64,000 bases of DNA, taken from positions 1 to 64,000 of the forward strand of contig NZ_WHSB02000018.1 in NCBI RefSeq assembly GCF_010994755.1. Reading direction: 5' to 3'. Source of the DNA: Shinella lacus. GTDB lineage: Bacteria > Pseudomonadota > Alphaproteobacteria > Rhizobiales > Rhizobiaceae. The translations under genes and the position numbers were made by a program. This document shows, piece by piece, positions 1-64,000 of the stretch. How positions within the stretch are numbered: the stretch's first letter is position 1; each line of letters opens with the position of its first letter. The notes under the pieces were generated by a model. That model was given only the letters and a program-made list of their open reading frames with translations, was not told the DNA's origin and did not search any database.

Positions 1-1
1 C

Positions 2-118
2 CGCGACATGCTGGCCCGCTTCAACCGGAAAACAAAGCGCGCATCAAAGACACTCGAAATGCTCCAGATCACACTCGACATCTTCCTCGCAAGAAAACGC
101 CTCGCGAGTCCAACATGA
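2..118 (+). CDS. C-terminal end of an unidentified protein (partial)
   Basis: An open frame enters from the left edge and ends at TGA 116-118, giving the last 38 residues of a protein. The visible part is basic and helical (it contains LARFNRKTKRASKTLEML and a LARKRL ending), which would suit a DNA- or RNA-contacting C-terminal helix, but this is too little to name a family. The gene ends directly before a RIME-like repeat. That it is a real gene end is inferred from the absence of any competing gene in the first 120 bases and from the plausible composition. Confidence 0.5.
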   Translation, partial: RDMLARFNRKTKRASKTLEMLQITLDIFLARKRLASPT

Positions 119-121
119 ACA

Positions 122-252
122 CTCCCCTCAAGGGGGGGAGATCGGCAAGGGGCGGGAACATTGCCCAAATAACACCGTCGATGATGAGCGAAACGGTGCT
201 CCATCCGATCTCCCCCCTTGAGGGGGAGATGCCCGGCAGGGCAGAGGGGGGT
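122..252. repeat. RIME-like palindromic intergenic repeat, left arm truncated
   Basis: Two inverted arms, CCCCTCAAGGGGGG near the left end and a longer right arm running through CTTGAGGGGGAGATGCCCGG to AGAGGGGGGT, flank a non-conserved core that contains GATGAGCGAAACGGTGCTCC. The right arm matches the copy at 7803-7959 almost base for base. The left arm lacks the outer CTCTGCCCTGCCGGGC segment, so this copy is incomplete. It sits between the partial gene ending at 118 and the stop of the HerA-like gene at 274, and may help terminate both. Confidence 0.85.
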
Positions 253-273
253 AACCTGGGCTCCAACCCAACC

Positions 274-1848
274 TTACCGCCGCAAACTCCCCAAAATCCC
301 GCGCACCAGCGCCCGTCCAAGCGACGACGCCACAGTACGCGCGACGGACTTCATCGCCGCCTCCGCCACCGTCTCGCGCTGGTAGCCGGTGCGGCCCTTT
401 GGCTGCTTCGGCGCGGACTGCGCCGCCGGTTCCTCGTCGCCGAAGCCGGGCAATGTCCAGCGGCTGCCGCCGGCGGGTTTTTCCTCGGGCTGGGCGTCCG
501 CCTGTTCCTGTGCGGCAGCCGAATCGGCCGCCTTCTTGGCGCGGGCCATCAGGATTTCGTAGGCCGATTCGCGGTCGAAATCCTCGTCATAGAGGCCGGC
601 GACGGGGCTGACCTTCATGATGTCCTGCCGCTCGGCCTCCGTCACCGGGCCAAGGCGCGAGGCCGGCGGGCGGATGAGCGTGCGCTCGACCATCGAGGGC
701 GCGCCCTTGCCTTCGAGCGTCGAGACCAGCGCCTCGCCGGTGCCGAGATTGGTGATGACCTCGGCGCAGTTGAAATCGGGGTTCGGACGGAAGGTGTAGG
801 CGGCGGTCTTCACTGCCTTCTGCTCGCGCGGCGTATAGGCGCGCAGCGCGTGCTGCACGCGGTTGCCGAGCTGGGCGAGCACCGTTTCCGGCACATCGAG
901 CGGGTTCTGCGTGACGAAATAGACGCCCACGCCCTTGGAGCGGATGAGGCGCACGACCTGCTCGACACGCTCGGTCAGCACCTTCGGCGCATCGTTGAAC
1001 AGCAGGTGCGCCTCGTCGAAGAAGAAGACGAGCTTGGGCTTGTCCGGATCGCCCACTTCCGGCAGCACCTCGAAGAGCTCCGACAGCATCCAGAGCAGGA
1101 AGGTGCCGTAGAGGCGCGGGTTCATCATCAGCTTGTCGGCGGCCAGCACCGAGATCGCGCCGCGCCCGTCATTGGTGGTGCGCATGATGTCGGAAATCTT
1201 CAGCGCCGGCTCGCCGAAGAACTGTTCGGCGCCCTGCTGCTCTAGGATCAGCAATTCGCGCTGGATCGAGCCGACGGAGGCCTTGGAGATGAAGCCGAAC
1301 TGGTTGGAGAGCGTTGAGGCATTTTCGCCCATATAGTTGAGCAGCGCCTGGAAATCCTTGAGGTCGAGCAGCGGCAGGCCGCCCTGGTCGGCGATCTTGA
1401 AGGCGATGTTGATGACGCCTTCCTGCGCATCCGTGGCGTTCATCAGGCGCGAGAGCAAAAGCGGTCCCATCTCGGAGATGGTCGTGCGCACGCGGTGGCC
1501 CTTCTCGCCGTAGAGATCCCAGAAGATCACCGGGAATTCCTGGAACTCGTAAGGTGTCAGCCCGATCTGGTCGGCGCGCTTCTGGAGAAAATCCTTGGGC
1601 TCGCCGATCGCGCCGATGCCGGAAAGGTCACCCTTCACGTCGGCGCAGAACACCGGCACGCCGGCATTGGAAAAGCCTTCCGCGAGGATCTGCAAGGTCA
1701 CCGTCTTGCCGGTGCCGGTGGCGCCCGTCACGAGGCCGTGGCGGTTGCCGAACTTCAGGTCAAGATATTCCGGCTTGTTGTTCGTATCGTCCGGCTTGCG
1801 GCTGGTGCCGATATAGAGCTTTCCGTCCTGAAGAATCGATTCCGTCAC
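274..1848 (-). CDS. HerA-like helicase domain ATPase (DUF853/YjgR family)
   Basis: A 524-residue P-loop ATPase of the HerA/FtsK superfamily. Walker A is GATGTGKT at residues 42-49, and a Walker B strand reading LVFFFDEAH lies near residue 275, followed by a sensor-like segment with VTQNP. The C-terminal 100 residues are alanine-rich and end in a basic helix. I chose the GTG at 1848 because GGGAG lies seven bases upstream and the family begins a few residues before the LYIG strand. The open frame extends to an ATG at 1914, but that extension lacks a ribosome site. The family resembles E. coli YjgR; its cellular role is not established. Not operonic with its neighbours: 225 bases separate it from the divergent small gene at 2074. 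Confidence 0.9.
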
Positions 1849-2073
1849 GTTGAAACTCCCTGAAGCCGTTCGACCCGGGTGGGGGCGGATTACCGCGCCA
1901 TCCCAAGTTTTCATTGAATCGTCTCAGGCAGGTTATAAGGATAGTCCGGCACGGGAACAACACGCTTTCAAAGGGCTCCCCGCCTTGCCGTTGAAGGCCC
2001 GCGCGCCCGGCTTGAGTTTGCCGGAGAATTCATTTACCTTGACGTCAACGTCAATTCCCTCGGAGGGTTTTCC

Positions 2074-2466
2074 ATGAACGAACTCGTCACCCGCGTTGCC
2101 GATGCCGTCGGCATCGATGCGGCTCTCGCTGAAAAGGCCATCGGCATGATGCTTGGCTTCCTGCAGCGCGAAGCGGCCGACGGCCCGGTCGCCCGCATGA
2201 TCGAAAGCATTCCCGGCGCCTCCGAGCTCGTCGCCCAGTATAATGGCGAAGGCACCGGCGGCGGTGGCCTGCTCGGCGGGCTGATGAGCGCGATCGGCGG
2301 CGGCGGCGTCATGGGCCTCGGCCAGCAGCTGATGAGCGAAGGCCTGGGCATGGGCGAAATCACCGGCCTTGCCAAGGAAACCATGGCCGTTGCCCGCGAG
2401 CACGCCGGCGCCGACGTGGTCGACGAAGTCGTCGCCTCCGTGCCGGGCCTCAGCCAGTTCGTCTAA
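2074..2466 (+). CDS. Small glycine-rich helical protein, DUF2267/DUF2780-like
   Basis: 130 residues, preceded by GGAGGG five to ten bases before the ATG. Two helical segments (residues 1-55 and 85-130) surround a glycine-rich hinge around residues 58-80 (GEGTGGGGLLGG, IGGGGVMGLG). No signal peptide or membrane helix. The pattern recalls DUF2267/DUF2780-type proteins, in which helical halves are joined by a flexible glycine loop; their function is unknown. The gene stops six bases before the stop of the convergent MFS gene. The family assignment is tentative, but the strong ribosome site and composition make it a confident coding call. Confidence 0.8.
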   Translation: MNELVTRVADAVGIDAALAEKAIGMMLGFLQREAADGPVARMIESIPGASELVAQYNGEGTGGGGLLGGLMSAIGGGGVMGLGQQLMSEGLGMGEITGLAKETMAVAREHAGADVVDEVVASVPGLSQFV

Positions 2467-2472
2467 GAATTT

Positions 2473-3633
2473 CTAGAGCGAACGCCGCCGCGCGAACATC
2501 AGCGCGGCGGTGAACACCACGAGGATGAGGCCGACCGAGAGCGGTCCGGCCTTCGGGCCGCCGGCCTCCATGATCGCGCCGGTCATGCTCGATCCGGCAC
2601 CGCTGCCGGCCGCATAGGCGAGCGCAAAGGCCGCACTTCCCGCCACCAGCATCGCGCCATTGTAGCGCTCCCCGAGCATGGTGAGCGCGCAGGTATAGAG
2701 CGAGAAGGCCGCCGTTCCCATCAGCGCGAAGACCGACAGGATAGCGAGTTCCGATTCCATCGACGGCAGGATGAGATAGCTCCCCGCCGCCACGCTGACG
2801 GCGACCATGGCGACACGCTCGCGCGGCAGGCGATCGAGCAGCATGCCGATGAAGGGCTGGGCGATCGCCGTCGGCAGCGCCAGCACGGTCACGCTGATCG
2901 CGGCAAACGCTTCCGTGTGCCCCATCTTCACGAAATAGACCGGCATGGCGGAGATCGCCGCGATATCGGCAAAGCCGAAGACGAAGACCATGCCGACCAG
3001 CAGCGGTGCGGCCCGGAAGAAGCGGAAGACGTCGCCGGTCGATGACGGCTCCGGCACCGTGCGGGTGGAGAACATCAGCATGGCGGTGGCGAAGGCGACG
3101 ATCGCCAGATAGACGGCCGTCAGCGCGAAGCCGAAGCCGCCCTCGCTGCCGAGCAGCGGAATGGCAAGCGGCCCTGCGGCAAAACCGGCGCACATGCCGG
3201 CGCCATAGATGCCGGAGACGCGGCCGCGCAGCCGGTCCGGGCAGGCGGCGTTCAGCCACGCCTCGCCGAGCATGAAGATGAGGCTCGCGAAGAAGCCGAG
3301 CAGGAAGCGCGCGACGAACCACACCGCAAAGGAATCGAAGGCGGCAAAGGTTGCGAGGCAGAACGAGCAGCCGATAAGGCTTGCGACGATCAGCCGGTCG
3401 GCCCGCCAGCGCGCGGTGAGGCTGCCGAGCAGCAGCGTCGAGGCGGCGAGGCCGCCGGCAAAGGCGAGCGCATTGACACCGATCAGCGCCGGCGAAAAGC
3501 CGCGCGCCTCCAGCGTCAGCGAGATCAGTGGATAGGTGAGCCCCTGCGCCACGGAAAAGGCGGTGACGCCGAGAATGACGGCGGCAATGGCCGGCCAATC
3601 CGGCGCGAAGACGGTGGGGGACGAGGACGACAT
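2473..3633 (-). CDS. MFS transporter, YcaD-like
   Basis: A 386-residue integral membrane protein with about 12 hydrophobic segments. The first half carries TLEARGFSPALIGVNALAFA followed by the basic loop TARWRADR typical of the loop 2-3 region of major facilitator proteins, and a motif-C-like GIYGAGMCAGFAAGPLA stretch lies near residue 145. The family exports small solutes or drugs; the substrate cannot be read from sequence. The start at 3633 is supported by AGGGAG upstream, whereas the longer frame to 3666 lacks one. Its nearest upstream neighbour on the same strand is the hydrolase gene ending at 3707, so a short two-gene transcript is possible. Confidence 0.88.
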   Translation of the reverse strand: MSSSSPTVFAPDWPAIAAVILGVTAFSVAQGLTYPLISLTLEARGFSPALIGVNALAFAGGLAASTLLLGSLTARWRADRLIVASLIGCSFCLATFAAFDSFAVWFVARFLLGFFASLIFMLGEAWLNAACPDRLRGRVSGIYGAGMCAGFAAGPLAIPLLGSEGGFGFALTAVYLAIVAFATAMLMFSTRTVPEPSSTGDVFRFFRAAPLLVGMVFVFGFADIAAISAMPVYFVKMGHTEAFAAISVTVLALPTAIAQPFIGMLLDRLPRERVAMVAVSVAAGSYLILPSMESELAILSVFALMGTAAFSLYTCALTMLGERYNGAMLVAGSAAFALAYAAGSGAGSSMTGAIMEAGGPKAGPLSVGLILVVFTAALMFARRRSL

Positions 3634-3706
3634 GGAGGGCTCCCTGCGCCACATTTCGGCGCGCACTCTCCATATCGGATCGGACCCCTGATTGGGAAGG
3701 GGTGGC

Positions 3707-4648
3707 TCAGCCGATCACGCGCAGCAGCGCGCGCAGGATTTCGCCCATGCGGGCATGGATGATGCCGTTGCGCACATCCGCCGCGCGGTGCACCACGACG
3801 AGATCGAGCGCCGCGATGACGATGATATATTGCCCGCCGGCACCGCTGGCGTAGAAGATCGGGACGTCGATGCTGAGGCTGTCACCCAGCGCATTCGCCT
3901 CCGCCGTCCACCAGAGATAACCGTAGCCGCGCCCGCCGCCGAGGGCGCTCCACGCCGTGGTGCTGTCCTCTACCCATTGTTCGGGCACGATCCGGCGCTG
4001 TTCCCAGAGGCCGCGCTTGAGGAAGAGGTGGCCGATGCGGGCAAGGTCGCGGTCCGACAGGCGCATCTTGTAGACCGGATGAAGCGATTCCGGGCCGGGA
4101 ACATCGAAAATGTCCTCCGCCGCAAAATCCTGCATCTCCAGCGGTTCAGCGACGAGTTTTTGGAAGGCCTCGGCAAGCGTGCGGCCGGTCTCCTGCCGGT
4201 AGATCGTGCCGAGCACGTTGAAATCCCAGTTGTTGTAGTACCAGAACGTGCCGGGTGGGTGGCTGCCGCGCGCGGGCCTTCCCGGCTCCATGCCGTAGAC
4301 GCAAGGGTGGTAGATGCCGGAGCGAGATTTCAGCAGGTCCGCGATTGTCGCCTGTTTCTCCTCCGGCGTCAGCGGCGAGAGGTCGTCGATGCCGAGGTCT
4401 TCGAGCGTGGCATCGAGGTCGATTTCGCCCGCTTCGATGGCGATGCCGTATAGGATGCCGATCAGCGATTTGCGGACCGAAGCGACGCTGGAGCGGTGGG
4501 CATGATGGCCGCGCTCGAAGACCACGCGGCCATTGCGGACGGCAAGCAGCGCCGTCGAGCCGCCCGCGGCGAGCAGGGCATCGAGATCGTCCAACAGGGC
4601 CTCCTCGCGGGTGGAGAATCGGAGGCCAAGTCTGGCATTTCCGGGCAT
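3707..4648 (-). CDS. Serine hydrolase of the beta-lactamase/class C PBP fold
   Basis: 313 residues. The catalytic SxxK is SVRK at residues 57-60, and the YxN motif is YNN at 138-140 within GTFWYYNN. A third motif of KTG type is not obvious; the corresponding region near the C-terminus reads VVHRAADVR, as is common in esterase-like members of the family. No signal peptide is visible, so this is more likely a cytoplasmic esterase/amidase-type enzyme than a periplasmic beta-lactamase. The start codon lies six bases after a perfect 9-bp hairpin whose 3' arm contains the GGGAG ribosome site (see the entry at 4649). Substrate unknown. Confidence 0.85.
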   Translation of the reverse strand: MPGNARLGLRFSTREEALLDDLDALLAAGGSTALLAVRNGRVVFERGHHAHRSSVASVRKSLIGILYGIAIEAGEIDLDATLEDLGIDDLSPLTPEEKQATIADLLKSRSGIYHPCVYGMEPGRPARGSHPPGTFWYYNNWDFNVLGTIYRQETGRTLAEAFQKLVAEPLEMQDFAAEDIFDVPGPESLHPVYKMRLSDRDLARIGHLFLKRGLWEQRRIVPEQWVEDSTTAWSALGGGRGYGYLWWTAEANALGDSLSIDVPIFYASGAGGQYIIVIAALDLVVVHRAADVRNGIIHARMGEILRALLRVIG

Positions 4649-4678
4649 GAAAATCTCCCGCGGCCTGAACCGCGGGAG
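4649..4678 (-). promoter_or_regulatory. Hairpin that covers the ribosome site of the hydrolase gene
   Basis: On the minus strand, CTCCCGCGG (4678-4670), a six-base loop and CCGCGGGAG (4663-4655) form a perfect 9-bp stem, followed by ATTTTC and then the ATG at 4648. The 3' arm ends in GGGAG, the only Shine-Dalgarno-like sequence before that start. The hairpin lies 15 bases after the stop of the upstream aldo/keto reductase gene, so it could be a terminator or attenuator for that gene, a translational block on the hydrolase, or both. Confidence 0.6.
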
Positions 4679-4692
4679 AGGGTTTTGGGCGA

Positions 4693-5526
4693 TCAGGCCG
4701 CCTGGTCCCAGGCAGGCGCAAGGCCATCCGGGCTGACGATGCGGCCGTCCGGGCGGGCGAGCCCGTGGATGCGCGCCATCTCGTCGGGCGTCAGCGCGAA
4801 GTCGAAGATCGCGAGGTTCTCGGCAAGCCGGCCTTCCGTCGCGGTCTTGGTCAGTGCCACGACATCAGGCTGCTGGATCAGCCAGCGCAGCACGACCTGC
4901 GCCGCCGATTTGTGATGCGCCGCGCCGATCTCCTTCAGCACCGCCTCCTTCGGCACCTTGCCGTCCGCCATGGCGTAATAGGCGGTCAGCGCCATGCTGT
5001 TGGTCGCGGCCGCCTCCAGCACCTTCGTCTGGTCGAGATAAGGATGGTACTCGACCTGATTGGTGGCGAGCGGTGCGGCACTGAGGCGAACGGCATCGGC
5101 CATCAGCGTGCTGTTGAAGTTGCTGACGCCGATATGTTTCGCCAGGCCACGTTCGCGCACGGCATTCAGTTCGCCGATCTGGTCTGCGAGCGGCACGGCA
5201 TCGTTCGGCCAGTGCAGCAGCAGGAGGTCGACATGGTCGGTCCTGAGCTTGGCGAGGCTTTCCTCAACGGAGGCGGCGAACTTGTCCTTGCCGTAATTCG
5301 CCACCCAGACCTTGGTGGTGAGGAAGATTTCGGAGCGGGCGACGCCGGATGTCTGGATGGCCTCGCCGACGGCCGCCTCGTTTTCATAGATCTGCGCGGT
5401 ATCGACATGGCGGAAGCCGGTGGCGAGCGCCTTCGGCAGGATGGAGAGGACTTCGGCTTCCGGCATGCGGAAGGTGCCGAAGCCGAGCTGGGGAATATTT
5501 GCGCCATGGGCGTTGACGGTTTTCAT
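4693..5526 (-). CDS. Aldo/keto reductase (2,5-diketo-D-gluconate reductase type)
   Basis: A 277-residue NADPH-dependent (beta/alpha)8 barrel. The N-terminal GFGTFRM strand is followed by HVDTAQIYENEAAVG carrying the catalytic Asp and Tyr, LTTKVWV carrying the Lys, and LLLLHWPN carrying the active-site His. The cofactor region includes KTATEGRLAENL. This set is complete, so the protein should be active on aldehydes or ketones; the exact substrate is not evident, although the family is often annotated as DkgB-like. Start at 5526 has AAGGA upstream; the in-frame ATG eight codons earlier does not. The stop codon of the MFS gene at 5556 lies 30 bases upstream, suggesting a two-gene transcript. Confidence 0.9.
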   Translation of the reverse strand: MKTVNAHGANIPQLGFGTFRMPEAEVLSILPKALATGFRHVDTAQIYENEAAVGEAIQTSGVARSEIFLTTKVWVANYGKDKFAASVEESLAKLRTDHVDLLLLHWPNDAVPLADQIGELNAVRERGLAKHIGVSNFNSTLMADAVRLSAAPLATNQVEYHPYLDQTKVLEAAATNSMALTAYYAMADGKVPKEAVLKEIGAAHHKSAAQVVLRWLIQQPDVVALTKTATEGRLAENLAIFDFALTPDEMARIHGLARPDGRIVSPDGLAPAWDQAA

Positions 5527-5555
5527 GGAGATTTCCTTTCGAGTGGGCAAAAATT

Positions 5556-6749
5556 TCAGGCCGGCTGGCAGGCGGCGTCGGGTTGGCGGCTTTCGCGCCG
5601 GTCGAGTGCGCCGCTGGCAAGCGTCAGGCCGAGAGCGGCGGCGACCAGGATGGCGCCGACCCAGGGCGTGGCGCCGAGGCCGAGCGACGAGGCGACGACC
5701 AGCCCGCCGATCCAGGCACCGGCGGCGATGCCGAGGTTGAAGGCGGCGATGTTGAGCGCCGAGGCGACGTCGACGGCGGCCGGGCGGTGACGCTTGGCGA
5801 TATCGACCACGTAGAGCTGGAGGCCCGGCACGGTGGCGAAGGACAGGAAGCCGAGCGCGGCAAGCGTGACCAGCGCCAGCACCGGCGAGGGCGCGGTGAA
5901 GGTGAGCGCTACCAGCACGATGGCCTGGGCCACGAAGAGCACGGCGAGCGCCTTCACCGGATCACGGTCCGCCACCTTGCCGCCGACGATATTGCCGAAG
6001 GCGATGGCCGCGCCATAGAGCACGAGCACGAGGCTGACCGTGTTGGCGCTGAAGCCTGTGATGTCCTGAAGCAGCGGCGAGAGGAAGGTGAAGGTGACGA
6101 AGGTGCCGCCATAACCGAGCGCCGTCATGGCGAAGACGATGAGCAGGCGGCCGGAGCCGAGCACCCGCACCTGTTCCAGAAGGCCCGCCGGCTTTTCCCG
6201 GCGAAGGTTCGAGGGCAGCAGCAGCGCGATGGCGGCAAAGGCGACGAGGCCAAGGGCGGCAACGGCCCAGAAGGTGGCGCGCCAGCCAAAAGTCTGGCCG
6301 ATGAAGGTGCCGAGCGGCACGCCGGTGACGATGGCGACGGTCAGGCCCATGAACATCATGGCGATGGCGGAAGCCCGGCGGTCCGGCGCGACGAGATCGG
6401 CGGCAATGGTGGCGCCGACGGAGAAGAACACGCCGTGCGCGAAGGCGGAGAGCACGCGGCCGGCAAGCAGCATGCCGTAGCTCGGCGCGAGTGCTGCCAG
6501 CACGTTGCCGGCGATGAACAGGCCCATGAGGCCGATCAGCAGTGGCTTGCGGCCGAGTTTTCCGGTGAGCGCTGTCAGGATCGGTGCGCCAAAAGTGACG
6601 CCGAGCGCGTAGACGGAGACGATGAGGCCGGCGAGCGGCAGGGTGATGTCGAGGTCGGTCGCGACCGTCGGCAGGAGGCCGACGATGACGAATTCGGTGG
6701 TGCCGATCGCGTAGGCCGCGACGGTCAGGGCAAAGAGGGCGAGTGGCAT
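5556..6749 (-). CDS. MFS efflux transporter, AraJ/Bcr-type
   Basis: A 397-residue membrane protein beginning MPLALFALTVAAYAIGTTEF, the start typical of the AraJ/YdhP sugar-efflux and drug-efflux branch of the major facilitator superfamily. The loop 2-3 motif is TGKLGRKPLL, and a motif-C-like segment reads VGATIAADLVAPDRR near residue 120. The start at 6749 has AGGGAA upstream and removes a 39-residue extension without a ribosome site. The gene diverges from a LysR regulator at 6893, the common arrangement in which the regulator controls the exporter. The substrate is unknown; the downstream reductase may act on the same compound. Confidence 0.9.
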   Translation of the reverse strand: MPLALFALTVAAYAIGTTEFVIVGLLPTVATDLDITLPLAGLIVSVYALGVTFGAPILTALTGKLGRKPLLIGLMGLFIAGNVLAALAPSYGMLLAGRVLSAFAHGVFFSVGATIAADLVAPDRRASAIAMMFMGLTVAIVTGVPLGTFIGQTFGWRATFWAVAALGLVAFAAIALLLPSNLRREKPAGLLEQVRVLGSGRLLIVFAMTALGYGGTFVTFTFLSPLLQDITGFSANTVSLVLVLYGAAIAFGNIVGGKVADRDPVKALAVLFVAQAIVLVALTFTAPSPVLALVTLAALGFLSFATVPGLQLYVVDIAKRHRPAAVDVASALNIAAFNLGIAAGAWIGGLVVASSLGLGATPWVGAILVAAALGLTLASGALDRRESRQPDAACQPA

Positions 6750-6892
6750 GGCGGTTCCCTGCGCGCGGTCTTGGGTCCGCGCGGCTTGGCTGGGTTGCGA
6801 TGTTGGTTCGGGGAGGAATATGGGGCAAAGCCACTTGCCCGTTAATGAGGCATAGTGGATAAGCATATGTGAATTGGATTCAAAGGCGGGAC

Positions 6893-7786
6893 ATGGACAA
6901 CCGGGCCGGCGAAATGGAGGTCTTCGTGCTGGCGGCGGAGCTGAAAAGCTTTTCCGCCGCGGGGCGAAAACTGCGCCTGTCGCCCTCGGCGATCAGCAAG
7001 CTCGTCACCCGAATCGAGGATCGGCTCGGCGCGCGCCTCATCGTGCGCACGACGCGGCGGCTGGAGCTGACGCCGGAAGGCGAGGTCTATCTCGGACGCG
7101 CACGCGCCATCCTCGCGGAGATCGCCGAGACGGAGCGCATCGTGGCGGAAGGGGCACGCGTGGTGCCGCGCGGCGCGCTGCGGGTGAATGCCTCGGTCGG
7201 CTTCGGTGAGCGTTACATCCTGCCGCTGGTGCCGGATTTCCTGGCGCTCTATCCGGAAATCGAGCTCGACCTGACGCTGACCGACGGCGTCATTGACGTG
7301 ATCGGCGAACGCACCGACGTCGCCATCCGCTCCGGCCCGTTGCGCGATTCCTCGCTGAAGGCGCGAAAACTGCTGGAAAGCGGCAAGGCCGTCATCGCCG
7401 CCCCGGCGTACCTCGAAAAGTATGGCACGCCGCAGCACCCCGCCGATCTCGCGTCCCACAATTGCCTGCGCTTCAACTTCCGCCGCAGCATGGACGACTG
7501 GCCCTTCCTGTCGGCGGATGGCCAGACCGTGGAGGCCTACGACATTACCGGCAACATGCTGGTCTCCAGCGGCGCCATCCAGCGCGAGCTCTGCCTCGAC
7601 GGCGTCGGTCTCGCCCGCATCGGCCGCTTCCATATCGAGCCGGATATCGTGTCCGGCCGTCTGGTGCCGGTGCTCGAAGCTTTCAACCCCGGCGACATCG
7701 AGGTCGTCCACGCCGTCTTCGCCGGCCACGAGCACCTCGCGGCGCGCATAAGGGCGTTCATCGATTTTCTGGTGGAGAAGATTTGA
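6893..7786 (+). CDS. LysR-family transcriptional regulator
   Basis: 297 residues from the ATG at 6893, which is preceded by AAGGCGGG; a GTG in frame at 6869 lacks a ribosome site. The N-terminal winged helix-turn-helix is clear (MEVFVLAAELKSFSAAGRKL, then SPSAISKLVTRIEDRLGARL, and TTRRLELTPEGE), followed by a periplasmic-binding-like effector domain containing LRVNASVGFGERYILPLVPDF. It is divergent from the MFS gene at 6749, so the 143-base gap presumably holds both promoters and the LysR operator. Regulation of the exporter and aldo/keto reductase is inferred from this arrangement; the inducer is not known. Confidence 0.93.
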   Translation: MDNRAGEMEVFVLAAELKSFSAAGRKLRLSPSAISKLVTRIEDRLGARLIVRTTRRLELTPEGEVYLGRARAILAEIAETERIVAEGARVVPRGALRVNASVGFGERYILPLVPDFLALYPEIELDLTLTDGVIDVIGERTDVAIRSGPLRDSSLKARKLLESGKAVIAAPAYLEKYGTPQHPADLASHNCLRFNFRRSMDDWPFLSADGQTVEAYDITGNMLVSSGAIQRELCLDGVGLARIGRFHIEPDIVSGRLVPVLEAFNPGDIEVVHAVFAGHEHLAARIRAFIDFLVEKI

Positions 7787-7802
7787 GGGGGCAGCGCCGT
7801 CG

Positions 7803-7959
7803 CACCCCCCTCTGCCCTGCCGGGCATCTCCCCCTCAAGGGGGGAGATTGGCAAGAGGCAAGCACATTGCACACCTTGCAACGTCACTGATGAGCGAAAC
7901 GATGCTCCATCCGATCTCCCCCCTTGAGGGGGAGATGCCCGGCAGGGCAGAGGGGGGTG
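7803..7959. repeat. RIME-like palindromic repeat, full-length copy
   Basis: About 157 bases with long inverted arms: the left arm starts ACCCCCCTCTGCCCTGCCGG and ends AAGGGGGGAGAT, and the right arm is its near-exact reverse complement, ending AGAGGGGGGT. The core contains TGATGAGCGAAACGATGCTC, shared with the copy at 122-252. The element separates the LysR gene from the convergent methyltransferase gene and could act as a bidirectional terminator. Confidence 0.9.
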
Positions 7960-7982
7960 TTTCTGGCGCAGACGCCAGACGG

Positions 7983-8756
7983 TTACTTCTTCACCGCCAC
8001 AATAAAAAGCCGCGGAAACCGCAACAGTCGCCGGCCGTCTGCCATTGGCGCATAGGCCTTGGCGATGCGACCCTCGTAGTCGGCGAGGAAGCCGTTGCGC
8101 TCCTCGGCGGGGATGTAGTCGAGATAGGGGCGCAGGCCCGTGCTCTTGACCCATTCGACGATCGCGCCCGCATCCGCCATCGGGTGGTTGTAGGCAGTGT
8201 GCCAGACGTCGACGCGGGCCGCCTTGGGGCCGAGCGCATCCATATAGGCGGCGGGGGCGGGGAGCGGGTTTCGCCGTGGCGTGCCGCCGGCGAAATGGCT
8301 GCGCCAGGGGTCGGAAAACGCACTTTCCTCCATCAGCATATGCGACGGTTCGGAAAGATTGTCCGGCATCTGCACGGCGAGCACGCCGCCGGGGCGCAGC
8401 CCGTCCATCAGGGTCGTCAGGACCGCCACATGATCGGGCAGCCACTGGAACACGGCATTGGCGAAGAGCAGGGCGGCCGGTTCGGGCGGCCGCCATTTCG
8501 CGAGGTCGCATTCGACGAAATCGACGCCCGGCAACCGCTCGCGCGCCGCCCGCAACATGTCCGCCGCATTGTCGACGCCGCGCACGCCGCGGCCGCGAAA
8601 GCGCTCCACCAGCAGCTCCGTCGAATTGCCAGGGCCGCAGCCGAGGTCGTAGACCGTGCCGGCGACGAGATCGGCCGGCACCTGGTTGAGGAGGTCGCGG
8701 GCGGGCCGCGTGCGTTCGTCTTCGAATTTCAGGTATTGTGCCGCGGACCAGGCCAT
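7983..8756 (-). CDS. tam: Trans-aconitate 2-methyltransferase
   Basis: A 257-residue class I SAM-dependent methyltransferase beginning [23 protein letters not shown], which is diagnostic of Tam. The SAM-binding motif I is [12 protein letters not shown] near residues 36-47. A further Rossmann strand reads [11 protein letters not shown], and the C-terminal part contains [14 protein letters not shown]. Tam methylates trans-aconitate, an inhibitor formed from cis-aconitate in the TCA cycle. Its ATG directly follows the TGA of the upstream haloacid dehalogenase gene, so the two are very probably translationally coupled. Length equals the family norm (about 255). Confidence 0.93.
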
Positions 8757-9407
8757 TCAGAGACTTTCGAGCGAGCGCAGGATCAGCGCCGGGCCGAGGT
8801 CGAAATACTCGTCCGGCATGTCGTTGCGGTTGATCCAGACGGTGCGGAAGCCGAATTTCGTGGCGCCGGCAATGTCCCAGCGGTTGGAGGACTGGAAGGA
8901 GACGGCATCCGGATAGAGCCGGTAATTCGTCGTCACGAGATCGTAGACGGCGGGCGCCGTCTTGTAGGTCTTCAGCGCGTCGACGGAAAAGATGTCGTCG
9001 ATGACGGTGTCGAGCGCGGCATTCTTCACCGCGGAGGCCAGCATGGCGGGCGAACCGTTGGAGAGGATGGCGATATGCGCGCCGCGGCTTTTCAGCGCCT
9101 TCAGCACGGCCGGCACTTCCGGGTAGCAGTCGAGTTTCCAGTAGGCATCGAGCAGCTTCTGACGCAGCGCCGGATCGACGCCGCCGATGCGCTTGAACGT
9201 GAAGTCGAGTGCCTGTTCGGTGAGCTGCCAGAAATCGGCGTAAGAGCCCATCAGCGCCCGCGTCCAGGAATATTCGAGCTGCTTGGCGCGCCAGACCTCG
9301 GAAAAGCTCTGGTAGTTCGGCCCCACATCGCCCGCATGGCGGCGCACCGCCGCATGCACGTCGAACAACGTGCCATAGGCGTCGAAGACATAGGCGGCAT
9401 GGGCCAT
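8757..9407 (-). CDS. Haloacid dehalogenase type II (L-2-haloacid dehalogenase family)
   Basis: 216 residues of the HAD superfamily. Motif I is YVFDAYGTLFDV with the nucleophilic Asp at about residue 9, motif II is AILSNGSPAML, the lysine motif lies in VDALKTYKTAPAVY, and the SSNRWDIAGA sequence is the SSNxWD box typical of L-2-haloacid dehalogenases. It should hydrolyse 2-haloalkanoates or related acids with inversion, although many members have other physiological substrates. A possible ribosome site AAGGA lies upstream of the ATG. It forms a tight two-gene unit with tam (stop and start adjacent); why these two enzymes are coupled is not clear. Confidence 0.9.
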   Translation of the reverse strand: MAHAAYVFDAYGTLFDVHAAVRRHAGDVGPNYQSFSEVWRAKQLEYSWTRALMGSYADFWQLTEQALDFTFKRIGGVDPALRQKLLDAYWKLDCYPEVPAVLKALKSRGAHIAILSNGSPAMLASAVKNAALDTVIDDIFSVDALKTYKTAPAVYDLVTTNYRLYPDAVSFQSSNRWDIAGATKFGFRTVWINRNDMPDEYFDLGPALILRSLESL

Positions 9408-9481
9408 GGGCGGCGATTCCTTGTCAGCATTCTCACCGGCGATTGGCTGTCATCCGCTGGTGAATGTCAATTGTGCAGCTT

Positions 9482-9641
9482 GCCCCTCATCCGCCTGCCG
9501 GCACCTTCTCCCCGCAAGCGGGGCGAAGGGAAGGATGCGCCGTTTTCCCCAAACGGCAAGCGCCAGACTTGGGGAGAAGCCTATCCACATGTCCCTTCGC
9601 CCCGCTTGCGGGGAGAAGGTCGCGGCAGCGGGATGAGGGGC
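9482..9641. repeat. Second-type palindromic repeat (CCTTCTCCCCGC family)
   Basis: Inverted arms beginning GCCCCTCATCCGCCTGCCGG at the left and ending GCAGCGGGATGAGGGGC at the right, each with an internal CTTCTCCCCGCAAGCGGGG hairpin, flank a non-conserved core of about 60 bases. The sequence is related to, but distinct from, the RIME-like copies at 122, 7803 and 40558. A single arm of the same type is found at 62821-62870. It lies between the HAD start and the alcohol dehydrogenase stop. Confidence 0.88.
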
Positions 9642-9667
9642 TTTGCGAGGCCCGGCCGCACAATCCC

Positions 9668-10708
9668 TCAAAACCGCGTAATCACGCTGATCCCCAGATC
9701 CGTCGCCTTGTCCATCGCCATCAGCGCCGGCACCGCTTCGTCGAGGTTGATATGGCGGCCGATGAGTTTTTGCGGGGCGAGCTTGCCGCCGGCGATCATC
9801 GCCAGCATGGCGTCGTAGCGCCAGGCCTGCATGCCGTGGCTGCCGTAGATCTCCAGCTCGTGGCCGATGACCTGCGCCATCGGGATCTGCGGCGTCGCAT
9901 GGTCGGCCAGCATCAGGCCGACCTGCACATGCCGCCCGCGCCGGCGCAGGTTCTTGATCGAATTGAAGCAGGTAACGGGCGAGCCCAGCGCATCGACCGA
10001 GGCATGTGCACCCCCGCCGGTGATCTCGCGCACCGCCTCCGCCACGTCGGCGACGTCACGCGCATTGACGGTCGCGACGGCGCCCATCTGGCGCGCGAAT
10101 GCCAGCTTCTCGTCGGAAATGTCGATGGCGATGGGGTTGGCGCCGAGGGCTGCGGCAATCATGATCGCCGAGAGCCCCACGCCGCCGCAGCCATGCACCG
10201 CCACCCATTCGCCGCCCGTCACCCGCGCCTGGTCGACGATGGCGCGAAACGAGGTGGCGAAGCGGCAGCCGAGGCTTGCGGCCGTCGCATAGTCGATGGT
10301 TTCGGGCAGGTGCACGAGATTGTGGTCGGCATAGTCGATCGCGACATATTCGGCAAAGGAGCCCCAATGGGTGAAGCCCGGCTGGAATTGCTCCTCGCAG
10401 ATCTGCTGGTTGCCCGAGCGGCACTCGCCGCAATGCCCGCAGCCGGAAACGAAGGGCACCGTGACCCGCTCGCCCGCGCGAAACCGGCTGACCGCGCTCC
10501 CCTTCGCCACCACGCGGCCCGCAAGCTCGTGGCCCGGCACATGCGGCAGGCGGATATCCGGATCGTGCCCCATCCAGCCATGCCAGTCGCTGCGGCAAAG
10601 CCCGGTCGCCTCCACCTGGATCACCACGCCGCCCGGAGTCGGCGTCGGATCCGGCAGGGTGCGGATCTCCGGTGTCGCCTCGAAGGCCTCGTAATACATC
10701 GCGCGCAT
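9668..10708 (-). CDS. Zinc-dependent alcohol dehydrogenase
   Basis: A 346-residue medium-chain dehydrogenase. Catalytic zinc ligands are the Cys of [14 protein letters not shown] and the His of VPGHELAG. Four structural zinc cysteines occur in [15 protein letters not shown], and the nucleotide-binding loop is [11 protein letters not shown]. These features are complete, so an NAD(P)-linked alcohol or polyol oxidation is expected; the substrate is not determined. The start at 10708 has AGGGAG ten bases upstream and is preferred to an ATG ten codons earlier. It stands alone, divergent from the aminotransferase gene at 10892. Confidence 0.92.
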
Positions 10709-10891
10709 GTCTGTTCTCCCTTTATGTTTGTATCGCACGCGTCCCGCGGGCTCTCAACCGGGTGACCCATGACAAGCCCTGATACATTCATTCAACATCT
10801 TGAATGGACAAGTGCCGCGCGCTGTCGGAAGGCATTTGCGACTTGACCGGCCCGCCCGGTCGGGCCTTGATGGGCGAAAAGGAGTAGAAAA

Positions 10892-11776
10892 ATGCCAGTC
10901 GATACCGCACCCCGCTCGACGACCTGGACCTTCGTGGATGGCGAATGGATTTCGGGCAACCCGCCGCTCATCGGCCCCACCTCGCATGCCATGTGGCTCG
11001 GCTCGACCGTCTTCGACGGCGCGCGCTGGTTCGACGACATCGCGCCGGACCTTGATCTCCATTGCCAGCGCGTCAACCGCTCCGCCGAAGCGCTCGGCCT
11101 CAGGGCCGCCGTCGGCGCCGATGAGATCGAGGCGCTCGCCTGGGAGGGCGTGCAAAAATTCGACGGCAAGACGGCGATCTACATCAAGCCGATGTACTGG
11201 GCCGAGCACGGCTCCCCGACCAGCGTCGTGGCGCCGGATCCGGACTCGACCCGCTTCGCGCTCTGCCTGTTCGAAGCCTCGATGGGCGACCCGAAGGCGG
11301 CGTCCTCGCTCACGCTCTCGCCCTTCCGCCGCCCGACGGTCGAATGCATGCCGACGGATGCCAAGGCCGGCTGCCTCTATCCCAACAATGCCCGCATGCT
11401 GGTGGAGGCCCGCAAGCGCGGCTTCGACAATGCGCTGGTGCGCGACATGCTGGGCAATGTCGCCGAAACCGCCTCGTCCAACATCTTCATGGTGCGCGAC
11501 GGCGTCGTCTTCACGCCGGCCGCCAACCGCACCTTCCTTGCCGGCATCACGCGCAGCCGCGTCATTGGCCTCCTGAAGGACGCAGGCTTCGAGGTGGTGG
11601 AAACCACGCTGACGCTCGCGGACTTCGAGACGGCCGACGAGATCTTCACCTCCGGCAACTATTCCAAGGTGGTGCCGGTGACGCGGCTCGACGACCGCAA
11701 TCTCCAGCCCGGCCCGATCACCGCCAAGGCCCGCGACCTCTATTTCGACTGGGCGCATTCGAACGGCGACGCATAA
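10892..11776 (+). CDS. Class IV (branched-chain type) aminotransferase
   Basis: 294 residues, PLP-dependent fold type IV. Substrate-side motif STVFDGARWF, the Schiff-base lysine in PTDAKAG, and the PLP-phosphate segment ETASSNIFMVRDG with NRTFLAGITRSRVI are all present. Rhizobial proteins of this kind are annotated as branched-chain or D-amino-acid-type aminotransferases, and the sequence alone does not separate these. AAGGAG lies eight bases before the ATG. The leader contains a GGCCCG/CGGGCC hairpin near 10853-10870, whose role is unknown. Convergent with the secreted protein gene ending at 11794. Confidence 0.88.
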   Translation: MPVDTAPRSTTWTFVDGEWISGNPPLIGPTSHAMWLGSTVFDGARWFDDIAPDLDLHCQRVNRSAEALGLRAAVGADEIEALAWEGVQKFDGKTAIYIKPMYWAEHGSPTSVVAPDPDSTRFALCLFEASMGDPKAASSLTLSPFRRPTVECMPTDAKAGCLYPNNARMLVEARKRGFDNALVRDMLGNVAETASSNIFMVRDGVVFTPAANRTFLAGITRSRVIGLLKDAGFEVVETTLTLADFETADEIFTSGNYSKVVPVTRLDDRNLQPGPITAKARDLYFDWAHSNGDA

Positions 11777-11793
11777 TGGAGTGAAGGGACAGG

Positions 11794-12186
11794 CTATTCC
11801 TGTCCCGTCTCGTCCACGGTCTTGTTGTCGCCCGTCGCCGCGCGTTCCGCCGCGGCGGCCTCGCGCTCGCTCTCGCGCACCACGTGCAGGAACTCGGCGG
11901 CGATGGCGGGTGTCACCTGCACCGTCTTCTTCTGCTTGTCATAGACGCAGACATAGGTGACCTGGCTCTTCGATTCCGGCGACAGGCCCTCGATCGCGGC
12001 GATGCCGAAGGATTCGGTGCCCGTCGGCTCGACGAAGACCGTCGGCGTGCCGAGCGCTTCCGGCAGGCTCGCCACGCAGCTCTTCTCCACATCGGCGCGG
12101 AATTCCTCCCAGGCATCCGGGGACGAGGCGTGGGCGGCGGACGCGGCGAGCGAGAGGACGAGGGCGGTAAGCGGAAGGACGCGCAT
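11794..12186 (-). CDS. Secreted small protein of unknown function
   Basis: 130 residues. The start at 12186 (GGAG eight bases upstream) gives a good Sec signal peptide, MRVLPLTALVLSLAASAAHA, with cleavage after AHA. The mature part has two cysteines (KSCVASLP, YVCVYDKQKK) that could form a disulfide, and an alanine/glutamate-rich charged C-terminal tail. I do not recognise a named domain. It is convergent with the aminotransferase gene, 17 bases apart. Confidence 0.8.
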   Translation of the reverse strand: MRVLPLTALVLSLAASAAHASSPDAWEEFRADVEKSCVASLPEALGTPTVFVEPTGTESFGIAAIEGLSPESKSQVTYVCVYDKQKKTVQVTPAIAAEFLHVVRESEREAAAAERAATGDNKTVDETGQE

Positions 12187-12380
12187 GGGATGCTCCGGAT
12201 TGGTGGGTGTCGGACAAAATGTCCCGAATCGGTTTTCGTTCCGCTTCGTCATTGATCTGACACGGAAAACCGGAAGGATTTTGTCCGATGTCAGGAAAAT
12301 TTGGAACTTGGGCGGTTGCCTCTGCCGATTGCCGCTCCTATGTTCCGCTCACGGATTTCATTGAAAAAAATTTCCGTCGC

Positions 12381-12440
12381 CAGAGCAGTTCCAGCAAAAG
12401 TGCGGAACGCGGTTTTGCGTTCGGAATTGCGTCTAAACAA
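12381..12440. repeat. Dispersed palindromic motif in the sodB leader
   Basis: This stretch begins CAGAGCAGTTCCAGCAAAAG and ends GGAATTGCGTC followed by AAACAAAGAG; its outer arms CAGTTCC and GGAATTG and inner GCAAAA and TTTTGC can pair. The GGAATTGCGTC(T/G)AAACRAAGAG part recurs at about 58579-58600. Similar sequences are widely dispersed in rhizobial genomes to my knowledge. Its 3' end lies just ahead of the sodB ribosome site, so it would be in the transcript leader if the promoter lies upstream. Confidence 0.6.
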
Positions 12441-12455
12441 AGAGGAGACACCACG

Positions 12456-13058
12456 ATGGCTTTCGAACTTCCGCCGCTTCCCTATGATTACGATGCGCTT
12501 GCGCCCTTCATGTCGCGCGAGACGCTCGAATATCACCATGACAAGCACCACAAGGCCTATGTCGACAACGGCAACAAGCTGGCGGAGGAAGCGGGCCTCG
12601 CGGACCTCTCCCTCGAAGAGATCGTCAAGAAGTCCTACGGCACCAACCAGGGCCTCTTCAACAATGCCGGCCAGCACTACAACCACGTCCATTTCTGGAA
12701 GTGGCTGAAGAAGGGCGGCGGCGGCAAGAGCCTGCCGGGCGCGCTGCAGACCGCGATCGACACCGATCTTGGCGGCTATGACAAGTTCAAGGCCGATTTC
12801 ATCGCCGCCGGCACCACGCAATTCGGCTCCGGCTGGGCCTGGCTCTCCGTCAAGGACGGCAAGCTCGCCATCTCCAAGACCCCGAACGGCGAAAACCCGC
12901 TGGTTCACGGCGCAGAGCCGATCCTCGGCGTCGATGTCTGGGAACACTCCTATTACATCGACTACCGCAACGCCCGCCCGAAATACCTCGAAGCCTTCGT
13001 CGACAGCCTGATCAACTGGGACTACGTCCTGGAGCGCTACGAAGCCGCGACGAAGTAA
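12456..13058 (+). CDS. sodB: Superoxide dismutase, Fe/Mn type
   Basis: 200 residues, the usual length. Metal ligands are visible: the first His in LEYHHDKHH, the second in the AGQHYNHVHFW segment, and the Asp and His of DVWEHSYYID. TQFGSGWAWL is the conserved core strand near residue 125. It converts superoxide to oxygen and peroxide in the cytoplasm. The start is chosen at the ATG at 12456, preceded by AGAGGAG; an open frame upstream to 12288 has no ribosome site and runs through a palindromic repeat. Two hairpin terminators follow. Whether iron or manganese is used cannot be decided from the sequence. Confidence 0.95.
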   Translation: MAFELPPLPYDYDALAPFMSRETLEYHHDKHHKAYVDNGNKLAEEAGLADLSLEEIVKKSYGTNQGLFNNAGQHYNHVHFWKWLKKGGGGKSLPGALQTAIDTDLGGYDKFKADFIAAGTTQFGSGWAWLSVKDGKLAISKTPNGENPLVHGAEPILGVDVWEHSYYIDYRNARPKYLEAFVDSLINWDYVLERYEAATK

Positions 13059-13074
13059 GCCGCTTCGGCTTTTT
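13057..13074 (+). terminator. Rho-independent terminator overlapping the sodB stop
   Basis: AAGCCG, loop CTT, CGGCTT followed by a run of T forms a short stem that begins inside the sodB stop codon region. A second, stronger terminator follows at 13086. Confidence 0.75.
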
Positions 13075-13085
13075 CGAGTTTGTGG

Positions 13086-13115
13086 AAACCCCGGTCGGAA
13101 GCGGCCGGGGTTTTT
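13086..13115 (+). terminator. Rho-independent terminator downstream of sodB
   Basis: AAACCCCGG, a loop of about eleven bases, CCGGGGTTTTT. This is a strong GC stem with a five-T tail and should insulate sodB from the toxin-antitoxin genes downstream. Confidence 0.85.
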
Positions 13116-13129
13116 CTTTGGAAGGCAAT

Positions 13130-13155
13130 GTGCTAGCTTGTACACAACCAAGCAC
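13130..13155 (+). promoter_or_regulatory. Inverted repeat before the antitoxin gene (probable operator)
   Basis: An imperfect inverted repeat, GTGC-TAG-CTTG against CAAGCAC, surrounds a central TGTACA. It ends 11 bases before the antitoxin ATG. Ribbon-helix-helix antitoxins commonly repress their own promoters through such sites; autoregulation here is inference. Confidence 0.5.
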
Positions 13156-13165
13156 AGGTGATTAC

Positions 13166-13423
13166 ATGAGTAGCACGACGATGACGATCCGCGTCAGCGC
13201 GGACCTCAAGGAAAAGCTCGACAGGTTGGCGAAGGATACACGGCGCAGCCGATCCTTCCTCGCGGCCGAGGCGGTCTCCGCCTATGTTGCCCGCGAGCTT
13301 GCGATTGTCGATGGCGTCAATCAAGGCCTGGAGGACGTGCGCAGCGGGCGGACGGTTTCGCATGAAGACGCCATGTCCGATCTCAATTCCATCATCGATG
13401 CAGCTGAGCGCGATCGCCCGTGA
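13166..13423 (+). CDS. Ribbon-helix-helix antitoxin (ParD/CopG type)
   Basis: 85 residues. The N-terminus MSSTTMTIRVSADLKEKLDRLA with RRSRSFLAAEAVSAYV is a classic ribbon-helix-helix DNA-binding fold (beta strand TMTIRV, then two helices). The C-terminal part, with GRTVSHEDAMSDLNSIIDAAE, is the usual toxin-neutralising extension. The stop codon overlaps the GTG start of the toxin gene, so translation is coupled. The ORF could be extended to 13082, but that runs through the sodB terminator. Confidence 0.88.
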   Translation: MSSTTMTIRVSADLKEKLDRLAKDTRRSRSFLAAEAVSAYVARELAIVDGVNQGLEDVRSGRTVSHEDAMSDLNSIIDAAERDRP

Positions 13424-13728
13424 AACGACCCGTTCGTTGGTCGCATTCCGCCATTGAAGACCTCAAGGAGCAGGTTCGCCATATCGCCCGGGATGATCCT
13501 GCAGCAGCCCGCGCCGTCGCAGGCCGGATCGACTCGGCCGCCATTCTCCTGGGGGAGCGGCCGATCGGGCGGCTCGGCCGGGTTGGCGGGACATATGAGA
13601 AGTCGGTGAGCGGGCTTCCCTATGTCATCGCCTATTGTATCGAGGTTGTGGATGGACGCGAGGCGCTCTTCATCCTTCGCGTCATTCACACGGCGCGTGA
13701 TTGGCCTGCCGAAAAGTGGCCGGAATAG
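13420..13728 (+). CDS. ParE/RelE-superfamily toxin
   Basis: 102 residues, GTG start overlapping the antitoxin stop (GTGA). The order WSHSAIEDLKEQVRHIARDDPAAARAVAGRI, then LGERPIGRLGRVGGTYEKSVSGLPYVIAYCIE and LFILRVIHTARDWPAEKW, matches the ParE/RelE fold with the basic central segment and the C-terminal IHTARDWP that is characteristic of this branch. Members inhibit DNA gyrase (ParE) or cleave mRNA (RelE); the H-x-A-R-D-W ending fits the ParE/RelE-like plasmid stabilisation group without deciding between targets. Converges on the WYL regulator gene four bases away. Confidence 0.85.
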   Translation: MKRPVRWSHSAIEDLKEQVRHIARDDPAAARAVAGRIDSAAILLGERPIGRLGRVGGTYEKSVSGLPYVIAYCIEVVDGREALFILRVIHTARDWPAEKWPE

Positions 13729-13732
13729 CCCC

Positions 13733-14431
13733 TTACCCCACCCCCCGCTGGTTCTCTGCCCAGCCTGAAATCCACGCCTGCCTCAGCCTGTCGCCCTCGC
13801 CGGGGAAATGCGCGCCCGTTGCCTCGCAGGCTTCCACGCGGTCGGCGCGGAAGTTGCGGATGGCTTTGCGCAATTCGCACCAGGCGACGATGTTGGCCGT
13901 CTCGGAATAGTAGATGAGCGCGATGGGGCGGATCGTGCGTTCGGTGGCGCGGGCATATTCGTCGCGATAGTCGATCACCAGCTTTTCCTCGTCGCGGATG
14001 GCGCGGCGCACGGTGGCGAGGTCGATGCCCTCCGGCTGGGGCCGCGTCGTGCCCCAGGCGTGCAGCGCGCGGGCCGAAAGCGTCTGGCGCAGCGGCGGCG
14101 GCACGGCACCGGCGATCTTGTCGCCGACGCGGCGGGCGGCGGCGCGCAGCTCCGTATCGCCGGTACGCTCCAGCAGTGCCAGCGCCAGCACCACCGCCTC
14201 CGTCTCCTCGATGGAGAACATCAGCGGCGGCAGGTCGAAGCCGGGGCGCAGGATATAGCCGATGCCGCGCTCGCCCTCGACCGGCACGCGCATGGCCTGA
14301 AGGGCGGCGATATCGCGGTAGATCGAGCGCACCGTCACCTCCAGCCGCTCGGCGATCTCGGCTCCGGTAACGGGCTTGCGGGCAAGCCGCAGGATCTGGA
14401 TGATCTCGAAGAGCCGCGAGGCCTTGCGCAT
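13733..14431 (-). CDS. YafY-type WYL-domain transcriptional regulator
   Basis: 232 residues. The N-terminal DeoR-like helix-turn-helix is clear (RKASRLFEIIQILRLARKPV, TGAEIAERLEVTVRSIYRDI), followed by a wing with GERGIGYILRPGFDLPPLMF and a C-terminal WYL-type domain (LVIDYRDEYARATERTIRPI, YYSETANIVAWCELRKAIRNFRADR). The start at 14431 has GGAG six bases before it. It diverges from a LysE exporter. A perfect palindrome 16 bases upstream of its start and a third half-site at the exporter start suggest that it represses both genes in response to a ligand that binds the WYL domain. Confidence 0.92.
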   Translation of the reverse strand: MRKASRLFEIIQILRLARKPVTGAEIAERLEVTVRSIYRDIAALQAMRVPVEGERGIGYILRPGFDLPPLMFSIEETEAVVLALALLERTGDTELRAAARRVGDKIAGAVPPPLRQTLSARALHAWGTTRPQPEGIDLATVRRAIRDEEKLVIDYRDEYARATERTIRPIALIYYSETANIVAWCELRKAIRNFRADRVEACEATGAHFPGEGDRLRQAWISGWAENQRGVG

Positions 14432-14446
14432 GGTCGTCTCCATTAC

Positions 14447-14468
14447 AACTGACACATCCCTGTCAGTT
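14447..14468. promoter_or_regulatory. Palindromic operator between WYL regulator and LysE exporter
   Basis: AACTGACA, six bases, TGTCAGTT: a perfect 8-bp inverted repeat. A third copy of AACTGACA lies at 14546-14553, ending on the A of the exporter start codon. The placement between divergent regulator and target genes makes this the likely binding site of the WYL regulator. Confidence 0.75.
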
Positions 14469-14552
14469 GGCCTTCGTTATAGCACGCTTCAAGCGCTTGA
14501 AACAAAAGGAAGCACGGCGCTTCCGAGCGGTTTATGATAACGGACAACTGAC

Positions 14553-15188
14553 ATGACCTACAGCGAAAACCTCTGGCTCTTCTTCCTGCTCGTCTCCGGC
14601 ATCATCATCGTGCCGGGCATGGACATGGTCTTCGTGCTCGCAAGCTCGCTTTCCGGCGGGCGCAAGGCCGGCTTGTCGGCGACCTTCGGCATCATGGCCG
14701 GCGGGCTCGTGCACACGCTCTATGCGGCGCTCGGCGTCGGCATGCTGCTGCATTTCGCGCCGAACCTGTTCAATATCCTGCTGGTGCTGGGTGCCGCCTA
14801 TGTCGCCTGGATCGGCTGGCAGCTCTTCCGATCGTCGATCACCATCGATGCCGTCGACAGCCTCGACCGGCGGGGCATGCTGACCCGCTTCCGCCAGGGC
14901 GCGCTGACGAGCCTGATGAACCCGAAGGCTTATCTCTTCATGCTCGCCGTCTTCCCGCAGTTCCTGCGCCCGGAATTCGGCCCGCTGTGGCGGCAGGCGA
15001 CGGTCATGCTGCTGATGATCTGGGTGACGCAGCTGGCGGTCTATGGCGGGCTGGCGCTTGCCGCGGCCCGCAGCCGCGACGCACTGATCGGCAGCCCTGC
15101 GGCCACCCGCTTCATTGGCCGTGCGGCGGGCGTGCTGCTGGTGGCGATCGCGGCATTCACATTGTGGCGGGGCTGGGGCGCCTTGTGA
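14553..15188 (+). CDS. LysE/RhtB-family amino-acid exporter
   Basis: 211 residues with about six hydrophobic segments. The N-terminus has the family signature IIIVPGMDMVFVLASSLSGG and GLSATFGIMAGGLVHTLYAALGVG, and the central LMNPKAYLFMLAVFPQFL is the conserved NPK motif. The protein should export an amino acid or derivative such as homoserine lactone or threonine; the substrate is unknown. Its translation start sits on a copy of the AACTGACA half-site, so operator occupancy could block transcription. The last 32 bases overlap the 3' end of the convergent DUF2029 gene. Confidence 0.92.
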   Translation: MTYSENLWLFFLLVSGIIIVPGMDMVFVLASSLSGGRKAGLSATFGIMAGGLVHTLYAALGVGMLLHFAPNLFNILLVLGAAYVAWIGWQLFRSSITIDAVDSLDRRGMLTRFRQGALTSLMNPKAYLFMLAVFPQFLRPEFGPLWRQATVMLLMIWVTQLAVYGGLALAAARSRDALIGSPAATRFIGRAAGVLLVAIAAFTLWRGWGAL

Positions 15189-16329
15189 GACGCGGCAGCG
15201 CGCCGTCACGGCCGAGAAGGCCGAGCCAGGTCGCGAGGATGACGACGGGCGCGACCGGCCAGCCGAGGAGGCTGAGGAGGGGCATGACCAGCGGCACGCA
15301 GGCGAGGCAAAACAAGGCGAAACGCAAGGCGAGGGACGACGGCCTGAGATCCATCCAGAGCACGGCGGCTGCGACGAGCGCCACAAGATCGTAGCTCGCC
15401 AGATAGGGCATGACCATCGCCGTGGCAAAGACCGTGCTCGCCGCGCGCGCCTCCGGCTGGTCGAGCCGCAGAAGGCTGTAACCGAAGAGGACGAGCGCCA
15501 GCACCGCGAAGGGCAGGTGGACCGCGAAGGCCATCGACGCGTCAAAATCCAGGCTGCGGATCGCACCGAAGACGGTGGGCATCATATGGAGGAACAGGCC
15601 CGTCAGTTCCTTCATCACATGCACTTGGTAAGGCGTGACATAGTGGAAGAACCCCGCCCAGGCCTCGATGCCGAACAGGGAGACCGAGAGCAGGAAGAGG
15701 GCCAGCGCCGTCACGACGGCGCTGGCAATGGCTGGCCACCGGCGCTCCCACAGCAAGAGCAGGGGAAGCAGCACGCCGAGCTGCGGCTTCACCGTCAAAA
15801 GCCCGAAGCAGATGCCCGCCAGCACCGGCCGGCTGTCGCGCAGCGCAAGCCCGGCGATCAGCAGCGCGCCGAGCAGGAAGCCGTTCTGCACAACGAAGGC
15901 GTTCGTAAGCGCGACCGGCAGCAAAAGGAGAAGCTGCCATCCTTTCATCTGCCGGGCGGCAAGGTGCAGTGCGCCGCACAGCAGGAGAAAGGTTACGAGG
16001 AGGAAGAGGATGAGGGCGAACTTGTAGGTGAAAAGCCCCAGCGGCAGCATCAGCAGCAGGTAATGCGGCGGATAGCTCCAGGCGCGCCAGGGATAATCGG
16101 CGCCAAAAAACGAGCGCAGATGCGCGAGATAGCTCTCATGCGGGCCGAAGACGTCGAGCGCGCGGCCTTCCAGCGCCAGCCGCGCCGCCATCCAGTAATT
16201 GGCGAAATCCTTGTCCGTCCATTGCAATGTCAGCGTGCCGGGGTCGATTGCCAGCATCACGACAAAGACCGCGCCGACGATCGTGGCGAGAAGGGCGACG
16301 GAAAACAGGGGGGAGGCGGCTTTTCGCAT
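15157..16329 (-). CDS. DUF2029 / GT87-like polytopic membrane protein
   Basis: 390 residues, hydrophobic nearly throughout, with about ten membrane segments. After the first segment, DKDFANYWMAARLALEGRALDVFGP carries the conserved D(F/Y)xxYW-type luminal loop, followed by WSYPPHYLLLMLPLG and LTVKPQLGVLLPLLLL, all typical of GT-C fold DUF2029 (glycosyltransferase 87) proteins that use polyprenyl-phosphate sugars. A role in cell-envelope glycan assembly is inferred from the family. The start at 16329 has GAGGGG upstream; an ATG at 16392 has none. The 3' end overlaps the convergent LysE gene by 32 bases. Confidence 0.85.
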   Translation of the reverse strand: MRKAASPLFSVALLATIVGAVFVVMLAIDPGTLTLQWTDKDFANYWMAARLALEGRALDVFGPHESYLAHLRSFFGADYPWRAWSYPPHYLLLMLPLGLFTYKFALILFLLVTFLLLCGALHLAARQMKGWQLLLLLPVALTNAFVVQNGFLLGALLIAGLALRDSRPVLAGICFGLLTVKPQLGVLLPLLLLWERRWPAIASAVVTALALFLLSVSLFGIEAWAGFFHYVTPYQVHVMKELTGLFLHMMPTVFGAIRSLDFDASMAFAVHLPFAVLALVLFGYSLLRLDQPEARAASTVFATAMVMPYLASYDLVALVAAAVLWMDLRPSSLALRFALFCLACVPLVMPLLSLLGWPVAPVVILATWLGLLGRDGALPRLTRRPSPATM

Positions 16330-16535
16330 GCGGGACCCCTCGGGGCGACACTTGCGAAAAACCTGCCATGCCGAGGTTAAGGAACGCTTCATGTAGCAGC
16401 GGCAGGCGGGCGCTTTCGCGACAGGTTCCATCAAAAAGATTTTACTGTCTGGAATCGTTCAAAATGCAATCATGCTCATGCATCGTTAAACCGGCGGCGC
16501 GGAAACAACCGGCCGCCAGCAATCGGGAGAACTTG

Positions 16536-16979
16536 ATGAAGTTCAGGACATTGGCGGCCGCGGCCGTGCTTGCGGCCATCGGCGCCGGCGCGGTCATCGC
16601 GGCGGACGAACCGCAGGTCGTGCGCCAGGGCATGATGAAGAGTGTGGGCGGTGCCATGGGCGCGCTCGCCGGCATTGCCAAGGGCGAGAAGCCCTATGAC
16701 GCGGAGATCGTCAAGGCATCGCTGACCACGATCAGCGAAGTCGGCAAGGCTTTCCCGGACCAGTTCCCGGCCGGCTCCGAGACGGGCCATGAAACCGAAG
16801 CCAGCCCGAAGATCTGGGAAGCGATGGACGACTTCAAGGCCAAGTCGCTGAAGCTCGGAACGGATGCCGACACGGTGCTCGCCAGCATGCCTGCCGACCA
16901 GGCGGGCGTGGGTGCCGCCCTCGGCACGATCGGTCCGAATTGCGGCGGCTGTCATGAGGTCTACCGCGTTAAGAAATAG
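16536..16979 (+). CDS. Cytochrome c' / c-556 family protein
   Basis: 147 residues with a Sec signal peptide (MKFRTLAAAAVLAAIGAGAVIAA) and a C-terminal haem motif CGGCH at residues 136-140, the usual position in the four-helix cytochrome c' / c-556 family. The mature N-terminus has VVRQGMMKSVGGAMGAL, in which a Met early in helix 1 could be the sixth ligand (c-556 type, low spin) rather than an open site (c' type). GGGAG precedes the ATG. The next gene, a dihaem cytochrome, begins 120 bases downstream, so both may be made together for periplasmic electron transfer. Confidence 0.92.
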   Translation: MKFRTLAAAAVLAAIGAGAVIAADEPQVVRQGMMKSVGGAMGALAGIAKGEKPYDAEIVKASLTTISEVGKAFPDQFPAGSETGHETEASPKIWEAMDDFKAKSLKLGTDADTVLASMPADQAGVGAALGTIGPNCGGCHEVYRVKK

Positions 16980-17099
16980 GCGCGGTAGGCCGGCTCCACC
17001 CCAGAAAAACAAGCACTGTCCCGGCCTCCGTCCGGGGCGGTGCGTTGACGTTTCGATCCGCAAGGACAGGATCGCGCAGGCGGCGAGAGGGAATGGCTC

Positions 17100-18008
17100 A
17101 TGGCACTGAAAAAACTCCTCGGCGGGATCGTCGTGCTGGGCGCGCTCGGCGCGGGCGCCTTTGTCTTCCTCACGGCGCCCGAGCGGCTGCCGGCGGAGAC
17201 CTGGGCTGCGGCGGGCGAACCGGATCTCGCGAACGGTGAGCGCATCTTCCATGCCGGCGGCTGTTCGAGCTGTCATGCGGCACCGGGGGCGGCGGACGAC
17301 CAGAAGCTGGTGCTGGCCGGCGGGCTGGCGCTGAAGAGCCCCTTCGGCACCTTCCACGCGCCGAACATTTCACCGGACGAGACGGCAGGCATCGGGGCGT
17401 GGACGCTCTCGGAATTCGGCGACGCCATGAAGCGCGGCACCGGCCGCGACGGCGAACATCTCTATCCGTCCTTCCCCTACGCCTCCTATGCGCGCATGAC
17501 GGTGAAGGACATCAACGACCTCTATGGCTACCTCAAGACCCTGCCGAAGAGCACGAATGTCGCGCCCGGGCATGAGCTGCCGTTCCCGTTCAACATCCGC
17601 CTGGCGCTCGGCGGCTGGAAGTTCCTCTACCTGAACGAGGCGCCGCGCGTCGAACTGGCGAATGCCGACGAGACGGTCAAGCGCGGCCAGTATCTCGTCG
17701 AAGGCCCCGGCCATTGCGGCGAATGCCACACTCCGCGCGACATGCTGGGCGGGCTGAAGACCGACCAGTGGCTGGCGGGCGGGCCGAACCCGGAAGGCGA
17801 GGGGCGCGTGCCCAACATCACGCCGGCCGAGGGCGGCTTCGGCAGCTGGAGCGCCGGCGACATCGCCAACTACCTCGAAACCGGCTTCACCCCCGACTTC
17901 GACAGTGTCGGCGGCGCCATGGTTTCGGTGCAGAAGAACATGGCGCAACTGCCCAAGGAAGACCGCGACGCCATCGCCGCCTATCTGAAGGCGATCCCCG
18001 TGCGGTGA
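17100..18008 (+). CDS. Dihaem cytochrome c (alcohol-dehydrogenase cytochrome subunit type)
   Basis: 302 residues with an uncleaved or cleaved N-terminal membrane segment (residues 5-25) and two haem motifs, CSSCH at 55-59 and CGECH at 206-210. Each c domain has a distal methionine candidate (YARMTVKDIN; GGAMVSVQKNMAQL). The sequence resembles cytochrome subunits of gluconate, sorbosone and alcohol dehydrogenases and the dihaem proteins linked to sulfite or thiosulfate oxidation. No dehydrogenase partner is encoded next to it. The start at 17100 follows GAGAGGGA; an overlapping ATG at 17093 is in another frame. Confidence 0.88.
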   Translation: MALKKLLGGIVVLGALGAGAFVFLTAPERLPAETWAAAGEPDLANGERIFHAGGCSSCHAAPGAADDQKLVLAGGLALKSPFGTFHAPNISPDETAGIGAWTLSEFGDAMKRGTGRDGEHLYPSFPYASYARMTVKDINDLYGYLKTLPKSTNVAPGHELPFPFNIRLALGGWKFLYLNEAPRVELANADETVKRGQYLVEGPGHCGECHTPRDMLGGLKTDQWLAGGPNPEGEGRVPNITPAEGGFGSWSAGDIANYLETGFTPDFDSVGGAMVSVQKNMAQLPKEDRDAIAAYLKAIPVR

Positions 18009-18040
18009 GGGCAGAGGGGGGAGCGGCGAGGTTCGTCGGA

Positions 18041-18625
18041 TCAGGCCGGTGCCTTTTTATGTTCATCGCCGTACATGCCGAGATAGCCGAACAGTTCGTC
18101 CGAGCCGAGGCCGATGGCGTTGAGGATTTCGCGGGCAAAGCTGACGGGTGCGGCACCCGAGGCGGTGATGACGCCGCGGTCGCGCACGGCCTGCGGCTGG
18201 TTGCGGTAGAGCGCTTCGCCCCGATAGGCGGGGCCGACCTGCTTCATCTGCCCGGAAAAATTGCCGGTATGGGCACGATCGTCGAGCAGGCCGAGGCGGG
18301 CGAGTTCCAGCGTGGCGTCGCAGATCCCGGCGACGGGCTTGCCGGCGGCCATGAAACGCCCGACCGGAGCCGATAGGTCGGGCGCGGCATCCGATTGCCA
18401 GATCGTGCCGCCGCAGAGCACCAGCACGTCGAAACCGTCGGGCGAAACCGCTTCTACCGCCCCGGCTGAACTGATGGAGACGCCGCCGAGCGAGGTGACG
18501 CCGGCGCCGCCGGGCGTCAGCACCACGGTTTCCGCCCCGCAGTCGCCGCGCGCCGTCGCCATCAGCAGCCCGCATTCCCAGTCGGCGTAACCCTCCGTCA
18601 GAACGATTGCCAGTCGCTTCGCCAT
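18041..18625 (-). CDS. DJ-1/PfpI-family glutamine amidotransferase-like protein
   Basis: 194 residues. The nucleophile-elbow cysteine is C102 in VAGICDATLELARLG, preceded by LVLCGGTIWQ and followed by HTGNFSGQMKQVGPAYRG. This branch of the DJ-1/PfpI superfamily includes stress-associated hydrolases and glyoxalase III-type enzymes. The activity cannot be fixed from sequence. The gene lies 25 bases downstream of the acetyltransferase gene on the same strand, so it is probably cotranscribed with it and subject to the same upstream attenuator. Confidence 0.88.
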   Translation of the reverse strand: MAKRLAIVLTEGYADWECGLLMATARGDCGAETVVLTPGGAGVTSLGGVSISSAGAVEAVSPDGFDVLVLCGGTIWQSDAAPDLSAPVGRFMAAGKPVAGICDATLELARLGLLDDRAHTGNFSGQMKQVGPAYRGEALYRNQPQAVRDRGVITASGAAPVSFAREILNAIGLGSDELFGYLGMYGDEHKKAPA

Positions 18626-18650
18626 GATGGCCTCCTCTTGTTTCGGCGCT

Positions 18651-19151
18651 TCAGCCCAGCGCCTGTACGTAGCGCATGCCGGTGACCGGGCCGGCGCGGA
18701 AATTCATCTGCTCGTAGAAGCGGTGCGCGCCGAAATTGCCGGTCGCGGCGCTCACGGAAAGGTAGCCGCAGCCGGCAATGCGGGCGTGCTCGCGGGCGCG
18801 GGAAACGAGGTGGCGGCCGATGCCGTGGCCGCGATTGTCCTTGCGCACGAAGATCTGGTGCAGCTCCATGCCGCGCAGGCCTTCCAGCGCGCGGTAGAGC
18901 GGAACGAGCAGTGCGTAGCCGATCAGCCGTCCGCCGGCTTCGGCCACAAGGGCCGTGACCCAGGGATTGTTGCCGAACAGGTCGCGGTCGAGATCGGCGG
19001 CGGAGATCCTGGCGGTGTCGCCGTGGCATTCGGCATGCAGCGCGATCATGTCGAGGATCTGCTGCAGGTCGCCCGGGCGCGCGGCGCGGATGGTCAGCAT
19101 CGGCGGGCGTTCGAGGGCATTCGGTTCAAGCTTGATGACGGTATTGTGCAT
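18651..19151 (-). CDS. GNAT-family N-acetyltransferase behind an attenuator
   Basis: 166 residues. The acetyl-CoA site is the motif A segment HQIFVRKDNRGHGIGRHLV (R/Q-x-x-G-x-G/A as RGHGIG), with motif B in GCGYLSVSAATGNFGAHRFYEQMNF. The arrangement resembles small-molecule acetylating GNATs such as polyamine or aminoglycoside acetyltransferases; the substrate is unknown. A strong ribosome site, AAGGAG, lies seven bases before the ATG at 19151. Upstream, a probable promoter, a 16-codon leaderless ORF and a terminator-like hairpin with a competing alternative stem suggest ribosome-dependent control of transcription into this gene and the DJ-1 gene after it. Confidence 0.9.
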   Translation of the reverse strand: MHNTVIKLEPNALERPPMLTIRAARPGDLQQILDMIALHAECHGDTARISAADLDRDLFGNNPWVTALVAEAGGRLIGYALLVPLYRALEGLRGMELHQIFVRKDNRGHGIGRHLVSRAREHARIAGCGYLSVSAATGNFGAHRFYEQMNFRAGPVTGMRYVQALG

Positions 19152-19189
19152 TTCGGGCTCCTTCGGTTTTCTGCCATCAGGTGCCTTAG

Positions 19190-19217
19190 AAACAACAAAG
19201 CCGCCTGACGGCGGCTT
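19190..19217 (-). terminator. Terminator hairpin of the putative attenuator
   Basis: On the minus strand AAGCCGCC (19217-19210), loop GTCA, GGCGGCTT (19205-19198) and the U-rich tail TGTTGTTT form a rho-independent terminator 26 bases after the leader-peptide stop and about 40 bases before the acetyltransferase start. An upstream segment AGCGGCT (19240-19234) can pair with the 5' arm (six bp, GCGGCT with AGCCGC), giving a mutually exclusive antiterminator. Confidence 0.75.
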
Positions 19218-19242
19218 GTTGACATGATCAATCAGCCGCTCC

Positions 19243-19293
19243 TTATCGGAACAGCCAAAAATACGTTGCGGCGATGTGCGTGCTCTTGATCAT
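19243..19293 (-). CDS. Leader peptide of putative attenuator (MIKSTHIAATYFWLFR)
   Basis: A 16-codon ORF ATG...TAA with the peptide MIKSTHIAATYFWLFR, ending in a Tyr-Phe-Trp-Leu-Phe run. The only sigma-70-like promoter (19301-19328) places the transcript start at or within two bases of the A of this ATG, so the ORF would be translated from a leaderless mRNA, as in the known rhizobial trpL leader. Codons 7-9 contain CGCCGC (19273-19268), which can pair with GCGGC (19239-19235) just after the stop, so ribosome position on the aromatic codons could select between terminator and antiterminator. Confidence 0.65.
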   Translation of the reverse strand: MIKSTHIAATYFWLFR

Positions 19294-19300
19294 GGACGCG

Positions 19301-19328
19301 ATATTCTCCGTTTCGCGCCGTTTGTCAA
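19301..19328 (-). promoter_or_regulatory. Sigma-70-like promoter of the attenuator transcript
   Basis: Minus strand: TTGACA (19328-19323) and GAATAT (19306-19301). Measured against the rhizobial CTTGAC-N17-CTATAT consensus, the spacing is exactly 17. The predicted start, six to eight bases past the -10 box, falls at 19295-19293, on the leader-peptide ATG. Confidence 0.65.
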
Positions 19329-19382
19329 TTGGTCCACTGCAAGAAACATGCGGGACAAAATGGGGATGAAAGCGGAGACTGG

Positions 19383-19838
19383 TCAGGCCTCCGCTTCCTC
19401 CGTGCCGGCGGCGGCTTGCCCTGCCGCCGTGCCTGCCTGCGGGTTCTCGTCGATGCCGAGCTGTTGCTTCATGGCGCGGCGGATCTCTTCCTCGATCGCG
19501 TCGCGCGCTTCCGGCGGAAGGGCCGCGAGGCTCTCTTCCGTCAGGCCCATCTCCTCCAGCATTTCCTTGCGCAGGCGCTCGGCCGGCGTCATTTTGGAAA
19601 GCTCCATGAATTCGGCGACGAGGCCGTCGCTGCCGTCCTCGGCCTTGTCGAGCTTCGCCTGCGTCAGCCACAGAGCATTGGCAAAGCCGGAAGAGATCGG
19701 CGCGGTGGGGCTGACGGTGGGGATATTGCGGGCCGAGGAACCGCCGCCACCCATGCCGCTGTAGAGGCTGTCGTCGCTCGTCGGGGTGCGCGGCTTGCCG
19801 AGCGTGTAGGCGGAAAGCATGCTGCCGTCGATCTTCAT
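19383..19838 (-). CDS. Conserved-looking cytoplasmic protein of unknown function
   Basis: 151 residues from the ATG at 19838 (AGGGAA upstream); a TTG seven codons earlier is possible. The N-terminal third is low in structure and rich in Gly/Ser/Thr/Pro (PTSDDSLYSGMGGGGSSA), the middle is helical, with ALWLTQAKLDK and EFMELSKMTPAERLRKEMLEEMG, and the C-terminus is an acidic alanine-rich tail. The MTPAERLRKEMLEEMGLTEESLAALP block looks like a conserved helical core. I do not recognise a domain name. No signal peptide. Confidence 0.8.
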   Translation of the reverse strand: MKIDGSMLSAYTLGKPRTPTSDDSLYSGMGGGGSSARNIPTVSPTAPISSGFANALWLTQAKLDKAEDGSDGLVAEFMELSKMTPAERLRKEMLEEMGLTEESLAALPPEARDAIEEEIRRAMKQQLGIDENPQAGTAAGQAAAGTEEAEA

Positions 19839-19906
19839 GCAAATGGTTCCCTGAAACAACTTTAGGGAACCCTAGCGGTTGCAGCTTTTGCGAGACTTGC
19901 CGGTCC

Positions 19907-21583
19907 TTACACCTCACTCTCGACGCGGCCCGCGCCGAGCCGCACGACATGATCGGCAGGCGCGATGACGTTTTTGCGGTGGGTGACGGCAAGGATGGTG
20001 ACGTCGCCGGCAAGGCCCCGGATATGCTGCATGATTCCCGCCTCCGTCGCCTCGTCCAGCGCCGAACTCGCCTCGTCGAGGAACAGGAATTCCGGATCGG
20101 CATAGAGCGCGCGGGCAATGGCGATGCGCTGCCGCTCGCCGCCCGAAAGCTTCATGCCGCGCTCGCCGACCATCGTCGCAAAACCCTCCGGCAGGCCCTC
20201 GATGAAGGGCAGAATCGCCGCTTTTTCGGCGGCGCGCTTCAGCCGCGTCTCGTCCATCGCGCGGCCGAGCACGATGTTGACGGCGAGCGTATCGTTGAGC
20301 AGCACCGCCTCCTGCGGCACGATGCCGACCGCGCCATACCAGTCGCGCTGGGAGACACGGTCGAGATCGACGCCATCGACGGTGATGCGGCCAGAGGCGG
20401 GGCGGATCGATTTCAGGACGAGGCGCAGCAGCGTCGATTTGCCGGAGCCGGTCTCGCCGACGAGATAGGTGATGCGGCCGCGCTCGGCGGCAAAGCTGAT
20501 ATTCTCGACGCCGCGGCCGTTTTCATGGGCGTAGGAGACGTCCTCGAAGGCGAGTCGGCCCTCGCCGGACGAGAAGCCGCCGGTGGTCGCCGCATCCGGT
20601 TCCTCGGGTGCTGCCCAGATGCGGGCGAGTGGCAGCAGGTTGGCGCGGGCGCGCACCACGTCGTCGATTGCATGGCCGATCATCTCGAAGGGCTGGTTGA
20701 GCTGCAAAAGCAGCGTGTTGAACAGCACGACGTCGCCGACGCTGAACTCGCCGGCCCGGTAGCGCGGCAGGAGCAGCAGGAAGGTGACGACGAACTGCAC
20801 GGCAAGCCCCGCGCCCATCAGCGACGAATAGCCGATGCGCCGGCGGCAGAAGGTGATCCAGTTGTCGCGCTCCTCTCCGGCCTTTTCGGAAAACCGCGCC
20901 CGCATCCAGCCATGGCTGCCGAAATGGCGCAGCGTCTCCATCGCCGTCATGGCATTGCCGACGAATTTCGCGTTCTCCTGGGCGGCCTTGATCGCCTCGT
21001 CGAGATATTTGCGCGTGCGGTGGTTGGCAACGGCGGTGAGCGTGATGAAGGCGCCGCCATAGGCGAGAACGATCAGCACGACTTCGAGGTTGATCGTCGC
21101 GCCAAGCATGACGAGGGCGAGCGCAATCTGGGTGGCGCCGGGAATGAACACGATGAGGGCGAGCTGCACGAGCGTCATCATCGCGCCTTCGCCGCGCTGC
21201 CCGGCGCTCTCGATCTCGGCGGGATTGTGCTCGGTGAAGAAGGCGGCGCTCTTCTTCAGCAGCCGTTCGAAGAGGCTCGTGCTGGCGATGAAGCTGAGGT
21301 TCTGCGCGCTCATGAAGGAGAGGTACTGCACCATGTTCTGAAGCGCGGCGGATGCGCCGATCAGCAAGGCATAGAGCACGAATCCCGCCGCCAGCATCTC
21401 GGCGAAGCGGTCGGCCGTCAAGGTGTCGACGAGGCGGGAGAACAGATAGGGCGCGGCGACGGAAGAGATCGCCGAGAGGAAGACGATCGCCGCGACGAGC
21501 GCCAGCAGGCCGCGCGAGGAACGCCAGTAATTGACCAGAACATGTTTCACCGGCGCGGCGATCAGCCGCCAGTCGTCCTTCAT
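19907..21583 (-). CDS. ABC exporter with fused membrane and ATPase domains (Atm1/AprD-like)
   Basis: 558 residues, a half transporter with six membrane helices in residues 1-310 and a nucleotide-binding domain after about residue 345. Walker A is GETGSGKST, the signature is LSGGERQRIAIARAL, Walker B is EFLFLDEASSALDE and the H-loop is AVTHRKN. It should work as a homodimer in the inner membrane. The substrate cannot be deduced; no outer-membrane or periplasmic partner is adjacent. It is the last gene in a minus-strand run and is followed after 68 bases by the small protein gene at 19838. Confidence 0.92.
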   Translation of the reverse strand: MKDDWRLIAAPVKHVLVNYWRSSRGLLALVAAIVFLSAISSVAAPYLFSRLVDTLTADRFAEMLAAGFVLYALLIGASAALQNMVQYLSFMSAQNLSFIASTSLFERLLKKSAAFFTEHNPAEIESAGQRGEGAMMTLVQLALIVFIPGATQIALALVMLGATINLEVVLIVLAYGGAFITLTAVANHRTRKYLDEAIKAAQENAKFVGNAMTAMETLRHFGSHGWMRARFSEKAGEERDNWITFCRRRIGYSSLMGAGLAVQFVVTFLLLLPRYRAGEFSVGDVVLFNTLLLQLNQPFEMIGHAIDDVVRARANLLPLARIWAAPEEPDAATTGGFSSGEGRLAFEDVSYAHENGRGVENISFAAERGRITYLVGETGSGKSTLLRLVLKSIRPASGRITVDGVDLDRVSQRDWYGAVGIVPQEAVLLNDTLAVNIVLGRAMDETRLKRAAEKAAILPFIEGLPEGFATMVGERGMKLSGGERQRIAIARALYADPEFLFLDEASSALDEATEAGIMQHIRGLAGDVTILAVTHRKNVIAPADHVVRLGAGRVESEV

Positions 21584-21660
21584 GGGCGAACCTCCAGGGG
21601 AGCGTAGAAAGGCCGGCGCGGGGAGGCAACCCGCGCCTGCTGAAGCAGACCGACAGGTTG

Positions 21661-23994
21661 TTACGGCAGCGTATAGGCGATGACGTAGTCGCCGGGCTTG
21701 GTGCCGACGGAGCCGTGGCCGCCGGCGACGATCAGGACATATTGCTTCTGGCCGACCGTGTAGGTCATCGGCGTCGCCTGGCCGCCGGCGGGAAGCCGGG
21801 CTTCCCAGAGCTGGTTGCCGCTCGTCACGTCATAGGCGCGCAGATAGTCGTCGACCGCGGCACCGAGGAAGGCGATGCCGCCCTTGGTGATGATCGGGCC
21901 GCCGATGCCGGGCACGCCGACCTTGAAGGGCAGCGGCAGCGGCGTCATGTCCATGACCGTGCCGTTCTTGTGCTTGTAGGCGATCTTGCCGGTGGCAAGG
22001 TCGGCACCCGCGACATAGCCCCATGGCGGCGCCTGGCAGGGAATGCCGAGCGGCCCGAGGAACGGCCCCATGAAGACGCCGTAGGGGGCGCCGTCATTGC
22101 GGTTGAGGCCCTGTTCGGAACCTTTCTCGTCCTGTCCCTTCGGCGGGATCTGGTCACGCGGAACGAGGCGGGAGGTGAAGGCGAGGTAGGTCGGCATGCC
22201 GAACATCACCTGCCGCTCCGGATCCACCGCGACGGAGCCCCAGTTGAACGTGCCGAAATTGCCGGGATAGACGATCGTGCCTTCCAGCGACGGCGGCGTG
22301 TAGCGGCCTTCGTATTTCATCGACAGGAAGTCGATGCGGCACGCCAACTGGTCGAACATGGTGATGCCCCACATGTTCTTCTCGGTCAGCGGCGGGGGCG
22401 AGAAGGTGAGGTCGGAGATCGGCTGGGTGGGCGCGGTGAAATCCTCCGGGATGGCGCCGGTGGGCGCCGGAATTTCCTTGACCCCGATGATCGGCTCGCC
22501 GGTGCGCCGGTCGAGCACGTAGATGTCGCCCTGCTTGGTCGGGCCGACGAGGGCGGGGATGGTGGCGCCCTCGCGGGTGATGTCGATCAGCGCCGGCTGG
22601 GCCGGCACGTCCATGTCCCAGAGGTCGTGGTGCACCGTCTGGCGCACCCAGCGAACGGCCCCGCTCTTGATGTCGAGCGCGACGATGGAGGACGAATACT
22701 TCTCGACATGCTCGCTGCGGCCCATGCCGAGCTGGTCGGGCACGCGGTTGCCGAGCGGGATATAGACCAGGCCGAGCGCCTCGTCATAGCTGAAGACCGA
22801 CCAGGAATTCGGCGAGTTGACGGTATAGACCTGGCCTTCCGGCAGCGGCGTCGTGACGTCCGGATTGCCGGAATCCCAGTTCCAGACGAGCGCGCCGGAA
22901 TTGACGTCGAAGGCGCGGATCACGCCTGATTGCGACTGGGTCGAATAGTTGTCGTTGACCGCGCCGCCGATGATGATCTTGCCGTCGGTGATCACCGGTG
23001 GCGAGGTGGAATAGTAGTAGCCGGCCGGGTTGAAGGGCATGCCCTGTTCGAGCTGCAGCACGCCGTTCTGGGCGAAGCTGGTGCAGACATCGCCGGTGGC
23101 CGCGTCGAGCGCGATCAGGCGGGCGTCCGAGGTGGGCAGGTAGACGCGGGTGGCGCAGGTCGTGCCGGCGGTGGCGGCGGGGTCGGCATAATAGGTCACG
23201 CCGCGGCAGGTCTGGTGCTGGCGGTCCGGGTTCATGCCGGAGTTGGAATCATATTTCCACTTCTCCTTGCCGGTCGCGGCATCGAGCGCGATCGCCCAAT
23301 TGTGCGGCGTGCACATGTACAGCGTGTCGCCCACCTTCAGCGGCGTCACCTGGTAGGTCGTCTCGCCGACGTCGTCGGGCAGCTTCACGTCGCCGGTCTG
23401 GTATTGCCAGGCGACCTTGAGCGTCGAAACATTGTCCGTGTTGATCTGGTCGAGCGGCGAATAGCGCTGACCATATTGCGTGCGGCCATACTGGTGCCAT
23501 TCGCCGGCCGGCACGTTGCCGCCGAGTGCGGGCGTGGCGTTGACGATATCGGTCGGCAGGTCGCCGGCCATGTCATGCGGGTCCTGCGTCAGCGAAAAGC
23601 CGGCAACGCCGATCGCGACGAGCACGGCGACCGCGAGCGGCAGGGCGGAGGCGGCATAGCTTGTGCCGGTGGGGCTGGCAAAACCGAGCGGCCGGCGGAT
23701 GGCGGGCAGCATCAGCCACAGGCCGAGCAGCACGATGACGCCGCCGCGCGGCCCAAGCTGCCACCAGTCGAAGCCGACTTCCCAGATGCCCCAGCCGAGC
23801 GAGCCGAGAATGATCAGCGCATAGAGCCACAGCGCCGCACTGGAGCGGCGCACAAGCAGGATGGCAGTGACGATGAAGGCAATGCCGGTGACGAGGTAAT
23901 AGGGGCTGCCGCCGAGCGACAGCAGCCACCCGCCTCCGCCCGTCAGCACCAATCCGATGATGGCGAAGAGGGCGGCGGTCAGCGTGAGCAACAT
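21661..23994 (-). CDS. gcd: Membrane-bound PQQ-dependent glucose dehydrogenase
   Basis: 777 residues, close to E. coli Gcd (796). Five membrane helices occupy about residues 5-145, followed by a quinoprotein beta-propeller with repeated tryptophan-docking segments (LKVAWQYQTGDV, VGDTLYMCTPHNWAIALDAATGKEKWKYD, ARLIALDAATGDVC, GNQLWEARLPAGG). It oxidises aldose sugars in the periplasm to lactones and passes electrons to ubiquinone, which acidifies the surroundings and dissolves mineral phosphate. CGGAG lies upstream of the ATG. PQQ biosynthesis genes are not in the window, so the cofactor comes from a distant pqq locus or from outside. Confidence 0.95.
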   Translation of the reverse strand: MLLTLTAALFAIIGLVLTGGGGWLLSLGGSPYYLVTGIAFIVTAILLVRRSSAALWLYALIILGSLGWGIWEVGFDWWQLGPRGGVIVLLGLWLMLPAIRRPLGFASPTGTSYAASALPLAVAVLVAIGVAGFSLTQDPHDMAGDLPTDIVNATPALGGNVPAGEWHQYGRTQYGQRYSPLDQINTDNVSTLKVAWQYQTGDVKLPDDVGETTYQVTPLKVGDTLYMCTPHNWAIALDAATGKEKWKYDSNSGMNPDRQHQTCRGVTYYADPAATAGTTCATRVYLPTSDARLIALDAATGDVCTSFAQNGVLQLEQGMPFNPAGYYYSTSPPVITDGKIIIGGAVNDNYSTQSQSGVIRAFDVNSGALVWNWDSGNPDVTTPLPEGQVYTVNSPNSWSVFSYDEALGLVYIPLGNRVPDQLGMGRSEHVEKYSSSIVALDIKSGAVRWVRQTVHHDLWDMDVPAQPALIDITREGATIPALVGPTKQGDIYVLDRRTGEPIIGVKEIPAPTGAIPEDFTAPTQPISDLTFSPPPLTEKNMWGITMFDQLACRIDFLSMKYEGRYTPPSLEGTIVYPGNFGTFNWGSVAVDPERQVMFGMPTYLAFTSRLVPRDQIPPKGQDEKGSEQGLNRNDGAPYGVFMGPFLGPLGIPCQAPPWGYVAGADLATGKIAYKHKNGTVMDMTPLPLPFKVGVPGIGGPIITKGGIAFLGAAVDDYLRAYDVTSGNQLWEARLPAGGQATPMTYTVGQKQYVLIVAGGHGSVGTKPGDYVIAYTLP

Positions 23995-24145
23995 GGCAGT
24001 CTCCGTTAGCGATGCCGGCCGGGGGAGGAGGGGGCCGACATGACGTCCGGCTCAAGGAGGGACGTGGGAGAAATTAGGGCGGAGCCGGGATGCTTCAATG
24101 CTGCCGCATTTCTAGTTTTTGCGCAATCTCTACTTGTAAAGCGCC

Positions 24146-25651
24146 TCACGTTCCGCAGAAGGTTGCCGTGATCTCCTCGCCGGGCCTTGGCGGCTCGGCA
24201 TAGGCGGCGAAGGCCGGCTGGTCCTCGTAGGGCCTGGCAAGCAGGTCGTTCAGCGCCTCGAACAGCGAGAAATCGCCATGGTCGATCGCCGCATTCAGCG
24301 CCTCCTCGACCTTGTGGTTGCGCGGAATGAAGGCCGGGTTGAGCTTGCGCATGGCGGCTGCGCGGGTCTGCGGCGCGGTGGCATCCTGCGACAACCGGTC
24401 GCGCCAGGCGGCAAGCCAGGGCGTCAGCGCATTCGGATCTTCGAAGAGTTCGCCGAGTGCGGCATCCGCCGCACTGTCCTCGGCCGCATCGGCGAGGCGC
24501 CGGAAGGCGAGCGTATAGTCGGCCTTCTGTTCGTAGAGGATCACGAGAAGGTCGCGGATCAGCGCCTGGTCGACATCCTGCTCCTCGCTGCCGAGGCCGG
24601 TCTTGGCGCGGATCACCGCCTTCCAGTGCTCCTGGAACCGCTCCATGAAGCGGGTAACGGCGGCGTTTGCCGCTTCCAGCGCCTTGTCCTCGTTCTCGTC
24701 GAGGATCGCCAGCATCGCTTCGGCGAGCCGTGCGATGTTCCACTGGCCGATCGCCGGCTGGTTGCCGAAGGCGTAGCGCCCGTGCTGGTCGATCGAGGAG
24801 TAGACGGTGCGCGGATCGTAGCGGTCCATGAAGGCGCAGGGGCCAAAGTCGATCGTCTCGCCCGAAATCGTCATGTTGTCCGTGTTCATCACGCCATGGA
24901 TGAAGCCGACGCCGAGCCATTTGGCGATCAGCGCCGCCTGCCGGTCCGCCACCGCATCGAGCAGCGCGAGATAGGGTTTTTCGGCGCCCTTCAGGTCCGG
25001 ATAGTGCCGGTCGATGACATGGTCGGCGAGCACGCGCACGTTCTCGGTCTCGCCGCGCGCCGCAAAGAACTGGAAGGTGCCGACGCGGATATGGCTGGCG
25101 GCCACACGGGTGAAGACGGCGCCCGGCAGCACCCGGTCACGATAGACCGCCTGGCCGGTGGCGACGGCGGCGAGCGCCCGCGTCGTCGGGATGCCGAGCG
25201 CATGCATGGCCTCGCTGATGATATATTCGCGCAGCACCGGCCCGAGCGCGGCCCGCCCGTCGCCGCGGCGCGAATAGGGCGTCTGGCCGGCGCCCTTCAG
25301 CTGAATATCGCGGCGCCTGCCGTTGCGGTCGATCACCTCGGCAAGCAGGATGGCACGGCCATCGCCGAGCCGCGGCACGAACCGGCCGAACTGGTGGCCG
25401 GCATAGGCCATGGCGAGCGGCAGCCCGCCGGGCAGGGGCACGTTGCCGGAGAAATAGCCCGCGCCATGCCGCTCCAGCGCATCGGCGTCAAGGCCGAGTT
25501 CCTGGGCCAGCGCCCGGTTGAACTTGATCACCTGCGGCGCTTCCACCGGTGTCGGATCGACGGGCGCGAAAAAGATGTCCGGTAGGCGCGCATAGCTGTT
25601 GTCGAAGGCGAATGCCTTGCCCATGGGCTTTGGGTTGCTTGCCTCGTTCAT
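24146..25651 (-). CDS. selO: SelO protein adenylyltransferase (YdiU family)
   Basis: 501 residues. Diagnostic blocks are LPLAMAYAGHQFGRFVPRLGDGRA, DIQLKGAGQTPYSRRGDGRA, REYIISEAMHALGIPTTRAL, FIHGVMNTDNMTISGETIDFGPCAFMD (the pseudokinase metal/catalytic loop with NTDN and DFG) and the C-terminal TFCGT with the penultimate-type Cys that forms a redox switch. SelO transfers AMP from ATP to Ser/Thr/Tyr of target proteins during oxidative stress. GAGGA precedes the ATG at 25651. Length and motif order are those of the canonical bacterial family. Confidence 0.95.
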   Translation of the reverse strand: MNEASNPKPMGKAFAFDNSYARLPDIFFAPVDPTPVEAPQVIKFNRALAQELGLDADALERHGAGYFSGNVPLPGGLPLAMAYAGHQFGRFVPRLGDGRAILLAEVIDRNGRRRDIQLKGAGQTPYSRRGDGRAALGPVLREYIISEAMHALGIPTTRALAAVATGQAVYRDRVLPGAVFTRVAASHIRVGTFQFFAARGETENVRVLADHVIDRHYPDLKGAEKPYLALLDAVADRQAALIAKWLGVGFIHGVMNTDNMTISGETIDFGPCAFMDRYDPRTVYSSIDQHGRYAFGNQPAIGQWNIARLAEAMLAILDENEDKALEAANAAVTRFMERFQEHWKAVIRAKTGLGSEEQDVDQALIRDLLVILYEQKADYTLAFRRLADAAEDSAADAALGELFEDPNALTPWLAAWRDRLSQDATAPQTRAAAMRKLNPAFIPRNHKVEEALNAAIDHGDFSLFEALNDLLARPYEDQPAFAAYAEPPRPGEEITATFCGT

Positions 25652-25798
25652 GACATCCTCGTCCGGCTTTTTTCTCGTTTTCTATAGGTAGCGACTGGCG
25701 ACAGGAATGAAAGGGTCTGTCCGCTTGTCGCCCTTTGGGCGGGGTGCTACCGTCGCGGGTGGAATTTGCCCGTCCGCCAATTTGGGGGTTTTGACAGG

Positions 25799-26275
25799 AT
25801 GCGTTATCTCGCTCTCGTTTTCCTCTTCCCGTCGCTCGCCTTCGCCCAAACCTGCGACCCCTGGAGCGCCGGCATGTCGGAGGAGGAAGAGGGGCGCATC
25901 ATGATGGCCTCCGTCTGCCAGGCGGCCGGCGGCGAGACCTATGATCTCTTCCTGAAATGCGGCGCGGAAAGCGAGCTTTCTCTGCGCTTCCTCGTGCAGG
26001 CGGCGGATTTTCCGCCGGGCGACGGGCCGGAGTTTCTAAGCCCGCTGCGCCTCACCGTCGATGGCGAGGCCTTCGACGGTGAGGCGCACCACGAGGCGAT
26101 GGACAACGCCATGGTCAGCGATTTCCCGATCAAGGGGCCGCTCGTCGCGCGCCTCAAGGCCGGCAAGACGCTCACTGTCGCCTATCCCGAAACGAAACTG
26201 CCGCCGGTCGACTTCCCGCTCAAGGGATCGAAGGCGGCGATCGACACGCTGGTGGCCGCCTGCACCGGCTCCTGA
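25799..26275 (+). CDS. Periplasmic protein of unknown function
   Basis: 158 residues with an N-terminal signal peptide MRYLALVFLFPSLAFA cleaved before QTCDPW. The mature protein has four cysteines (QTCDPW, SVCQAA, LKCGAE, AACTGS), which may form two disulfides. The remainder has a beta-rich pattern (RLTVDGEAFDGEAHHEAMD, KTLTVAYPETKLPPVDFPL). I do not recognise a domain with confidence; similar secreted proteins occur in rhizobia. The ribosome site is weak. The next gene, also secreted, starts 177 bases downstream on the same strand. Confidence 0.78.
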   Translation: MRYLALVFLFPSLAFAQTCDPWSAGMSEEEEGRIMMASVCQAAGGETYDLFLKCGAESELSLRFLVQAADFPPGDGPEFLSPLRLTVDGEAFDGEAHHEAMDNAMVSDFPIKGPLVARLKAGKTLTVAYPETKLPPVDFPLKGSKAAIDTLVAACTGS

Positions 26276-26451
26276 CGGCACATCCCCGTTTTGTCCCGCC
26301 GGGCTCTTGCGGGCCGGGCGAAGATCGAATTTCATAACCCACTGAATAAGCAGGCGGTGTCGTCCGTCCCTTTCTTCAGCATGTAATGGGTGAGCGAATT
26401 TCCGGTTGCCGGCGTACCGGCCGCCTCGGTCATGTCCTCAGGGAGGGTATC

Positions 26452-28521
26452 GTGCAGCGGACTATCCATCGGTTGATCGGGGCGCTTGCCGCCTGTCTCT
26501 TTCTCCTCGCAGCGCCTGCGGCCTTCGCCGCCGAACGCTACGCGCTCATCATCGGCAATGCGGAATACGAGGATGCCGAGCCGCTGGAAAACCCGCTGAA
26601 CGACGTCGACCTTGTCGGCGAGGCGCTGGAGCGGGCGGATTTCTCCGTGACGCGCGTCACCGATGCCGATCATCTCGGCATGCTCTCGGCGCTCAACAAC
26701 TTCACCCGGGTGGCCGAGAAGGTCGAAAACCCGGTGCTCTTCGTCTATTTCTCCGGTTATGCCGTGCAGATCGACGGCGACAACTACCTGCTGCCGACCG
26801 ACGCCTCGGGCCGCACGCTGACGGGCCTGCGCAATCGCTCGCTCGTCGTCTCCGAGGTCACCGCGACGCTGCGCAAGCTCGGCACCGGCCTCAAGGTCGT
26901 GCTGTTCGACGCCGCGCATGACAACCCCTTCGTGCTGCTGCGCGACATCCAGGACGGCCTTGCCGAGCCGAAGAATGCCGACGGCATCCACTATGCCTAT
27001 GCGTCGGCGCCCGGCACGACCTACGACTACGAGGGCACGCCGATCAGCCCCTTCGCCTCCGCCTTCGTCGATGCGATCAGCATTCCCGGCATCGTGCTGG
27101 AGGACGCCTTCCGCAAGGTCGGCGAGATCGTCAAGGAGCGCAGCAAGGGCAAGCAGGAGACCTGGCAGAGCGACGCCGACTACGGCAAGTTCGCGCTGAG
27201 CGCCAAGGACGCCAAGGTCGACGAGGCGGAAATCGCCTTCTACGAATTCGCTTCGCTCGCCGACAACCGCGAGGCCTATGACCGCTACCTCAGCCGCTAT
27301 CCGGAAGGCGCCTTCGCCTATATCGCCCAGCGCAAGATCGACCTGCTCGGCCGCCGCTTCGAAGGCGACCACGAGGATACCGGCGAGATGCCCATCCTCT
27401 CGGTGTCCAACGACCGGCACGATCCCTGCGGCCGGCTCGAATTCGGCGGCAACCAGCGCGACCGCCGCCTGTCCGACGTCTACAAGGACGGCCAGCTGGT
27501 GCTGATCGATTTCAGCTTCTGGTATCCGCCGGAAAAATGCGACTACCTCTCCTTTTTCTCCACCGTCTATTCGCATGAGCGCCTGCGCAACATCATCACC
27601 TCGGCCAGCATTCCCGAGCGCCAGATCTATGTGGCGACCGAGGATGACCTGAGCCCTAGCGAGGAGCGCGCGATCTACGACTATTTCGACGAGGACCGCC
27701 GCGGCTATTCGCAGTCGCTGATGTTCCGTGCGATCAACGAGGAGCGCCGCCACGGGCTCGGCATTGCAGTGAAGACGCCGGACGACAACGCCCGTGAATA
27801 TGTCGACGAGGTGGAATGCGGCGACGGCTGCCTGCGCTTCCGCGGCCTCGTTCGCTTCCGTGACAACAGCGTGCGCTCGCTGGAGGACTACGAGTTCGAA
27901 TTCGTCGACGTGCGCCGCCTCGGCTTCTACGACAAGTACCGCGATGCGCTGCGCGACTTCCCGCACGACGAACACGCGTCGAACGACAGCGCAAGCCACG
28001 ACACCAAGACGGACAGCTACGACAGCGCCTCGAGCCACGAGACGAAGACGGATGCCTATGGCGAAAGCTCTTCGTCGAGCCACGACGACGGCTACGGTTC
28101 GGATGCCGACCCGTACCGGTCGTCGCGTTCGGTCGGCGGCTGGGACATCGTCGCGGACTTCTCCGACGATCGCCGCTTCCTGAACTGCCGCGCCATCCGC
28201 CGCAGCGGCGATGACCGCTACGCCGCCTTCCGCTGGTACGACGACGGCCACGTCACCTTCGGCTTCCAGGACACGTCCTACGACTATGCCGACGACTACA
28301 CGAAGGACGCCAAATACTGGATCGACGACGGCCAGGGCTATGACATCCATGGCAAATCCTACGGCCAACGCGAAATCGCCTACGACCTCGGCAAGGACCG
28401 CTCGGTCATCGACGCCCTGAAACGCGGCAACCACATCCGGATCGGGGATGTGGAGACAAGCCTGAAGGGTTCGAGCGCGATGCTGAACGACTTGCAGGAA
28501 TGTGTGGGGGCGTTCCGGTAG
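26452..28521 (+). CDS. Secreted caspase-fold (peptidase C14-like) protein with inactive catalytic dyad
   Basis: 689 residues from a GTG at 26452 with GGGAGG six bases upstream. A signal peptide (cut after AAFA, residue 26) precedes a p20-type caspase domain of residues 28-270: ERYALIIGNAEYEDAEPLENPLNDVD, then LFVYFSGYAVQ, GDNYLLPTDAS and KVVLFDAAHDNPF. The catalytic His of the usual SGHG is Tyr103, and the catalytic Cys of DACR(D)NPF is Ala155. Both dyad residues are therefore gone while the fold motifs are kept. Residues about 505-560 are a low-complexity Ser/Asp/His/Lys linker with imperfect ASHDTKTD and SSHETKTD repeats, followed by a C-terminal globular region with a cysteine pair. It is probably a periplasmic binding or scaffold protein, not a protease. 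Confidence 0.88.
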   Translation: MQRTIHRLIGALAACLFLLAAPAAFAAERYALIIGNAEYEDAEPLENPLNDVDLVGEALERADFSVTRVTDADHLGMLSALNNFTRVAEKVENPVLFVYFSGYAVQIDGDNYLLPTDASGRTLTGLRNRSLVVSEVTATLRKLGTGLKVVLFDAAHDNPFVLLRDIQDGLAEPKNADGIHYAYASAPGTTYDYEGTPISPFASAFVDAISIPGIVLEDAFRKVGEIVKERSKGKQETWQSDADYGKFALSAKDAKVDEAEIAFYEFASLADNREAYDRYLSRYPEGAFAYIAQRKIDLLGRRFEGDHEDTGEMPILSVSNDRHDPCGRLEFGGNQRDRRLSDVYKDGQLVLIDFSFWYPPEKCDYLSFFSTVYSHERLRNIITSASIPERQIYVATEDDLSPSEERAIYDYFDEDRRGYSQSLMFRAINEERRHGLGIAVKTPDDNAREYVDEVECGDGCLRFRGLVRFRDNSVRSLEDYEFEFVDVRRLGFYDKYRDALRDFPHDEHASNDSASHDTKTDSYDSASSHETKTDAYGESSSSSHDDGYGSDADPYRSSRSVGGWDIVADFSDDRRFLNCRAIRRSGDDRYAAFRWYDDGHVTFGFQDTSYDYADDYTKDAKYWIDDGQGYDIHGKSYGQREIAYDLGKDRSVIDALKRGNHIRIGDVETSLKGSSAMLNDLQECVGAFR

Positions 28522-28551
28522 GCGCGCTCAGTGCAGCAGCGCAAAGGCAGA

Positions 28552-28576
28552 GAAAAAGCCGGCACTAAGGCCGGCT
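28552..28576 (-). terminator. Rho-independent terminator reading leftward
   Basis: Minus strand: AGCCGGC, loop CTTAGT, GCCGGCTTTTT. It lies 65 bases beyond the stop of the small gene at 28641-28808 and is oriented to end that transcript; read the other way it lacks a U-tract. Confidence 0.75.
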
Positions 28577-28640
28577 CAAAAGTCTCGATGGTGCCACCGA
28601 CTATTGGCGTTTAACGGCCGCCTGCTCTAATCTATTCCGG

Positions 28641-28808
28641 TTACGCGGTACTCAAGCGTATCCGGTGTCTTGAAGCGCTATCCACAATCTCTTTGTTCTC
28701 GTCCAGTGCAACAGCGGTAAGATAGGCAAGCAATGACATGCCATCTTGGCGCGAAAGATGCTGAACGAGTTCAAGAAGATAGCGGATTTGGTCTTGGTGA
28801 CGACGCAT
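28641..28808 (-). CDS. Small 55-residue helical protein
   Basis: A short ORF with ATG at 28808, TAA at 28641 and a good ribosome site (AAGGGA six bases before the start). The protein starts MRRHQDQIRYLLELVQHLSR and continues with an amphipathic helix LLAYLTAVALDENKEIV and a basic tail. A leftward terminator follows at 28552. Base composition is more AT-rich than the neighbours. No signal or membrane segment, and no family recognised; size and pattern suit a small helical partner or regulator. A longer overlapping frame in the same region has no ribosome site and is considered spurious. Confidence 0.65.
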   Translation of the reverse strand: MRRHQDQIRYLLELVQHLSRQDGMSLLAYLTAVALDENKEIVDSASRHRIRLSTA

Positions 28809-28973
28809 TTTCTATCCCTTGTGGTGTGCGACGCAACGACCATCCAGAGTTTTAAAAGCGCTTTCAATCCCCAATTCTACTATGTCTTTTTACATAACCG
28901 CAGAGTCTCCCGCCGTGACAGGAGGGCAATGACGCCTGAGTTGTGCCTCGGGTAATTCAGGGAAAAACGAATC

Positions 28974-31067
28974 CTACATCTTCCCCGCAACCTTGATCGC
29001 AAACGCATACTCGAACGCGATCTCCTCCAGTCGCTGGAAGCGACCCGACGCGCCGCCGTGGCCCGCGCCCATGTTGGTCTTGAGGAGGATGGGCTCGCTG
29101 CCGGTGGTCTTTTCGCGCAGCTTGGCGACCCATTTGGTGGGCTCCCAATAGGTGACGCGGGGGTCGGTGAGGCCGGAGAGCGCGAGTATAGCGGGGTAGG
29201 GTTTCGCCTCGACATTGTCGTAGGGCGAGTAGCTGGCCATCAGCTGGTAGAAATCCCTGCTGTCGATCGGGTTGCCCCATTCGGGCCATTCCGGCGGCGT
29301 CAGCGGCAGGGTGTCGTCGAGCATGGTGTTGAGCACGTCGACGAAGGGCACGGCGGCGATGATGCCGCCGAATTTTTCCGGCGCCATGTTGGCGATGGCC
29401 CCCATCAGCATGCCGCCGGCCGAGCCGCCCTCGGCGACGATCTTCGCGTAGGACGTGAACTTCTCTTGATTCAGATAGTCGGCAGCGGCGATGAAGTCCT
29501 TGAACGTATTGGTCTTCCTGTCCATCTTGCCGTTTTCGTACCAGGCGAAACCCTTGTCCTTGCCGCCGCGGATATGGGCGATGGCATAGACGAAGCCGCG
29601 GTCGACGAGCGACAGGCAATTGGTGTTGAAGGACGCCGGGATGGTGATACCGTAGGCGCCGTAGCCGTAGAGCAGGCAGGGCGCGGAGCCGTCGAGCGGC
29701 GTATCCTTGCGGTAGAGCAGGGTGACCGGCACCTGCTCACCGTCGAAGGCTGGGGCGAAGACGCGGCGGGTAATATAGTCGTCCGGATTGTGGCCGGAGG
29801 GCACTTCCTGGGTCTTCAGAAGCGTGCGCTCGCGCGTCGCCATATTGTAGTCGAAGAGCTGCGAGGGCGTCGTCATCGAGGAATAGGAGAAGCGGATGAC
29901 ATCCGTGTCATATTCCGCAGCTCCCGAAAGGCCGAGCGAATAGGCTTCCTCCGCAAAGGCGATGGCGTGTTCCTCGCCGGTCTTACGGTCGCGCACGACG
30001 ATGCGCGGCAGGCCTTCGTGACGCTCCAGCCAAATGAGGTGGCGGGCATAGGCCATGTGGTTGAGGATCAGCGTGCCGGCGCGATGCGGCACGACCTCGC
30101 TCCAGTTCTCGCGGCCCGGCGCCGTCACCGGCGTCTGCATGATCTTGAAGTCCTTGGCGCCGTCGGCATTGGTCAGGATGTAGAAGACGTCCCCGCCCTC
30201 CGTCATCGAATATTCGAGCCCCGTCTGGCGCGGCGTCACGATGACGGGCGTCGCGAGCAGATCCTTGGTCGAGAGCAGGCGGTATTCGCTCGTCTCGTGG
30301 TCATGGATGTCGATATAGATGTAATCGTCGATCAGCGAGCCGCCGACCGACATGAAGAAGCCCGCATCCTTCTCCTCGTAGACCAGCCGGTCGTTCTCCT
30401 GGCGCTCGCCGAGGATGTGGTGGAAGATCTTCGAGGGGCGGTGGTTCTCGTCGAGCGCGGTATAGAAGAAGCTCTTCGCATCCGGCGCCCAGACGCCGTC
30501 GCCGCCGGTGTTGTCGAGCGTGTCGGAACGGTCCTCGCCGGTCGCAAGATCGCGCACGCGCAGCGTGAAATATTCCGAGCCCTTGTCGTCATAACCCCAG
30601 ATGCCGAGCGAATGGTCGGTCGAATGGCTGATGCCGGCAAGCCGGAAATAGTCCTTGCCGGAGGCCTCCTTGTCGCCGTCGAGCAGGAGCTTGCGGTCGC
30701 CGCCCTCGCGCGGTTCGCGGAAGTAGCGCGGCTGCTCGCCGCCGGTGACGTAGGACGTTCCATAGGCGAAGGGACCGTCCTTCATCGGCACGGAACTGTC
30801 GTCCTCCTTGATGCGGCCGCGCATCTCGGCAAACAGCACCTTTTGCAGCGCTTCCGTGTCGGCCATCGCCGCCGTCATATAGGCGTTCTCCGCTTCCAGA
30901 TGGGTGCGGATCTCCGGCTGGAGGATCGTGGGATCCTTGAACATCGCCTGCCAGTTCTCGTCGCGGAACCAGGCATAATCGTCGGTGCGGGTGATGCCGT
31001 GACGGGTATCGGAGAGCGGCTTCTTGGCGGCGACGGGGGCGGCGGGCAGGTTTTGGAAGACGGACAC
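28974..31067 (-). CDS. ptrB: Oligopeptidase B (prolyl oligopeptidase family S9A)
   Basis: 697 residues, the normal length. The N-terminal seven-bladed propeller covers about residues 70-415 and the alpha/beta hydrolase domain follows (LLYGYGAYGITIPASFN). The nucleophile is in EGGSAGGMLMG, the catalytic Asp in SGLTDPRVTYWEP and the His in GAGHGGASGR. It cleaves short basic peptides after Arg or Lys in the cytoplasm. The GTG start at 31067 is supported by GGAG eight bases upstream and by the alignable MSVFQNLPAAPVAAKKPLSD beginning. Confidence 0.94.
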   Translation of the reverse strand: MSVFQNLPAAPVAAKKPLSDTRHGITRTDDYAWFRDENWQAMFKDPTILQPEIRTHLEAENAYMTAAMADTEALQKVLFAEMRGRIKEDDSSVPMKDGPFAYGTSYVTGGEQPRYFREPREGGDRKLLLDGDKEASGKDYFRLAGISHSTDHSLGIWGYDDKGSEYFTLRVRDLATGEDRSDTLDNTGGDGVWAPDAKSFFYTALDENHRPSKIFHHILGERQENDRLVYEEKDAGFFMSVGGSLIDDYIYIDIHDHETSEYRLLSTKDLLATPVIVTPRQTGLEYSMTEGGDVFYILTNADGAKDFKIMQTPVTAPGRENWSEVVPHRAGTLILNHMAYARHLIWLERHEGLPRIVVRDRKTGEEHAIAFAEEAYSLGLSGAAEYDTDVIRFSYSSMTTPSQLFDYNMATRERTLLKTQEVPSGHNPDDYITRRVFAPAFDGEQVPVTLLYRKDTPLDGSAPCLLYGYGAYGITIPASFNTNCLSLVDRGFVYAIAHIRGGKDKGFAWYENGKMDRKTNTFKDFIAAADYLNQEKFTSYAKIVAEGGSAGGMLMGAIANMAPEKFGGIIAAVPFVDVLNTMLDDTLPLTPPEWPEWGNPIDSRDFYQLMASYSPYDNVEAKPYPAILALSGLTDPRVTYWEPTKWVAKLREKTTGSEPILLKTNMGAGHGGASGRFQRLEEIAFEYAFAIKVAGKM

Positions 31068-31153
31068 GGTTTCACTCCGGCAAATCGCTAGGCGGGATCA
31101 AACAGATAGAGACCCCCGGCGCCGGCATCAATGCGGCTGGCGGAACTTTCTGG

Positions 31154-32284
31154 TCAACCCGGCAGGTTGCGCTTGTTCGCCTTGCGCTTGGCGGGGCGCA
31201 GTTCGTCGGCGATGGTCATGCCGATGATCGAGAGCGGCAGGGCCAGCATGGCGCCGGCGGCGCCCCACATCCAGGTCCAGAAGATGATGGCGGTGAAGAT
31301 GATGAAGGCGTTGACCTCCAGCCGCTTGCCCATCACCGCCGGCATGACGAGGTTTTCCATGGCGAGGTGCACCAGGAAGAAGGCCAGCGCCGGCATCAGG
31401 CCCATCATCAACGTCTCGTGCGTCAGCACGCCGGCTGTGGCGAGCGCGATGGTCATCAGCGTCACGCCGAGGAAGGGCACGAAGGAGGACAGGAACGCGA
31501 AAAGCCCCCACAGCGCCGGCATGGCGAGCCCGCCGCCCCAGGTGATCAGCGCGGTGACCACGCCGAGTGCGCCATAGACGAGGGCGGCGGTCGCGAAATA
31601 ATAGCCGAGCGCGCTGTCGATGGCGTTCATGATGCGAATGGTGGTGAGCCGCTGGCCGCGGCGCGGGAAGGCCATGATGATCATCTGCCGAAGCTTCAGG
31701 CGTGCCGAGAGGAAGAGCACGAGGGCGGCAAAGAAGATCATGCCCTGCAGGAGGGCGGGGGTGAGGCTTGAGGACAGGATGCCGAGAATGCTGCCGGTGT
31801 TCTCCAGCACCTTCTCCATCGTCATTCCGCCGCTCTGAAAGGTTTCGTGGCTGATGTTCAGCCAGCCAAGGCGGGAAAACAGCGGCGTGATGCGGTCATA
31901 AGCGCCGCGCACGAGATCCGGCGCATTGGCGGCGAGCTGGGTGATCGGGTCGGCGAGTAGACCCACCAGGAAGAACAGGCCAAGCCCGAACAGGCCGGCC
32001 AGCAGCAGCGCGGTCGGCAGCGGCGGGATGCCGAACTCGTTCAACTTTTCCGCGGCGACGCCGAAGATGAGACCAGTCACCACGGCGAGACACAGCGGAA
32101 TGAGGATCGGCGCCATCAGATAGACGACGGCCATCGCCATGATCGCGAAGATGCCGATCGCCGCCCAGGCGGCGGCAATGTCGAGGCCGTAACGGCGCGG
32201 GGCGTCTTCCCGAAGGTTCTTTTCGAGATCGATGCTGCCCCGCAAGAGCCGCCGTTCAGCCGGTTTTCCTAGAATTTCGTGCAT
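31154..32284 (-). CDS. AI-2E family permease (PerM/TqsA-like)
   Basis: 376 residues with about eight membrane segments. The first two lie at residues 40-85, the amphipathic middle (residues 130-220) contains YDRITPLFSRLGWLNISHETF, and the C-terminal half has the family pattern YYFATAALVYGALGVVTALI, WGGGLAMPALWGLFAFLSSFVPFLG and LENLVMPAVMGKRLEVNAF. The family includes the autoinducer-2 exporter TqsA and sodium/proton antiporters; the function here is not known. The open frame reaches 32515, but the upstream part has no ribosome site and overlaps the DUF930 gene on the other strand. Start 32284 has only a weak GGGGAA. Confidence 0.88.
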   Translation of the reverse strand: MHEILGKPAERRLLRGSIDLEKNLREDAPRRYGLDIAAAWAAIGIFAIMAMAVVYLMAPILIPLCLAVVTGLIFGVAAEKLNEFGIPPLPTALLLAGLFGLGLFFLVGLLADPITQLAANAPDLVRGAYDRITPLFSRLGWLNISHETFQSGGMTMEKVLENTGSILGILSSSLTPALLQGMIFFAALVLFLSARLKLRQMIIMAFPRRGQRLTTIRIMNAIDSALGYYFATAALVYGALGVVTALITWGGGLAMPALWGLFAFLSSFVPFLGVTLMTIALATAGVLTHETLMMGLMPALAFFLVHLAMENLVMPAVMGKRLEVNAFIIFTAIIFWTWMWGAAGAMLALPLSIIGMTIADELRPAKRKANKRNLPG

Positions 32285-32448
32285 GGTGCGTTCCCCGATC
32301 CGCGCCTGAAACGCCCGGGCAAGGTGGAAGTTCCATAAGAGGTCGCTTGAAACCGCTGGTGGGTTGTCATGTGTCGTGAAATGGCCATATTGCCCGCCGA
32401 CCCCGAATTGAAGCGTCGCAAATGACGAGACCAAGAGGAGGCAGACAG

Positions 32449-32859
32449 GTGAAACGGCAGGCAATCGGGCTTCAAATCGCCCTTTGCACCCTGGTTCTTG
32501 CGCCGATGGCGGCATCGCCGGCTTTGGCGATCGATGCCCGGCTGCGCAGCCAGCTCGAAAAGCTGACGCCGGAAGAGCGGCTGGAACAGCGCTGCGACAT
32601 GGAGGCGATGGACCAGATCGGCGACGGGAAGGGCGGCTTTCGCCCGGACAAGGTGATCGCTTACGCGTTCGGCGACCCGAAGCTCGACGGCACCACCATC
32701 AAGACGCGCGGCGCGGTGTTCCGCAGCAAGGGCGAGTGGTATCGGCTGTCCTACAAATGCGAGGCGAGCGCCGACCGGCTGGAGGTCCACGCCTTCAAGT
32801 ACAAGGTCGGCGACGTGGTGCCGCACGAGGACTGGGCGGCGCATTATCTCTACGACTGA
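32449..32859 (+). CDS. DUF930 family secreted protein
   Basis: 136 residues. The GTG start at 32449 has an excellent GAGGAGG seven bases upstream. A signal peptide (through about residue 27, ending SPALA) is followed by IDARLRSQLEKLTPEERLEQRCDMEAMDQI, which is characteristic of DUF930, and two conserved cysteines (EQRCDMEA, SYKCEASA). The family is common in rhizobia and of unknown function; the protein is probably periplasmic. The last ten bases overlap the 3' end of the convergent GST gene. Confidence 0.87.
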   Translation: MKRQAIGLQIALCTLVLAPMAASPALAIDARLRSQLEKLTPEERLEQRCDMEAMDQIGDGKGGFRPDKVIAYAFGDPKLDGTTIKTRGAVFRSKGEWYRLSYKCEASADRLEVHAFKYKVGDVVPHEDWAAHYLYD

Positions 32860-33494
32860 GGGTCGGCCTGCGCGAAATGCGCCATCTGGCCGTCATGGGC
32901 GCGCTTGAAGGCAGGGCGCGCGCAGATCCGCTCGACATAGGATTTCAGCGCGGGGAAATCGCCGGCCGCCTTGACCTTCGGCACGCGAAGCACGTCGGCC
33001 ATCAGCAGATCGGCGACGGTAAACCGTCCGGCGGCGAGCCATTCGCGCTCCGCCAGCACCGCCTCCAGATGTGTCAGGCGCTGGAGCACCCAGCCTTCGA
33101 GCGGGTTTTCCGCGCCCTTGGAAAGGCCGATGAACCACCAGGGCACCGTCACCATCTCGATGGAATTGAGCGCCGCAATCGTCCATTCCAGCGTTTCCGC
33201 CTCGCCCTTGCGGTCGCGGGGCATCAGTGTTTCGCTTTTCCGGGCGAGATAGAGAAGACAGGCGCCGCTTTCGAAGACATTGATATCGCCGTCCTCCAGG
33301 AACGGCACCTGGCCGAACGGCTGGCGGGCAAAATGCTCCGCGCCGCGGTGGTGGAACGAGACGGAGCGGACGTCATAGTCGAGGCCCGCTTCTTCGCAGG
33401 CCCAGCGCAGCCGGAGGTCGCGAACAAAACCGCGCGGACCGGATTTGCCGCCCGGCACCCAGTCATATGTCCAGATCGTCAATGGCTCGGTCAT
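32850..33494 (-). CDS. Glutathione S-transferase family protein
   Basis: 214 residues. The thioredoxin-like N-terminal domain has the glutathione-site segment FGQVPFLEDGDINVFESGACLLYLARK (cis-Pro, then the E-S pair) and a helical C-terminal domain with AGRFTVADLLMADVLRVPK, the N-capping box/hydrophobic staple motif. An active-site Ser or Cys near the N-terminus is not obvious (WTYDWVPGGKSGPRGFVRDL). It probably conjugates or reduces small electrophiles, substrate unknown. Convergent with the DUF930 gene, with a 10-base overlap. Confidence 0.88.
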   Translation of the reverse strand: MTEPLTIWTYDWVPGGKSGPRGFVRDLRLRWACEEAGLDYDVRSVSFHHRGAEHFARQPFGQVPFLEDGDINVFESGACLLYLARKSETLMPRDRKGEAETLEWTIAALNSIEMVTVPWWFIGLSKGAENPLEGWVLQRLTHLEAVLAEREWLAAGRFTVADLLMADVLRVPKVKAAGDFPALKSYVERICARPAFKRAHDGQMAHFAQADPQS

Positions 33495-33527
33495 GCTGCC
33501 TCTCCCTTAGCTGTGCCCAAAATCGAC

Positions 33528-33559
33528 GAAAACGGCGTTTAAAGCAAAACACCGTTTTC
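33528..33559 (-). terminator. Hairpin terminator after the VOC gene
   Basis: Arms GAAAACGGCGTTT (33528-33540) and AAACACCGTTTTC (33547-33559) pair over 13 bases with one mismatch. It lies 39 bases past the VOC stop and 34 bases before the GST start on the minus strand. Confidence 0.6.
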
Positions 33560-33597
33560 ACCGATCTGGTTCCGGAAAGGCAAGGCTATGCTGTCGT

Positions 33598-34560
33598 TCA
33601 GGCCGAGAGCTTGAGGCCGATGCCCCAGGGATCGACGAGAGAAACCGTGTCGCCGGAGCGCGTGGTGGCGATCGCCAGTTCGTCGAGCTTCTTCAGGGCA
33701 CCGCCCAGTTTCGCCGGATCGTTGAAGCGGATCGTGTAGTCGGCAAGGCCGGTCATGCCCGCCTGGCGCTTCGGCTGGCCGCTCGAATTCCAGACATTTG
33801 CCGCGACATGATGGTGATACTTGCCGGTGGCGAAGAAGCTCGCGCCCGGATAGGTCGTCATGATGTCGAGGCCCAGCACGTCGTGGAAGAAGGCGTTCGC
33901 TTCGGGGATGTTCGAGACCTGGAGGTGGATATGGCCGATCACCGTGCCGTTTTCCTGGCCCGTCCAGCCATCCTTCGGCGCCTCGTCGTAGAGCGCCTGC
34001 AAGTCGAGCCGGTGCGTCGCCATCTTCACCGTGCCATCGGCAATGTAGGTCCATTCGGCGCGATCACGGTCGCGGTAGATCTCGATGCCGTTGCCTTCGG
34101 GATCGTCGAGATAGATCGCCTCGCTGACGAGGTGGTCCGAGGCGCCGGTGAGCGGCACGTTGTTTTGCGCAGCATGCGCCAGCCAGCGGCCGAGCTCCTT
34201 GCGGTTCGGCACGAGGAAGGCGGTGTGGAAGAGGCCCGGCGCATTGCGCGGCGCGCGCGCGGCATTGCTGCCCGTCGTCAGCGTCAGGAGCGGCCGGCCG
34301 GCGACGCCGAGCGTTTCGCCCGAGGCGGATGTTTCGAGAACCGTCAGGCCCATCGCCTGCTGGTAGAAGGCCGACACCATCGGCAGGTCGATGACCGTCA
34401 GGTGCGAATGGTCGACGAAGGCCGGCATGGCGACGGCGTGGTTCGGCTGGGTGGTGGTGTCGGTCATGGTGGCGGTCTCCGCGCGAATGGGGCCGGCCTT
34501 GCTTGCGGCGATGCCCGCGGCGGCAGCGCCGAGGAATGTCCGTCTGTCGAGGTCCGTCAT
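33598..34560 (-). CDS. VOC-family (extradiol dioxygenase-like) protein with Tat-like N-terminus
   Basis: 320 residues from the ATG at 34560 (GGGAAA upstream). Two vicinal-oxygen-chelate modules follow the start: HSHLTVIDLPMVSAFYQQAMGL with GLFHTAFLVPNRKELG and GNGIEIYRD, then GTVIGHIHLQVSNIPEANAFFHD with KYHHHVAANVW and DPWGIGLKL. Metal ligands His, His and Glu are plausible, as in catechol-2,3-dioxygenase CatE. Residues 5-11 read DRRTFLG, followed by an alanine-rich stretch to IRAETA, a twin-arginine signal pattern unusual for this enzyme class. An internal ATG after residue 31 (GGAG ten bases before) would give the usual cytoplasmic form; both starts could be used. The upstream frame to 35079 is spurious. 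Confidence 0.85.
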   Translation of the reverse strand: MTDLDRRTFLGAAAAGIAASKAGPIRAETATMTDTTTQPNHAVAMPAFVDHSHLTVIDLPMVSAFYQQAMGLTVLETSASGETLGVAGRPLLTLTTGSNAARAPRNAPGLFHTAFLVPNRKELGRWLAHAAQNNVPLTGASDHLVSEAIYLDDPEGNGIEIYRDRDRAEWTYIADGTVKMATHRLDLQALYDEAPKDGWTGQENGTVIGHIHLQVSNIPEANAFFHDVLGLDIMTTYPGASFFATGKYHHHVAANVWNSSGQPKRQAGMTGLADYTIRFNDPAKLGGALKKLDELAIATTRSGDTVSLVDPWGIGLKLSA

Positions 34561-34771
34561 GGTCTGTTTCCCGTTTCGGTTTCCCCTGGAAACCGTTCTG
34601 TTGGAGCGGACTATGACGGAAGGACTGCGTTCACGAAAGCCGGCGGTTCGGCAATTTACTGTCAACGTGGCGTTGACGATGCCGTTCGGGAATTTGATTC
34701 CGATCAATGCCGTTTCCCCGGCGCGATGCCAATTTCGGCACCGGTTGAAACCAACGGAGACCGGTATCGTG

Positions 34772-35092
34772 ATGGACCTGGCGCAGTACAAGGACATTCT
34801 TCTCACCCGCAAGCGCGAGCTCCAGGGCCGGCTCGACAGGATCGAGAAGGACCTCGACACGCTGAAGAGCGGCGACAGCGCCGACCGTGCCATCGAACGC
34901 GAGAACGACGAGGTGCTGGAGGAATTCGGCACGAACGGCCTCAGGGAAATCGGCGCGATCGATGCAGCGCTCGACCGCTTTGCCGCCGGCACGTTCGGCA
35001 CCTGCGCCAAATGCGGCGCGCCGATTTCGCCCGCGCGCTTGGCGGCGGTGCCGCATGCGGCGCTGTGCGAGGCCTGCATCGCCGAGCGGTGA
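34772..35092 (+). CDS. DksA/TraR-type C4 zinc finger protein
   Basis: 106 residues. A long N-terminal helical hairpin (LAQYKDILLTRKRELQGRLDRI to EVLEEFGTNGLREIGAIDAALD) is followed by a C-x2-C-x17-C-x2-C zinc finger (CAKCGAPISPARLAAVPHAA to CEAC). Proteins of this class insert into the RNA polymerase secondary channel or bind nucleic acids. At 106 residues it is intermediate between TraR (about 70) and DksA (150). The acidic tip of the hairpin that makes DksA active is partly kept (DSADRAIEREND). GGAG precedes GTG 34769 and ATG 34772; I chose the ATG, but GTG is possible. Confidence 0.88.
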   Translation: MDLAQYKDILLTRKRELQGRLDRIEKDLDTLKSGDSADRAIERENDEVLEEFGTNGLREIGAIDAALDRFAAGTFGTCAKCGAPISPARLAAVPHAALCEACIAER

Positions 35093-35209
35093 AAAGGGCC
35101 TCCCCGTCACGCGGCAAAGTCACGCGGCAAATTTTTGTGATCCGCAGGCGCTTGCCCGTCCGTGCCAAACCCGCCACCATGGCGGAGGATGAATGCAGGA
35201 CCAGCCGCA

Positions 35210-35866
35210 GTGGAAATCAAGGGCGTCAAGTGGAACTATGACCGGTACGAGGTGATCGCCGACGGCATCGTGCATGGTGTCGGCGTGGTCTTCGCGCTGA
35301 TCGGCGTGACAGCCCTGATCTTCTATGCGACGGTCTGGGCCTCCAGCGGGCAACTTGCGGCGGCCTGGGTCTACGGCGTCGGCCTCGTGCTCGCGCTCGC
35401 CACGTCCTTCGCCTACAATCTCTGGCCCGTCTCGAAGGTGAAGTGGCACCTGCGCCGCTTCGACCATTCGGCGATCTTCGTGCTGATCGCCGCCACCTAT
35501 ACGCCCTTCCTCCAGCGTGGCATCGACGAACCGTTTCTCGCCGGCATGCTCGTCTTCATGTGGGTCATGGCGGTGGCGGGCGTGGTGCTGAAATTCTTCT
35601 TTCCCGGCCGCTACGACCGGCTGGCGATCCTCATCTATCTCGGCATGGGCTGGAGCGGCGTCTTCGCCGCCGGTCCGCTCACGACGCACCTCTCGGCCGC
35701 CACGCTGATCCTGATCGTCGTCGGCGGCGTGCTCTATTCGGCCGGCGTCGTCTTCCACGTCTGGGAAAAGCTGCGCTTCCAGAACGCCATCTGGCACGGC
35801 TTCGTCGTGGCCGCCGCCGCCGTGCACTATTCGGCCGTCGTCACCAGCGTCGTCTCCGGCATCTGA
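35210..35866 (+). CDS. Hemolysin III family (TrhA/PAQR) membrane protein
   Basis: 218 residues with seven membrane helices. The conserved residues of the PAQR/CREST hydrolase-like family are visible: the first helix IADGIVHGVGVVFALIG with an invariant His, RRFDHSAIFVLIAATYTPF (Asp-His-x3-Phe), the central GMGWSGVF and the final IWHGFVVAAAAVHYSAV (His-x3-(A)-x3-H). The family name comes from a cytolysin, but most members are probably membrane-lipid homeostasis proteins. The GTG start at 35210 has AGGA nine bases upstream. Its TGA is directly adjacent to the stop of the convergent gene at 35867. Confidence 0.87.
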   Translation: MEIKGVKWNYDRYEVIADGIVHGVGVVFALIGVTALIFYATVWASSGQLAAAWVYGVGLVLALATSFAYNLWPVSKVKWHLRRFDHSAIFVLIAATYTPFLQRGIDEPFLAGMLVFMWVMAVAGVVLKFFFPGRYDRLAILIYLGMGWSGVFAAGPLTTHLSAATLILIVVGGVLYSAGVVFHVWEKLRFQNAIWHGFVVAAAAVHYSAVVTSVVSGI

Positions 35867-36367
35867 TCACTGCGCCGCAGGGGCCGTCCCTTGCGCATTC
35901 GTGCAGCCTTCCGCCGGATGCAGCGATTTCACCAGTCGCCCGACGAGCGGCGAAATCTCCGCCTTCATCGACTGCGGATAGTCCAGCACGAAGGTGGCGA
36001 CCGCGTCGTCGCAGAGCGCAATGACCCGGTGGTAAAGGATGGAATCGACGAGCGTGCCGGATAGGCTTGCCCAGCCCGCCGTCTGCCGGTCGTAGCTGAG
36101 ATCCCAGCCTTCCTGCTGGTAGGTGGTGCGCCGGTCGGCGACCTCCTCCTCGAACGGGCCGGCCGTCAGGTAATGCGCCCAGACGCGCAGCTCCGCATCG
36201 CCATTCTTGTAGGTCCGCCCATCGCCATTGTCGGCCTCCTGGACGAGCGTGAAGCCCGGCGGGATTTCGACCGCAAAGCCGTAGCGCGCATTGACATAGG
36301 GCTCCCATTCCGCGGCAAGGGCGGAGGCGGGCAGGAGCAGAAGGAAGAGAAAGAGGAAGCGTTGCAC
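35867..36367 (-). CDS. Secreted protein of unknown function
   Basis: 166 residues with a strong Sec signal peptide, MQRFLFLFLLLLPASALA, cut before AEWEPYVN. The mature part has WEPYVNARYGFAVEIPPGF, the start typical of small periplasmic proteins that resemble serine/threonine-kinase substrates and PsbP-like domains, and ends with two cysteines (IALCDDAV, AEGCTNAQ). No catalytic motif is seen. It is arranged tail to tail with the hemolysin-III gene without any gap. Confidence 0.82.
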   Translation of the reverse strand: MQRFLFLFLLLLPASALAAEWEPYVNARYGFAVEIPPGFTLVQEADNGDGRTYKNGDAELRVWAHYLTAGPFEEEVADRRTTYQQEGWDLSYDRQTAGWASLSGTLVDSILYHRVIALCDDAVATFVLDYPQSMKAEISPLVGRLVKSLHPAEGCTNAQGTAPAAQ

Positions 36368-36496
36368 GTTCGATTACTCGCTGTGGACGTGATAAGCATA
36401 ACGGACAAAGGCGGGCGTTTCATCGCCGAGCCGGCAATCAGGCTGGACAGGTTTCCCGCTCCTCCTGTAAGCCATGCAGGCAAAGCCGGGGGGACT

Positions 36497-37000
36497 ATGG
36501 ACATTACGATACGCGACGCCGCGGAGGCTGACCTCCCCGGCATTCTGGATATCTACAACGATGCCGTCGCCAACACCACGGCGATCTGGAACGAGGCCGA
36601 GGTCGACCTCGCCAATCGCAAGGCGTGGTTTGCCGCGCGGCGCGAGCAGGGCTTCCCGATCCTCGTCGCCGTGCGCGGCCGGCAGGTCGTCGGCTACGCC
36701 TCCTACGGCGACTGGCGTGCCTTCGACGGCTTCCGCCACACGGTCGAACATTCCGTCTATGTGCGCGGCGACGCACGCGGCACGGGCACCGGAAAACGCC
36801 TGATGAAGGCGCTGGTCGACCGGGCGAGCTTCAACGGCATCCATGTCATGGTGGGCTGTATCGAGGCGGAGAACGCCGCCTCGATCAAACTGCACGAAAA
36901 GCTCGGTTTCCGCACCGTCGGGCGCTTCAGCGAGGTCGGCATCAAGTTCGGCCGCTGGCTGGACCTGACCTGTATGGAACTGAAAGTCCCCAAGCGTTAA
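36497..37000 (+). CDS. Phosphinothricin/methionine sulfone N-acetyltransferase-like GNAT
   Basis: 167 residues. The start MDITIRDAAEADLPGILDIYNDAV with TTAIWNEAEVDLANRKAWFAAR, the acetyl-CoA site SVYVRGDARGTGTGKRLMKALV and the closing ENAASIKLHEKLGFRTVGRFSEVGIKFGRWLDLTCMEL are a full-length match to the Pat/Bar/MddA family. These enzymes acetylate L-phosphinothricin or methionine sulfone/sulfoximine. The ATG at 36497 follows GGGGGAC. The TAA stop directly abuts the stop of the convergent msrB gene; a methionine-derivative substrate and a methionine-sulfoxide reductase side by side may be coincidence. Confidence 0.9.
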   Translation: MDITIRDAAEADLPGILDIYNDAVANTTAIWNEAEVDLANRKAWFAARREQGFPILVAVRGRQVVGYASYGDWRAFDGFRHTVEHSVYVRGDARGTGTGKRLMKALVDRASFNGIHVMVGCIEAENAASIKLHEKLGFRTVGRFSEVGIKFGRWLDLTCMELKVPKR

Positions 37001-37408
37001 TTAATCGGGATCAAAGCTGAGCGCGACCCCGTTCATGCAATAGCGCAGGCCCGTCGGCGGCGGACCGTCCGGGAAGACGTGGCCGAGATGGGCGTCGCAA
37101 TCCGTGCAGCGGATTTCCGTGCGCGTCATGCCATAGGAATGGTCCGAATGGTCGGCGACCGCGCCGGGCTCGATCGGCTGGTAGAAACTCGGCCAGCCGG
37201 TGCCGGAGTTGTATTTCGTTTCCGACCGGTAGAGCGCCCTGTTGCAACAGATGCAGCGATAGGTGCCCTTCTTCGACAGATCGAAATCGGGGCTGGAAAA
37301 GGCCCGCTCCGTGCCGTGTTCGCGCGTGATGCGGAACTGTTCCGGCGTCAGGATCTGCCGCCACTCTTCCTTCGTCTTGTTGACCTTCAATGTCGTCGTG
37401 TCGCTCAT
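37001..37408 (-). CDS. msrB: Peptide-methionine (R)-S-oxide reductase
   Basis: 135 residues. Zinc-binding CxxC pairs are CICC and CTDC. The catalytic selenocysteine-type position is the Cys of [12 protein letters not shown], and [15 protein letters not shown] with [15 protein letters not shown] forms the core. It reduces methionine-R-sulfoxide in oxidised proteins using thioredoxin. AGGAGG lies six bases before the ATG at 37408; an ATG seven codons earlier is less likely. Arranged tail to tail with the Pat-like gene. Confidence 0.96.
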
Positions 37409-37525
37409 GGCGTCCTCCTGTTGCCCCATAGATAGGACGCGAATTGCGGCAAGACAATTGGGGACGCCACTTGAATCAGATCGACTTTCCTCCTATCCTC
37501 CTTCTCAAAAGGAATGGAGGAAAGT

Positions 37526-37777
37526 ATGCCTTTGAATATCAAGGACGAGGAGGCGCATGCACTCGCCCGCAAGCTCGCCGAAGCGACGGGTGAAAGCCTG
37601 ACGCAGGCGGTCAAGACCTCCCTTGAGGAACGGTTGGCGCGTGTGCGCCATCTCAACGTGCCGCGGCTCGCCGACCAGCTCGACCGCATCGCGCTCGACT
37701 GCGCAAGCCTGCCGTTGCTCGACCCGCGCACGCCGGACGAAATCCTAGGCTACGATGAAAGCGGCCTGCCGCGATGA
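37526..37777 (+). CDS. VapB-family antitoxin
   Basis: 83 residues. MPLNIKDEEAHALARKLAEATGESLTQAVKTSLEERLARVRH is the ribbon-helix-helix domain of the VapB (Rv0623-like, PSK) family, and the second half (DRIALDCASLPLLDPRTPDEILGYDESGLPR) has the conserved DPRTPDEILGYDE toxin-binding tail. GGAGGA lies before the ATG at 37526. The stop codon overlaps the toxin start (ATGA). Confidence 0.92.
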   Translation: MPLNIKDEEAHALARKLAEATGESLTQAVKTSLEERLARVRHLNVPRLADQLDRIALDCASLPLLDPRTPDEILGYDESGLPR

Positions 37778-38169
37778 TCGTTCTGGATACCTCGGCGCTG
37801 GTCGCCATCCTGAACGACGAACCGGAGCGGCGGGCCTTCAACGAGGCGATCGAGCGCGCATCCGCCCGCATCATGAGCGCCGCAACGCTGCTCGAAGCCA
37901 AAATGGTGCTGTTCGCCCGCTATGGCGCCAGCGGTGCCAATGCACTCGACGCCTTCCTGCTGCGCGCCGGCGTGCGCATCGAGCCGGTCACGGCGCAACA
38001 GGCTGAGCTTGCCTTCGATGCGTTTCGGCGCTTCGGTCGCGGCACCGGCCATGCCGCGCACCTGAACTATGGTGATTGCTTTTCCTATGCGTTGGCGCGT
38101 GAAAACGCCGCGCCCTTGCTGTTCAAGGGTGGTGATTTCGCCCATACCGACGTAGAAACGGCGCTGTGA
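37774..38169 (+). CDS. vapC: VapC-family PIN-domain ribonuclease toxin
   Basis: 131 residues. Acidic PIN-domain residues are in place: Asp in MIVLDTSALVAIL, Glu in SAATLLEAKMVLF, Asp in LNYGDCFSYALA and Asp in LLFKGGDFAHTDV. The toxin cleaves RNA and is held in check by the overlapping VapB upstream. Overlap of four bases (ATGA) with the antitoxin gene. It ends 46 bases before mrpA. Confidence 0.93.
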   Translation: MIVLDTSALVAILNDEPERRAFNEAIERASARIMSAATLLEAKMVLFARYGASGANALDAFLLRAGVRIEPVTAQQAELAFDAFRRFGRGTGHAAHLNYGDCFSYALARENAAPLLFKGGDFAHTDVETAL

Positions 38170-38215
38170 CATATTTTGACAACGACGGGCGAAGCCCGCG
38201 CAGGAAGGACGGGGG

Positions 38216-40540
38216 ATGACACCAGACACGATGGGCCTGACCTTCCTTGCCTTCTGTCTGCCGTTTCTCGGCGCGCTCGTCGCGCCGGCCCTGACAAGGG
38301 TGCTCGGCCACAATGCCGCCTGGCCGCTGGCGCTCATCCCGCTCGCCATATTCTTCCATTTCCTAGGCTTCAATGTGGAGGTCGCGCGCGGAGAGGTGGT
38401 GACCGGCGGTTATGCCTGGGTGCCGGCCTACAATGTCAGCTTCTCCTGGCTGATCGACGGCCTGTCGCTCGCCTTCCTGCTGTTGATCTCCGGCATCGGC
38501 ACGCTGATCGTGCTCTATTCCGGCGGTTATCTGAAGGGCCATAGACACCAGGGCCGGTTCTTCTCCTTCATCTTGATGTTCATGGGCTCGATGCTCGGCC
38601 TCGTCGCCTCCGACAGCTTTCTGATGCTCTTCATCTTCTGGGAGCTGACCTCGATCACCTCCTTCCTGCTGATCGGCTTCGATCATGCGCGCGAGGCCTC
38701 GCGCCGTGCCGCCTTGCAGGCGCTGATCGTGACGGGCGGCGGCGGGCTGTTCTTGCTGGCGGGGCTGCTGCTCATCTGGAACGTCACGGATGTGACGCAG
38801 CTCTCGCTGCTGATGTCCTTCGGCGCGGAGGTGCGGGCGAGCCCGTTCTACCTGTCGATCCTGTTCCTCATTCTCGGCGGCGCCTTCACCAAGTCGGCGC
38901 AGTTCCCGTTCCATTTCTGGCTGCCGAACGCCATGGAGGCGCCGACCCCGGTCTCCGCCTACCTGCATTCCGCCACCATGGTGAAGGCCGGCGTCTATCT
39001 CCTGATGCGGCTCAATCCCGTCATGGGCGATACCGCCGCCTGGGAGACGATCCTGCCGGCTTTCGGCGGGCTCACCCTGCTGGTCGGCGCCGTGCTCGCC
39101 ATCCGCCAGACAGACCTCAAGCTGATGCTCGCCTATACGACGGTCGCCTCGCTCGGCCTGCTGGTCATGCTGACGGGTTTCGGCTCTGAGCATGCGGTGG
39201 CCGCTGCCGCGCTCTATCTGGTGGCGCATTCGCTGTTCAAGGGCGCTCTCTTCATGGTCGCCGGCCTGGTCGACCACGAGACCGGCACGCGCGACATCAC
39301 CAAGCTCGGCGGTCTGCGGCGCGCCATGCCCGTCACCTTCCTTGCGGCCGTGCTGGCAGCGCTCTCGATGGGCGGCCTGCCGCCGTTCTTCGGCTTCCTC
39401 GCCAAGGAAGAAGTCTATGCCGCGCTCGCCGGCGGTAATATCCGGGCGATCGCCTACACGGCCGCCGCCATCATCGGCAACGGCCTGATGTTCGCCATTG
39501 CCTTCGCGGTGGCGCTGAAACCCTTCCTCGGGCCGCCCGTCGAGACGCCGAAACATGCCCATGAGGGACCGGTGCTGCTATGGATCGGCCCGATGCTGCT
39601 GGCGGTCAAAGGGCTGGTCATCGGCCTCTTCTCGGCCACCGCCCATGTGTTGCTGACCTCGCCGCTTGCCTCCGCCATTGCCGGCAAGCCGGAGACGATC
39701 ACCATTTCCGCCATGCCGCATTTCGGCGTGGCCTTCGTGCTGTCGCTCGTCACTATCGCGGTCGGTACTCTGGTCTTCCTCTCGTTGGACAAGGTGCGAA
39801 CGGCGGTGGACGGCCTCATCGAGGATATCGGCTGGGGGCCGGACAAAGGCTTCGACCAGGCGATGCGCGGCCTCGTGCGCCTGTCGTCCGCCGTCAGCCG
39901 CCTGACCCAGCCGGGGCTCATGGAAATCTACATGACGGCGACCTTTGTCGTCATTGCGCTGGCGCTGCTGGTGCCGCCATTCGTCTATGGCGAATGGCCG
40001 CGCCTGCCGGTCTGGCCGGCCAATTTGCCCTTCCATGAACTGGCCGTCATGGTGCTCGCGGTCGTCGGCATCGGCGCGGTGCTGGCGGCGGAAAACCGCC
40101 TGACGGCCATCGTCGCGCTCGGCATCCAGGGCTTTTGCGTCGCCGTGCTCTTCCTGCTCTTCGGCGCGCCGGACCTCGCCTTCACCCAGTTCATGATCGA
40201 GACTCTGTCGGTCGTCATCCTCGCGCTGGTCATGACCCGGTTGAAGCTGACGCCGCGCGACCACCGGCCGCTGCGCGAAAAAATCCCGGATGCCGTGATC
40301 GCCATCGCCTGCGGCCTCGGCTTCTCGCTCTATCTTTTGAAGGTCACGCAGGGTCGTTTCGACACCGCGCTCACCGATTTCTTCAACCTCTATTCCAAGA
40401 CGATTGCGCACGGTGCCAATGTGGTGAACGTCATCATCGTCGATTTCCGCGGCACGGATACGCTGGGCGAGATTGCGGTTGTGATGGTGACGGGGCTGGC
40501 GATCCTTTCGATCGTGCGCATTCGCAAAGGGAGGGCATGA
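38216..40540 (+). CDS. mrpA: Mrp/Pha cation-proton antiporter subunit A
   Basis: 774 residues and about 20 membrane helices. The N-terminal two thirds are NuoL-like, with the conserved glutamate and lysine helices ([53 protein letters not shown]). The C-terminal part carries the MbhD/DUF4040-type segment ([39 protein letters not shown]) and further helices related to subunit B. Together with B-G it forms an inner-membrane complex that exports Na+ or K+ in exchange for protons and gives salt and alkali tolerance; in Sinorhizobium the related pha genes affect K+ adaptation and nodulation. AAGGA lies upstream. It is a separate gene, not the fused PhaAB found in some rhizobia. Confidence 0.95.
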
Positions 40541-40557
40541 TGTTGGGAGAGTGTGGC

Positions 40558-40712
40558 CACCCCCCTCTGGCCTGCTGGCCATCTCCCCCTCAGGGGGGGA
40601 GATCGGCAAGCGGAACGGACATTGCTCCTATCCAAACGCTTGTGCTTGGCGGGACGGCGCTCCATCGATCTCCCCCCTTGAGGGGGAGATGGCCGGCAGG
40701 CCAGAGGGGGGT
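40558..40712. repeat. RIME-like palindromic repeat inside the mrp operon
   Basis: The left arm CACCCCCCTCTGGCCTGCTG, with an inner CCCCCTCAGGGGGG hairpin, and the right arm GGGGGAGATGGCCGGCAGGC to GAGGGGGGT flank a core of about 70 bases. The outer arms read TGGCC/GGCCA instead of TGCCC/GGGCA, so this is a variant subfamily of the copies at 122 and 7803. It fills nearly the whole gap between mrpA and mrpB, where the other mrp genes overlap or touch. Confidence 0.9.
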
Positions 40713-40748
40713 ATACAGCCCTTCGGCGCCCACTGCGGAGCGATGCCC

Positions 40749-41168
40749 ATGAACACCCTCATCTTCCGCACCGTCGCCCCCTTCCTCACCGCTCTCATGG
40801 TGCTCTTCTCGCTCTTCGTGCTGCTGCGCGGTCATAACGAGCCGGGCGGCGGCTTCATCGGCGGGCTGATCGCGGTGTCGGCCTTCGCGATCTACGGCAT
40901 CGCCAACGGTGTCGCGGCGGTGCGCCAGGCGCTGTGGTTCCACCCGATGGCGATTGCGGCCTTCGGGCTGTTCATTGCCTGTATCGCCGGCCTGCTGTCC
41001 TTCGTCTTCGCCGTGCCCTTCATGACCGGGCTGTGGGTCTATCCGACGATCCTCGGCGTCGAGATCCCGTTGTCCAGCGTCATGCTGTTCGATGCCGGTG
41101 TTTACCTCGTCGTGGTCGGCTCAATCACCTCGATCGCACTGGCGCTTGAAGCGGAGGATGATGTCTGA
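40749..41168 (+). CDS. mrpB: Mrp antiporter subunit B
   Basis: 139 residues with four membrane helices, including the signature [19 protein letters not shown] (here [20 protein letters not shown]), the MnhB motif. The ATG at 40749 is eight bases after GGAG, better than the ATG two codons earlier. The gap of 208 bases from mrpA is filled by a palindromic repeat. It overlaps mrpC by one base (TGATG). Confidence 0.94.
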
Positions 41169-41545
41169 TGGAGCTCCTGTTCGTCATCCTGATCGGCCTG
41201 TTCTTCGCCGCCGCCGTTTACCTGATGCTGTCGAAATTCCTGGTGCGCGTGCTGCTCGGCGTCGTGCTGCTCGGCAATGCCGTCAACCTCTCGCTCTTCA
41301 CCAATGGCCGTATCCTGCGCGACGTGCCGCCGATCATTCCGGCTGGCCACGACGTGCCGGCGACGCTCACCGCCAATCCGCTGCCGCAGGCGCTCATCCT
41401 GACGGCGATCGTCATTTCCTTCTCCTTCTTCGCCTTCCTGCTGGTGCTCGTCTACCGCGCCTATCAGGATCTCGGCACGGACAACGCCAACGAGATGCGT
41501 GTCGCCGAGCCGGAAAATGATCCCCTCCCGCCTGCCGGCTACTGA
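41168..41545 (+). CDS. mrpC: Mrp antiporter subunit C (NuoK-like)
   Basis: 125 residues, three membrane helices. [19 protein letters not shown] matches the NuoK-like helix with the conserved glutamate region modified as usual for MrpC, and [29 protein letters not shown] contains the typical DPLPQALVLTAIVI-like signature. Its start overlaps the mrpB stop and it ends 17 bases before mrpD. Confidence 0.94.
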
Positions 41546-41562
41546 CAGGAACCGCCCCGCCA

Positions 41563-43104
41563 ATGGCCGTAAGCCCCGCCGATCTCTCCGCAGCCTTCGT
41601 CATGACCCCGGTCGCGCCCGCCGACTGGCTGGTCGTGCTGCCGCCCGCCTGGTGCATCCTGGCCGGCGCCGTGCTCCTGATGCTGCGCAAATCCGTCCGC
41701 CTGCAGGCGATGATCGCCATTCCGGCACTCGCCATTCTGGTCCTTGTCGATGCGCTGCTGCTGGTGCATGTCTCGCAGAACGGTCCCGTCACCATGGTGA
41801 TGGGCCGCTGGCTGCCGCCCTTCGGCATCGCGTTCACCGCAGATCTGACGGGCGTGCTCTTCGCGTTGGCTGGTGCCGTCGTGGCGCTGGCCGGCAGCGT
41901 GCACGCGCTCTCCGATATCGACGGCACGGGCCGGCGCTATGGCTTCTACCCGTTCCTGCTCCTGCTGATGGCGGGCGTCTCCGGCGCGTTCCTGACGGGC
42001 GACATCTTCAATCTCTATGTCTGGTTCGAGGTGCTGCTGATCTCGTCCTTCGGCCTCATCGTGCTCGGCTCGGAAGCCCGCCAGATCGACGGCGCGATCA
42101 AATACGCCTTCCTCAATCTCGTCGCGACGACGCTCTTCCTCATCGCCACCGGCTATCTCTACGGCATCTTCGGCACGCTCAACATGGCGGATATCGCCGT
42201 GAAAGCCGCCGCCGGCCGCGCCGACCTGCCGCTGATGACGCTTGCCACCCTTTATCTCGTCGCCTTCGGCATGAAAGCCGCCGCCTTCCCGGTGAATTTC
42301 TGGCTGCCGGCCTCCTACCACACGCCGCGCGTCGTGGTGTCGGCGCTGTTTGCCGGCCTTTTGACCAAGGTCGGCATTTATGCGCTGCTGCGCACGCTGA
42401 TCATGCTGTTTCCGATCGAGCGCGAGGAGCTGAGCGTTGTCATCGCGCTTGCCGGTGTCGCGACCATGCTTGTCGGCGCGCTCGGCGCCCTCGGCCAGAG
42501 CGATATCCGCCGGCTGCTCGGTTATGTCGTCATTTCCGGCATCGGCGTCATGCTGGTGGGGCTTTCGCTCGGCAGCCCCGGCGGCGTCGGCGGCGCGATC
42601 TTCTATGCGCTGCATTCCATGGTGGTGATGACGGCGCTCTACATGGTGGCGGGCCTTGCCGGGCGCCTTGCCGGCACGTTCGATCTCAACCGGCTCGGCG
42701 GGCTGCACACCCGCTCTGCGCTGTTTTCCACGCTGTCGCTGGTACTGTTCTTCGCCGTCTCCGGCCTGCCGCCGTTTTCAGGGTTCTGGCCGAAGGTCAT
42801 GGTGGCGAAGGCGGCCATGGATATTGGTGCCTGGTGGCTGGTGGCCGCGGTCTTCCTCACCGGCTTCCTCACCACCATCGCGCTCGGCCGCGTCTTCGCG
42901 CTCGCCTATTGGCGCCCGGCGGGCGAGGCGCTGCCGGACGCGGCCATCCCGGCCAGCGCGCTGCTGCCGCTCGTGGCGCTCACGGCGCTGACGGTCGGAT
43001 TCGGCCTGTTCCCGAACGCGCTGCTCGCGACCATCCAGCACGCCGCGCAGGGCCTTGCCGATCCGCGCGCCTATATCGGTTCCGTCTTTCCGGGGGTGAA
43101 CTAG
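41563..43104 (+). CDS. mrpD: Mrp antiporter subunit D (NuoN-like)
   Basis: 513 residues, about 14 membrane helices. Proton-channel signatures are present: [28 protein letters not shown] (with the conserved Glu), [40 protein letters not shown] (Lys/His cluster) and LRQ-type [21 protein letters not shown]. The following gene starts directly after its TAG. Same transcript as the other mrp genes. Confidence 0.95.
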
Positions 43105-43578
43105 ATGCGGCCCGCTGTCATTATTGCCGTGTTCACCGCCTTCTGGCTCGCCGTTTCCGGCAGTTTCACGATCCCGAACCTGTTGCTCGGCATCGCCGCC
43201 AGCGCGCTCTCGCTGGTGCTCATACGCGGCCGCGCCCGCTCCGAAGGCCGGCGTCTCCGGCCCTTGAAAGTCCTGTCGCTGCTGGTGCTGTTCATCAAGG
43301 AACTGGCGTTGTCCGCCTGGAAGGTCGCCATCTTGGTGGCCAGCCCGAAGATGGCGCTGAAGCCCGGCATCTTCGCCTTTCCGCTGACGGTGGACCGGGA
43401 TTTCGAGATCACGCTGCTCGCCAACCTCATCACGCTGACGCCGGGCACGCTGTCCGTCGATGTTTCAGAGGACCGGCGCGTGCTCTATGTACATGCGCTC
43501 GACTGCTCCGATCCGGTCGGCACGCGGCGCGATATTGCCAACGGCTTCGAGAAGAAGATCATGGAGGCCTTCCGCTGA
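43105..43578 (+). CDS. mrpE: Mrp antiporter subunit E
   Basis: 157 residues. Two N-terminal membrane segments are followed by a cytoplasmic part with [44 protein letters not shown], the MnhE signature. Its ATG directly follows the mrpD stop, and its TGA overlaps the mrpF ATG. Confidence 0.94.
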
Positions 43579-43943
43579 TGGGCACCGAGACCGTCATCTC
43601 CATCGCATCCACTATCGCGCTGTTTCTGATGTGCGCCGCCTTCTTCCTGACCGCCTGGCGCATCATCAAGGGGCCGACGCTGCCGGACCGGATCATCGCG
43701 CTCGACATGCTGGTGGCGATCGCCATCGGCTTCATCGCCGTCATCGCCATCCGTACCGGCTTCAACCTTTATATCGACATCGCCATCGCGCTAGGCCTCG
43801 TCGGTTTTCTCGCCACCGTCGCCTTCGCGCGCTTCATCCTGAGTCAGGGCATGCAGCCGGGCGAGGCGGGCTCACCGGATGGCGAGGTTTCGCGCAAGGG
43901 CTTGCGGCACGCCAAGCCCGGCAAGGCGAGGAGGGCGCGCTGA
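43578..43943 (+). CDS. mrpF: Mrp antiporter subunit F
   Basis: 121 residues, three membrane helices: [31 protein letters not shown] is the conserved MrpF segment with the GPT-PDR and ALD motifs. The C-terminal 30 residues ([29 protein letters not shown]) are a basic hydrophilic tail. Start overlaps mrpE stop, stop overlaps mrpG start. Confidence 0.94.
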
Positions 43944-44299
43944 TGCTGGATCTCGTTCTCGCCCTCATCGTCGCCGTCATGCTGGTCGCCGGCGGTATCT
44001 TCACCTTCCTGGCGGCCCTCGGCCTCGTGCGCCTGCCGGATGTCTACACGCGCATGCACGCCGCCTCGAAGGCGGGCACCGTCGGCTCGGGGCTCATGCT
44101 GCTCGCGGCCGGCATGCATTCGCTCGATGTGGCGATCTTCACGCGGGCGCTGGCGGGCTTCGTGTTCTTCGTGCTGACGGCGCCGGTCGCCGCCCATCTC
44201 GTCGCCAAGGCAGCGCATGGCGCAGGCTATCGCCTGACGCGCCACACGGTGATCGATGAAATGCGCGACGCACGCGAGCGGGCGGGAAAGAAGCGTTGA
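43943..44299 (+). CDS. mrpG: Mrp antiporter subunit G
   Basis: 118 residues, three membrane helices. [32 protein letters not shown] is the MnhG signature ([14 protein letters not shown]). It is the last gene of the operon; no clear hairpin terminator follows, and the next 400 bases are AT-richer non-coding sequence before mucR. Confidence 0.94.
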
Positions 44300-44713
44300 C
44301 AAACGGTTGAAAGGACGACCCTTAAAATTTGTAGTATCTGCTAATTTTCTTGGGGATGATTTCTATATTAAAAGCTCTCGTTTTATTTCTGCAAAATAAT
44401 ACTGGACATTGAATTGAAGAATGATATCTCAGACCAAGTAAAGTATTCGGGTTGATTTAGCTTGCGCATGGTTTTCCTGTCTAGGTTGAGTTCGTGCGGT
44501 ATTCATGCCGATTCGGTATATGCGCCGGCAAGAGCTTCTGCGTGATGGATGGCCGCCGTAGTAGAAAGTTATATTGACGGAAATGTCCCGTTTTCGGCGG
44601 GGTGAGCATTATTCTGCCATATGATCGCCCGACAAGCACGCTTTGCCGCAAATTTGATGTCCAGGCCGATGGATAGGGCCATCGACCTTCGTTTTGTCCG
44701 ACAGGAGAAAGAA
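44300..44713 (+). promoter_or_regulatory. Long AT-richer intergenic region upstream of mucR
   Basis: 414 bases without a supported gene. It is visibly richer in A and T than the surroundings (for example TTAAAATTTGTAGTATCTGC and TTCTATATTAAAAGC) and contains several T-N-A steps. MucR/Ros proteins bind AT-rich DNA and repress their own genes, so this is the likely mucR promoter and autoregulatory region. One short dyad, TCCCGTTTTCGGCGGGGTG, lies near 44588. I see no tRNA or sRNA signature. Confidence 0.5.
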
Positions 44714-45148
44714 ATGACCGAAACAACCCTTGGCGCCGGCTCCAATCTGCTCGTGGAACTGACTGCCGATATCGTCGCCGCCTATGTCGGCAACCATGTC
44801 GTGCCGGTTTCCGAGCTGCCGGGCCTGATCGCCGACGTGCATGCTGCGCTCAACAACACGACGCAGCCGGTTGCCGCCGTCGAAGCGCCTGTGGTCGCCG
44901 AAAAGCCGAAGCCGCCGGTGCCGGTGCGCAAGTCCGTGCAGAACGACTACATCATCTGCCTGGAAGACGGCCAGAAGTTCAAGTCGCTGAAGCGCCACCT
45001 GATGACCCACTACGGCATGACCCCGGAAGAATACCGCGAAAAGTGGGACCTGCCGGCCGATTACCCGATGGTCGCCCCGGCCTATGCCGAAGCGCGCTCG
45101 CGCCTCGCCAAGGAAATGGGCCTCGGCCAGCGCCGCAAGGGCAAATAA
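44714..45148 (+). CDS. mucR: Ros/MucR-family zinc-finger transcriptional regulator
   Basis: 144 residues. After a helical N-terminal oligomerisation region ([28 protein letters not shown]) and a proline-rich linker, the prokaryotic zinc finger reads [36 protein letters not shown], with ligands Cys, Asp, His and His (C-x2-D...H-x3-H). MucR is a nucleoid-associated silencer that controls exopolysaccharide synthesis, motility and cell-cycle genes. AGGAG precedes the ATG at 44714. A terminator follows at 45173. Confidence 0.95.
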
Positions 45149-45172
45149 GCACCGCATTGTCGATGAGATTGC

Positions 45173-45202
45173 AAAGCCGGAGCCGCGAGGCCCCGGCTTT
45201 TT
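45173..45202 (+). terminator. Rho-independent terminator of mucR
   Basis: AAAGCCGG, a loop of twelve bases, CCGGCTTTTT. It lies 24 bases after the mucR stop. Confidence 0.88.
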
Positions 45203-45372
45203 GCGTATTGGAGCCTCGTCGCCCCATCGCGGAGGAATAAATCCCTAGATCGGGGATGTATGTCGCAAATTTATTAAGAAATTCAATGCGTGGTTGTGGC
45301 TGAAGGCTTCATTCATCCCCGCCTGTCCTCTAGGGTGTATGAATAAATTCCTATAAACAGGAGTGGCCAGTC

Positions 45373-45843
45373 ATGCACCAGTTCATCGTTCCCCAGCGGC
45401 GCCCGTCTCCCGAGACGCAATCCTTCCCCGGTCCGGCACCGGAAAACAAGAGTACAGGCGCTGGTCAGGGGGTGCCGCGCGCCCGAAAGGCCCTGCGTGA
45501 GCCGACGGTTCCCGCCGTGCCGCCCGGTATCGCCTGCCGGATCGTGCGCCAACTGGTGCTGGAGATGACCGCCGTTGCCAGCGACCGGCCGCTCTGGCGC
45601 CGCGACAGCCGGCGCTCCACCTGCCATGTGCGCCAGATCGCCATGTATGTCTGCCACGTCGTGCTCAGCCTCTCGCTCTCCGATATCGGCGCCGCCTATG
45701 GCCGCGACCGCACGACGGTCGGCCATGCCTGCAACGTGGTGGAGGATCGCCGCGACGACATGGCCTTCGACGCCTTCGTCTCGGCGATCGAACGCGTCGT
45801 GCTTTCGGTCTTCGGTCCGGCGGGGATCGGCAGCCATGAGTGA
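45373..45843 (+). CDS. DnaA domain-IV-only DNA-binding protein
   Basis: 156 residues. The N-terminal 50 are proline-rich and apparently disordered. Residues about 60-140 carry a DnaA C-terminal DNA-binding domain: VRQIAMYVCHVVLSLSLSDIGAAYGRDRTTVGHACNVVED, corresponding to the RQIAMYL... and DIG..FGGRDHTTVLHA signature of DnaA. The ATPase and DnaB-interaction domains are missing. In the signature, His of RDHTTV is Arg. It could bind DnaA boxes and compete with or titrate initiator, or it could be an unrelated regulator that uses the same fold. An eight-base overlap couples it to the DUF6456 gene. Confidence 0.88.
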   Translation: MHQFIVPQRRPSPETQSFPGPAPENKSTGAGQGVPRARKALREPTVPAVPPGIACRIVRQLVLEMTAVASDRPLWRRDSRRSTCHVRQIAMYVCHVVLSLSLSDIGAAYGRDRTTVGHACNVVEDRRDDMAFDAFVSAIERVVLSVFGPAGIGSHE

Positions 45844-46633
45844 GGGGGCACGGAAGGTTGCCGATGATCTCGCGAGGCTCCTCCGCTTCGTGCTGGCGGC
45901 GGGTGACGTGGCCGTCGCCGACGGCGACGTGCTGGTGGCCGGCGACGGGCGCAGGCAGCCGCTGTCGCCGACCGTGCTGGCGCAAGCGCTGCGGCTCGGC
46001 CTCGTCAGCCGTACCGGCGACAAGCTTACGGCGATGCCAGAGGCGCGCGCCCACTTGAAACGTCGGCTCTGCGATGCGGAGACGCCCTTTGCCGGCCAGC
46101 ACCGCGACATGGAGGCGGTGGTGGTGATGCGCGACGGGGCGCGGGAGAAGGCCTTTGCCAACCGGCTCGAATCGCCGCTCGCGTCTCTCGCACGGCTGAA
46201 GGAGAAGACCGGCGATGCCTACCTGCCGGAAAATGCCATCGCCGCCGGCGAGCGGCTGCACGCCGATTTCACCCGCGGCGGCCTCCAGCCGCGTTTGACC
46301 ATGTCCTGGGAGCCCCGCGTCGCCAGCCGCCAGAAGGGCGAGGCGGGCGCCGGGCGCGAACTGACCGACACGGCGCTCGCCGCCCGCCTGCGCGTCGCCC
46401 GCGCCATCGAGGCGATCGGTCCGGAGCTTTCCGGCGTGGCGCTGGATGTCTGCTGCTTCATGAAGGGGCTGGAGATGGTGGAGCGCGAACGGCAATGGCC
46501 GGCCCGCTCGGCCAAGCTGATGCTGCGGGCTTCGCTGATGGCGCTTGCGCGGCATTATGCGCCTGCGGCACCCGCTGCGCGGCGGGCGCATATGTGGGGG
46601 GCGGAGGGGTATCGGCCGGAGATTTCGGGGTGA
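45836..46633 (+). CDS. DUF6456 domain protein
   Basis: 265 residues. The N-terminal 75 residues resemble a winged-helix layout (LARLLRFVLAAGDVAVADGD, LSPTVLAQALRLGLVSRTGDKLTAMPEARAHLKRRL). The C-terminal domain has ESPLASLARLKEKTGDAYLPENAIAAGERLHADF, then RLTMSWEPRV and ELSGVALDVCCFMKGLEMVERERQWPARSAKLMLRASLMALARHY, which is the DUF6456 core common in Rhizobiales. Function unknown. It is translated from an ATG inside the end of the DnaA-like gene, so the products are probably made together. Confidence 0.85.
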   Translation: MSEGARKVADDLARLLRFVLAAGDVAVADGDVLVAGDGRRQPLSPTVLAQALRLGLVSRTGDKLTAMPEARAHLKRRLCDAETPFAGQHRDMEAVVVMRDGAREKAFANRLESPLASLARLKEKTGDAYLPENAIAAGERLHADFTRGGLQPRLTMSWEPRVASRQKGEAGAGRELTDTALAARLRVARAIEAIGPELSGVALDVCCFMKGLEMVERERQWPARSAKLMLRASLMALARHYAPAAPAARRAHMWGAEGYRPEISG

Positions 46634-46670
46634 GGGTATCTATTGGGGAATGAGACGTTCCAGCAATTCA

Positions 46671-46692
46671 ATCTCCCCCTTGTGGGGGAGAT
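46671..46692. repeat. Solitary RIME-like hairpin between convergent genes
   Basis: ATCTCCCCC, TTGT, GGGGGAGAT: a perfect 9-bp palindrome that equals the inner hairpin of the RIME-like elements elsewhere in the window. It sits between the converging DUF6456 and sufE genes and may act as a bidirectional terminator. Confidence 0.75.
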
Positions 46693-46731
46693 CAGTGGGA
46701 GTTTGCCGCGCCGTTTCGAAGATGACGGCCG

Positions 46732-47151
46732 TTAAGCCGCCACCCGCACCGCCGCCTCTTCGCGGATGCGCTTCACCATCGAGCGCAGCCCATTCGCCCG
46801 CTGCGACGACAGGTGCTCCACCAGCCCGATCTCGTTGAACGTATCGATCGCATCCAGCGCCGCGATCTCCGAGGCGTGTTTGCCGGAATAGATGGCGAGC
46901 ACGATGGCGACGAGGCCGCGCACGATATGGGCGTCCGAATCGCCCTCGAAGGTCATCACCGGATCGGCGCCGTCGTCCGTATGGCTGACGAGCCAGACCT
47001 GGCTGGCGCAGCCCTGCACCTTGTTGACGGCCGTGCGCTTCTCCTCCGCAAGGTCCGGCAGCGCCTTGCCGAGTTCGATGACATAGCGGTAGCGGTCCTC
47101 CCATTCCTCAAGGTAGGCGAAGTCGTCGATGATCTGTTGAAGCGTGGCCAT
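46732..47151 (-). CDS. sufE: Cysteine desulfuration protein SufE
   Basis: 139 residues. The start MATLQQIIDDFAYLEEWEDRYRYVIELGKALP and the sulfur-accepting Cys in VQGCASQVWLV are diagnostic. SufE takes persulfide sulfur from SufS for Fe-S cluster assembly. I chose the ATG at 47151, the usual family start; upstream in-frame ATGs at 47181 and 47241 would add atypical N-terminal residues. The rest of the suf operon is not in the window, as is usual in rhizobia. Confidence 0.95.
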   Translation of the reverse strand: MATLQQIIDDFAYLEEWEDRYRYVIELGKALPDLAEEKRTAVNKVQGCASQVWLVSHTDDGADPVMTFEGDSDAHIVRGLVAIVLAIYSGKHASEIAALDAIDTFNEIGLVEHLSSQRANGLRSMVKRIREEAAVRVAA

Positions 47152-47305
47152 GTCGGTTCCGTTCGCGGCTTTGGCTTTCATATAGGGGAGGTGGCTGCTA
47201 ATTTGAACCGGAATCGATCCGCACAAAAAGAAACGCCGCATGGAACGGGTCCATACGGCGGTTGCAGGGGCAACGAGTCAGGCAGGCAGAAACGTAAAAG
47301 GCGCG

Positions 47306-47731
47306 TCAGCTCTTGTGGTCGGGGCGGCGCGTCGGGATGGCGATGGTGCCGGTGATCACCTCGTCGTCGGCGTCGATGGCGGCGACATCCGGCAGCGGCT
47401 GGTCGAGTGCTTCCTTGGCGACCGGATCGGCCTTGGCGGTCGCGGTGCCCTCTTCGGCAAACTGGGTATCGAGGAACTGGTAGGCGATGCGGGCGCCTTC
47501 GCGGGCCCGGTGGCCGAGGGCGACGAAGGTTTCAGCACCCTTCTCGCAGACGTCCGGCTTTTCCAGGCACATGGCGGTGACATAGTGCAGCGCCTCGCTT
47601 GCGGCATTGAAGGTATCGCCGATCTCGACGCTCGGACCCTTCTCCAGCTTCGCGGAGGATTCCGCGTCGATGAAGGGGAGCAGGACGAGAACCATGGAGA
47701 ACCAGAACGTTCCCTTGATCAGAAACCACAT
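47306..47731 (-). CDS. DUF5330 family protein
   Basis: 141 residues. An N-terminal hydrophobic segment (MWFLIKGTFWFSMVLVLLPFID) anchors or exports the protein. The middle carries VEIGDTFNAASEALHYVTAMCLEKPDVCEKGAETFVALGHRAREGARIAYQFLD, the conserved DUF5330 core with two cysteines, and the C-terminus ends in a proline/arginine-containing tail (ITGTIAIPTRRPDHKS). Widespread in Rhizobiales, unknown function. Confidence 0.85.
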   Translation of the reverse strand: MWFLIKGTFWFSMVLVLLPFIDAESSAKLEKGPSVEIGDTFNAASEALHYVTAMCLEKPDVCEKGAETFVALGHRAREGARIAYQFLDTQFAEEGTATAKADPVAKEALDQPLPDVAAIDADDEVITGTIAIPTRRPDHKS

Positions 47732-48161
47732 CGCTTGCCATCCTTGTTATAGGGCCTCGGCTCTTTGCGGCCTTCGGCTTTCGTGTTGGTCCTTGGCGAA
47801 CCGTTGATGCGAGAATAGGGGCCGGAAGGAAATTCCCCTTTTCAGGAATCACTCAGGTTTTGCCCAGATTTAAGTAAAATGCGACCTATCGGCAGCTTTA
47901 CCGGCATTTGAGGCAGATTTTAGCGATTGCCGTTAAGGATGATGGCGGAGAGTACTGGCGGTGCGCCCCGGAATGCCGGGAAGGGGCGTTCCGCGATCTT
48001 GCCCCAGAGGTTAATACGAACAGAAAAATGCCGCAAAATGAGGCGCTTACGCCCCGTTAACCACGCCGGACGAATGGCCGGTGGATTGCCCCGAAATGGG
48101 ACTTTTCGGGCTTTTCGGACCCTTTCAGGCCCCTGTCGTTTATTCTTTCCTTAAGTCGCCG
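47732..48161. other. Non-coding region between divergent DUF5330 and kinase genes
   Basis: About 430 bases without a supported gene. It must hold both promoters. GTTAAC occurs at 48056-48061, a CtrA half-site, with no good partner at the right spacing. Inverted bits such as CCCCGGAATGCCGGGAAGGG near 47971 are weak. The exact transcription starts are not evident. Confidence 0.4.
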
Positions 48162-49743
<1,582 letters not shown>

Positions 49744-49772
<29 letters not shown>

Positions 49773-50460
49773 GCGGCGGCCGCAAGGCCAGGCCCGCAAG
49801 GGCCGATCCGGCACCCGCGCCGAGCCGCAGCGCAGGCCCAATATCGTCATCACCGGGCTCGCAGCACTCGGCGGCCTTGCCGCGCGCCATCCCAGCACCG
49901 TGGGCGGCACCTGCGCCTTCCTCGTGGTCTTCTCCTTCGTGGCGGCCAATGCGCTGTGGTATCAGCCGGGTGGCCATCCGGCACCTTTCCTGAAGATGCG
50001 CTCCGCCGACAATTCGCTGGGCTTCACCGCCACCAAGCCGGAACCACACGACGTGACGACCTTCGTCATCGAGCGCGAGGGCGAAGAGCAGGACCTGCCG
50101 GAGGTCACCGACGTGACGCCCGCCGAGCGGCCGTTCGACGAGGTGGCGAAGGTCATCGAGAACAAGCCCGTGCGCACGCAGGCCGAGGAAGAGGTCGACC
50201 CGGTCGCCGCCGCGATCATGGAGGCGGAAGCCGATCCGGGCGTCACCTCCGCGGTGGCAAAGCCGGTGCCGAGCGAACTGGTGATGAAGATCCAGAAGGG
50301 TCTCAGCAACATCGCCTATACGGATATCGCCGTGGACGGGCTGATCGGCGAGAAGACGCGCACGGCCATCCGCCACTTCGAGAAGCATTACCGACTGCCA
50401 GTGACCGGCGAGCCTAACGAGCAGGTGCTCGCCAAGCTGAAAGACATCGGCGCGCTCTGA
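49744..50460 (+). CDS. Membrane-anchored peptidoglycan-binding domain protein
   Basis: 238 residues. A basic N-terminal cytoplasmic segment rich in Arg and Gln is followed by a membrane helix (residues about 58-75, TCAFLVVFSFVAANALWY), a Glu/Val/Pro-rich linker, and a C-terminal PG_binding_1 domain, LVMKIQKGLSNIAYTDIAVDGLIGEKTRTAIRHFEKHYRLPVTGEPNEQVLAKLKDIGAL. The topology puts the binding domain in the periplasm. The start lies inside the end of the kinase gene (29-base overlap), so both are translated from one message; a link between a cell-cycle-type kinase and the wall is suggestive only. Confidence 0.87.
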
Positions 50461-50586
50461 GCTTTCTTGTTTTTCGCAATGCGGGAATGCGACCAAAGTC
50501 GTACGCCTACGACAGGCTTTCCCGTAAAGCATCTATTAACCATGTCTGCCGGATGATCCTTCGATAATCTGGAGGATCGTCGAGCC

Positions 50587-52038
50587 ATGTCCAACGCTGC
50601 CCTGCGTGAGACTGCGCATAACCTGGAAGAGGACATGCCGGAGCCGCAGGCGGATGCCAAAGTGCTGCGGCGCGTCGTGGGGGCGCTCGCCGCCGAGGCG
50701 TCGGACCTCGGCCTGCACCTCGTCGATATTGCCGGCTCCATTCAGGACACGGCTACGCAATCGCGCGAGCACGCGACGCTCTTCACGCGGCTGACACAAT
50801 CGGCAACGGCGATCGCCAGCGCCAATGGCGGCATCGCCCGCGCGCTGGGCGAGACGGACCAGTTGGCCGCCAGCGCCCGAAAGGTGCTGGGCGAGCAGGC
50901 GGTGCAGCTTGACGGCTCGATTGCCGCCATCGACCATATGGTGACGGCCTCCAACGAGATCGGCACGGAGATTTCCGCCTTTGCCGTGGCGCTCGCCGAT
51001 GTCGGGCGGCTGGCGGATGCGATCGGCACGATTGCGCGGCAGACCAACCTTTTGGCGCTCAATGCGGCCATCGAGGCGGCGCGGGCGGGCGATGCCGGCA
51101 AGGGTTTTGCCGTGGTGGCGGCGGAGGTGCGGGCGCTGTCGCTCGAAACATCGAATACGACCGCCTCCATCCAGAAGACATTGCAGGAACTGCGCGCGCG
51201 CATCGACCGGCTGGAAGCGGCCGGCGAGGGCGCGCGTGTTTCCGCCGAGGGCGTCAAGGCGACGGCCTCCGACGTGCAGGGCTCGTTTGCCGGCGTGGAA
51301 GAGGTGATGTCGAAGATCCTCGACAGCGCCTCCTCGCTTGCGGCGACGACCGGCGCGGTGGACAAGGAATGCAGTGAGTTCGCCCGGTCGATCGGCGCGG
51401 CGTCGGCGGAGATCATCCGCTCGAACGCCGTACTGCAGGGCGCCTCCGGCAAGGTCGGCGAGGTGGTGACGATCTCCGAGCGCATCATCCAGGCGACGGC
51501 GAGTGCCGGCATCGAGACGCCGGACAGTCCCTATATCAACCTCGTGCAGACGCTTGCCGACGAGGTCTCCGCACGCTTTTCCGCGGCCGTGCTGAGCGGC
51601 GAGATCGGCATGGAGGCGCTGTTCGACCGGCAGTACAGGCCGATTGCCGGCAGCGACCCGGTGCAGATGATGACGCGCTTTACCGATTTCACCGATCGCG
51701 TGCTGCCGGCCATCCAGGAACCCGCGGTGGCGACGGACGAGCGCATCGCCTTCTGCGCGGCGATCGACGACCAGGGCTACCTGCCGACGCACAACCGAAA
51801 ATTCTCCGAGCCGCAGCGCCCGGGCGATCCCGCCTGGAACACCGCCAACTGCCGAAACCGCCGCATCTTCAACGACCGCGTCGGCCTCGCCGCCGGCCGC
51901 AACAAGGAACCTTTCCTCGTCCAGACCTACCGCCGCGACATGGGCGGCGGACAATTCGTGCTGATGAAGGACATTTCCGCGCCCATCACGGTCAATGGGC
52001 GGCACTGGGGCGGGTTGCGGTTGGCGATCCGGGTTTAG
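50587..52038 (+). CDS. Soluble methyl-accepting chemotaxis-type receptor with C-terminal sensor
   Basis: 483 residues and no membrane helix. Residues about 20-310 are coiled-coil with the MCP hairpin tip [37 protein letters not shown] near residue 150, so the signalling module is N-terminal. The C-terminal 170 residues form a separate domain with [66 protein letters not shown] and [39 protein letters not shown], a Cache-like ligand sensor used in a cytosolic setting. It should signal through CheA/CheW. Ligand unknown. The ribosome site is weak; GGAGGATCGTCGAGCC precedes the ATG. Confidence 0.88.
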
Positions 52039-52082
52039 ATCTCGCGATTGCCCCGCGGCTTCGCGCCGTGTAAGCCGCCACC

Positions 52083-52454
52083 ATGCGTCTTCGCTCCGAC
52101 ATCTTCGTTTCCGCCCTGATGCGCCGCGTCTTTGCCCGTGGTGATTTTGCGGCTGTCGAGGTGAAGGGGGCGGAGGAGGCGGGCGCTGTGTTCGTGCGGC
52201 AGATGTTTCGCGACGGGCGGGAAAGCCTGCATGCGCCGGCGCCGCAGAGTTTCTTCGAGGCGGACGAGACGGGAATGCGGCTGTTCGAGACGCGGCTGGC
52301 GGGGGTCGAGGCGCAGGTCGTGGCCAAGGCGATTGCGCGGGAGCGGCGTTTCGATGGCGATCTTTGGGTGATTTCGATCGAGACGGACACGCTTGGCGAC
52401 CTGATCGATTTTGCGGCGGCCGTGCCGAAGGATGACGGGTTCTTCCGGCGTTAA
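52083..52454 (+). CDS. DUF1491 family protein
   Basis: 123 residues. [45 protein letters not shown] and [32 protein letters not shown] match the DUF1491 family, small cytoplasmic proteins conserved across alphaproteobacteria and of unknown function. No recognisable ribosome site before the ATG. It lies 44 bases after the receptor gene on the same strand. Confidence 0.88.
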
Positions 52455-52555
52455 CCCTGTGGCCATGGGACGCGCGCAATTGCCCTGTTTTAAACGGATT
52501 TTTCGCCGAAGAGGCGCTAGGACGAGACCACGTCAATGATGGACGCCTGATTGCC

Positions 52556-54202
52556 ATGAGCAAATACGACATTCTGGTCGACATGACGTCGGCGCTCACC
52601 GCCCGCGAGGCCAACAGCCAGTGGATCGTTGCGCCCGGCGTTTCGATTTCCACGACTGCCACGGCAGTCGATGCCGGCGGGGCCTTTGCCGGGCGCACGC
52701 TGGTGGTCGATGGCACGGTGAATTCTTCTGCGGGCAATGCGGTGGTGTTTGGTGCGGCCGCGCTTGGCGCCAATGCCGGCACCGTGGCGATCAAGGCGGA
52801 TGGGGTGATCTCGGCGGCACTCGTCGGGCTGAGTGCGGCCGGCGGCGGGTTCGTGTTTTCCAACCAGGGCACGCTTTCGGGCGGCACGGCGGCGGGCGTT
52901 TTCAGCGGGGCGGGGCTCAACCTCACCAATCGCGGCTCGGTGCTGTCGTCCGGTGGCACGGGTATCAAGGCGACCGGCAGCGATGCGCTCGTCACCAACC
53001 ATGGCACGGTGAAGAGTGCGGGCGATGCGGTGACCGTGTCGGGCACCAAGGCGATCATCACCAATTACGGTTTCATCCAGTCGACGGCGGATGACGGGAT
53101 CAGGAGCATTAGCGCGACGGCGATCGTCACCAACAGCGGCACCATCGATGCCAGGCTCGACGCGGTGACCGTGACGGGCGCCGGCGGGGTCGTGACCAAC
53201 AACGGCAAGATCGTCTCGCGCGCCGACGAGGGCGTGGTGATCACCGGTTCGGGCGCTGTGATGGCGAACAACGGTACGATCTCGGCCGTCAAGGATGGCG
53301 TGCGGCTCGATGGCGCGAAGGTCAATTTCGCCAATCACAAAGCGATCACTTCGACCTCGGGCGACGCCATCGATGTCGGCGGCGCCTATGCGCAGGTGAT
53401 GAACAACGGCACGCTGAAGGGTGCCTCGGGCATCCATATCGATGGTGCCGGTGCGACGCTGACGAACAATGGCTCGGTGACGGCGACCACCGGGATTGCG
53501 GTCGCACTTCTCGGCAAGGGCACGAACAGTTTCGGCAACAACGGCACGCTGAAGGCGGGCGACCTGGCGCTGAAGGGCGGTAACGGCGTCGAGGTCGTCA
53601 TCAACAACGGCACGATCCGCGGCGATGTCGATCTCGGCGCGGGCAACGACACGTTTGATACGCGTGGCGGCAAGGTTTTTGGCACGGTTGCGGGCGGCAA
53701 GGGCAACGACACCTATCTCGTAGCCGATGCCAAGCTGAAGCTCGTCGAGAAGGTGGGCGGCGGCACGGACACGGTGCAGTCCACCGTGAGCTATACGCTG
53801 GGCGCCAATCTCGAAAAGCTCATCCTGCTCGGCACGGCGGGCATCAGCGGCACGGGCAACGCTCTATCGAACGTCATCATCGGCAACAGCGGCGGCAACA
53901 CGCTCTCCGGCGGGGCCGGCAACGATATTCTCGACGGCGGCAAGGGCAATGACGCGCTGACCGGCGGGTCCGGGGCGGATGTCTTCATCTTCTCCAAGGG
54001 CCGCGACACGGTGACGGATTTCAAGCCGGGCACCGACCGCGTCGATCTCTCGCATGTCGCCGCCATCACCGGCTTTTCCGACCTGATGAAGAGCCATGCC
54101 GTGCAGAGCGGCGACGACGTTACGATCCGCGCGGGCAGTGACGTGCTGGTGCTGAAACATGTCGATCTGTCGGATCTCCACAAGGGCGATTTCCTGTTCT
54201 GA
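52556..54202 (+). CDS. RTX-type secreted protein with beta-helix repeats
   Basis: 548 residues without a Sec signal. Residues about 60-390 consist of some fifteen imperfect repeats of about 20-22 residues built on the pattern V-T-N-x-G-T-I-x-S...G-x-D-A/G-V-x-(V/I)-x-G (for example [37 protein letters not shown] and [18 protein letters not shown]), as expected for a right-handed beta-helix. After a linker with [17 protein letters not shown] there are RTX calcium nonapeptides ([28 protein letters not shown]) and a C-terminal segment of the type recognised by type I secretion ([24 protein letters not shown]). Probably exported to the cell surface or medium; no transporter genes are adjacent. 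Confidence 0.88.
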
Positions 54203-54207
54203 GATCC

Positions 54208-54223
54208 TGTTCCCGCGGGAACA
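54208..54223. promoter_or_regulatory. Perfect 16-bp palindrome after the RTX gene
   Basis: TGTTCCCGCGGGAACA is a perfect palindrome six bases after the RTX stop and 79 bases before the small membrane peptide gene. It has no T-run, so it may be an operator for the downstream peptide as well as a terminator stem. Confidence 0.5.
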
Positions 54224-54301
54224 TCGCGCGCGGCTCCATCATGGGAAAAGGGAGACACACAGGCAGCGGCCTGTGCCGAACCCCCTCAGGAGGAACGCCC
54301 C

Positions 54302-54433
54302 ATGTTTATCGTGCTGCCTGCCCTTGCACTGCTGATTTCGGGAATGTTCGTCGCGACCACGCTGGCCGCCCTCTCCGCCGAGCGCAACGAAAGTGCTGCG
54401 GTCCGCGTGCCGGCCAAGCGCCGGGTATTTTAA
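54302..54433 (+). CDS. 43-residue single-pass membrane peptide
   Basis: A short ORF with an excellent ribosome site (AGGAGGA eight bases before the ATG). The peptide begins MFIVLPALALLISGMFVATT and continues LAALSAERNESAAVRVPAKRRVF: one hydrophobic helix of about 22 residues and a positively charged C-terminal tail, which would lie in the cytoplasm. No family recognised. It ends eight bases before the stop of the convergent DUF2336 gene. Confidence 0.7.
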   Translation: MFIVLPALALLISGMFVATTLAALSAERNESAAVRVPAKRRVF

Positions 54434-54441
54434 TCTATTGA

Positions 54442-55419
54442 TCAGCCGGCGGCGCGCTGCCGACCGGTTTCGGAGGACCTGTCATGGTGATCCTGCCCGT
54501 TCGACTGCGCGTCGTCAACGTTGGCCGCCTTCGGCACGCCATCGCCATTCGTATAGCTGTCCGCCCGCTGCCAGCTCTCGACCCTGAGGGTCGCCTCGGC
54601 CGGATCTAGCGCCCAGAGCATCAGTTCGGCGCTGCCGCTCGCCAGGTGCGGGTAAATGCATGTGAGCACGAAAACGGTATCCGCGCTGGGCATGTCCAGC
54701 GCCACCAGCGTTTCGGCAAGCTGCCGCCCGGAGACATCGAGAAGGATGCGCTCGGAGAGCCACTGGCTGGAGCCGAGCGCGTCGGCGAGCGTCACGGCCA
54801 GCATGCCGACTTCGCCGGCGCGGGCAAAACGCACGAGAAGCGCCTGGTGCACCTCGCTTGCCGGCTCAAGCCTGGCGGGCGCCTCGACCGCGGGCGTCGC
54901 GGCGCGCACGAGGGCGCGCAACTCTTCCCGGATCCGCTCTTCCCGGCCCAGCCTTGCGGCCTCTTCCAGCGAAGCCTCGCGGTCTTCGCCGGTACGGCGG
55001 CTGGCATGGTCCTGGTGGCTTCCGACCAGCGCCTCGATCATGACGGGCGAAAGATTGTCGCGCCGGCCGATGGCGCGGGCATGTTCCGGGCCCGTCGCGC
55101 GCAGGATGCGCATCAGCGTGACGTCGGGAATGGCTTTTGCGCCCATGAGGAAGATCGCTGCCACGCCGATCGGCTGCGACGCGATGAAGAGGGCGGTCTC
55201 GTCGGGGATCTGCGGGCAGCGCGAAAGGGCGGCGACGGCCTGGCGGCGCGCCTCCTCCGTGGAAGCATTATAGAGCGGCTCGAACAGCTCGCCGAACTGG
55301 TGCAGATCGGAGCGCGACGGAAAACGCAGGCTCTCGAAGCTGGAAACCGTGGCCATCAGAACGATGTCCTTCGGCCGCCCTGCCTGCGGTCTCTCCAGTT
55401 CGCGAAACCTGTCCGCCAC
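54442..55419 (-). CDS. DUF2336 domain protein
   Basis: 325 residues from a GTG at 55419 with AGGT upstream (a longer frame to 55467 has no ribosome site). All-helical HEAT-like pattern: FGELFEPLYNASTEEARRQAVAALSRCPQIPDETALFIASQP, ILRATGPEHARAIGRRDNLSPVMIEALV and FARAGEVGMLAVTLADALGSSQWLSERILLDVSGRQLAETLVAL. This is the DUF2336 family of alphaproteobacteria, function unknown, sometimes linked to the cell cycle. A CtrA-like site lies 78 bases upstream of its start. Confidence 0.85.
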   Translation of the reverse strand: MADRFRELERPQAGRPKDIVLMATVSSFESLRFPSRSDLHQFGELFEPLYNASTEEARRQAVAALSRCPQIPDETALFIASQPIGVAAIFLMGAKAIPDVTLMRILRATGPEHARAIGRRDNLSPVMIEALVGSHQDHASRRTGEDREASLEEAARLGREERIREELRALVRAATPAVEAPARLEPASEVHQALLVRFARAGEVGMLAVTLADALGSSQWLSERILLDVSGRQLAETLVALDMPSADTVFVLTCIYPHLASGSAELMLWALDPAEATLRVESWQRADSYTNGDGVPKAANVDDAQSNGQDHHDRSSETGRQRAAG

Positions 55420-55496
55420 AAAACACCTGCTAAAGTCCCCGGAACGGCAGCCCCTTGCCGTCTCCACAATCGTTCATGAAAAGTAGAGGAAAAGCG

Positions 55497-55512
55497 TTAG
55501 CAACGCGTTAAC
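55497..55512. promoter_or_regulatory. CtrA-like binding site
   Basis: TTAG, CAACGCG, TTAAC: one mismatch to the CtrA consensus TTAA-N7-TTAAC. It lies between the divergent DUF2336 gene (start 55419) and the CxxCC protein gene (start 55641), within promoter distance of both. Confidence 0.55.
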
Positions 55513-55640
55513 CTTGCTCGCGCGGAAACCGCAATGTTTACAAGAGACTGCCGTCTGGGTTGCCGTTGGTGCCGCGGCGTTTGCGTGCCGGATCGGGACG
55601 CGCCCTTCTGGTCGGGCCGGCGGCGTGCTATCGCTCGGCC

Positions 55641-56045
55641 ATGACCACCTCCACGCCAATCGTCGCCGGTCGATCCTGCGGAACCTGCACGCTCTGTTGC
55701 CGCCTGCCGGAGATCGATGAATTCGACAAGCCGGCGGATGCCTGGTGCAAACATTGCGTCGCGGGGCAAGGCTGTTCGATCTATGCCGCGCGACCCTCGG
55801 TCTGCCGGGATTTTCTCTGTCTGTGGATGACGAGGGAGGATCTCGGCGCGGAGTGGGAGCCGGCGCGCTCCCACCTGATGATCTACGGGCAGGGGCCGCA
55901 GATCACGGTGCTCGCCGATCCCGACCAGCCGGACCTTTGGCGGCGCGAGCCCTATCATGGGCAATTGAAGGCGTGGGCGGGGGAAATGGCGCCGGCGGGC
56001 GGCTATGTCATCGTGTTCTGGCGCGATGAAGTGCACAAGATCTGA
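55641..56045 (+). CDS. YkgJ-type cysteine-cluster protein
   Basis: 134 residues. The N-terminal GRSCGTCTLCCRLPEI, then DAWCKHCVAGQGCSIYAARPSVCRDFLCLW, holds the C-x2-C-x2-CC and further cysteines of the zinc- or iron-chelating domain (formerly UPF0153). The second half (SHLMIYGQGPQITVLADPDQPD) is a beta-rich extension. Biochemical role unknown. A second protein of a related family (YcgN) is encoded at 61000. The ribosome site is not strong; the ATG at 55641 is the first one that keeps the cysteine motif close to the N-terminus. Confidence 0.85.
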   Translation: MTTSTPIVAGRSCGTCTLCCRLPEIDEFDKPADAWCKHCVAGQGCSIYAARPSVCRDFLCLWMTREDLGAEWEPARSHLMIYGQGPQITVLADPDQPDLWRREPYHGQLKAWAGEMAPAGGYVIVFWRDEVHKI

Positions 56046-56116
56046 CGGCGAGATTCCATTCGATATCGGGCATGGACATGGTATCGTCCGCACCTCGGCG
56101 ACGAGGGGCTGGCGCT

Positions 56117-56650
56117 ATGAAGATCTGGCAATGCGCGATGTTTTCGACCCTGTTCGCATGGTCCCCGCAGCCGTGCCTGGCCGAGGCGTGGGAACTGGCC
56201 CAGGTCGATACGGCGCCGGTCGACACTCTGCACAAGAACCGCACGCCCGGAGGCAGCCCGCCGACCGGCAGCGCTTTGCCCGAAGCCGGCGCGAAAACGG
56301 TCGACGCGGCCGACATGCCACGCACGGTCGACGAGATGCTGTTGCGGCTTTTGGCGATGAACATCACCTATAGCGTGCCGGAAAGCCAGCTACGGGAATG
56401 GCTGGCGAACGCGGAATACACGCCCTATCCGGCGGTCGCGGCGGGGCTGGTCAGCCTATTGCAGGGGCGGCGGCTGAAAAACCCGCTCGACCTGGATGTC
56501 ATTGTTTATGATTATGAAAGTTCGCCGGGCGCGCAGTCCCCGCGCAGGAACGAGGATGTCGATCAGGCCATCCTGACCGCCGCCGTTCTCAAGGGCTACA
56601 ACGCCCGCCACGCCACCTCGGCGACCGCGCTTTCCGAGATCATCGAATAA
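56117..56650 (+). CDS. Secreted protein of unknown function
   Basis: 177 residues from the ATG at 56117 (GAGGGG upstream). MKIWQCAMFSTLFAWSPQPCLA is a weak signal peptide. The mature part starts with a disordered Pro/Thr/Gly segment and then has a helical region (TVDEMLLRLLAMNITYSVPESQLREWLANAEYTPYPAVAAGLVSLLQG) and a C-terminal helix. No known domain. The following 120 bases lead to a perfect CtrA site at 56776. Confidence 0.7.
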   Translation: MKIWQCAMFSTLFAWSPQPCLAEAWELAQVDTAPVDTLHKNRTPGGSPPTGSALPEAGAKTVDAADMPRTVDEMLLRLLAMNITYSVPESQLREWLANAEYTPYPAVAAGLVSLLQGRRLKNPLDLDVIVYDYESSPGAQSPRRNEDVDQAILTAAVLKGYNARHATSATALSEIIE

Positions 56651-56775
56651 GCAGGTCCGCCCGGCCGTTTCTCTTCACAGGTGCAGCCGGTTTTTTACGA
56701 CGGGACCGGCCGATTTGGGAACAGGGGTCACGCTGTTCCATGCGGAACAGCACGATGCAGGGCGATGGCATAGGA

Positions 56776-56791
56776 TTAACAGCATGTTAAC
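56776..56791 (+). promoter_or_regulatory. Perfect CtrA-binding site
   Basis: TTAA, CAGCATG, TTAAC matches the CtrA consensus TTAA-N7-TTAAC exactly. The nearest downstream features are the multi-hairpin region (56864-57067) and the 62-residue gene at 57124; the gene upstream ends at 56650. Confidence 0.7.
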
Positions 56792-56863
56792 CCGATAGTC
56801 GCTAGTTTTAGGGACATGGATCGGCTCGTCTATTGCGATGGACGTGTTATGATTCGATCATGT

Positions 56864-57067
56864 GAACGGTGGATACCCCGAAGGTGCCACCGTTCCGCGA
56901 GGGAAAGGTGCGATGGTCCGGATACCGGGCGGTCACCAGACAAATTCCCGTGAATGGGAAACTTCTGGACCCGTATCGCCGTTTTCTTCCCGTAAGCGAC
57001 AGGGACGACATCGACTCATGTCGCAGCCGGGGTGACGGAACCGGATGCACCGGCCCGTAAAACGGGC
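56864..57067 (+). other. Multi-hairpin region, candidate structured RNA or long leader
   Basis: Four stems lie in 204 bases: GAACGGTGG/CCACCGTTC (9 bp, 56864-56895), TTCCC/GGGAA (56945-56960), GACAT/ATGTC (57007-57022) and GCCCGT/ACGGGC (57053-57067). A frame through the same stretch lacks the GC3 bias of neighbouring genes. The region lies between a perfect CtrA site and a small gene, so it could be a separate RNA or the 5' leader of that gene. It does not match the conserved parts of RNase P RNA, SRP RNA or tmRNA that I can recall. Confidence 0.5.
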
Positions 57068-57123
57068 AGGGTGAGAATGTAGAAGTGCTTCATCCGTCTC
57101 GGTTCTTCTTTTTGGAGGCGAGA

Positions 57124-57312
57124 ATGGCAGACGTAGTACGATTGAAGGAATGGCTCGCGCGAACACCAAGACGCGACACCATTCGCCGCGAGGCTCCGGC
57201 CCAGATACTGCTTTTTACCGGCGTGCGTTATGAGCGCCTGACACCGGCCATGCTCGCTGCGCGCAGCAAGGCGGGCAAACACGGCGCCCCTGACACGGCC
57301 CGCCGGCCCTAA
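57124..57312 (+). CDS. Small 62-residue protein of unknown function
   Basis: 62 residues with GGAGG seven bases before the ATG at 57124. MADVVRLKEWLARTPRRDTIRREAPAQILLFTGVRYERLTPAMLAARSKAG reads as a compact helix-strand-helix protein with a basic middle; similar small proteins occur in other rhizobia as I recall, but I know no function. The C-terminus is basic and disordered. A GTCGCCGC/GCGGCGAC hairpin follows at 57322-57341. Confidence 0.78.
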   Translation: MADVVRLKEWLARTPRRDTIRREAPAQILLFTGVRYERLTPAMLAARSKAGKHGAPDTARRP

Positions 57313-57419
57313 ACCTTTCCCGTCGCCGCTGGAGCGGCGACTGGCGTGCGCGTGCGGCCGCAGCGCATTGTCTATCGCGGGTAAACCGCGTCCCGTCGCT
57401 CGTCGTCGAGCGCGCTTTC

Positions 57420-57971
57420 CTATTGTTCCGCCGTGAAGGGTTCGCAGCTTGCATCCGCGAGGAAGGCGGTTGCTGCTTCCTGCCGGCTTTCGGTGGGCAC
57501 GAAGATGCGCAGCACGGCGTAACCTTCCTCACCGCGCATTTCCACCAGGATCGACTGTTCCAGCTCGGCCGGCACGGCCTTGCGGATGGCGATGAGCTGG
57601 ATGGGGGTGGCGATCAGCGTGTCGAGCGCGCCCGAGACCGAGGTGCGGTCGTTCATGCTGAACACCTCGTTGGACGCCCCGTCATAGACCGCGAGCGACC
57701 AGAAGGGCACGTCACCATCGGCAAACAGCCGGATGGGACCGTTTTCGACGGAAAAGGCGCAGACGGCGGTCTTCATGGCCGGGTCGTCGTTGATCGGCGC
57801 CAGCGTATCGCCGGAATTCGCCAGCGGGAAGAAGCGGTTCGGTTCGCCAAAGGTCTGCACGCGCGTATAGGCATCGCGGCCGGTGAAGCTCGGCAGCGAA
57901 AGGATGATGACGATGTGCAGCAGCGCAGCACCCACCAGGCCGATGGCGATGGCATAGACGAAACTACGCAT
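57420..57971 (-). CDS. DUF1254-type membrane-anchored protein
   Basis: 183 residues. One N-terminal membrane helix (SFVYAIAIGLVGAALLHIVII) is followed by a periplasmic part with GRDAYTRVQTFGEPNRFFPLANS, DDPAMKTAVCAFSVENGPIRLFADGDVPFWSLAVYDGASNEVFSMNDR and a Cys pair. This is the half of the DUF1254/DUF1214 fold that in rhizobia is encoded by a separate small gene next to a DUF1214 gene. The ATG overlaps the last eight bases of the upstream DUF1214 gene. Function unknown. Confidence 0.85.
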   Translation of the reverse strand: MRSFVYAIAIGLVGAALLHIVIILSLPSFTGRDAYTRVQTFGEPNRFFPLANSGDTLAPINDDPAMKTAVCAFSVENGPIRLFADGDVPFWSLAVYDGASNEVFSMNDRTSVSGALDTLIATPIQLIAIRKAVPAELEQSILVEMRGEEGYAVLRIFVPTESRQEAATAFLADASCEPFTAEQ

Positions 57972-58557
57972 CGGCGCAGTCCAGCCGGGTGATGCCCGGC
58001 ATGGCAAGGTCGATGACGCCGGAGCTGCCGGCGGTCGGCGTGTCGAGCAGCGTCATGACCAGCAGGAACGGTGCCTTGCCCTCCGGAACCGCCAGCCAGT
58101 TGCCGGGTGTCGCCGCGGAGGCGATGCGGATGGCGAAACTGCTGTCGGGCGTGCGCAGCACCGACCAGGCGTTGATGCCGACCGGCAGGCCGGGGCGGCT
58201 GCCGGCGAGCGGGTTGCCGTTGGTATCGGCCGCATGCAGCGTCCACAGGCGGGCGGGGGGCGTGATGCCCTCTATTTCGTAGCGGCAGTTTTCGACCAGC
58301 GTGCGCCCGCCGCTATCGGTGGCGGCGGTGAAGGTGAGGCCTTCCGCGCCGCCGAGCAGCAGCTTGCCGTCGCGGGCGCGGTGCGCCTTGGCATAGGGGT
58401 CGGCATCGACCGTCTGGGCGGTCGGGAAGGCCGTCCACGGCCCGAGCGCGATGGCGCCGAAGCCGACGGTCGCGCGCAGCGCATAGATCGAACTCAGGAT
58501 GCCGAGCCCGAAGGCGACGGCGAGCGCTGTGGCGATGACGAGGGGCGTGCGGAACAA
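57964..58557 (-). CDS. DUF1214 domain protein
   Basis: 197 residues. An N-terminal membrane segment (LVIATALAVAFGLGILSSIYAL) precedes VGFGAIALGPWTAFPTAQTVDADPYAKAHRARDGKLLLGGAEGLTFTA and ENCRYEIEGITPPARLWTLHAADTNGNPLAG, which are typical of the DUF1214 domain. It is the first gene of the pair and overlaps the DUF1254-type gene by eight bases; the two may form one periplasmic complex. Function unknown. Confidence 0.87.
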   Translation of the reverse strand: MFRTPLVIATALAVAFGLGILSSIYALRATVGFGAIALGPWTAFPTAQTVDADPYAKAHRARDGKLLLGGAEGLTFTAATDSGGRTLVENCRYEIEGITPPARLWTLHAADTNGNPLAGSRPGLPVGINAWSVLRTPDSSFAIRIASAATPGNWLAVPEGKAPFLLVMTLLDTPTAGSSGVIDLAMPGITRLDCADA

Positions 58558-58570
58558 GGGCGAAGCGGCT

Positions 58571-58644
58571 TTGCGTCCGGAATTGCGTCGAAACGAAGAG
58601 ATAGAGCGTTTTTGCGATTCGGAGAAACGCGGAAACGCTCTATC
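58571..58644. repeat. Dispersed palindrome / terminator between DUF1214 and PBP genes
   Basis: GATAGAGCGTTT (58600-58611) and AAACGCTCTATC (58633-58644) form a perfect 12-bp stem around a 21-base loop. The 5' flank, GGAATTGCGTCGAAACGAAGAG, resembles the repeat in the sodB leader. It starts two bases after the penicillin-binding protein stop on the minus strand and probably terminates that transcript. Confidence 0.75.
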
Positions 58645-58646
58645 CG

Positions 58647-60818
58647 TTACTCTGTCCGGTTGGCGCCGGTGCCGTCAAGCGCGGCCACGCGGCCATCGGC
58701 CTTCAGGGGCTTGGCCTCGTTGAACTGGCGGGCGACATCCTTCAGGAGCTTTGTGACGTCGGTGGAGAGCGAACGCGGGCGAACGAGGGCGGGAAGCGCG
58801 TTCTCATCGGTCGAGGTGGCGGCGACTTCGCTTGCCTTCTTGCCATCCGGCAGCGGGTTCTCAATGCCGGGGATGGGACGCAGCTCGATGCCCTGGTGGG
58901 CATAGTCCATCAGGCGCTTGAAGGTCATGGCGGGGAGCGAGCCGCCGGTCATGTTGTTGGTCGAGGTATAGTCGTCGTTGCCGAACCAGACGGCGGTCGT
59001 GTAATTGCCGGTGAAGCCGACATACCAGGCGTCGCGATAGGCCTGCGTCGTGCCCGTCTTGCCGCCCGAAACGATGCCGCGGTCGAGCGCGCCGCGCCGC
59101 GCCGTGCCGCTCACTGGAATGGTGACGAGGATGCGGTTCATCGACGAATCCGCCTGTTCGGAAAGGACGTGTTTTGCCGGCGGTTCGTCGCGGCCGAAAT
59201 CGTAAAGGATGTCGCCGTCGTAATTGATCATCTGGCTGATGCCGTGGCGGCGCGACTGGAGGCCGCCGGCGGGGAAGACCGCATAGGCCGTCGCCTGGTC
59301 GAGCACGGTCACTTCCGAGGTGCCGAGCGGCATGGTCTTGTCGGTCCGGATCGGCGTCTCGACGCCCATTGCCTTCGCCATTTCCGCGATGCGCTTGGTG
59401 CCGAGCTTGTCCTTGGCAAGGCGGACGGGAACGGTGTTGATGGACTTCGCCATGGCGGTCATCAGCGTCATGCGGCCGGCATAGGAGCGGCCATAGTTCT
59501 GCGGCGACCAGCCGCCCCAGCTGATCGGCGCGTCGACGATGGTCGTTTCCGGCGTCATGCCGGATTCCATCGCGGCGGCGTAGGTATAGGCCTTGAAGGA
59601 CGAACCCGGCTGGCGCAATGCCCTCGTGGCGCGGTTGAACTGGCTTTCGCCATAGTCCCGGCCGCCGACCATGGCGCGCACGGCGCCGCCGTTCTCGATC
59701 ATCACCATGGCGCCCTGCTTGACGCGGTAGCTCTCGCCGTACTGGCGCAGCCCGCTTTCCACAGCCTCTTCGGCGGCGGCCTGCAGGCCCATGTCGATGG
59801 TGGTGCGCACGATCAGCGAATGCTGGGCGAAGGGTTTTGCGATGCGCTGCACCTCCTCGAAGGCCCAGTCGAGGAAGAAATCGGGCGCCGTCTTCTCGTT
59901 GCGGTCGATGATGGTGGCGGGGTTGCGCCGCGCGGCGATCACCTGGCCCTCGGTCATCAATCCACCCTGCACGAGGTTGGTCAGCACCTCGTTGGCGCGC
60001 GCACGGGCGGCCGGCAGGTTGATATGCGGGGCGTAGCGGGCGGGCGCCTTGAACAGGCCGGCGAGCATGGCGGACTCGGCGAGGTTCACGTCGGTGACGT
60101 TCTTGCCGAAATAGAACTGTGCCGCCGCGGCCGCGCCAAACGTGCCGCCGCCCATATAGGCGCGGTCGAGATAGAGGCGCAGGATTTCCTTCTTGGAGAG
60201 GTTGGCTTCCAGCCACAGGGCGAGGAAGGCCTCCTTGATCTTGCGCTCGATGGTGCGCTCGTTCGAGAGGAACAGGTTTTTCGCCAGCTGCTGGGTGAGC
60301 GTCGAGCCGCCCTGCACGACGCCGCCGGCGCGCGCGTTCTCGTTCATGGCGCGGGCGAGGCCCAGGAAATCGATGCCGAAATGGCTGAAGAAGCGGCGGT
60401 CTTCCGTCGCCAGCACCGCCTTGATCAGGTGGTCCGGCAATTCGTCGATGGGTACGGAATCCTCGTGGATGATGCCGCGATGGCCGATCTCGTTGCCGTA
60501 GCGGTCGAGGAAGGTGACGGCGAAGTCGCTTTGCGCGCGCCAGTTGCCCGTCGTCTCCTCGAAGGCGGGCAGCGCCAGGGCGAGAAGCAGCACGAAGCCG
60601 GCCGTGCCGAGGTTCATGCCTTCGCCGGCGACCTCGAAGACCGCCTTCTTCCAGCCCTTGGCGTGGAAGCGGCGGGAGAAGATGGTGATCTCCTCCCAGA
60701 TTTCGGCCAGGCGAAAACCGGCGTTCCAGACCGTGGAATCGATCCAGGAATCAAGGCGCAGGAAGAAGTGCCGCTTGCGGCGGCGCGATTTTGGGGGCTT
60801 CTGGCTGTCGTCTTCCAC
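58647..60818 (-). CDS. Class A penicillin-binding protein (PBP1A family)
   Basis: 723 residues. A basic cytoplasmic N-terminus and one membrane helix (about residues 70-88) are followed by a GT51 glycosyltransferase domain with ATEDRRFFSHFGID and GGSTLTQQLAKNLFLSNERTIERK (catalytic Glu in the first block). The transpeptidase domain has SxxK in RQPGSSFKAYTYAAA, SxN in AKSINTVPVR and KTG in SGGKTGTTQAYRDAWYVGF. All motifs are complete, so the enzyme should polymerise and cross-link peptidoglycan. The start at 60818 is the first ATG of the basic MEDDSQKPPKSRRRKRH leader. Confidence 0.94.
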   Translation of the reverse strand: MEDDSQKPPKSRRRKRHFFLRLDSWIDSTVWNAGFRLAEIWEEITIFSRRFHAKGWKKAVFEVAGEGMNLGTAGFVLLLALALPAFEETTGNWRAQSDFAVTFLDRYGNEIGHRGIIHEDSVPIDELPDHLIKAVLATEDRRFFSHFGIDFLGLARAMNENARAGGVVQGGSTLTQQLAKNLFLSNERTIERKIKEAFLALWLEANLSKKEILRLYLDRAYMGGGTFGAAAAAQFYFGKNVTDVNLAESAMLAGLFKAPARYAPHINLPAARARANEVLTNLVQGGLMTEGQVIAARRNPATIIDRNEKTAPDFFLDWAFEEVQRIAKPFAQHSLIVRTTIDMGLQAAAEEAVESGLRQYGESYRVKQGAMVMIENGGAVRAMVGGRDYGESQFNRATRALRQPGSSFKAYTYAAAMESGMTPETTIVDAPISWGGWSPQNYGRSYAGRMTLMTAMAKSINTVPVRLAKDKLGTKRIAEMAKAMGVETPIRTDKTMPLGTSEVTVLDQATAYAVFPAGGLQSRRHGISQMINYDGDILYDFGRDEPPAKHVLSEQADSSMNRILVTIPVSGTARRGALDRGIVSGGKTGTTQAYRDAWYVGFTGNYTTAVWFGNDDYTSTNNMTGGSLPAMTFKRLMDYAHQGIELRPIPGIENPLPDGKKASEVAATSTDENALPALVRPRSLSTDVTKLLKDVARQFNEAKPLKADGRVAALDGTGANRTE

Positions 60819-60999
60819 GTTTCGCTTACCTTTGCCGGCGGATGCGGGCCGCAGCCTGCCCGCCTCTGGTTAACGTCCTGTGACCACCGGTTTATTCAGG
60901 CACGATAGCAGTCTTTTGAGGCGAGCAGAACGGGATTTGCGCGAAAGGGTTAGCAGCCGCGCTCTTGACCTTTGGCCGCAAGGGGTTCAGGGGTCGGGC

Positions 61000-61512
61000 A
61001 TGACGAAGATGAAGCACAGGGGCGCCGCCGCGCCGGCCGAGGCCGGAAATGCGGACGTGCTGCCGTTCTGGAAGACGAAGACGCTCGCCGAAATGAACGA
61101 CGTGGAGTGGGAAAGCCTCTGCGACGGCTGCGGCCTCTGTTGTCTCAACAAGCTAGAAGACTGGGAAACAGCCGAGATTGCCTGGACCTCGATCCGCTGC
61201 GTGCTGCTCGATGGCGAAAGCTGTCGCTGCTCGGACTACGAGAACCGGCAGGCGACCGTGCCCGACTGCATCCGCCTGACGGTGGAGAGCGTCTCGGAAA
61301 TCTCGTGGTTGCCGCCGACCTGCGGCTACCGCCTCGTGCGCGACGGCGAAGACCTTTATTGGTGGCACCCGCTGGTCTCCGGCGATCCCGAGACCGTGCA
61401 CCAGGCCGGCATTTCCGCCCGCGGCCGCACGGTGAGCGAGGAGGGCCTCGATGTCGAGGACTACGAGGACTACCTCGTGACCTGGCCGCTGGAAGTGGGC
61501 AGGGGGAACTAG
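61000..61512 (+). CDS. YcgN family cysteine-cluster protein (UPF0260)
   Basis: 170 residues. [16 protein letters not shown] and [25 protein letters not shown] carry the C-x2-C-x2-CC and C-x-C cysteine cluster of the UPF0260/YcgN family, with [39 protein letters not shown] downstream. It is about 20 residues longer than E. coli YcgN at the N-terminus. Metal binding is inferred from the cysteines; the function is unknown. Divergent from the PBP gene. A later ATG at 61009 is possible as start. Confidence 0.92.
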
Positions 61513-61516
61513 TCTC

Positions 61517-61849
61517 TCAGCTCAGGCTTGCCGCGACGAGCTTCTTCGGCGCCACGTTGCGCCAGGCAGTGCCGATCAAGTCGCGAACCCGCTCGTCATC
61601 CGCGCCGTCGAAATAGACCGACGTCCAGCCCTTGAGCCCCCAGCCGCCCGGCACCGGCGCGCAAAGCCCCGGATCGGTCTCGACCACCATCGCCTGCTGG
61701 CCCGGCGTGAGCTTCAAGACGGCCCGGCCGGCCTGCGGCAGCGACATGAAGATCTTCTCGCCCACCCGGAAGTCCCGCTTCCCGAAATGAGCACTCTCCC
61801 GCGCCTCCGGCATGCCGAGCGCGATAGCGATGAGATCGTCGGATGTCAT
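61517..61849 (-). CDS. MmcQ/YjbR family protein
   Basis: 110 residues. MTSDDLIAIALGMPEARESAHFGKRDFRVGEKIFMSLPQAGRAVLKLTPGQQAMVVET and WGLKGWTSVYFDGADDERVRDLIGTAWRNVAPKKL match the MmcQ/YjbR fold, small proteins with a CyaY-like shape and proposed DNA binding. Convergent with the YcgN gene, four bases apart. Confidence 0.9.
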   Translation of the reverse strand: MTSDDLIAIALGMPEARESAHFGKRDFRVGEKIFMSLPQAGRAVLKLTPGQQAMVVETDPGLCAPVPGGWGLKGWTSVYFDGADDERVRDLIGTAWRNVAPKKLVAASLS

Positions 61850-62095
61850 GGGGGGAGGGTAGCATTGTTTGAGGGCGCGTAAAAGTTTTTGGATAAAATA
61901 GGAAAATAGTCCTTGACGGCGTCACGGTGGTTTGATAGGGTTATGGCATAGTCGGAAAGGTGCGGGCGGAGAGTTCGCAGGGCTTTTCGGAGGCTGGATG
62001 GTTTGGCGGTTTTCGCCCGCGGCCGGCTTGATGGGAATTTATTGACAGGCGCTCGTTCCAATCGGACCGGGCGCCTTTTCATTTTCGGGTGTGCG
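61850..62095 (+). other. Non-coding region with a terminator-like hairpin at its right end
   Basis: 246 bases with no supported gene. AGGCGC (62047-62052) and GCGCCT (62071-62076) form a stem followed by TTTC, a possible terminator 17 bases before the next gene. A CTTGAC at 61912 has no good -10 box at 17 bases. An RNA of about 130 bases between them is conceivable but weakly supported. Confidence 0.4.
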
Positions 62096-62647
62096 ATGGA
62101 CAGCGGTTTGACGGTGGATCTCGGGCTTTTCGGCATCGCGCCGGAGATGGCGGTTTATGACGGGCTGGCGGGGCGGCGGGCGGATCTTGCGGGCGGCGCG
62201 GCGCCGGTGCTCGATATCAAGGCGGAAGCGCCGCTCGATCCGTTTCTCGACATGCAGGCAATGCTTCTGGAAATGACGAAGGAGCTGCGCGAGCGGTTCC
62301 AGCGCTTCCAGAGCCAGCGGGCCTTTGCCGAGCGGGATGCCGATGCCGCCGAGGACGAGGCTTCGCGCAAGCTGGCGCAGACCGATGCCAAGGCGGCGAT
62401 CGAGGCCGTGTCGCTGATCGTGCGCACCCTAGAAAAGATAGACAGCCTGCAGCGCACGCTCATCAACGAGCGGGCCGAGGCGGAAGCGGCGCTGGGTGAG
62501 CCGGATGACGGCGAGGCGCTGGCGGCGGAGTTCGACCGGCTGGTGGAAGAGCGCGTGAAGGACCGGTTGAATGCCGCAAGGGAAGACTGGATGCGGGAAA
62601 GCGGGGCTGGCGGCGATGCTCCCGCGCGGGCGGAAAGCGGGCCGTAG
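62096..62647 (+). CDS. Coiled-coil protein at the head of a phage/GTA packaging module
   Basis: 183 residues from the ATG at 62096, with a weak ribosome site. After a hydrophobic and glycine-rich N-terminal part (VDLGLFGIAPEMAVYDGLAG) a long charged helix runs from about residue 50 to 165 (MLLEMTKELRERFQRFQSQRAFAERDADAAEDEASRKL). Position and size resemble the small gene that precedes the terminase in rhizobial gene-transfer-agent-like clusters, where a small terminase role has been suggested. That role here is inference; there is no helix-turn-helix that I can see. It overlaps the start of the terminase frame by 32 bases. Confidence 0.8.
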   Translation: MDSGLTVDLGLFGIAPEMAVYDGLAGRRADLAGGAAPVLDIKAEAPLDPFLDMQAMLLEMTKELRERFQRFQSQRAFAERDADAAEDEASRKLAQTDAKAAIEAVSLIVRTLEKIDSLQRTLINERAEAEAALGEPDDGEALAAEFDRLVEERVKDRLNAAREDWMRESGAGGDAPARAESGP

Positions 62648-64000
62648 GGACCGGCTCGCCCTTCGGGCGGCCGGGCGGAAGATCGATGCGGATATGACGG
62701 CGGCGGCAGCGGACTTGCGGATGATCGAGGAAGAACGGGCGCGGATGGCTTTTCGGATTGCTGCCGATGGGCTGGATGCGGGGCTTGGGCGGCGGGGCGA
62801 GACGGTCGAGACTGTGCATTGCCCCTCATCCCCCTGCCGGGACCTTCTCCCCGCAGGCGGGGAGAAGGGGGGCGAGGAAGCGCCTTGTTTCCAAGCTGCT
62901 ACCGATGGGGATGCTGGCGGGCCGGATGGCGATCGCCAGCCCCGGTTTCGCAGCCGGGAGGAATCCCGAAAATGGTACTTTCAATCGCGCCTGGCCCAGA
63001 TGCCGCCCAAGGGCGACTGGCGGGTCTGGCTGCTGATGGGCGGGCGTGGCTCCGGCAAGACGCGGGCGGGTGCGGAATGGGTGCATGCGATGGCTTTGGC
63101 GCGGCCGGACAGCCGCATCGCGCTGGTGGCCGAAACGCTCGGCGATGCGCGCGAGGTGATGATCGACGGCGTCTCCGGCATCTGCCGGATCGCCGGGCGG
63201 TCGCGGCCGGAATTCGAGGCCTCGCGCCGGCGGCTCGTCTGGCCGAACGGGTCGATCGGGCAGATCTTTTCGTCGGAAGACCCGGAAAGCCTGCGCGGGC
63301 CGCAGTTTCATCTCGCCTGGTGCGACGAGCTCGGCAAATGGAAACATGCGCAGGAGACCTGGGACATGCTGCAATTCGGCCTGCGTCTCGGCGACGATCC
63401 GCGCGTGCTGGTGACGACGACGCCGCGGCCGGTGCCGCTTTTGCGGGCGCTGGCGGCTGACCCAAAGACGGCGGTCCGGCGCATCCGTACGGAAGACAAT
63501 GCCAGAAATCTTTCGCCGCGCTTTCTCGATGCCATGGCCGACCGCTATGGCGGCACGCGGCTTGGGCGTCAGGAACTGGATGGCGAACTAATCACCGACC
63601 GCGCGGATGCGCTGTGGAGCCGGGCGCGGCTGGAGGCGATCCGGCTGCGCAATCCGGGGCCGCTGTCGCGCATCGTCGTGGCGGTGGATCCGCCGGCGAC
63701 AGCGTCTGCGGCGTCGGTCTGCGGCATTGTGGTTGCGGGCCTGGATGGCAGCGGGCGGGCGGTGGTGCTGGCGGATTGTTCGGTGACGGGCGCAAGCCCG
63801 GCGGGCTGGGCGGTCGCGGTGGTGCGGGCCTTTCGGCGCTTCGATGCGGACCGGGTGGTTGCGGAAGTCAACCAAGGCGGCGACATGGTGACGGCGATGC
63901 TGCGAAGCGTTGACGCCAACCTTCCGGTCGCGACGGTGCGGGCGACGCGCGGCAAATTTTTGCGGGCGGAGCCGGTGGCAGCGCTCTACGAGCAGGGGCG
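62616..64000 (+). CDS. Terminase large subunit (phage/GTA type), C-terminus outside the window
   Basis: The frame is open from ATG 62616 to the window end (461 codons). From about residue 117 it matches the GTA/lambdoid TerL family: LAQMPPKGDWRVWLLMGG, Walker A GGRGSGKT at 142-149, ALVAETLGDAREVMIDG, RGPQFHLAWCDELGKWKH (Walker B) and VLVTTTPRPVPLLRAL (coupling motif), then the nuclease start IVVAVDPPATAS and EVNQGGDMVTAMLRS. It packages DNA into heads. The first 115 residues are odd: an Arg/Ala-rich helical part and then a segment that is translated from a palindromic repeat at 62821-62870. The true start could be later (ATG at 62694, 62721 or 63000); no strong ribosome site marks one. Confidence 0.88.
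   Translation, partial: MLPRGRKAGRRDRLALRAAGRKIDADMTAAAADLRMIEEERARMAFRIAADGLDAGLGRRGETVETVHCPSSPCRDLLPAGGEKGGEEAPCFQAATDGDAGGPDGDRQPRFRSREESRKWYFQSRLAQMPPKGDWRVWLLMGGRGSGKTRAGAEWVHAMALARPDSRIALVAETLGDAREVMIDGVSGICRIAGRSRPEFEASRRRLVWPNGSIGQIFSSEDPESLRGPQFHLAWCDELGKWKHAQETWDMLQFGLRLGDDPRVLVTTTPRPVPLLRALAADPKTAVRRIRTEDNARNLSPRFLDAMADRYGGTRLGRQELDGELITDRADALWSRARLEAIRLRNPGPLSRIVVAVDPPATASAASVCGIVVAGLDGSGRAVVLADCSVTGASPAGWAVAVVRAFRRFDADRVVAEVNQGGDMVTAMLRSVDANLPVATVRATRGKFLRAEPVAALYEQG
62821..62870. repeat. Palindromic repeat arm within the terminase reading frame
   Basis: GCCCCTCATCCCCCTGCCGG, then CTTCTCCCCGCAGGCGGGGAGAAGG, equals one arm of the repeat at 9482-9641. It lies inside the open frame that leads into the terminase, without a stop codon in that frame. 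Confidence 0.85.

Follow-up and report, generated by a model that had tools for sequence, protein, structure and literature searches.

A conserved leader upstream of a GNAT acetyltransferase gene in Rhizobiaceae, with segments like those of a trp-type attenuator and covarying helices that reach the Shine-Dalgarno region

The window, i.e. the whole 64,000 nucleotide stretch of the Shinella lacus genome analysed here, carries on its minus strand a gene for a GNAT-family N-acetyltransferase (hereafter GNAT) followed by a gene for a DJ-1/PfpI-family protein. Between a putative promoter and the GNAT gene lies a leader composed of a short open reading frame (ORF) and a series of segments with alternative pairing partners (Table 1). 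The promoter (TTGAC-N17-GAATAT) and the 16-codon ORF described in an initial annotation of this DNA are read as described, at 19328-19301 and 19293-19243 respectively, and directly after the stop codon of the ORF comes AGCGGCT, followed by segments 3 and 4. A terminator scan of 3 kb recovered the 8-pair terminator stem at 19217-19198. Taken alone this hairpin is not significant, as the 3 kb hold 5 terminator-like sites versus 2.8 +/- 1.7 in shuffles, and a sigma-70 promoter scan left the leader promoter below its threshold. The case for a regulatory leader therefore stands on conservation. Rfam gave 0 matches within the window at gathering score, the best being STnc50 with 20.5 bits (gathering score 55) and an E-value of 0.3.

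Table 1. Position and basis of the leader parts and of the two adjacent genes in the window.
Feature	Position	Strand	Basis
Leader as a whole	19293-19156	-	Conserved upstream of GNAT gene
Putative promoter, TTGACA (19328-19323) and GAATAT (19306-19301)	19301..19328	-	Sequence; TTGAC-to-ATG distance kept
Leader ORF MIKSTHIAATYFWLFR*, 16 codons, ATG at 19293	19243..19293	-	ORF with Tyr-Phe in 107/110 loci
Proposed control codons in leader ORF, Tyr11 (UAU), Phe12 (UUU), then Trp13		-	Conservation
Segment 1a, AUGAUCAA	19286..19293	-	Complement of UUGAUCAU (19231-19224, 2/3 loop); free-RNA fold
Segment 1b, ORF tail	19248..19258	-	Pairs with segment 2 in fold of untranslated window leader
Segment 2, GGAGCGGCU	19234..19242	-	GCGGC pairs invariant across 89 leaders
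Segment 3, AAGCCGCC	19210..19217	-	2:3 and 3:4 pairing over 89 leaders
Segment 4, GGCGGCUU (GGCGGCTT), and U-rich tail	19198..19205	-	3' arm of predicted terminator 3:4
Segment L, GCCGUCAGG, terminator loop and flanks	19204..19212	-	Pairs with segment 5, covariation
Segment 5, GGCACCUGAUGGC, 3' of U-tract	19173..19185	-	CCUGAUGGC part pairs with L; GGCACCU part pairs with segment 6
Segment 6, AGGAGCC, GNAT Shine-Dalgarno region	19156..19162	-	5:6 covariation
GNAT-family N-acetyltransferase, 166 aa, presumed controlled gene	18651..19151	-	Pfam Acetyltransf_1, E 6.4e-17
DJ-1/PfpI-family protein, starts 25 nt past GNAT	18041..18625	-	Pfam DJ-1_PfpI, E 1.1e-21

A GNAT ortholog was found in all 20 genomes of the same genus searched and in six more distant genomes of the family (53-83% identity), and the leader is present at all 27 of these loci, the window's own included. 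In a set of 110 loci, composed of the first loci and the best 80 of 511 GNAT matches with some genomes in both, a leader-type ORF stands upstream of GNAT in 107, the three loci lacking it being those of GNATs of only 32-35% identity. This set comprises 90 distinct leaders, 65 distinct ORFs and 50 distinct peptides; cutting at 140 nt leaves 89 distinct leaders, which are the basis of the segment pairing counts and are phylogenetically related, so that the paired cells counted in them are not independent events. A leader model (R1) built from the first set was applied to 394 Rhizobiaceae genomes, which overlap that set. A GNAT ortholog (E-value 1e-25 or better) occurs in 101 of these genomes, from 23 of the 109 genera, and a leader match of at least 37 bits lies directly upstream (9-122 nt) of all 101 orthologs. 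The arrangement noted in the initial annotation is thereby confirmed, apart from one element, the CGCCGC motif discussed below. The 394 genomes hold 108 matches of at least 37 bits in total, and the seven which have no GNAT each contain two Tyr codons. At an E-value of 0.01 some R1 match is found in 182 of the 394 family genomes and in 116 of 397 genomes of the order, only the 108 family matches of at least 37 bits being counted here; weak matches limited to positions from about 77 on resemble generic terminators and were dropped.

The TTGAC element begins 34-36 nt upstream of the leader ATG in 104 of the 107 loci and 38-39 nt upstream in the other three. This near-constant distance predicts a transcript start at or beside the leader AUG, which fits a leaderless ORF. 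In Sinorhizobium meliloti, 171 leaderless transcripts starting with AUG are described (PMC3616915), and rhizobial trpL is named among the leaderless transcripts of this species (PMC10117765, PMC7298713). The ORF is 16 or 17 codons long in the 65 distinct ORFs, and in these only the start Met and a Tyr-Phe pair are invariant. Counted from the stop, codon -6 is always Tyr (UAU in 63, UAC in 2) and codon -5 is UUU for Phe in 65/65, while codon -4 encodes Trp in 57 and Thr in 8. When the codon three beyond the Phe codon encodes Phe or Tyr, it is always UUC (40) or UAC (17). As UUU makes up just 9 of the 77 Phe codons in seven genes of the window (UAU accounts for 37 of the 71 Tyr codons), the fixed UUU at 19260-19258 and in the orthologs is noteworthy. 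Most residues outside Tyr-Phe drift, the C-terminal residue being R, P, L, S or Q; no conserved arrest peptide is seen among the 65 ORFs (50 peptides), and the leader peptide gave no match in NCBIfam. The position of the Tyr codon is also kept, being 23 or 24 nt 5' of segment 2 in all 89 leaders. Scarcity of charged Tyr, Phe or Trp tRNA had been put forward as a possible signal; the invariant Tyr-Phe agrees with this, whereas Trp is evidently not essential.

A predicted intrinsic terminator, formed by segments 3 and 4, sits between the ORF and the gene, and an antiterminator formed by segments 2 and 3 is mutually exclusive with it. Both had been proposed from the window, and both are borne out in the 89 leaders: 3:4 is paired in 99.7% of cells, with six of the eight pairs invariant, and 2:3 in 98.5%. 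Helix 2:3 has 26 double-change cells versus 10.3 in shuffles, all of them at one pair, and its count of pair types is not higher than in shuffles. The CGCCGC motif in the ORF, drawn as the partner of segment 2, can pair with it in the window but is paired in only 56.9% of cells over the 89 leaders, with no double change. Hence the alignment upstream of orthologous genes, which had been suggested as a check, upholds the ORF, helix 3:4 and helix 2:3 with its one covarying pair, but not CGCCGC as segment 1. Two other candidates for such a segment emerge from the free RNA of the window leader, which folds with the ORF tail (segment 1b) on segment 2 and with AUGAUCAA on UUGAUCAU. Helix 1b:2 is paired in 87.9% of cells in the 89 leaders, with 2 double-change cells, no more than in shuffles. 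The hexamer at the start of the ORF matches the loop between segments 2 and 3 at 6/6 positions in 65 leaders, at 5/6 in 15 and at 4/6 in 9, while shuffled loops match it at 6/6 in just 2.6%.

The same 89 leaders were folded with a modelled ribosome whose edge lies 12 nt beyond the first base of the codon in its A site. If this ribosome stands at the Tyr or the Phe codon, the probability of 2:3 before segment 4 is made is 0.98 or 0.99; with the ribosome at the stop codon, where segment 2 is masked by construction, that of 3:4 is 1.00. Once the complete leader is folded to equilibrium, 3:4 always prevails (probability 0.90 or more), even when the Tyr codon is occupied by the ribosome, and 2:3 would accordingly have to act through timing. 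Without a ribosome, 2:3 has a mean probability of 0.61 in the RNA that still lacks segment 4 and exceeds 0.5 in 58 of the 89 leaders. A protecting 1:2 helix therefore does not appear to be general, and an untranslated leader would not clearly be OFF. In the window's own untranslated leader 1:2 is predicted to form and 3:4 would be expected next, a behaviour that is not reliable across all leaders.

Two segments, 5 and 6, had been missed in the initial annotation, and through them the Shine-Dalgarno region of GNAT may come under the same switch. The CCUGAUGGC part of segment 5, just past the U-tract, complements the loop of the terminator together with its flanking bases, GCC(G/A)UCAGG (segment L), and four bases earlier segment 5 complements the Shine-Dalgarno region. 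Helix L:5 is paired in 99.1% of cells in the 89 leaders and has 38 double-change cells versus 10.4 in shuffles (none of 500 reaching the count), slid registers giving at most 3; in the wider set A3 of 94 leaders the corresponding values are 95.1% and 44 versus 15.4. Helix 5:6 exists as GGCACCU:AGGAGCC, GCGUCCU:AGGACGC, GCAUCCU:AGGAUGC and further types. It is paired in 79.5% of cells and has 42 double-change cells versus 12.0 in shuffles (0/500 reaching it) and at most 9 in slid registers. The 5:6 count is lowered by alignment A3, which misplaces the bulged segment 6 of Neorhizobium-type leaders. Its further pair types (10) are not clearly over those of shuffles, 146 of 500 reaching that count. 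Permuting segments 5 and 6 over 29 distinct classes gave at most 5.62 matches out of 7 in 1000 permutations versus 5.83 observed, and permuting L and 5 over 14 distinct classes gave at most 8.14 out of 9 in 2000 permutations versus 8.36 observed; both tests favour a leader's own pairs, as segment 5 had been placed where it matches L best and segment 6 where it matches 5 best, while the covariation counts for the two helices are independent of this placing. As sequence features, helices L:5 and 5:6 are thus well supported, and L:5 is also kept at 9/9 positions in ten tyrS leaders (L169-L178).

Since L lies within the terminator hairpin, 3:4 conceals it and 2:3 releases it. The effect of this on segments 5 and 6 was folded for 81 of 102 distinct leaders, namely those in the 94-leader list in which a 9-nt loop window has at least 8 matches to segment 5, a selection that favours L:5. 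Before segment 6 is made, L:5 has a probability of 0.91 with 2:3 forced (over 0.5 in 79 of these 81 leaders) and of 0, as the set-up dictates, with 3:4 forced. When the selected leaders are folded at full length, 5:6 has a probability of 0.80 with 3:4 forced versus 0.47 with 2:3 forced, and in the latter state L:5 reaches 0.37 versus the 0.47 of 5:6. When 30 nt of the GNAT gene are included (88 of the 89 leaders), L:5 reaches only 0.10 with 2:3 forced, and the accessibility of the Shine-Dalgarno region is unchanged, 0.25 versus 0.26, being more open in 10 leaders and less in 4. The second step of the relay proposed below is thus not seen in equilibrium folds. As the equilibrium folds reveal no opening of the Shine-Dalgarno, L:5 and 5:6 might instead form a pseudoknot that keeps it closed until another signal arrives, or L:5 might play some other role, so that the sign of a second lock would be opposite or the lock absent. 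The two helices share only the CCU of segment 5, which makes a partial pseudoknot conceivable, but for the same reason the complete helices exclude each other, and the timing calculation favours formation of L:5 before segment 6 is made. Such alternatives for L:5 are on the whole doubtful, yet carry appreciable weight.

The reading that one would draw from the window alone, an attenuator with aromatic codons, gains from the genes which follow similar leaders elsewhere. The seven non-GNAT matches in the family, with their Tyr-Tyr codons (L169-L175, from genus g112 and G314), are read as tyrS leaders, by translation of the following gene in L169, L172 and L175, with L172 also confirmed by NCBIfam, and by near-identical leaders in the other four; in L175 the tyrS frame soon diverges from TyrRS and appears truncated. 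Beyond Rhizobiaceae, 11 full-length matches with an E-value below 1e-4 were inspected together with L208. Seven matches outside the family are tyrS leaders, five by translation (L176, L177, L183, L185 and L186, all but L183 also by NCBIfam) and L178 and L184 by near-identical leaders. Another three (L179, L180 and L182), from three families of the order, precede a prephenate-dehydrogenase-like gene, which is over the Pfam cut-off and under that of NCBIfam. Two trpE leaders, L191 and L192, are weak matches within the family (26.7 and 25.8 bits), the gene being identified in L191 by a match to the anthranilate synthase model over its 414 residues and in L192 by translation. The organism's own trpE leader (L212), with the ORF MEKMIIIAGWWWAR*, gives a full-length but non-significant R1 match (14.5 bits, E 1.55). 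Among 40 regions, L181, L189, L190, L193, L207 and L208 were judged by eye not to be such leaders, and no such leader was seen in the stretch read before the organism's own tyrS (L209). In Rhizobiales, trpE, tyrS, prephenate-dehydrogenase-like genes and GNAT can thus all be preceded by look-alike leaders.

In each of these groups the codons correspond to the pathway of the gene that follows. The tyrS-type leaders have Tyr-Tyr 24 and 21 nt from segment 2 in 9 of 12 cases and 22 and 19 nt from it in L175, while in L183 and L185 the codons are Y, F, Y, Y, the first 27 nt and the last 18 nt away. The prephenate-dehydrogenase-like leaders have Tyr-Tyr at 23 and 20 nt (L179, L180) or 22 and 19 nt (L182), and the trpE leaders L191, L192 and the organism's own have Trp codons at 19, 16 and 13 nt. 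In the leaders of trpE, tyrS and the prephenate-dehydrogenase-like genes, Trp or Tyr codons matching the pathway thus stand at similar distances from segment 2, and of the two signals that the initial annotation had offered a shortage of charged aromatic tRNA is therefore preferred. The other signal, a drug which arrests the ribosome during synthesis of the leader peptide (YFWLFR), thereby inducing a drug-inactivating acetyltransferase, draws some plausibility from the drug-modifying enzymes known in GNAT families, from sub-threshold NCBIfam matches of the GNAT itself and from the existence of stall-dependent resistance attenuators such as Bacillus subtilis tlrB (PMC6851288). Nothing positive was found for it here, and the wide drift of the peptide outside Tyr-Phe (50 peptides), the own-pathway codons of the sister leaders and the lack of any NCBIfam resistance model over its cut-off among the matches listed (25 of 33) all argue against it. 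So does the leader of a GNAT of 42% identity (L188), which has W, F, Y, Y, i.e. aromatic codons in another order, as would be expected if codons rather than a fixed peptide are what is kept. We regard a drug sensor as very improbable. An observation against an aromatic signal comes from the more distant GNAT L222 (G537, of another family), the ORF of which, MNLVQNHLNSYHRRLN, stands 5' of a segment-3-like AUGCCGCC with Tyr at 23 nt but His as the next codon; before another distant relative, L223, no leader was seen.

The fixed codons could also report on tRNA modification rather than on charging. The tRNAs for UAU, UUU and UGG usually carry (ms2)i6A37, the loss of which slows decoding, and both the UUU found in every distinct ORF in spite of its rarity in the seven genes of the window and the restriction to UUC or UAC three codons further on point in this direction. 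However, UUU may keep the region unstructured or may be the slower codon under ordinary starvation, and the tyrS and trpE leaders fit charging; reading of modification is accordingly judged quite unlikely. A further alternative is that the terminated leader works mainly in trans, its small RNA and its peptide acting in the manner of S. meliloti rnTrpL/peTrpL, with control of GNAT being secondary. The architecture is that of rhizobial trpL, the RNA and peptide of which are described as acting in trans (PMC7298713), and a terminator loop left unpaired might bind other mRNAs. Yet covariation links this loop to segment 5 in the mRNA to which it belongs, and the 108 matches of at least 37 bits in the 394 genomes all precede GNAT or, in seven cases, are of the tyrS type, a constancy of context which together with the covariation argues for control in cis. 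A mainly trans-acting role is thus unlikely, and would be compatible with, rather than exclusive of, attenuation of GNAT in cis.

Taken together, the conservation, the covariation of 2:3, L:5 and 5:6, the position of the codons and the sister leaders lead to the main reading, according to which the leader is probably a ribosome-mediated attenuator which responds to poorly charged Tyr and Phe tRNAs (often also Trp) and controls GNAT through a relay of six segments. The initial annotation had drawn the same kind of device, and its trp-type attenuator and the leaderless position of the ORF are retained, while segment 1 as drawn is given up; the same segments recur in the organism's own trpE leader. 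The helices are read from alignments; the direction of each switch, their order in time, the sign of L:5, the signal and the role of the enzyme are what we infer from them. RNA polymerase would start at or beside the leader AUG and a ribosome would translate the 16-17 codon ORF. When Tyr and Phe tRNAs are charged, the ribosome would proceed to the stop codon and mask segment 2, 3:4 would form and transcription would end. A ribosome stalled at UAU or UUU would leave segment 2 free to pair with segment 3 before segment 4 exists, allowing read-through; with segment 3 held by 2, L would be free to pair with segment 5 once this is made, and segment 6 would not be hidden by 5. A transcript that leaks through with 3:4 folded would have L locked, 5:6 would form and GNAT would not be translated. 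The OFF state would thus consist of 3:4 and 5:6, and the ON state of 2:3 and L:5 with the Shine-Dalgarno free, locking GNAT twice, at RNA synthesis and then at translation.

In its full form, in which a single decision about the position of a ribosome sets both termination and exposure of the Shine-Dalgarno, so that Rhizobiaceae make this GNAT only under aromatic stress, perhaps to acetylate a toxic analogue of an aromatic or shikimate-pathway compound or to carry out an unrecognised step of aromatic metabolism, the proposal is tentative and falls somewhat short of an even chance. It points to attenuators in which one ribosome governs, besides termination, a further lock on translation, and the covariation is strong enough to guide point mutations.

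The closest known system is the rhizobial trpL-trpE(G) attenuator (S. meliloti rnTrpL/peTrpL), which has a leaderless short ORF, as predicted for the GNAT leader, and likewise has control codons and helices 2:3 and 3:4; the organism's own trpE leader even shares the near-identical segment sequences ACAAGCCGCC and GGCGGCUUU with the GNAT leader. In contrast to it, the GNAT leader controls GNAT, has Tyr-Phe codons and has covarying helices between loop and 5 and between 5 and 6, the latter involving the Shine-Dalgarno. In two of the three trpE leaders (L212, the organism's own, and L192), AAGCCGCC, a near copy of segment 3, occurs 3' of the trp terminator; this copy could pair with segment 4, and the trp leader may thus have a fifth segment. 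The trp and phe attenuators of Escherichia coli have the same segment logic and control codons near segment 2, but differ in that their leader ORF has its own ribosome site and in that their targets are biosynthetic. We know of no conserved Shine-Dalgarno lock in them. Multi-segment translational attenuators of the erm type resemble the GNAT leader in that successive segments pair alternately up to a Shine-Dalgarno; unlike it they are drug-dependent and lack a terminator decision made by amino-acid codons. The leader of tlrB (yxjB) in B. subtilis combines transcription attenuation and a hairpin sequestering the Shine-Dalgarno, but there the stall is tylosin-dependent and occurs at an RYR motif, the stalled ribosome itself blocks both structures, and no antiterminator is reported (PMC6851288). 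The uORF attenuator of S. meliloti duf1127-1 is likewise rhizobial, uORF-dependent and placed before a non-biosynthetic gene, and differs in having its own ribosome binding site, in its response to tetracycline and in its mechanism, which is attributed to accessibility of C-rich codons, presumably to Rho (PMC12218461). Literature searches found no report of the GNAT leader, and a comparison of proteobacterial attenuators from 2004 could include some of the sister leaders; new here are the covarying helices L:5 and 5:6 past the terminator.

The presumed target of the leader is GNAT, sometimes with DJ-1, and not an amino-acid biosynthesis gene. Both genes had been named as controlled, and GNAT stands as such, while DJ-1 is not a fixed partner: a tblastn search (E 1e-8) locates it behind GNAT at 70 of the 121 loci, S. 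meliloti (L090) not being one of them. In the window the two genes are probably co-transcribed. The GNAT has no known link to aromatic amino acids, which counts against the main reading. Among the NCBIfam matches listed for the enzyme (25 of 33) none is over its cut-off, and a sequence search of solved structures gave 26 matches, including SSAT2 and the thialysine and phosphinothricin acetyltransferases, relatives that are too general for a substrate to be assigned. If the enzyme is induced under aromatic stress, a role in detoxifying an analogue of an aromatic or shikimate-pathway compound would be fitting, and the tie to aromatic amino-acid status would point directly towards the substrate of this uncharacterised acetyltransferase. 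In the window, GNAT has cytochrome c genes and a PQQ-dehydrogenase-like gene in its vicinity (16476-18008, 21661-23994), and the same neighbours were seen by eye in the flanks of some relatives (L066, L090, L100); the surroundings of GNAT are perhaps a stable chromosomal neighbourhood.
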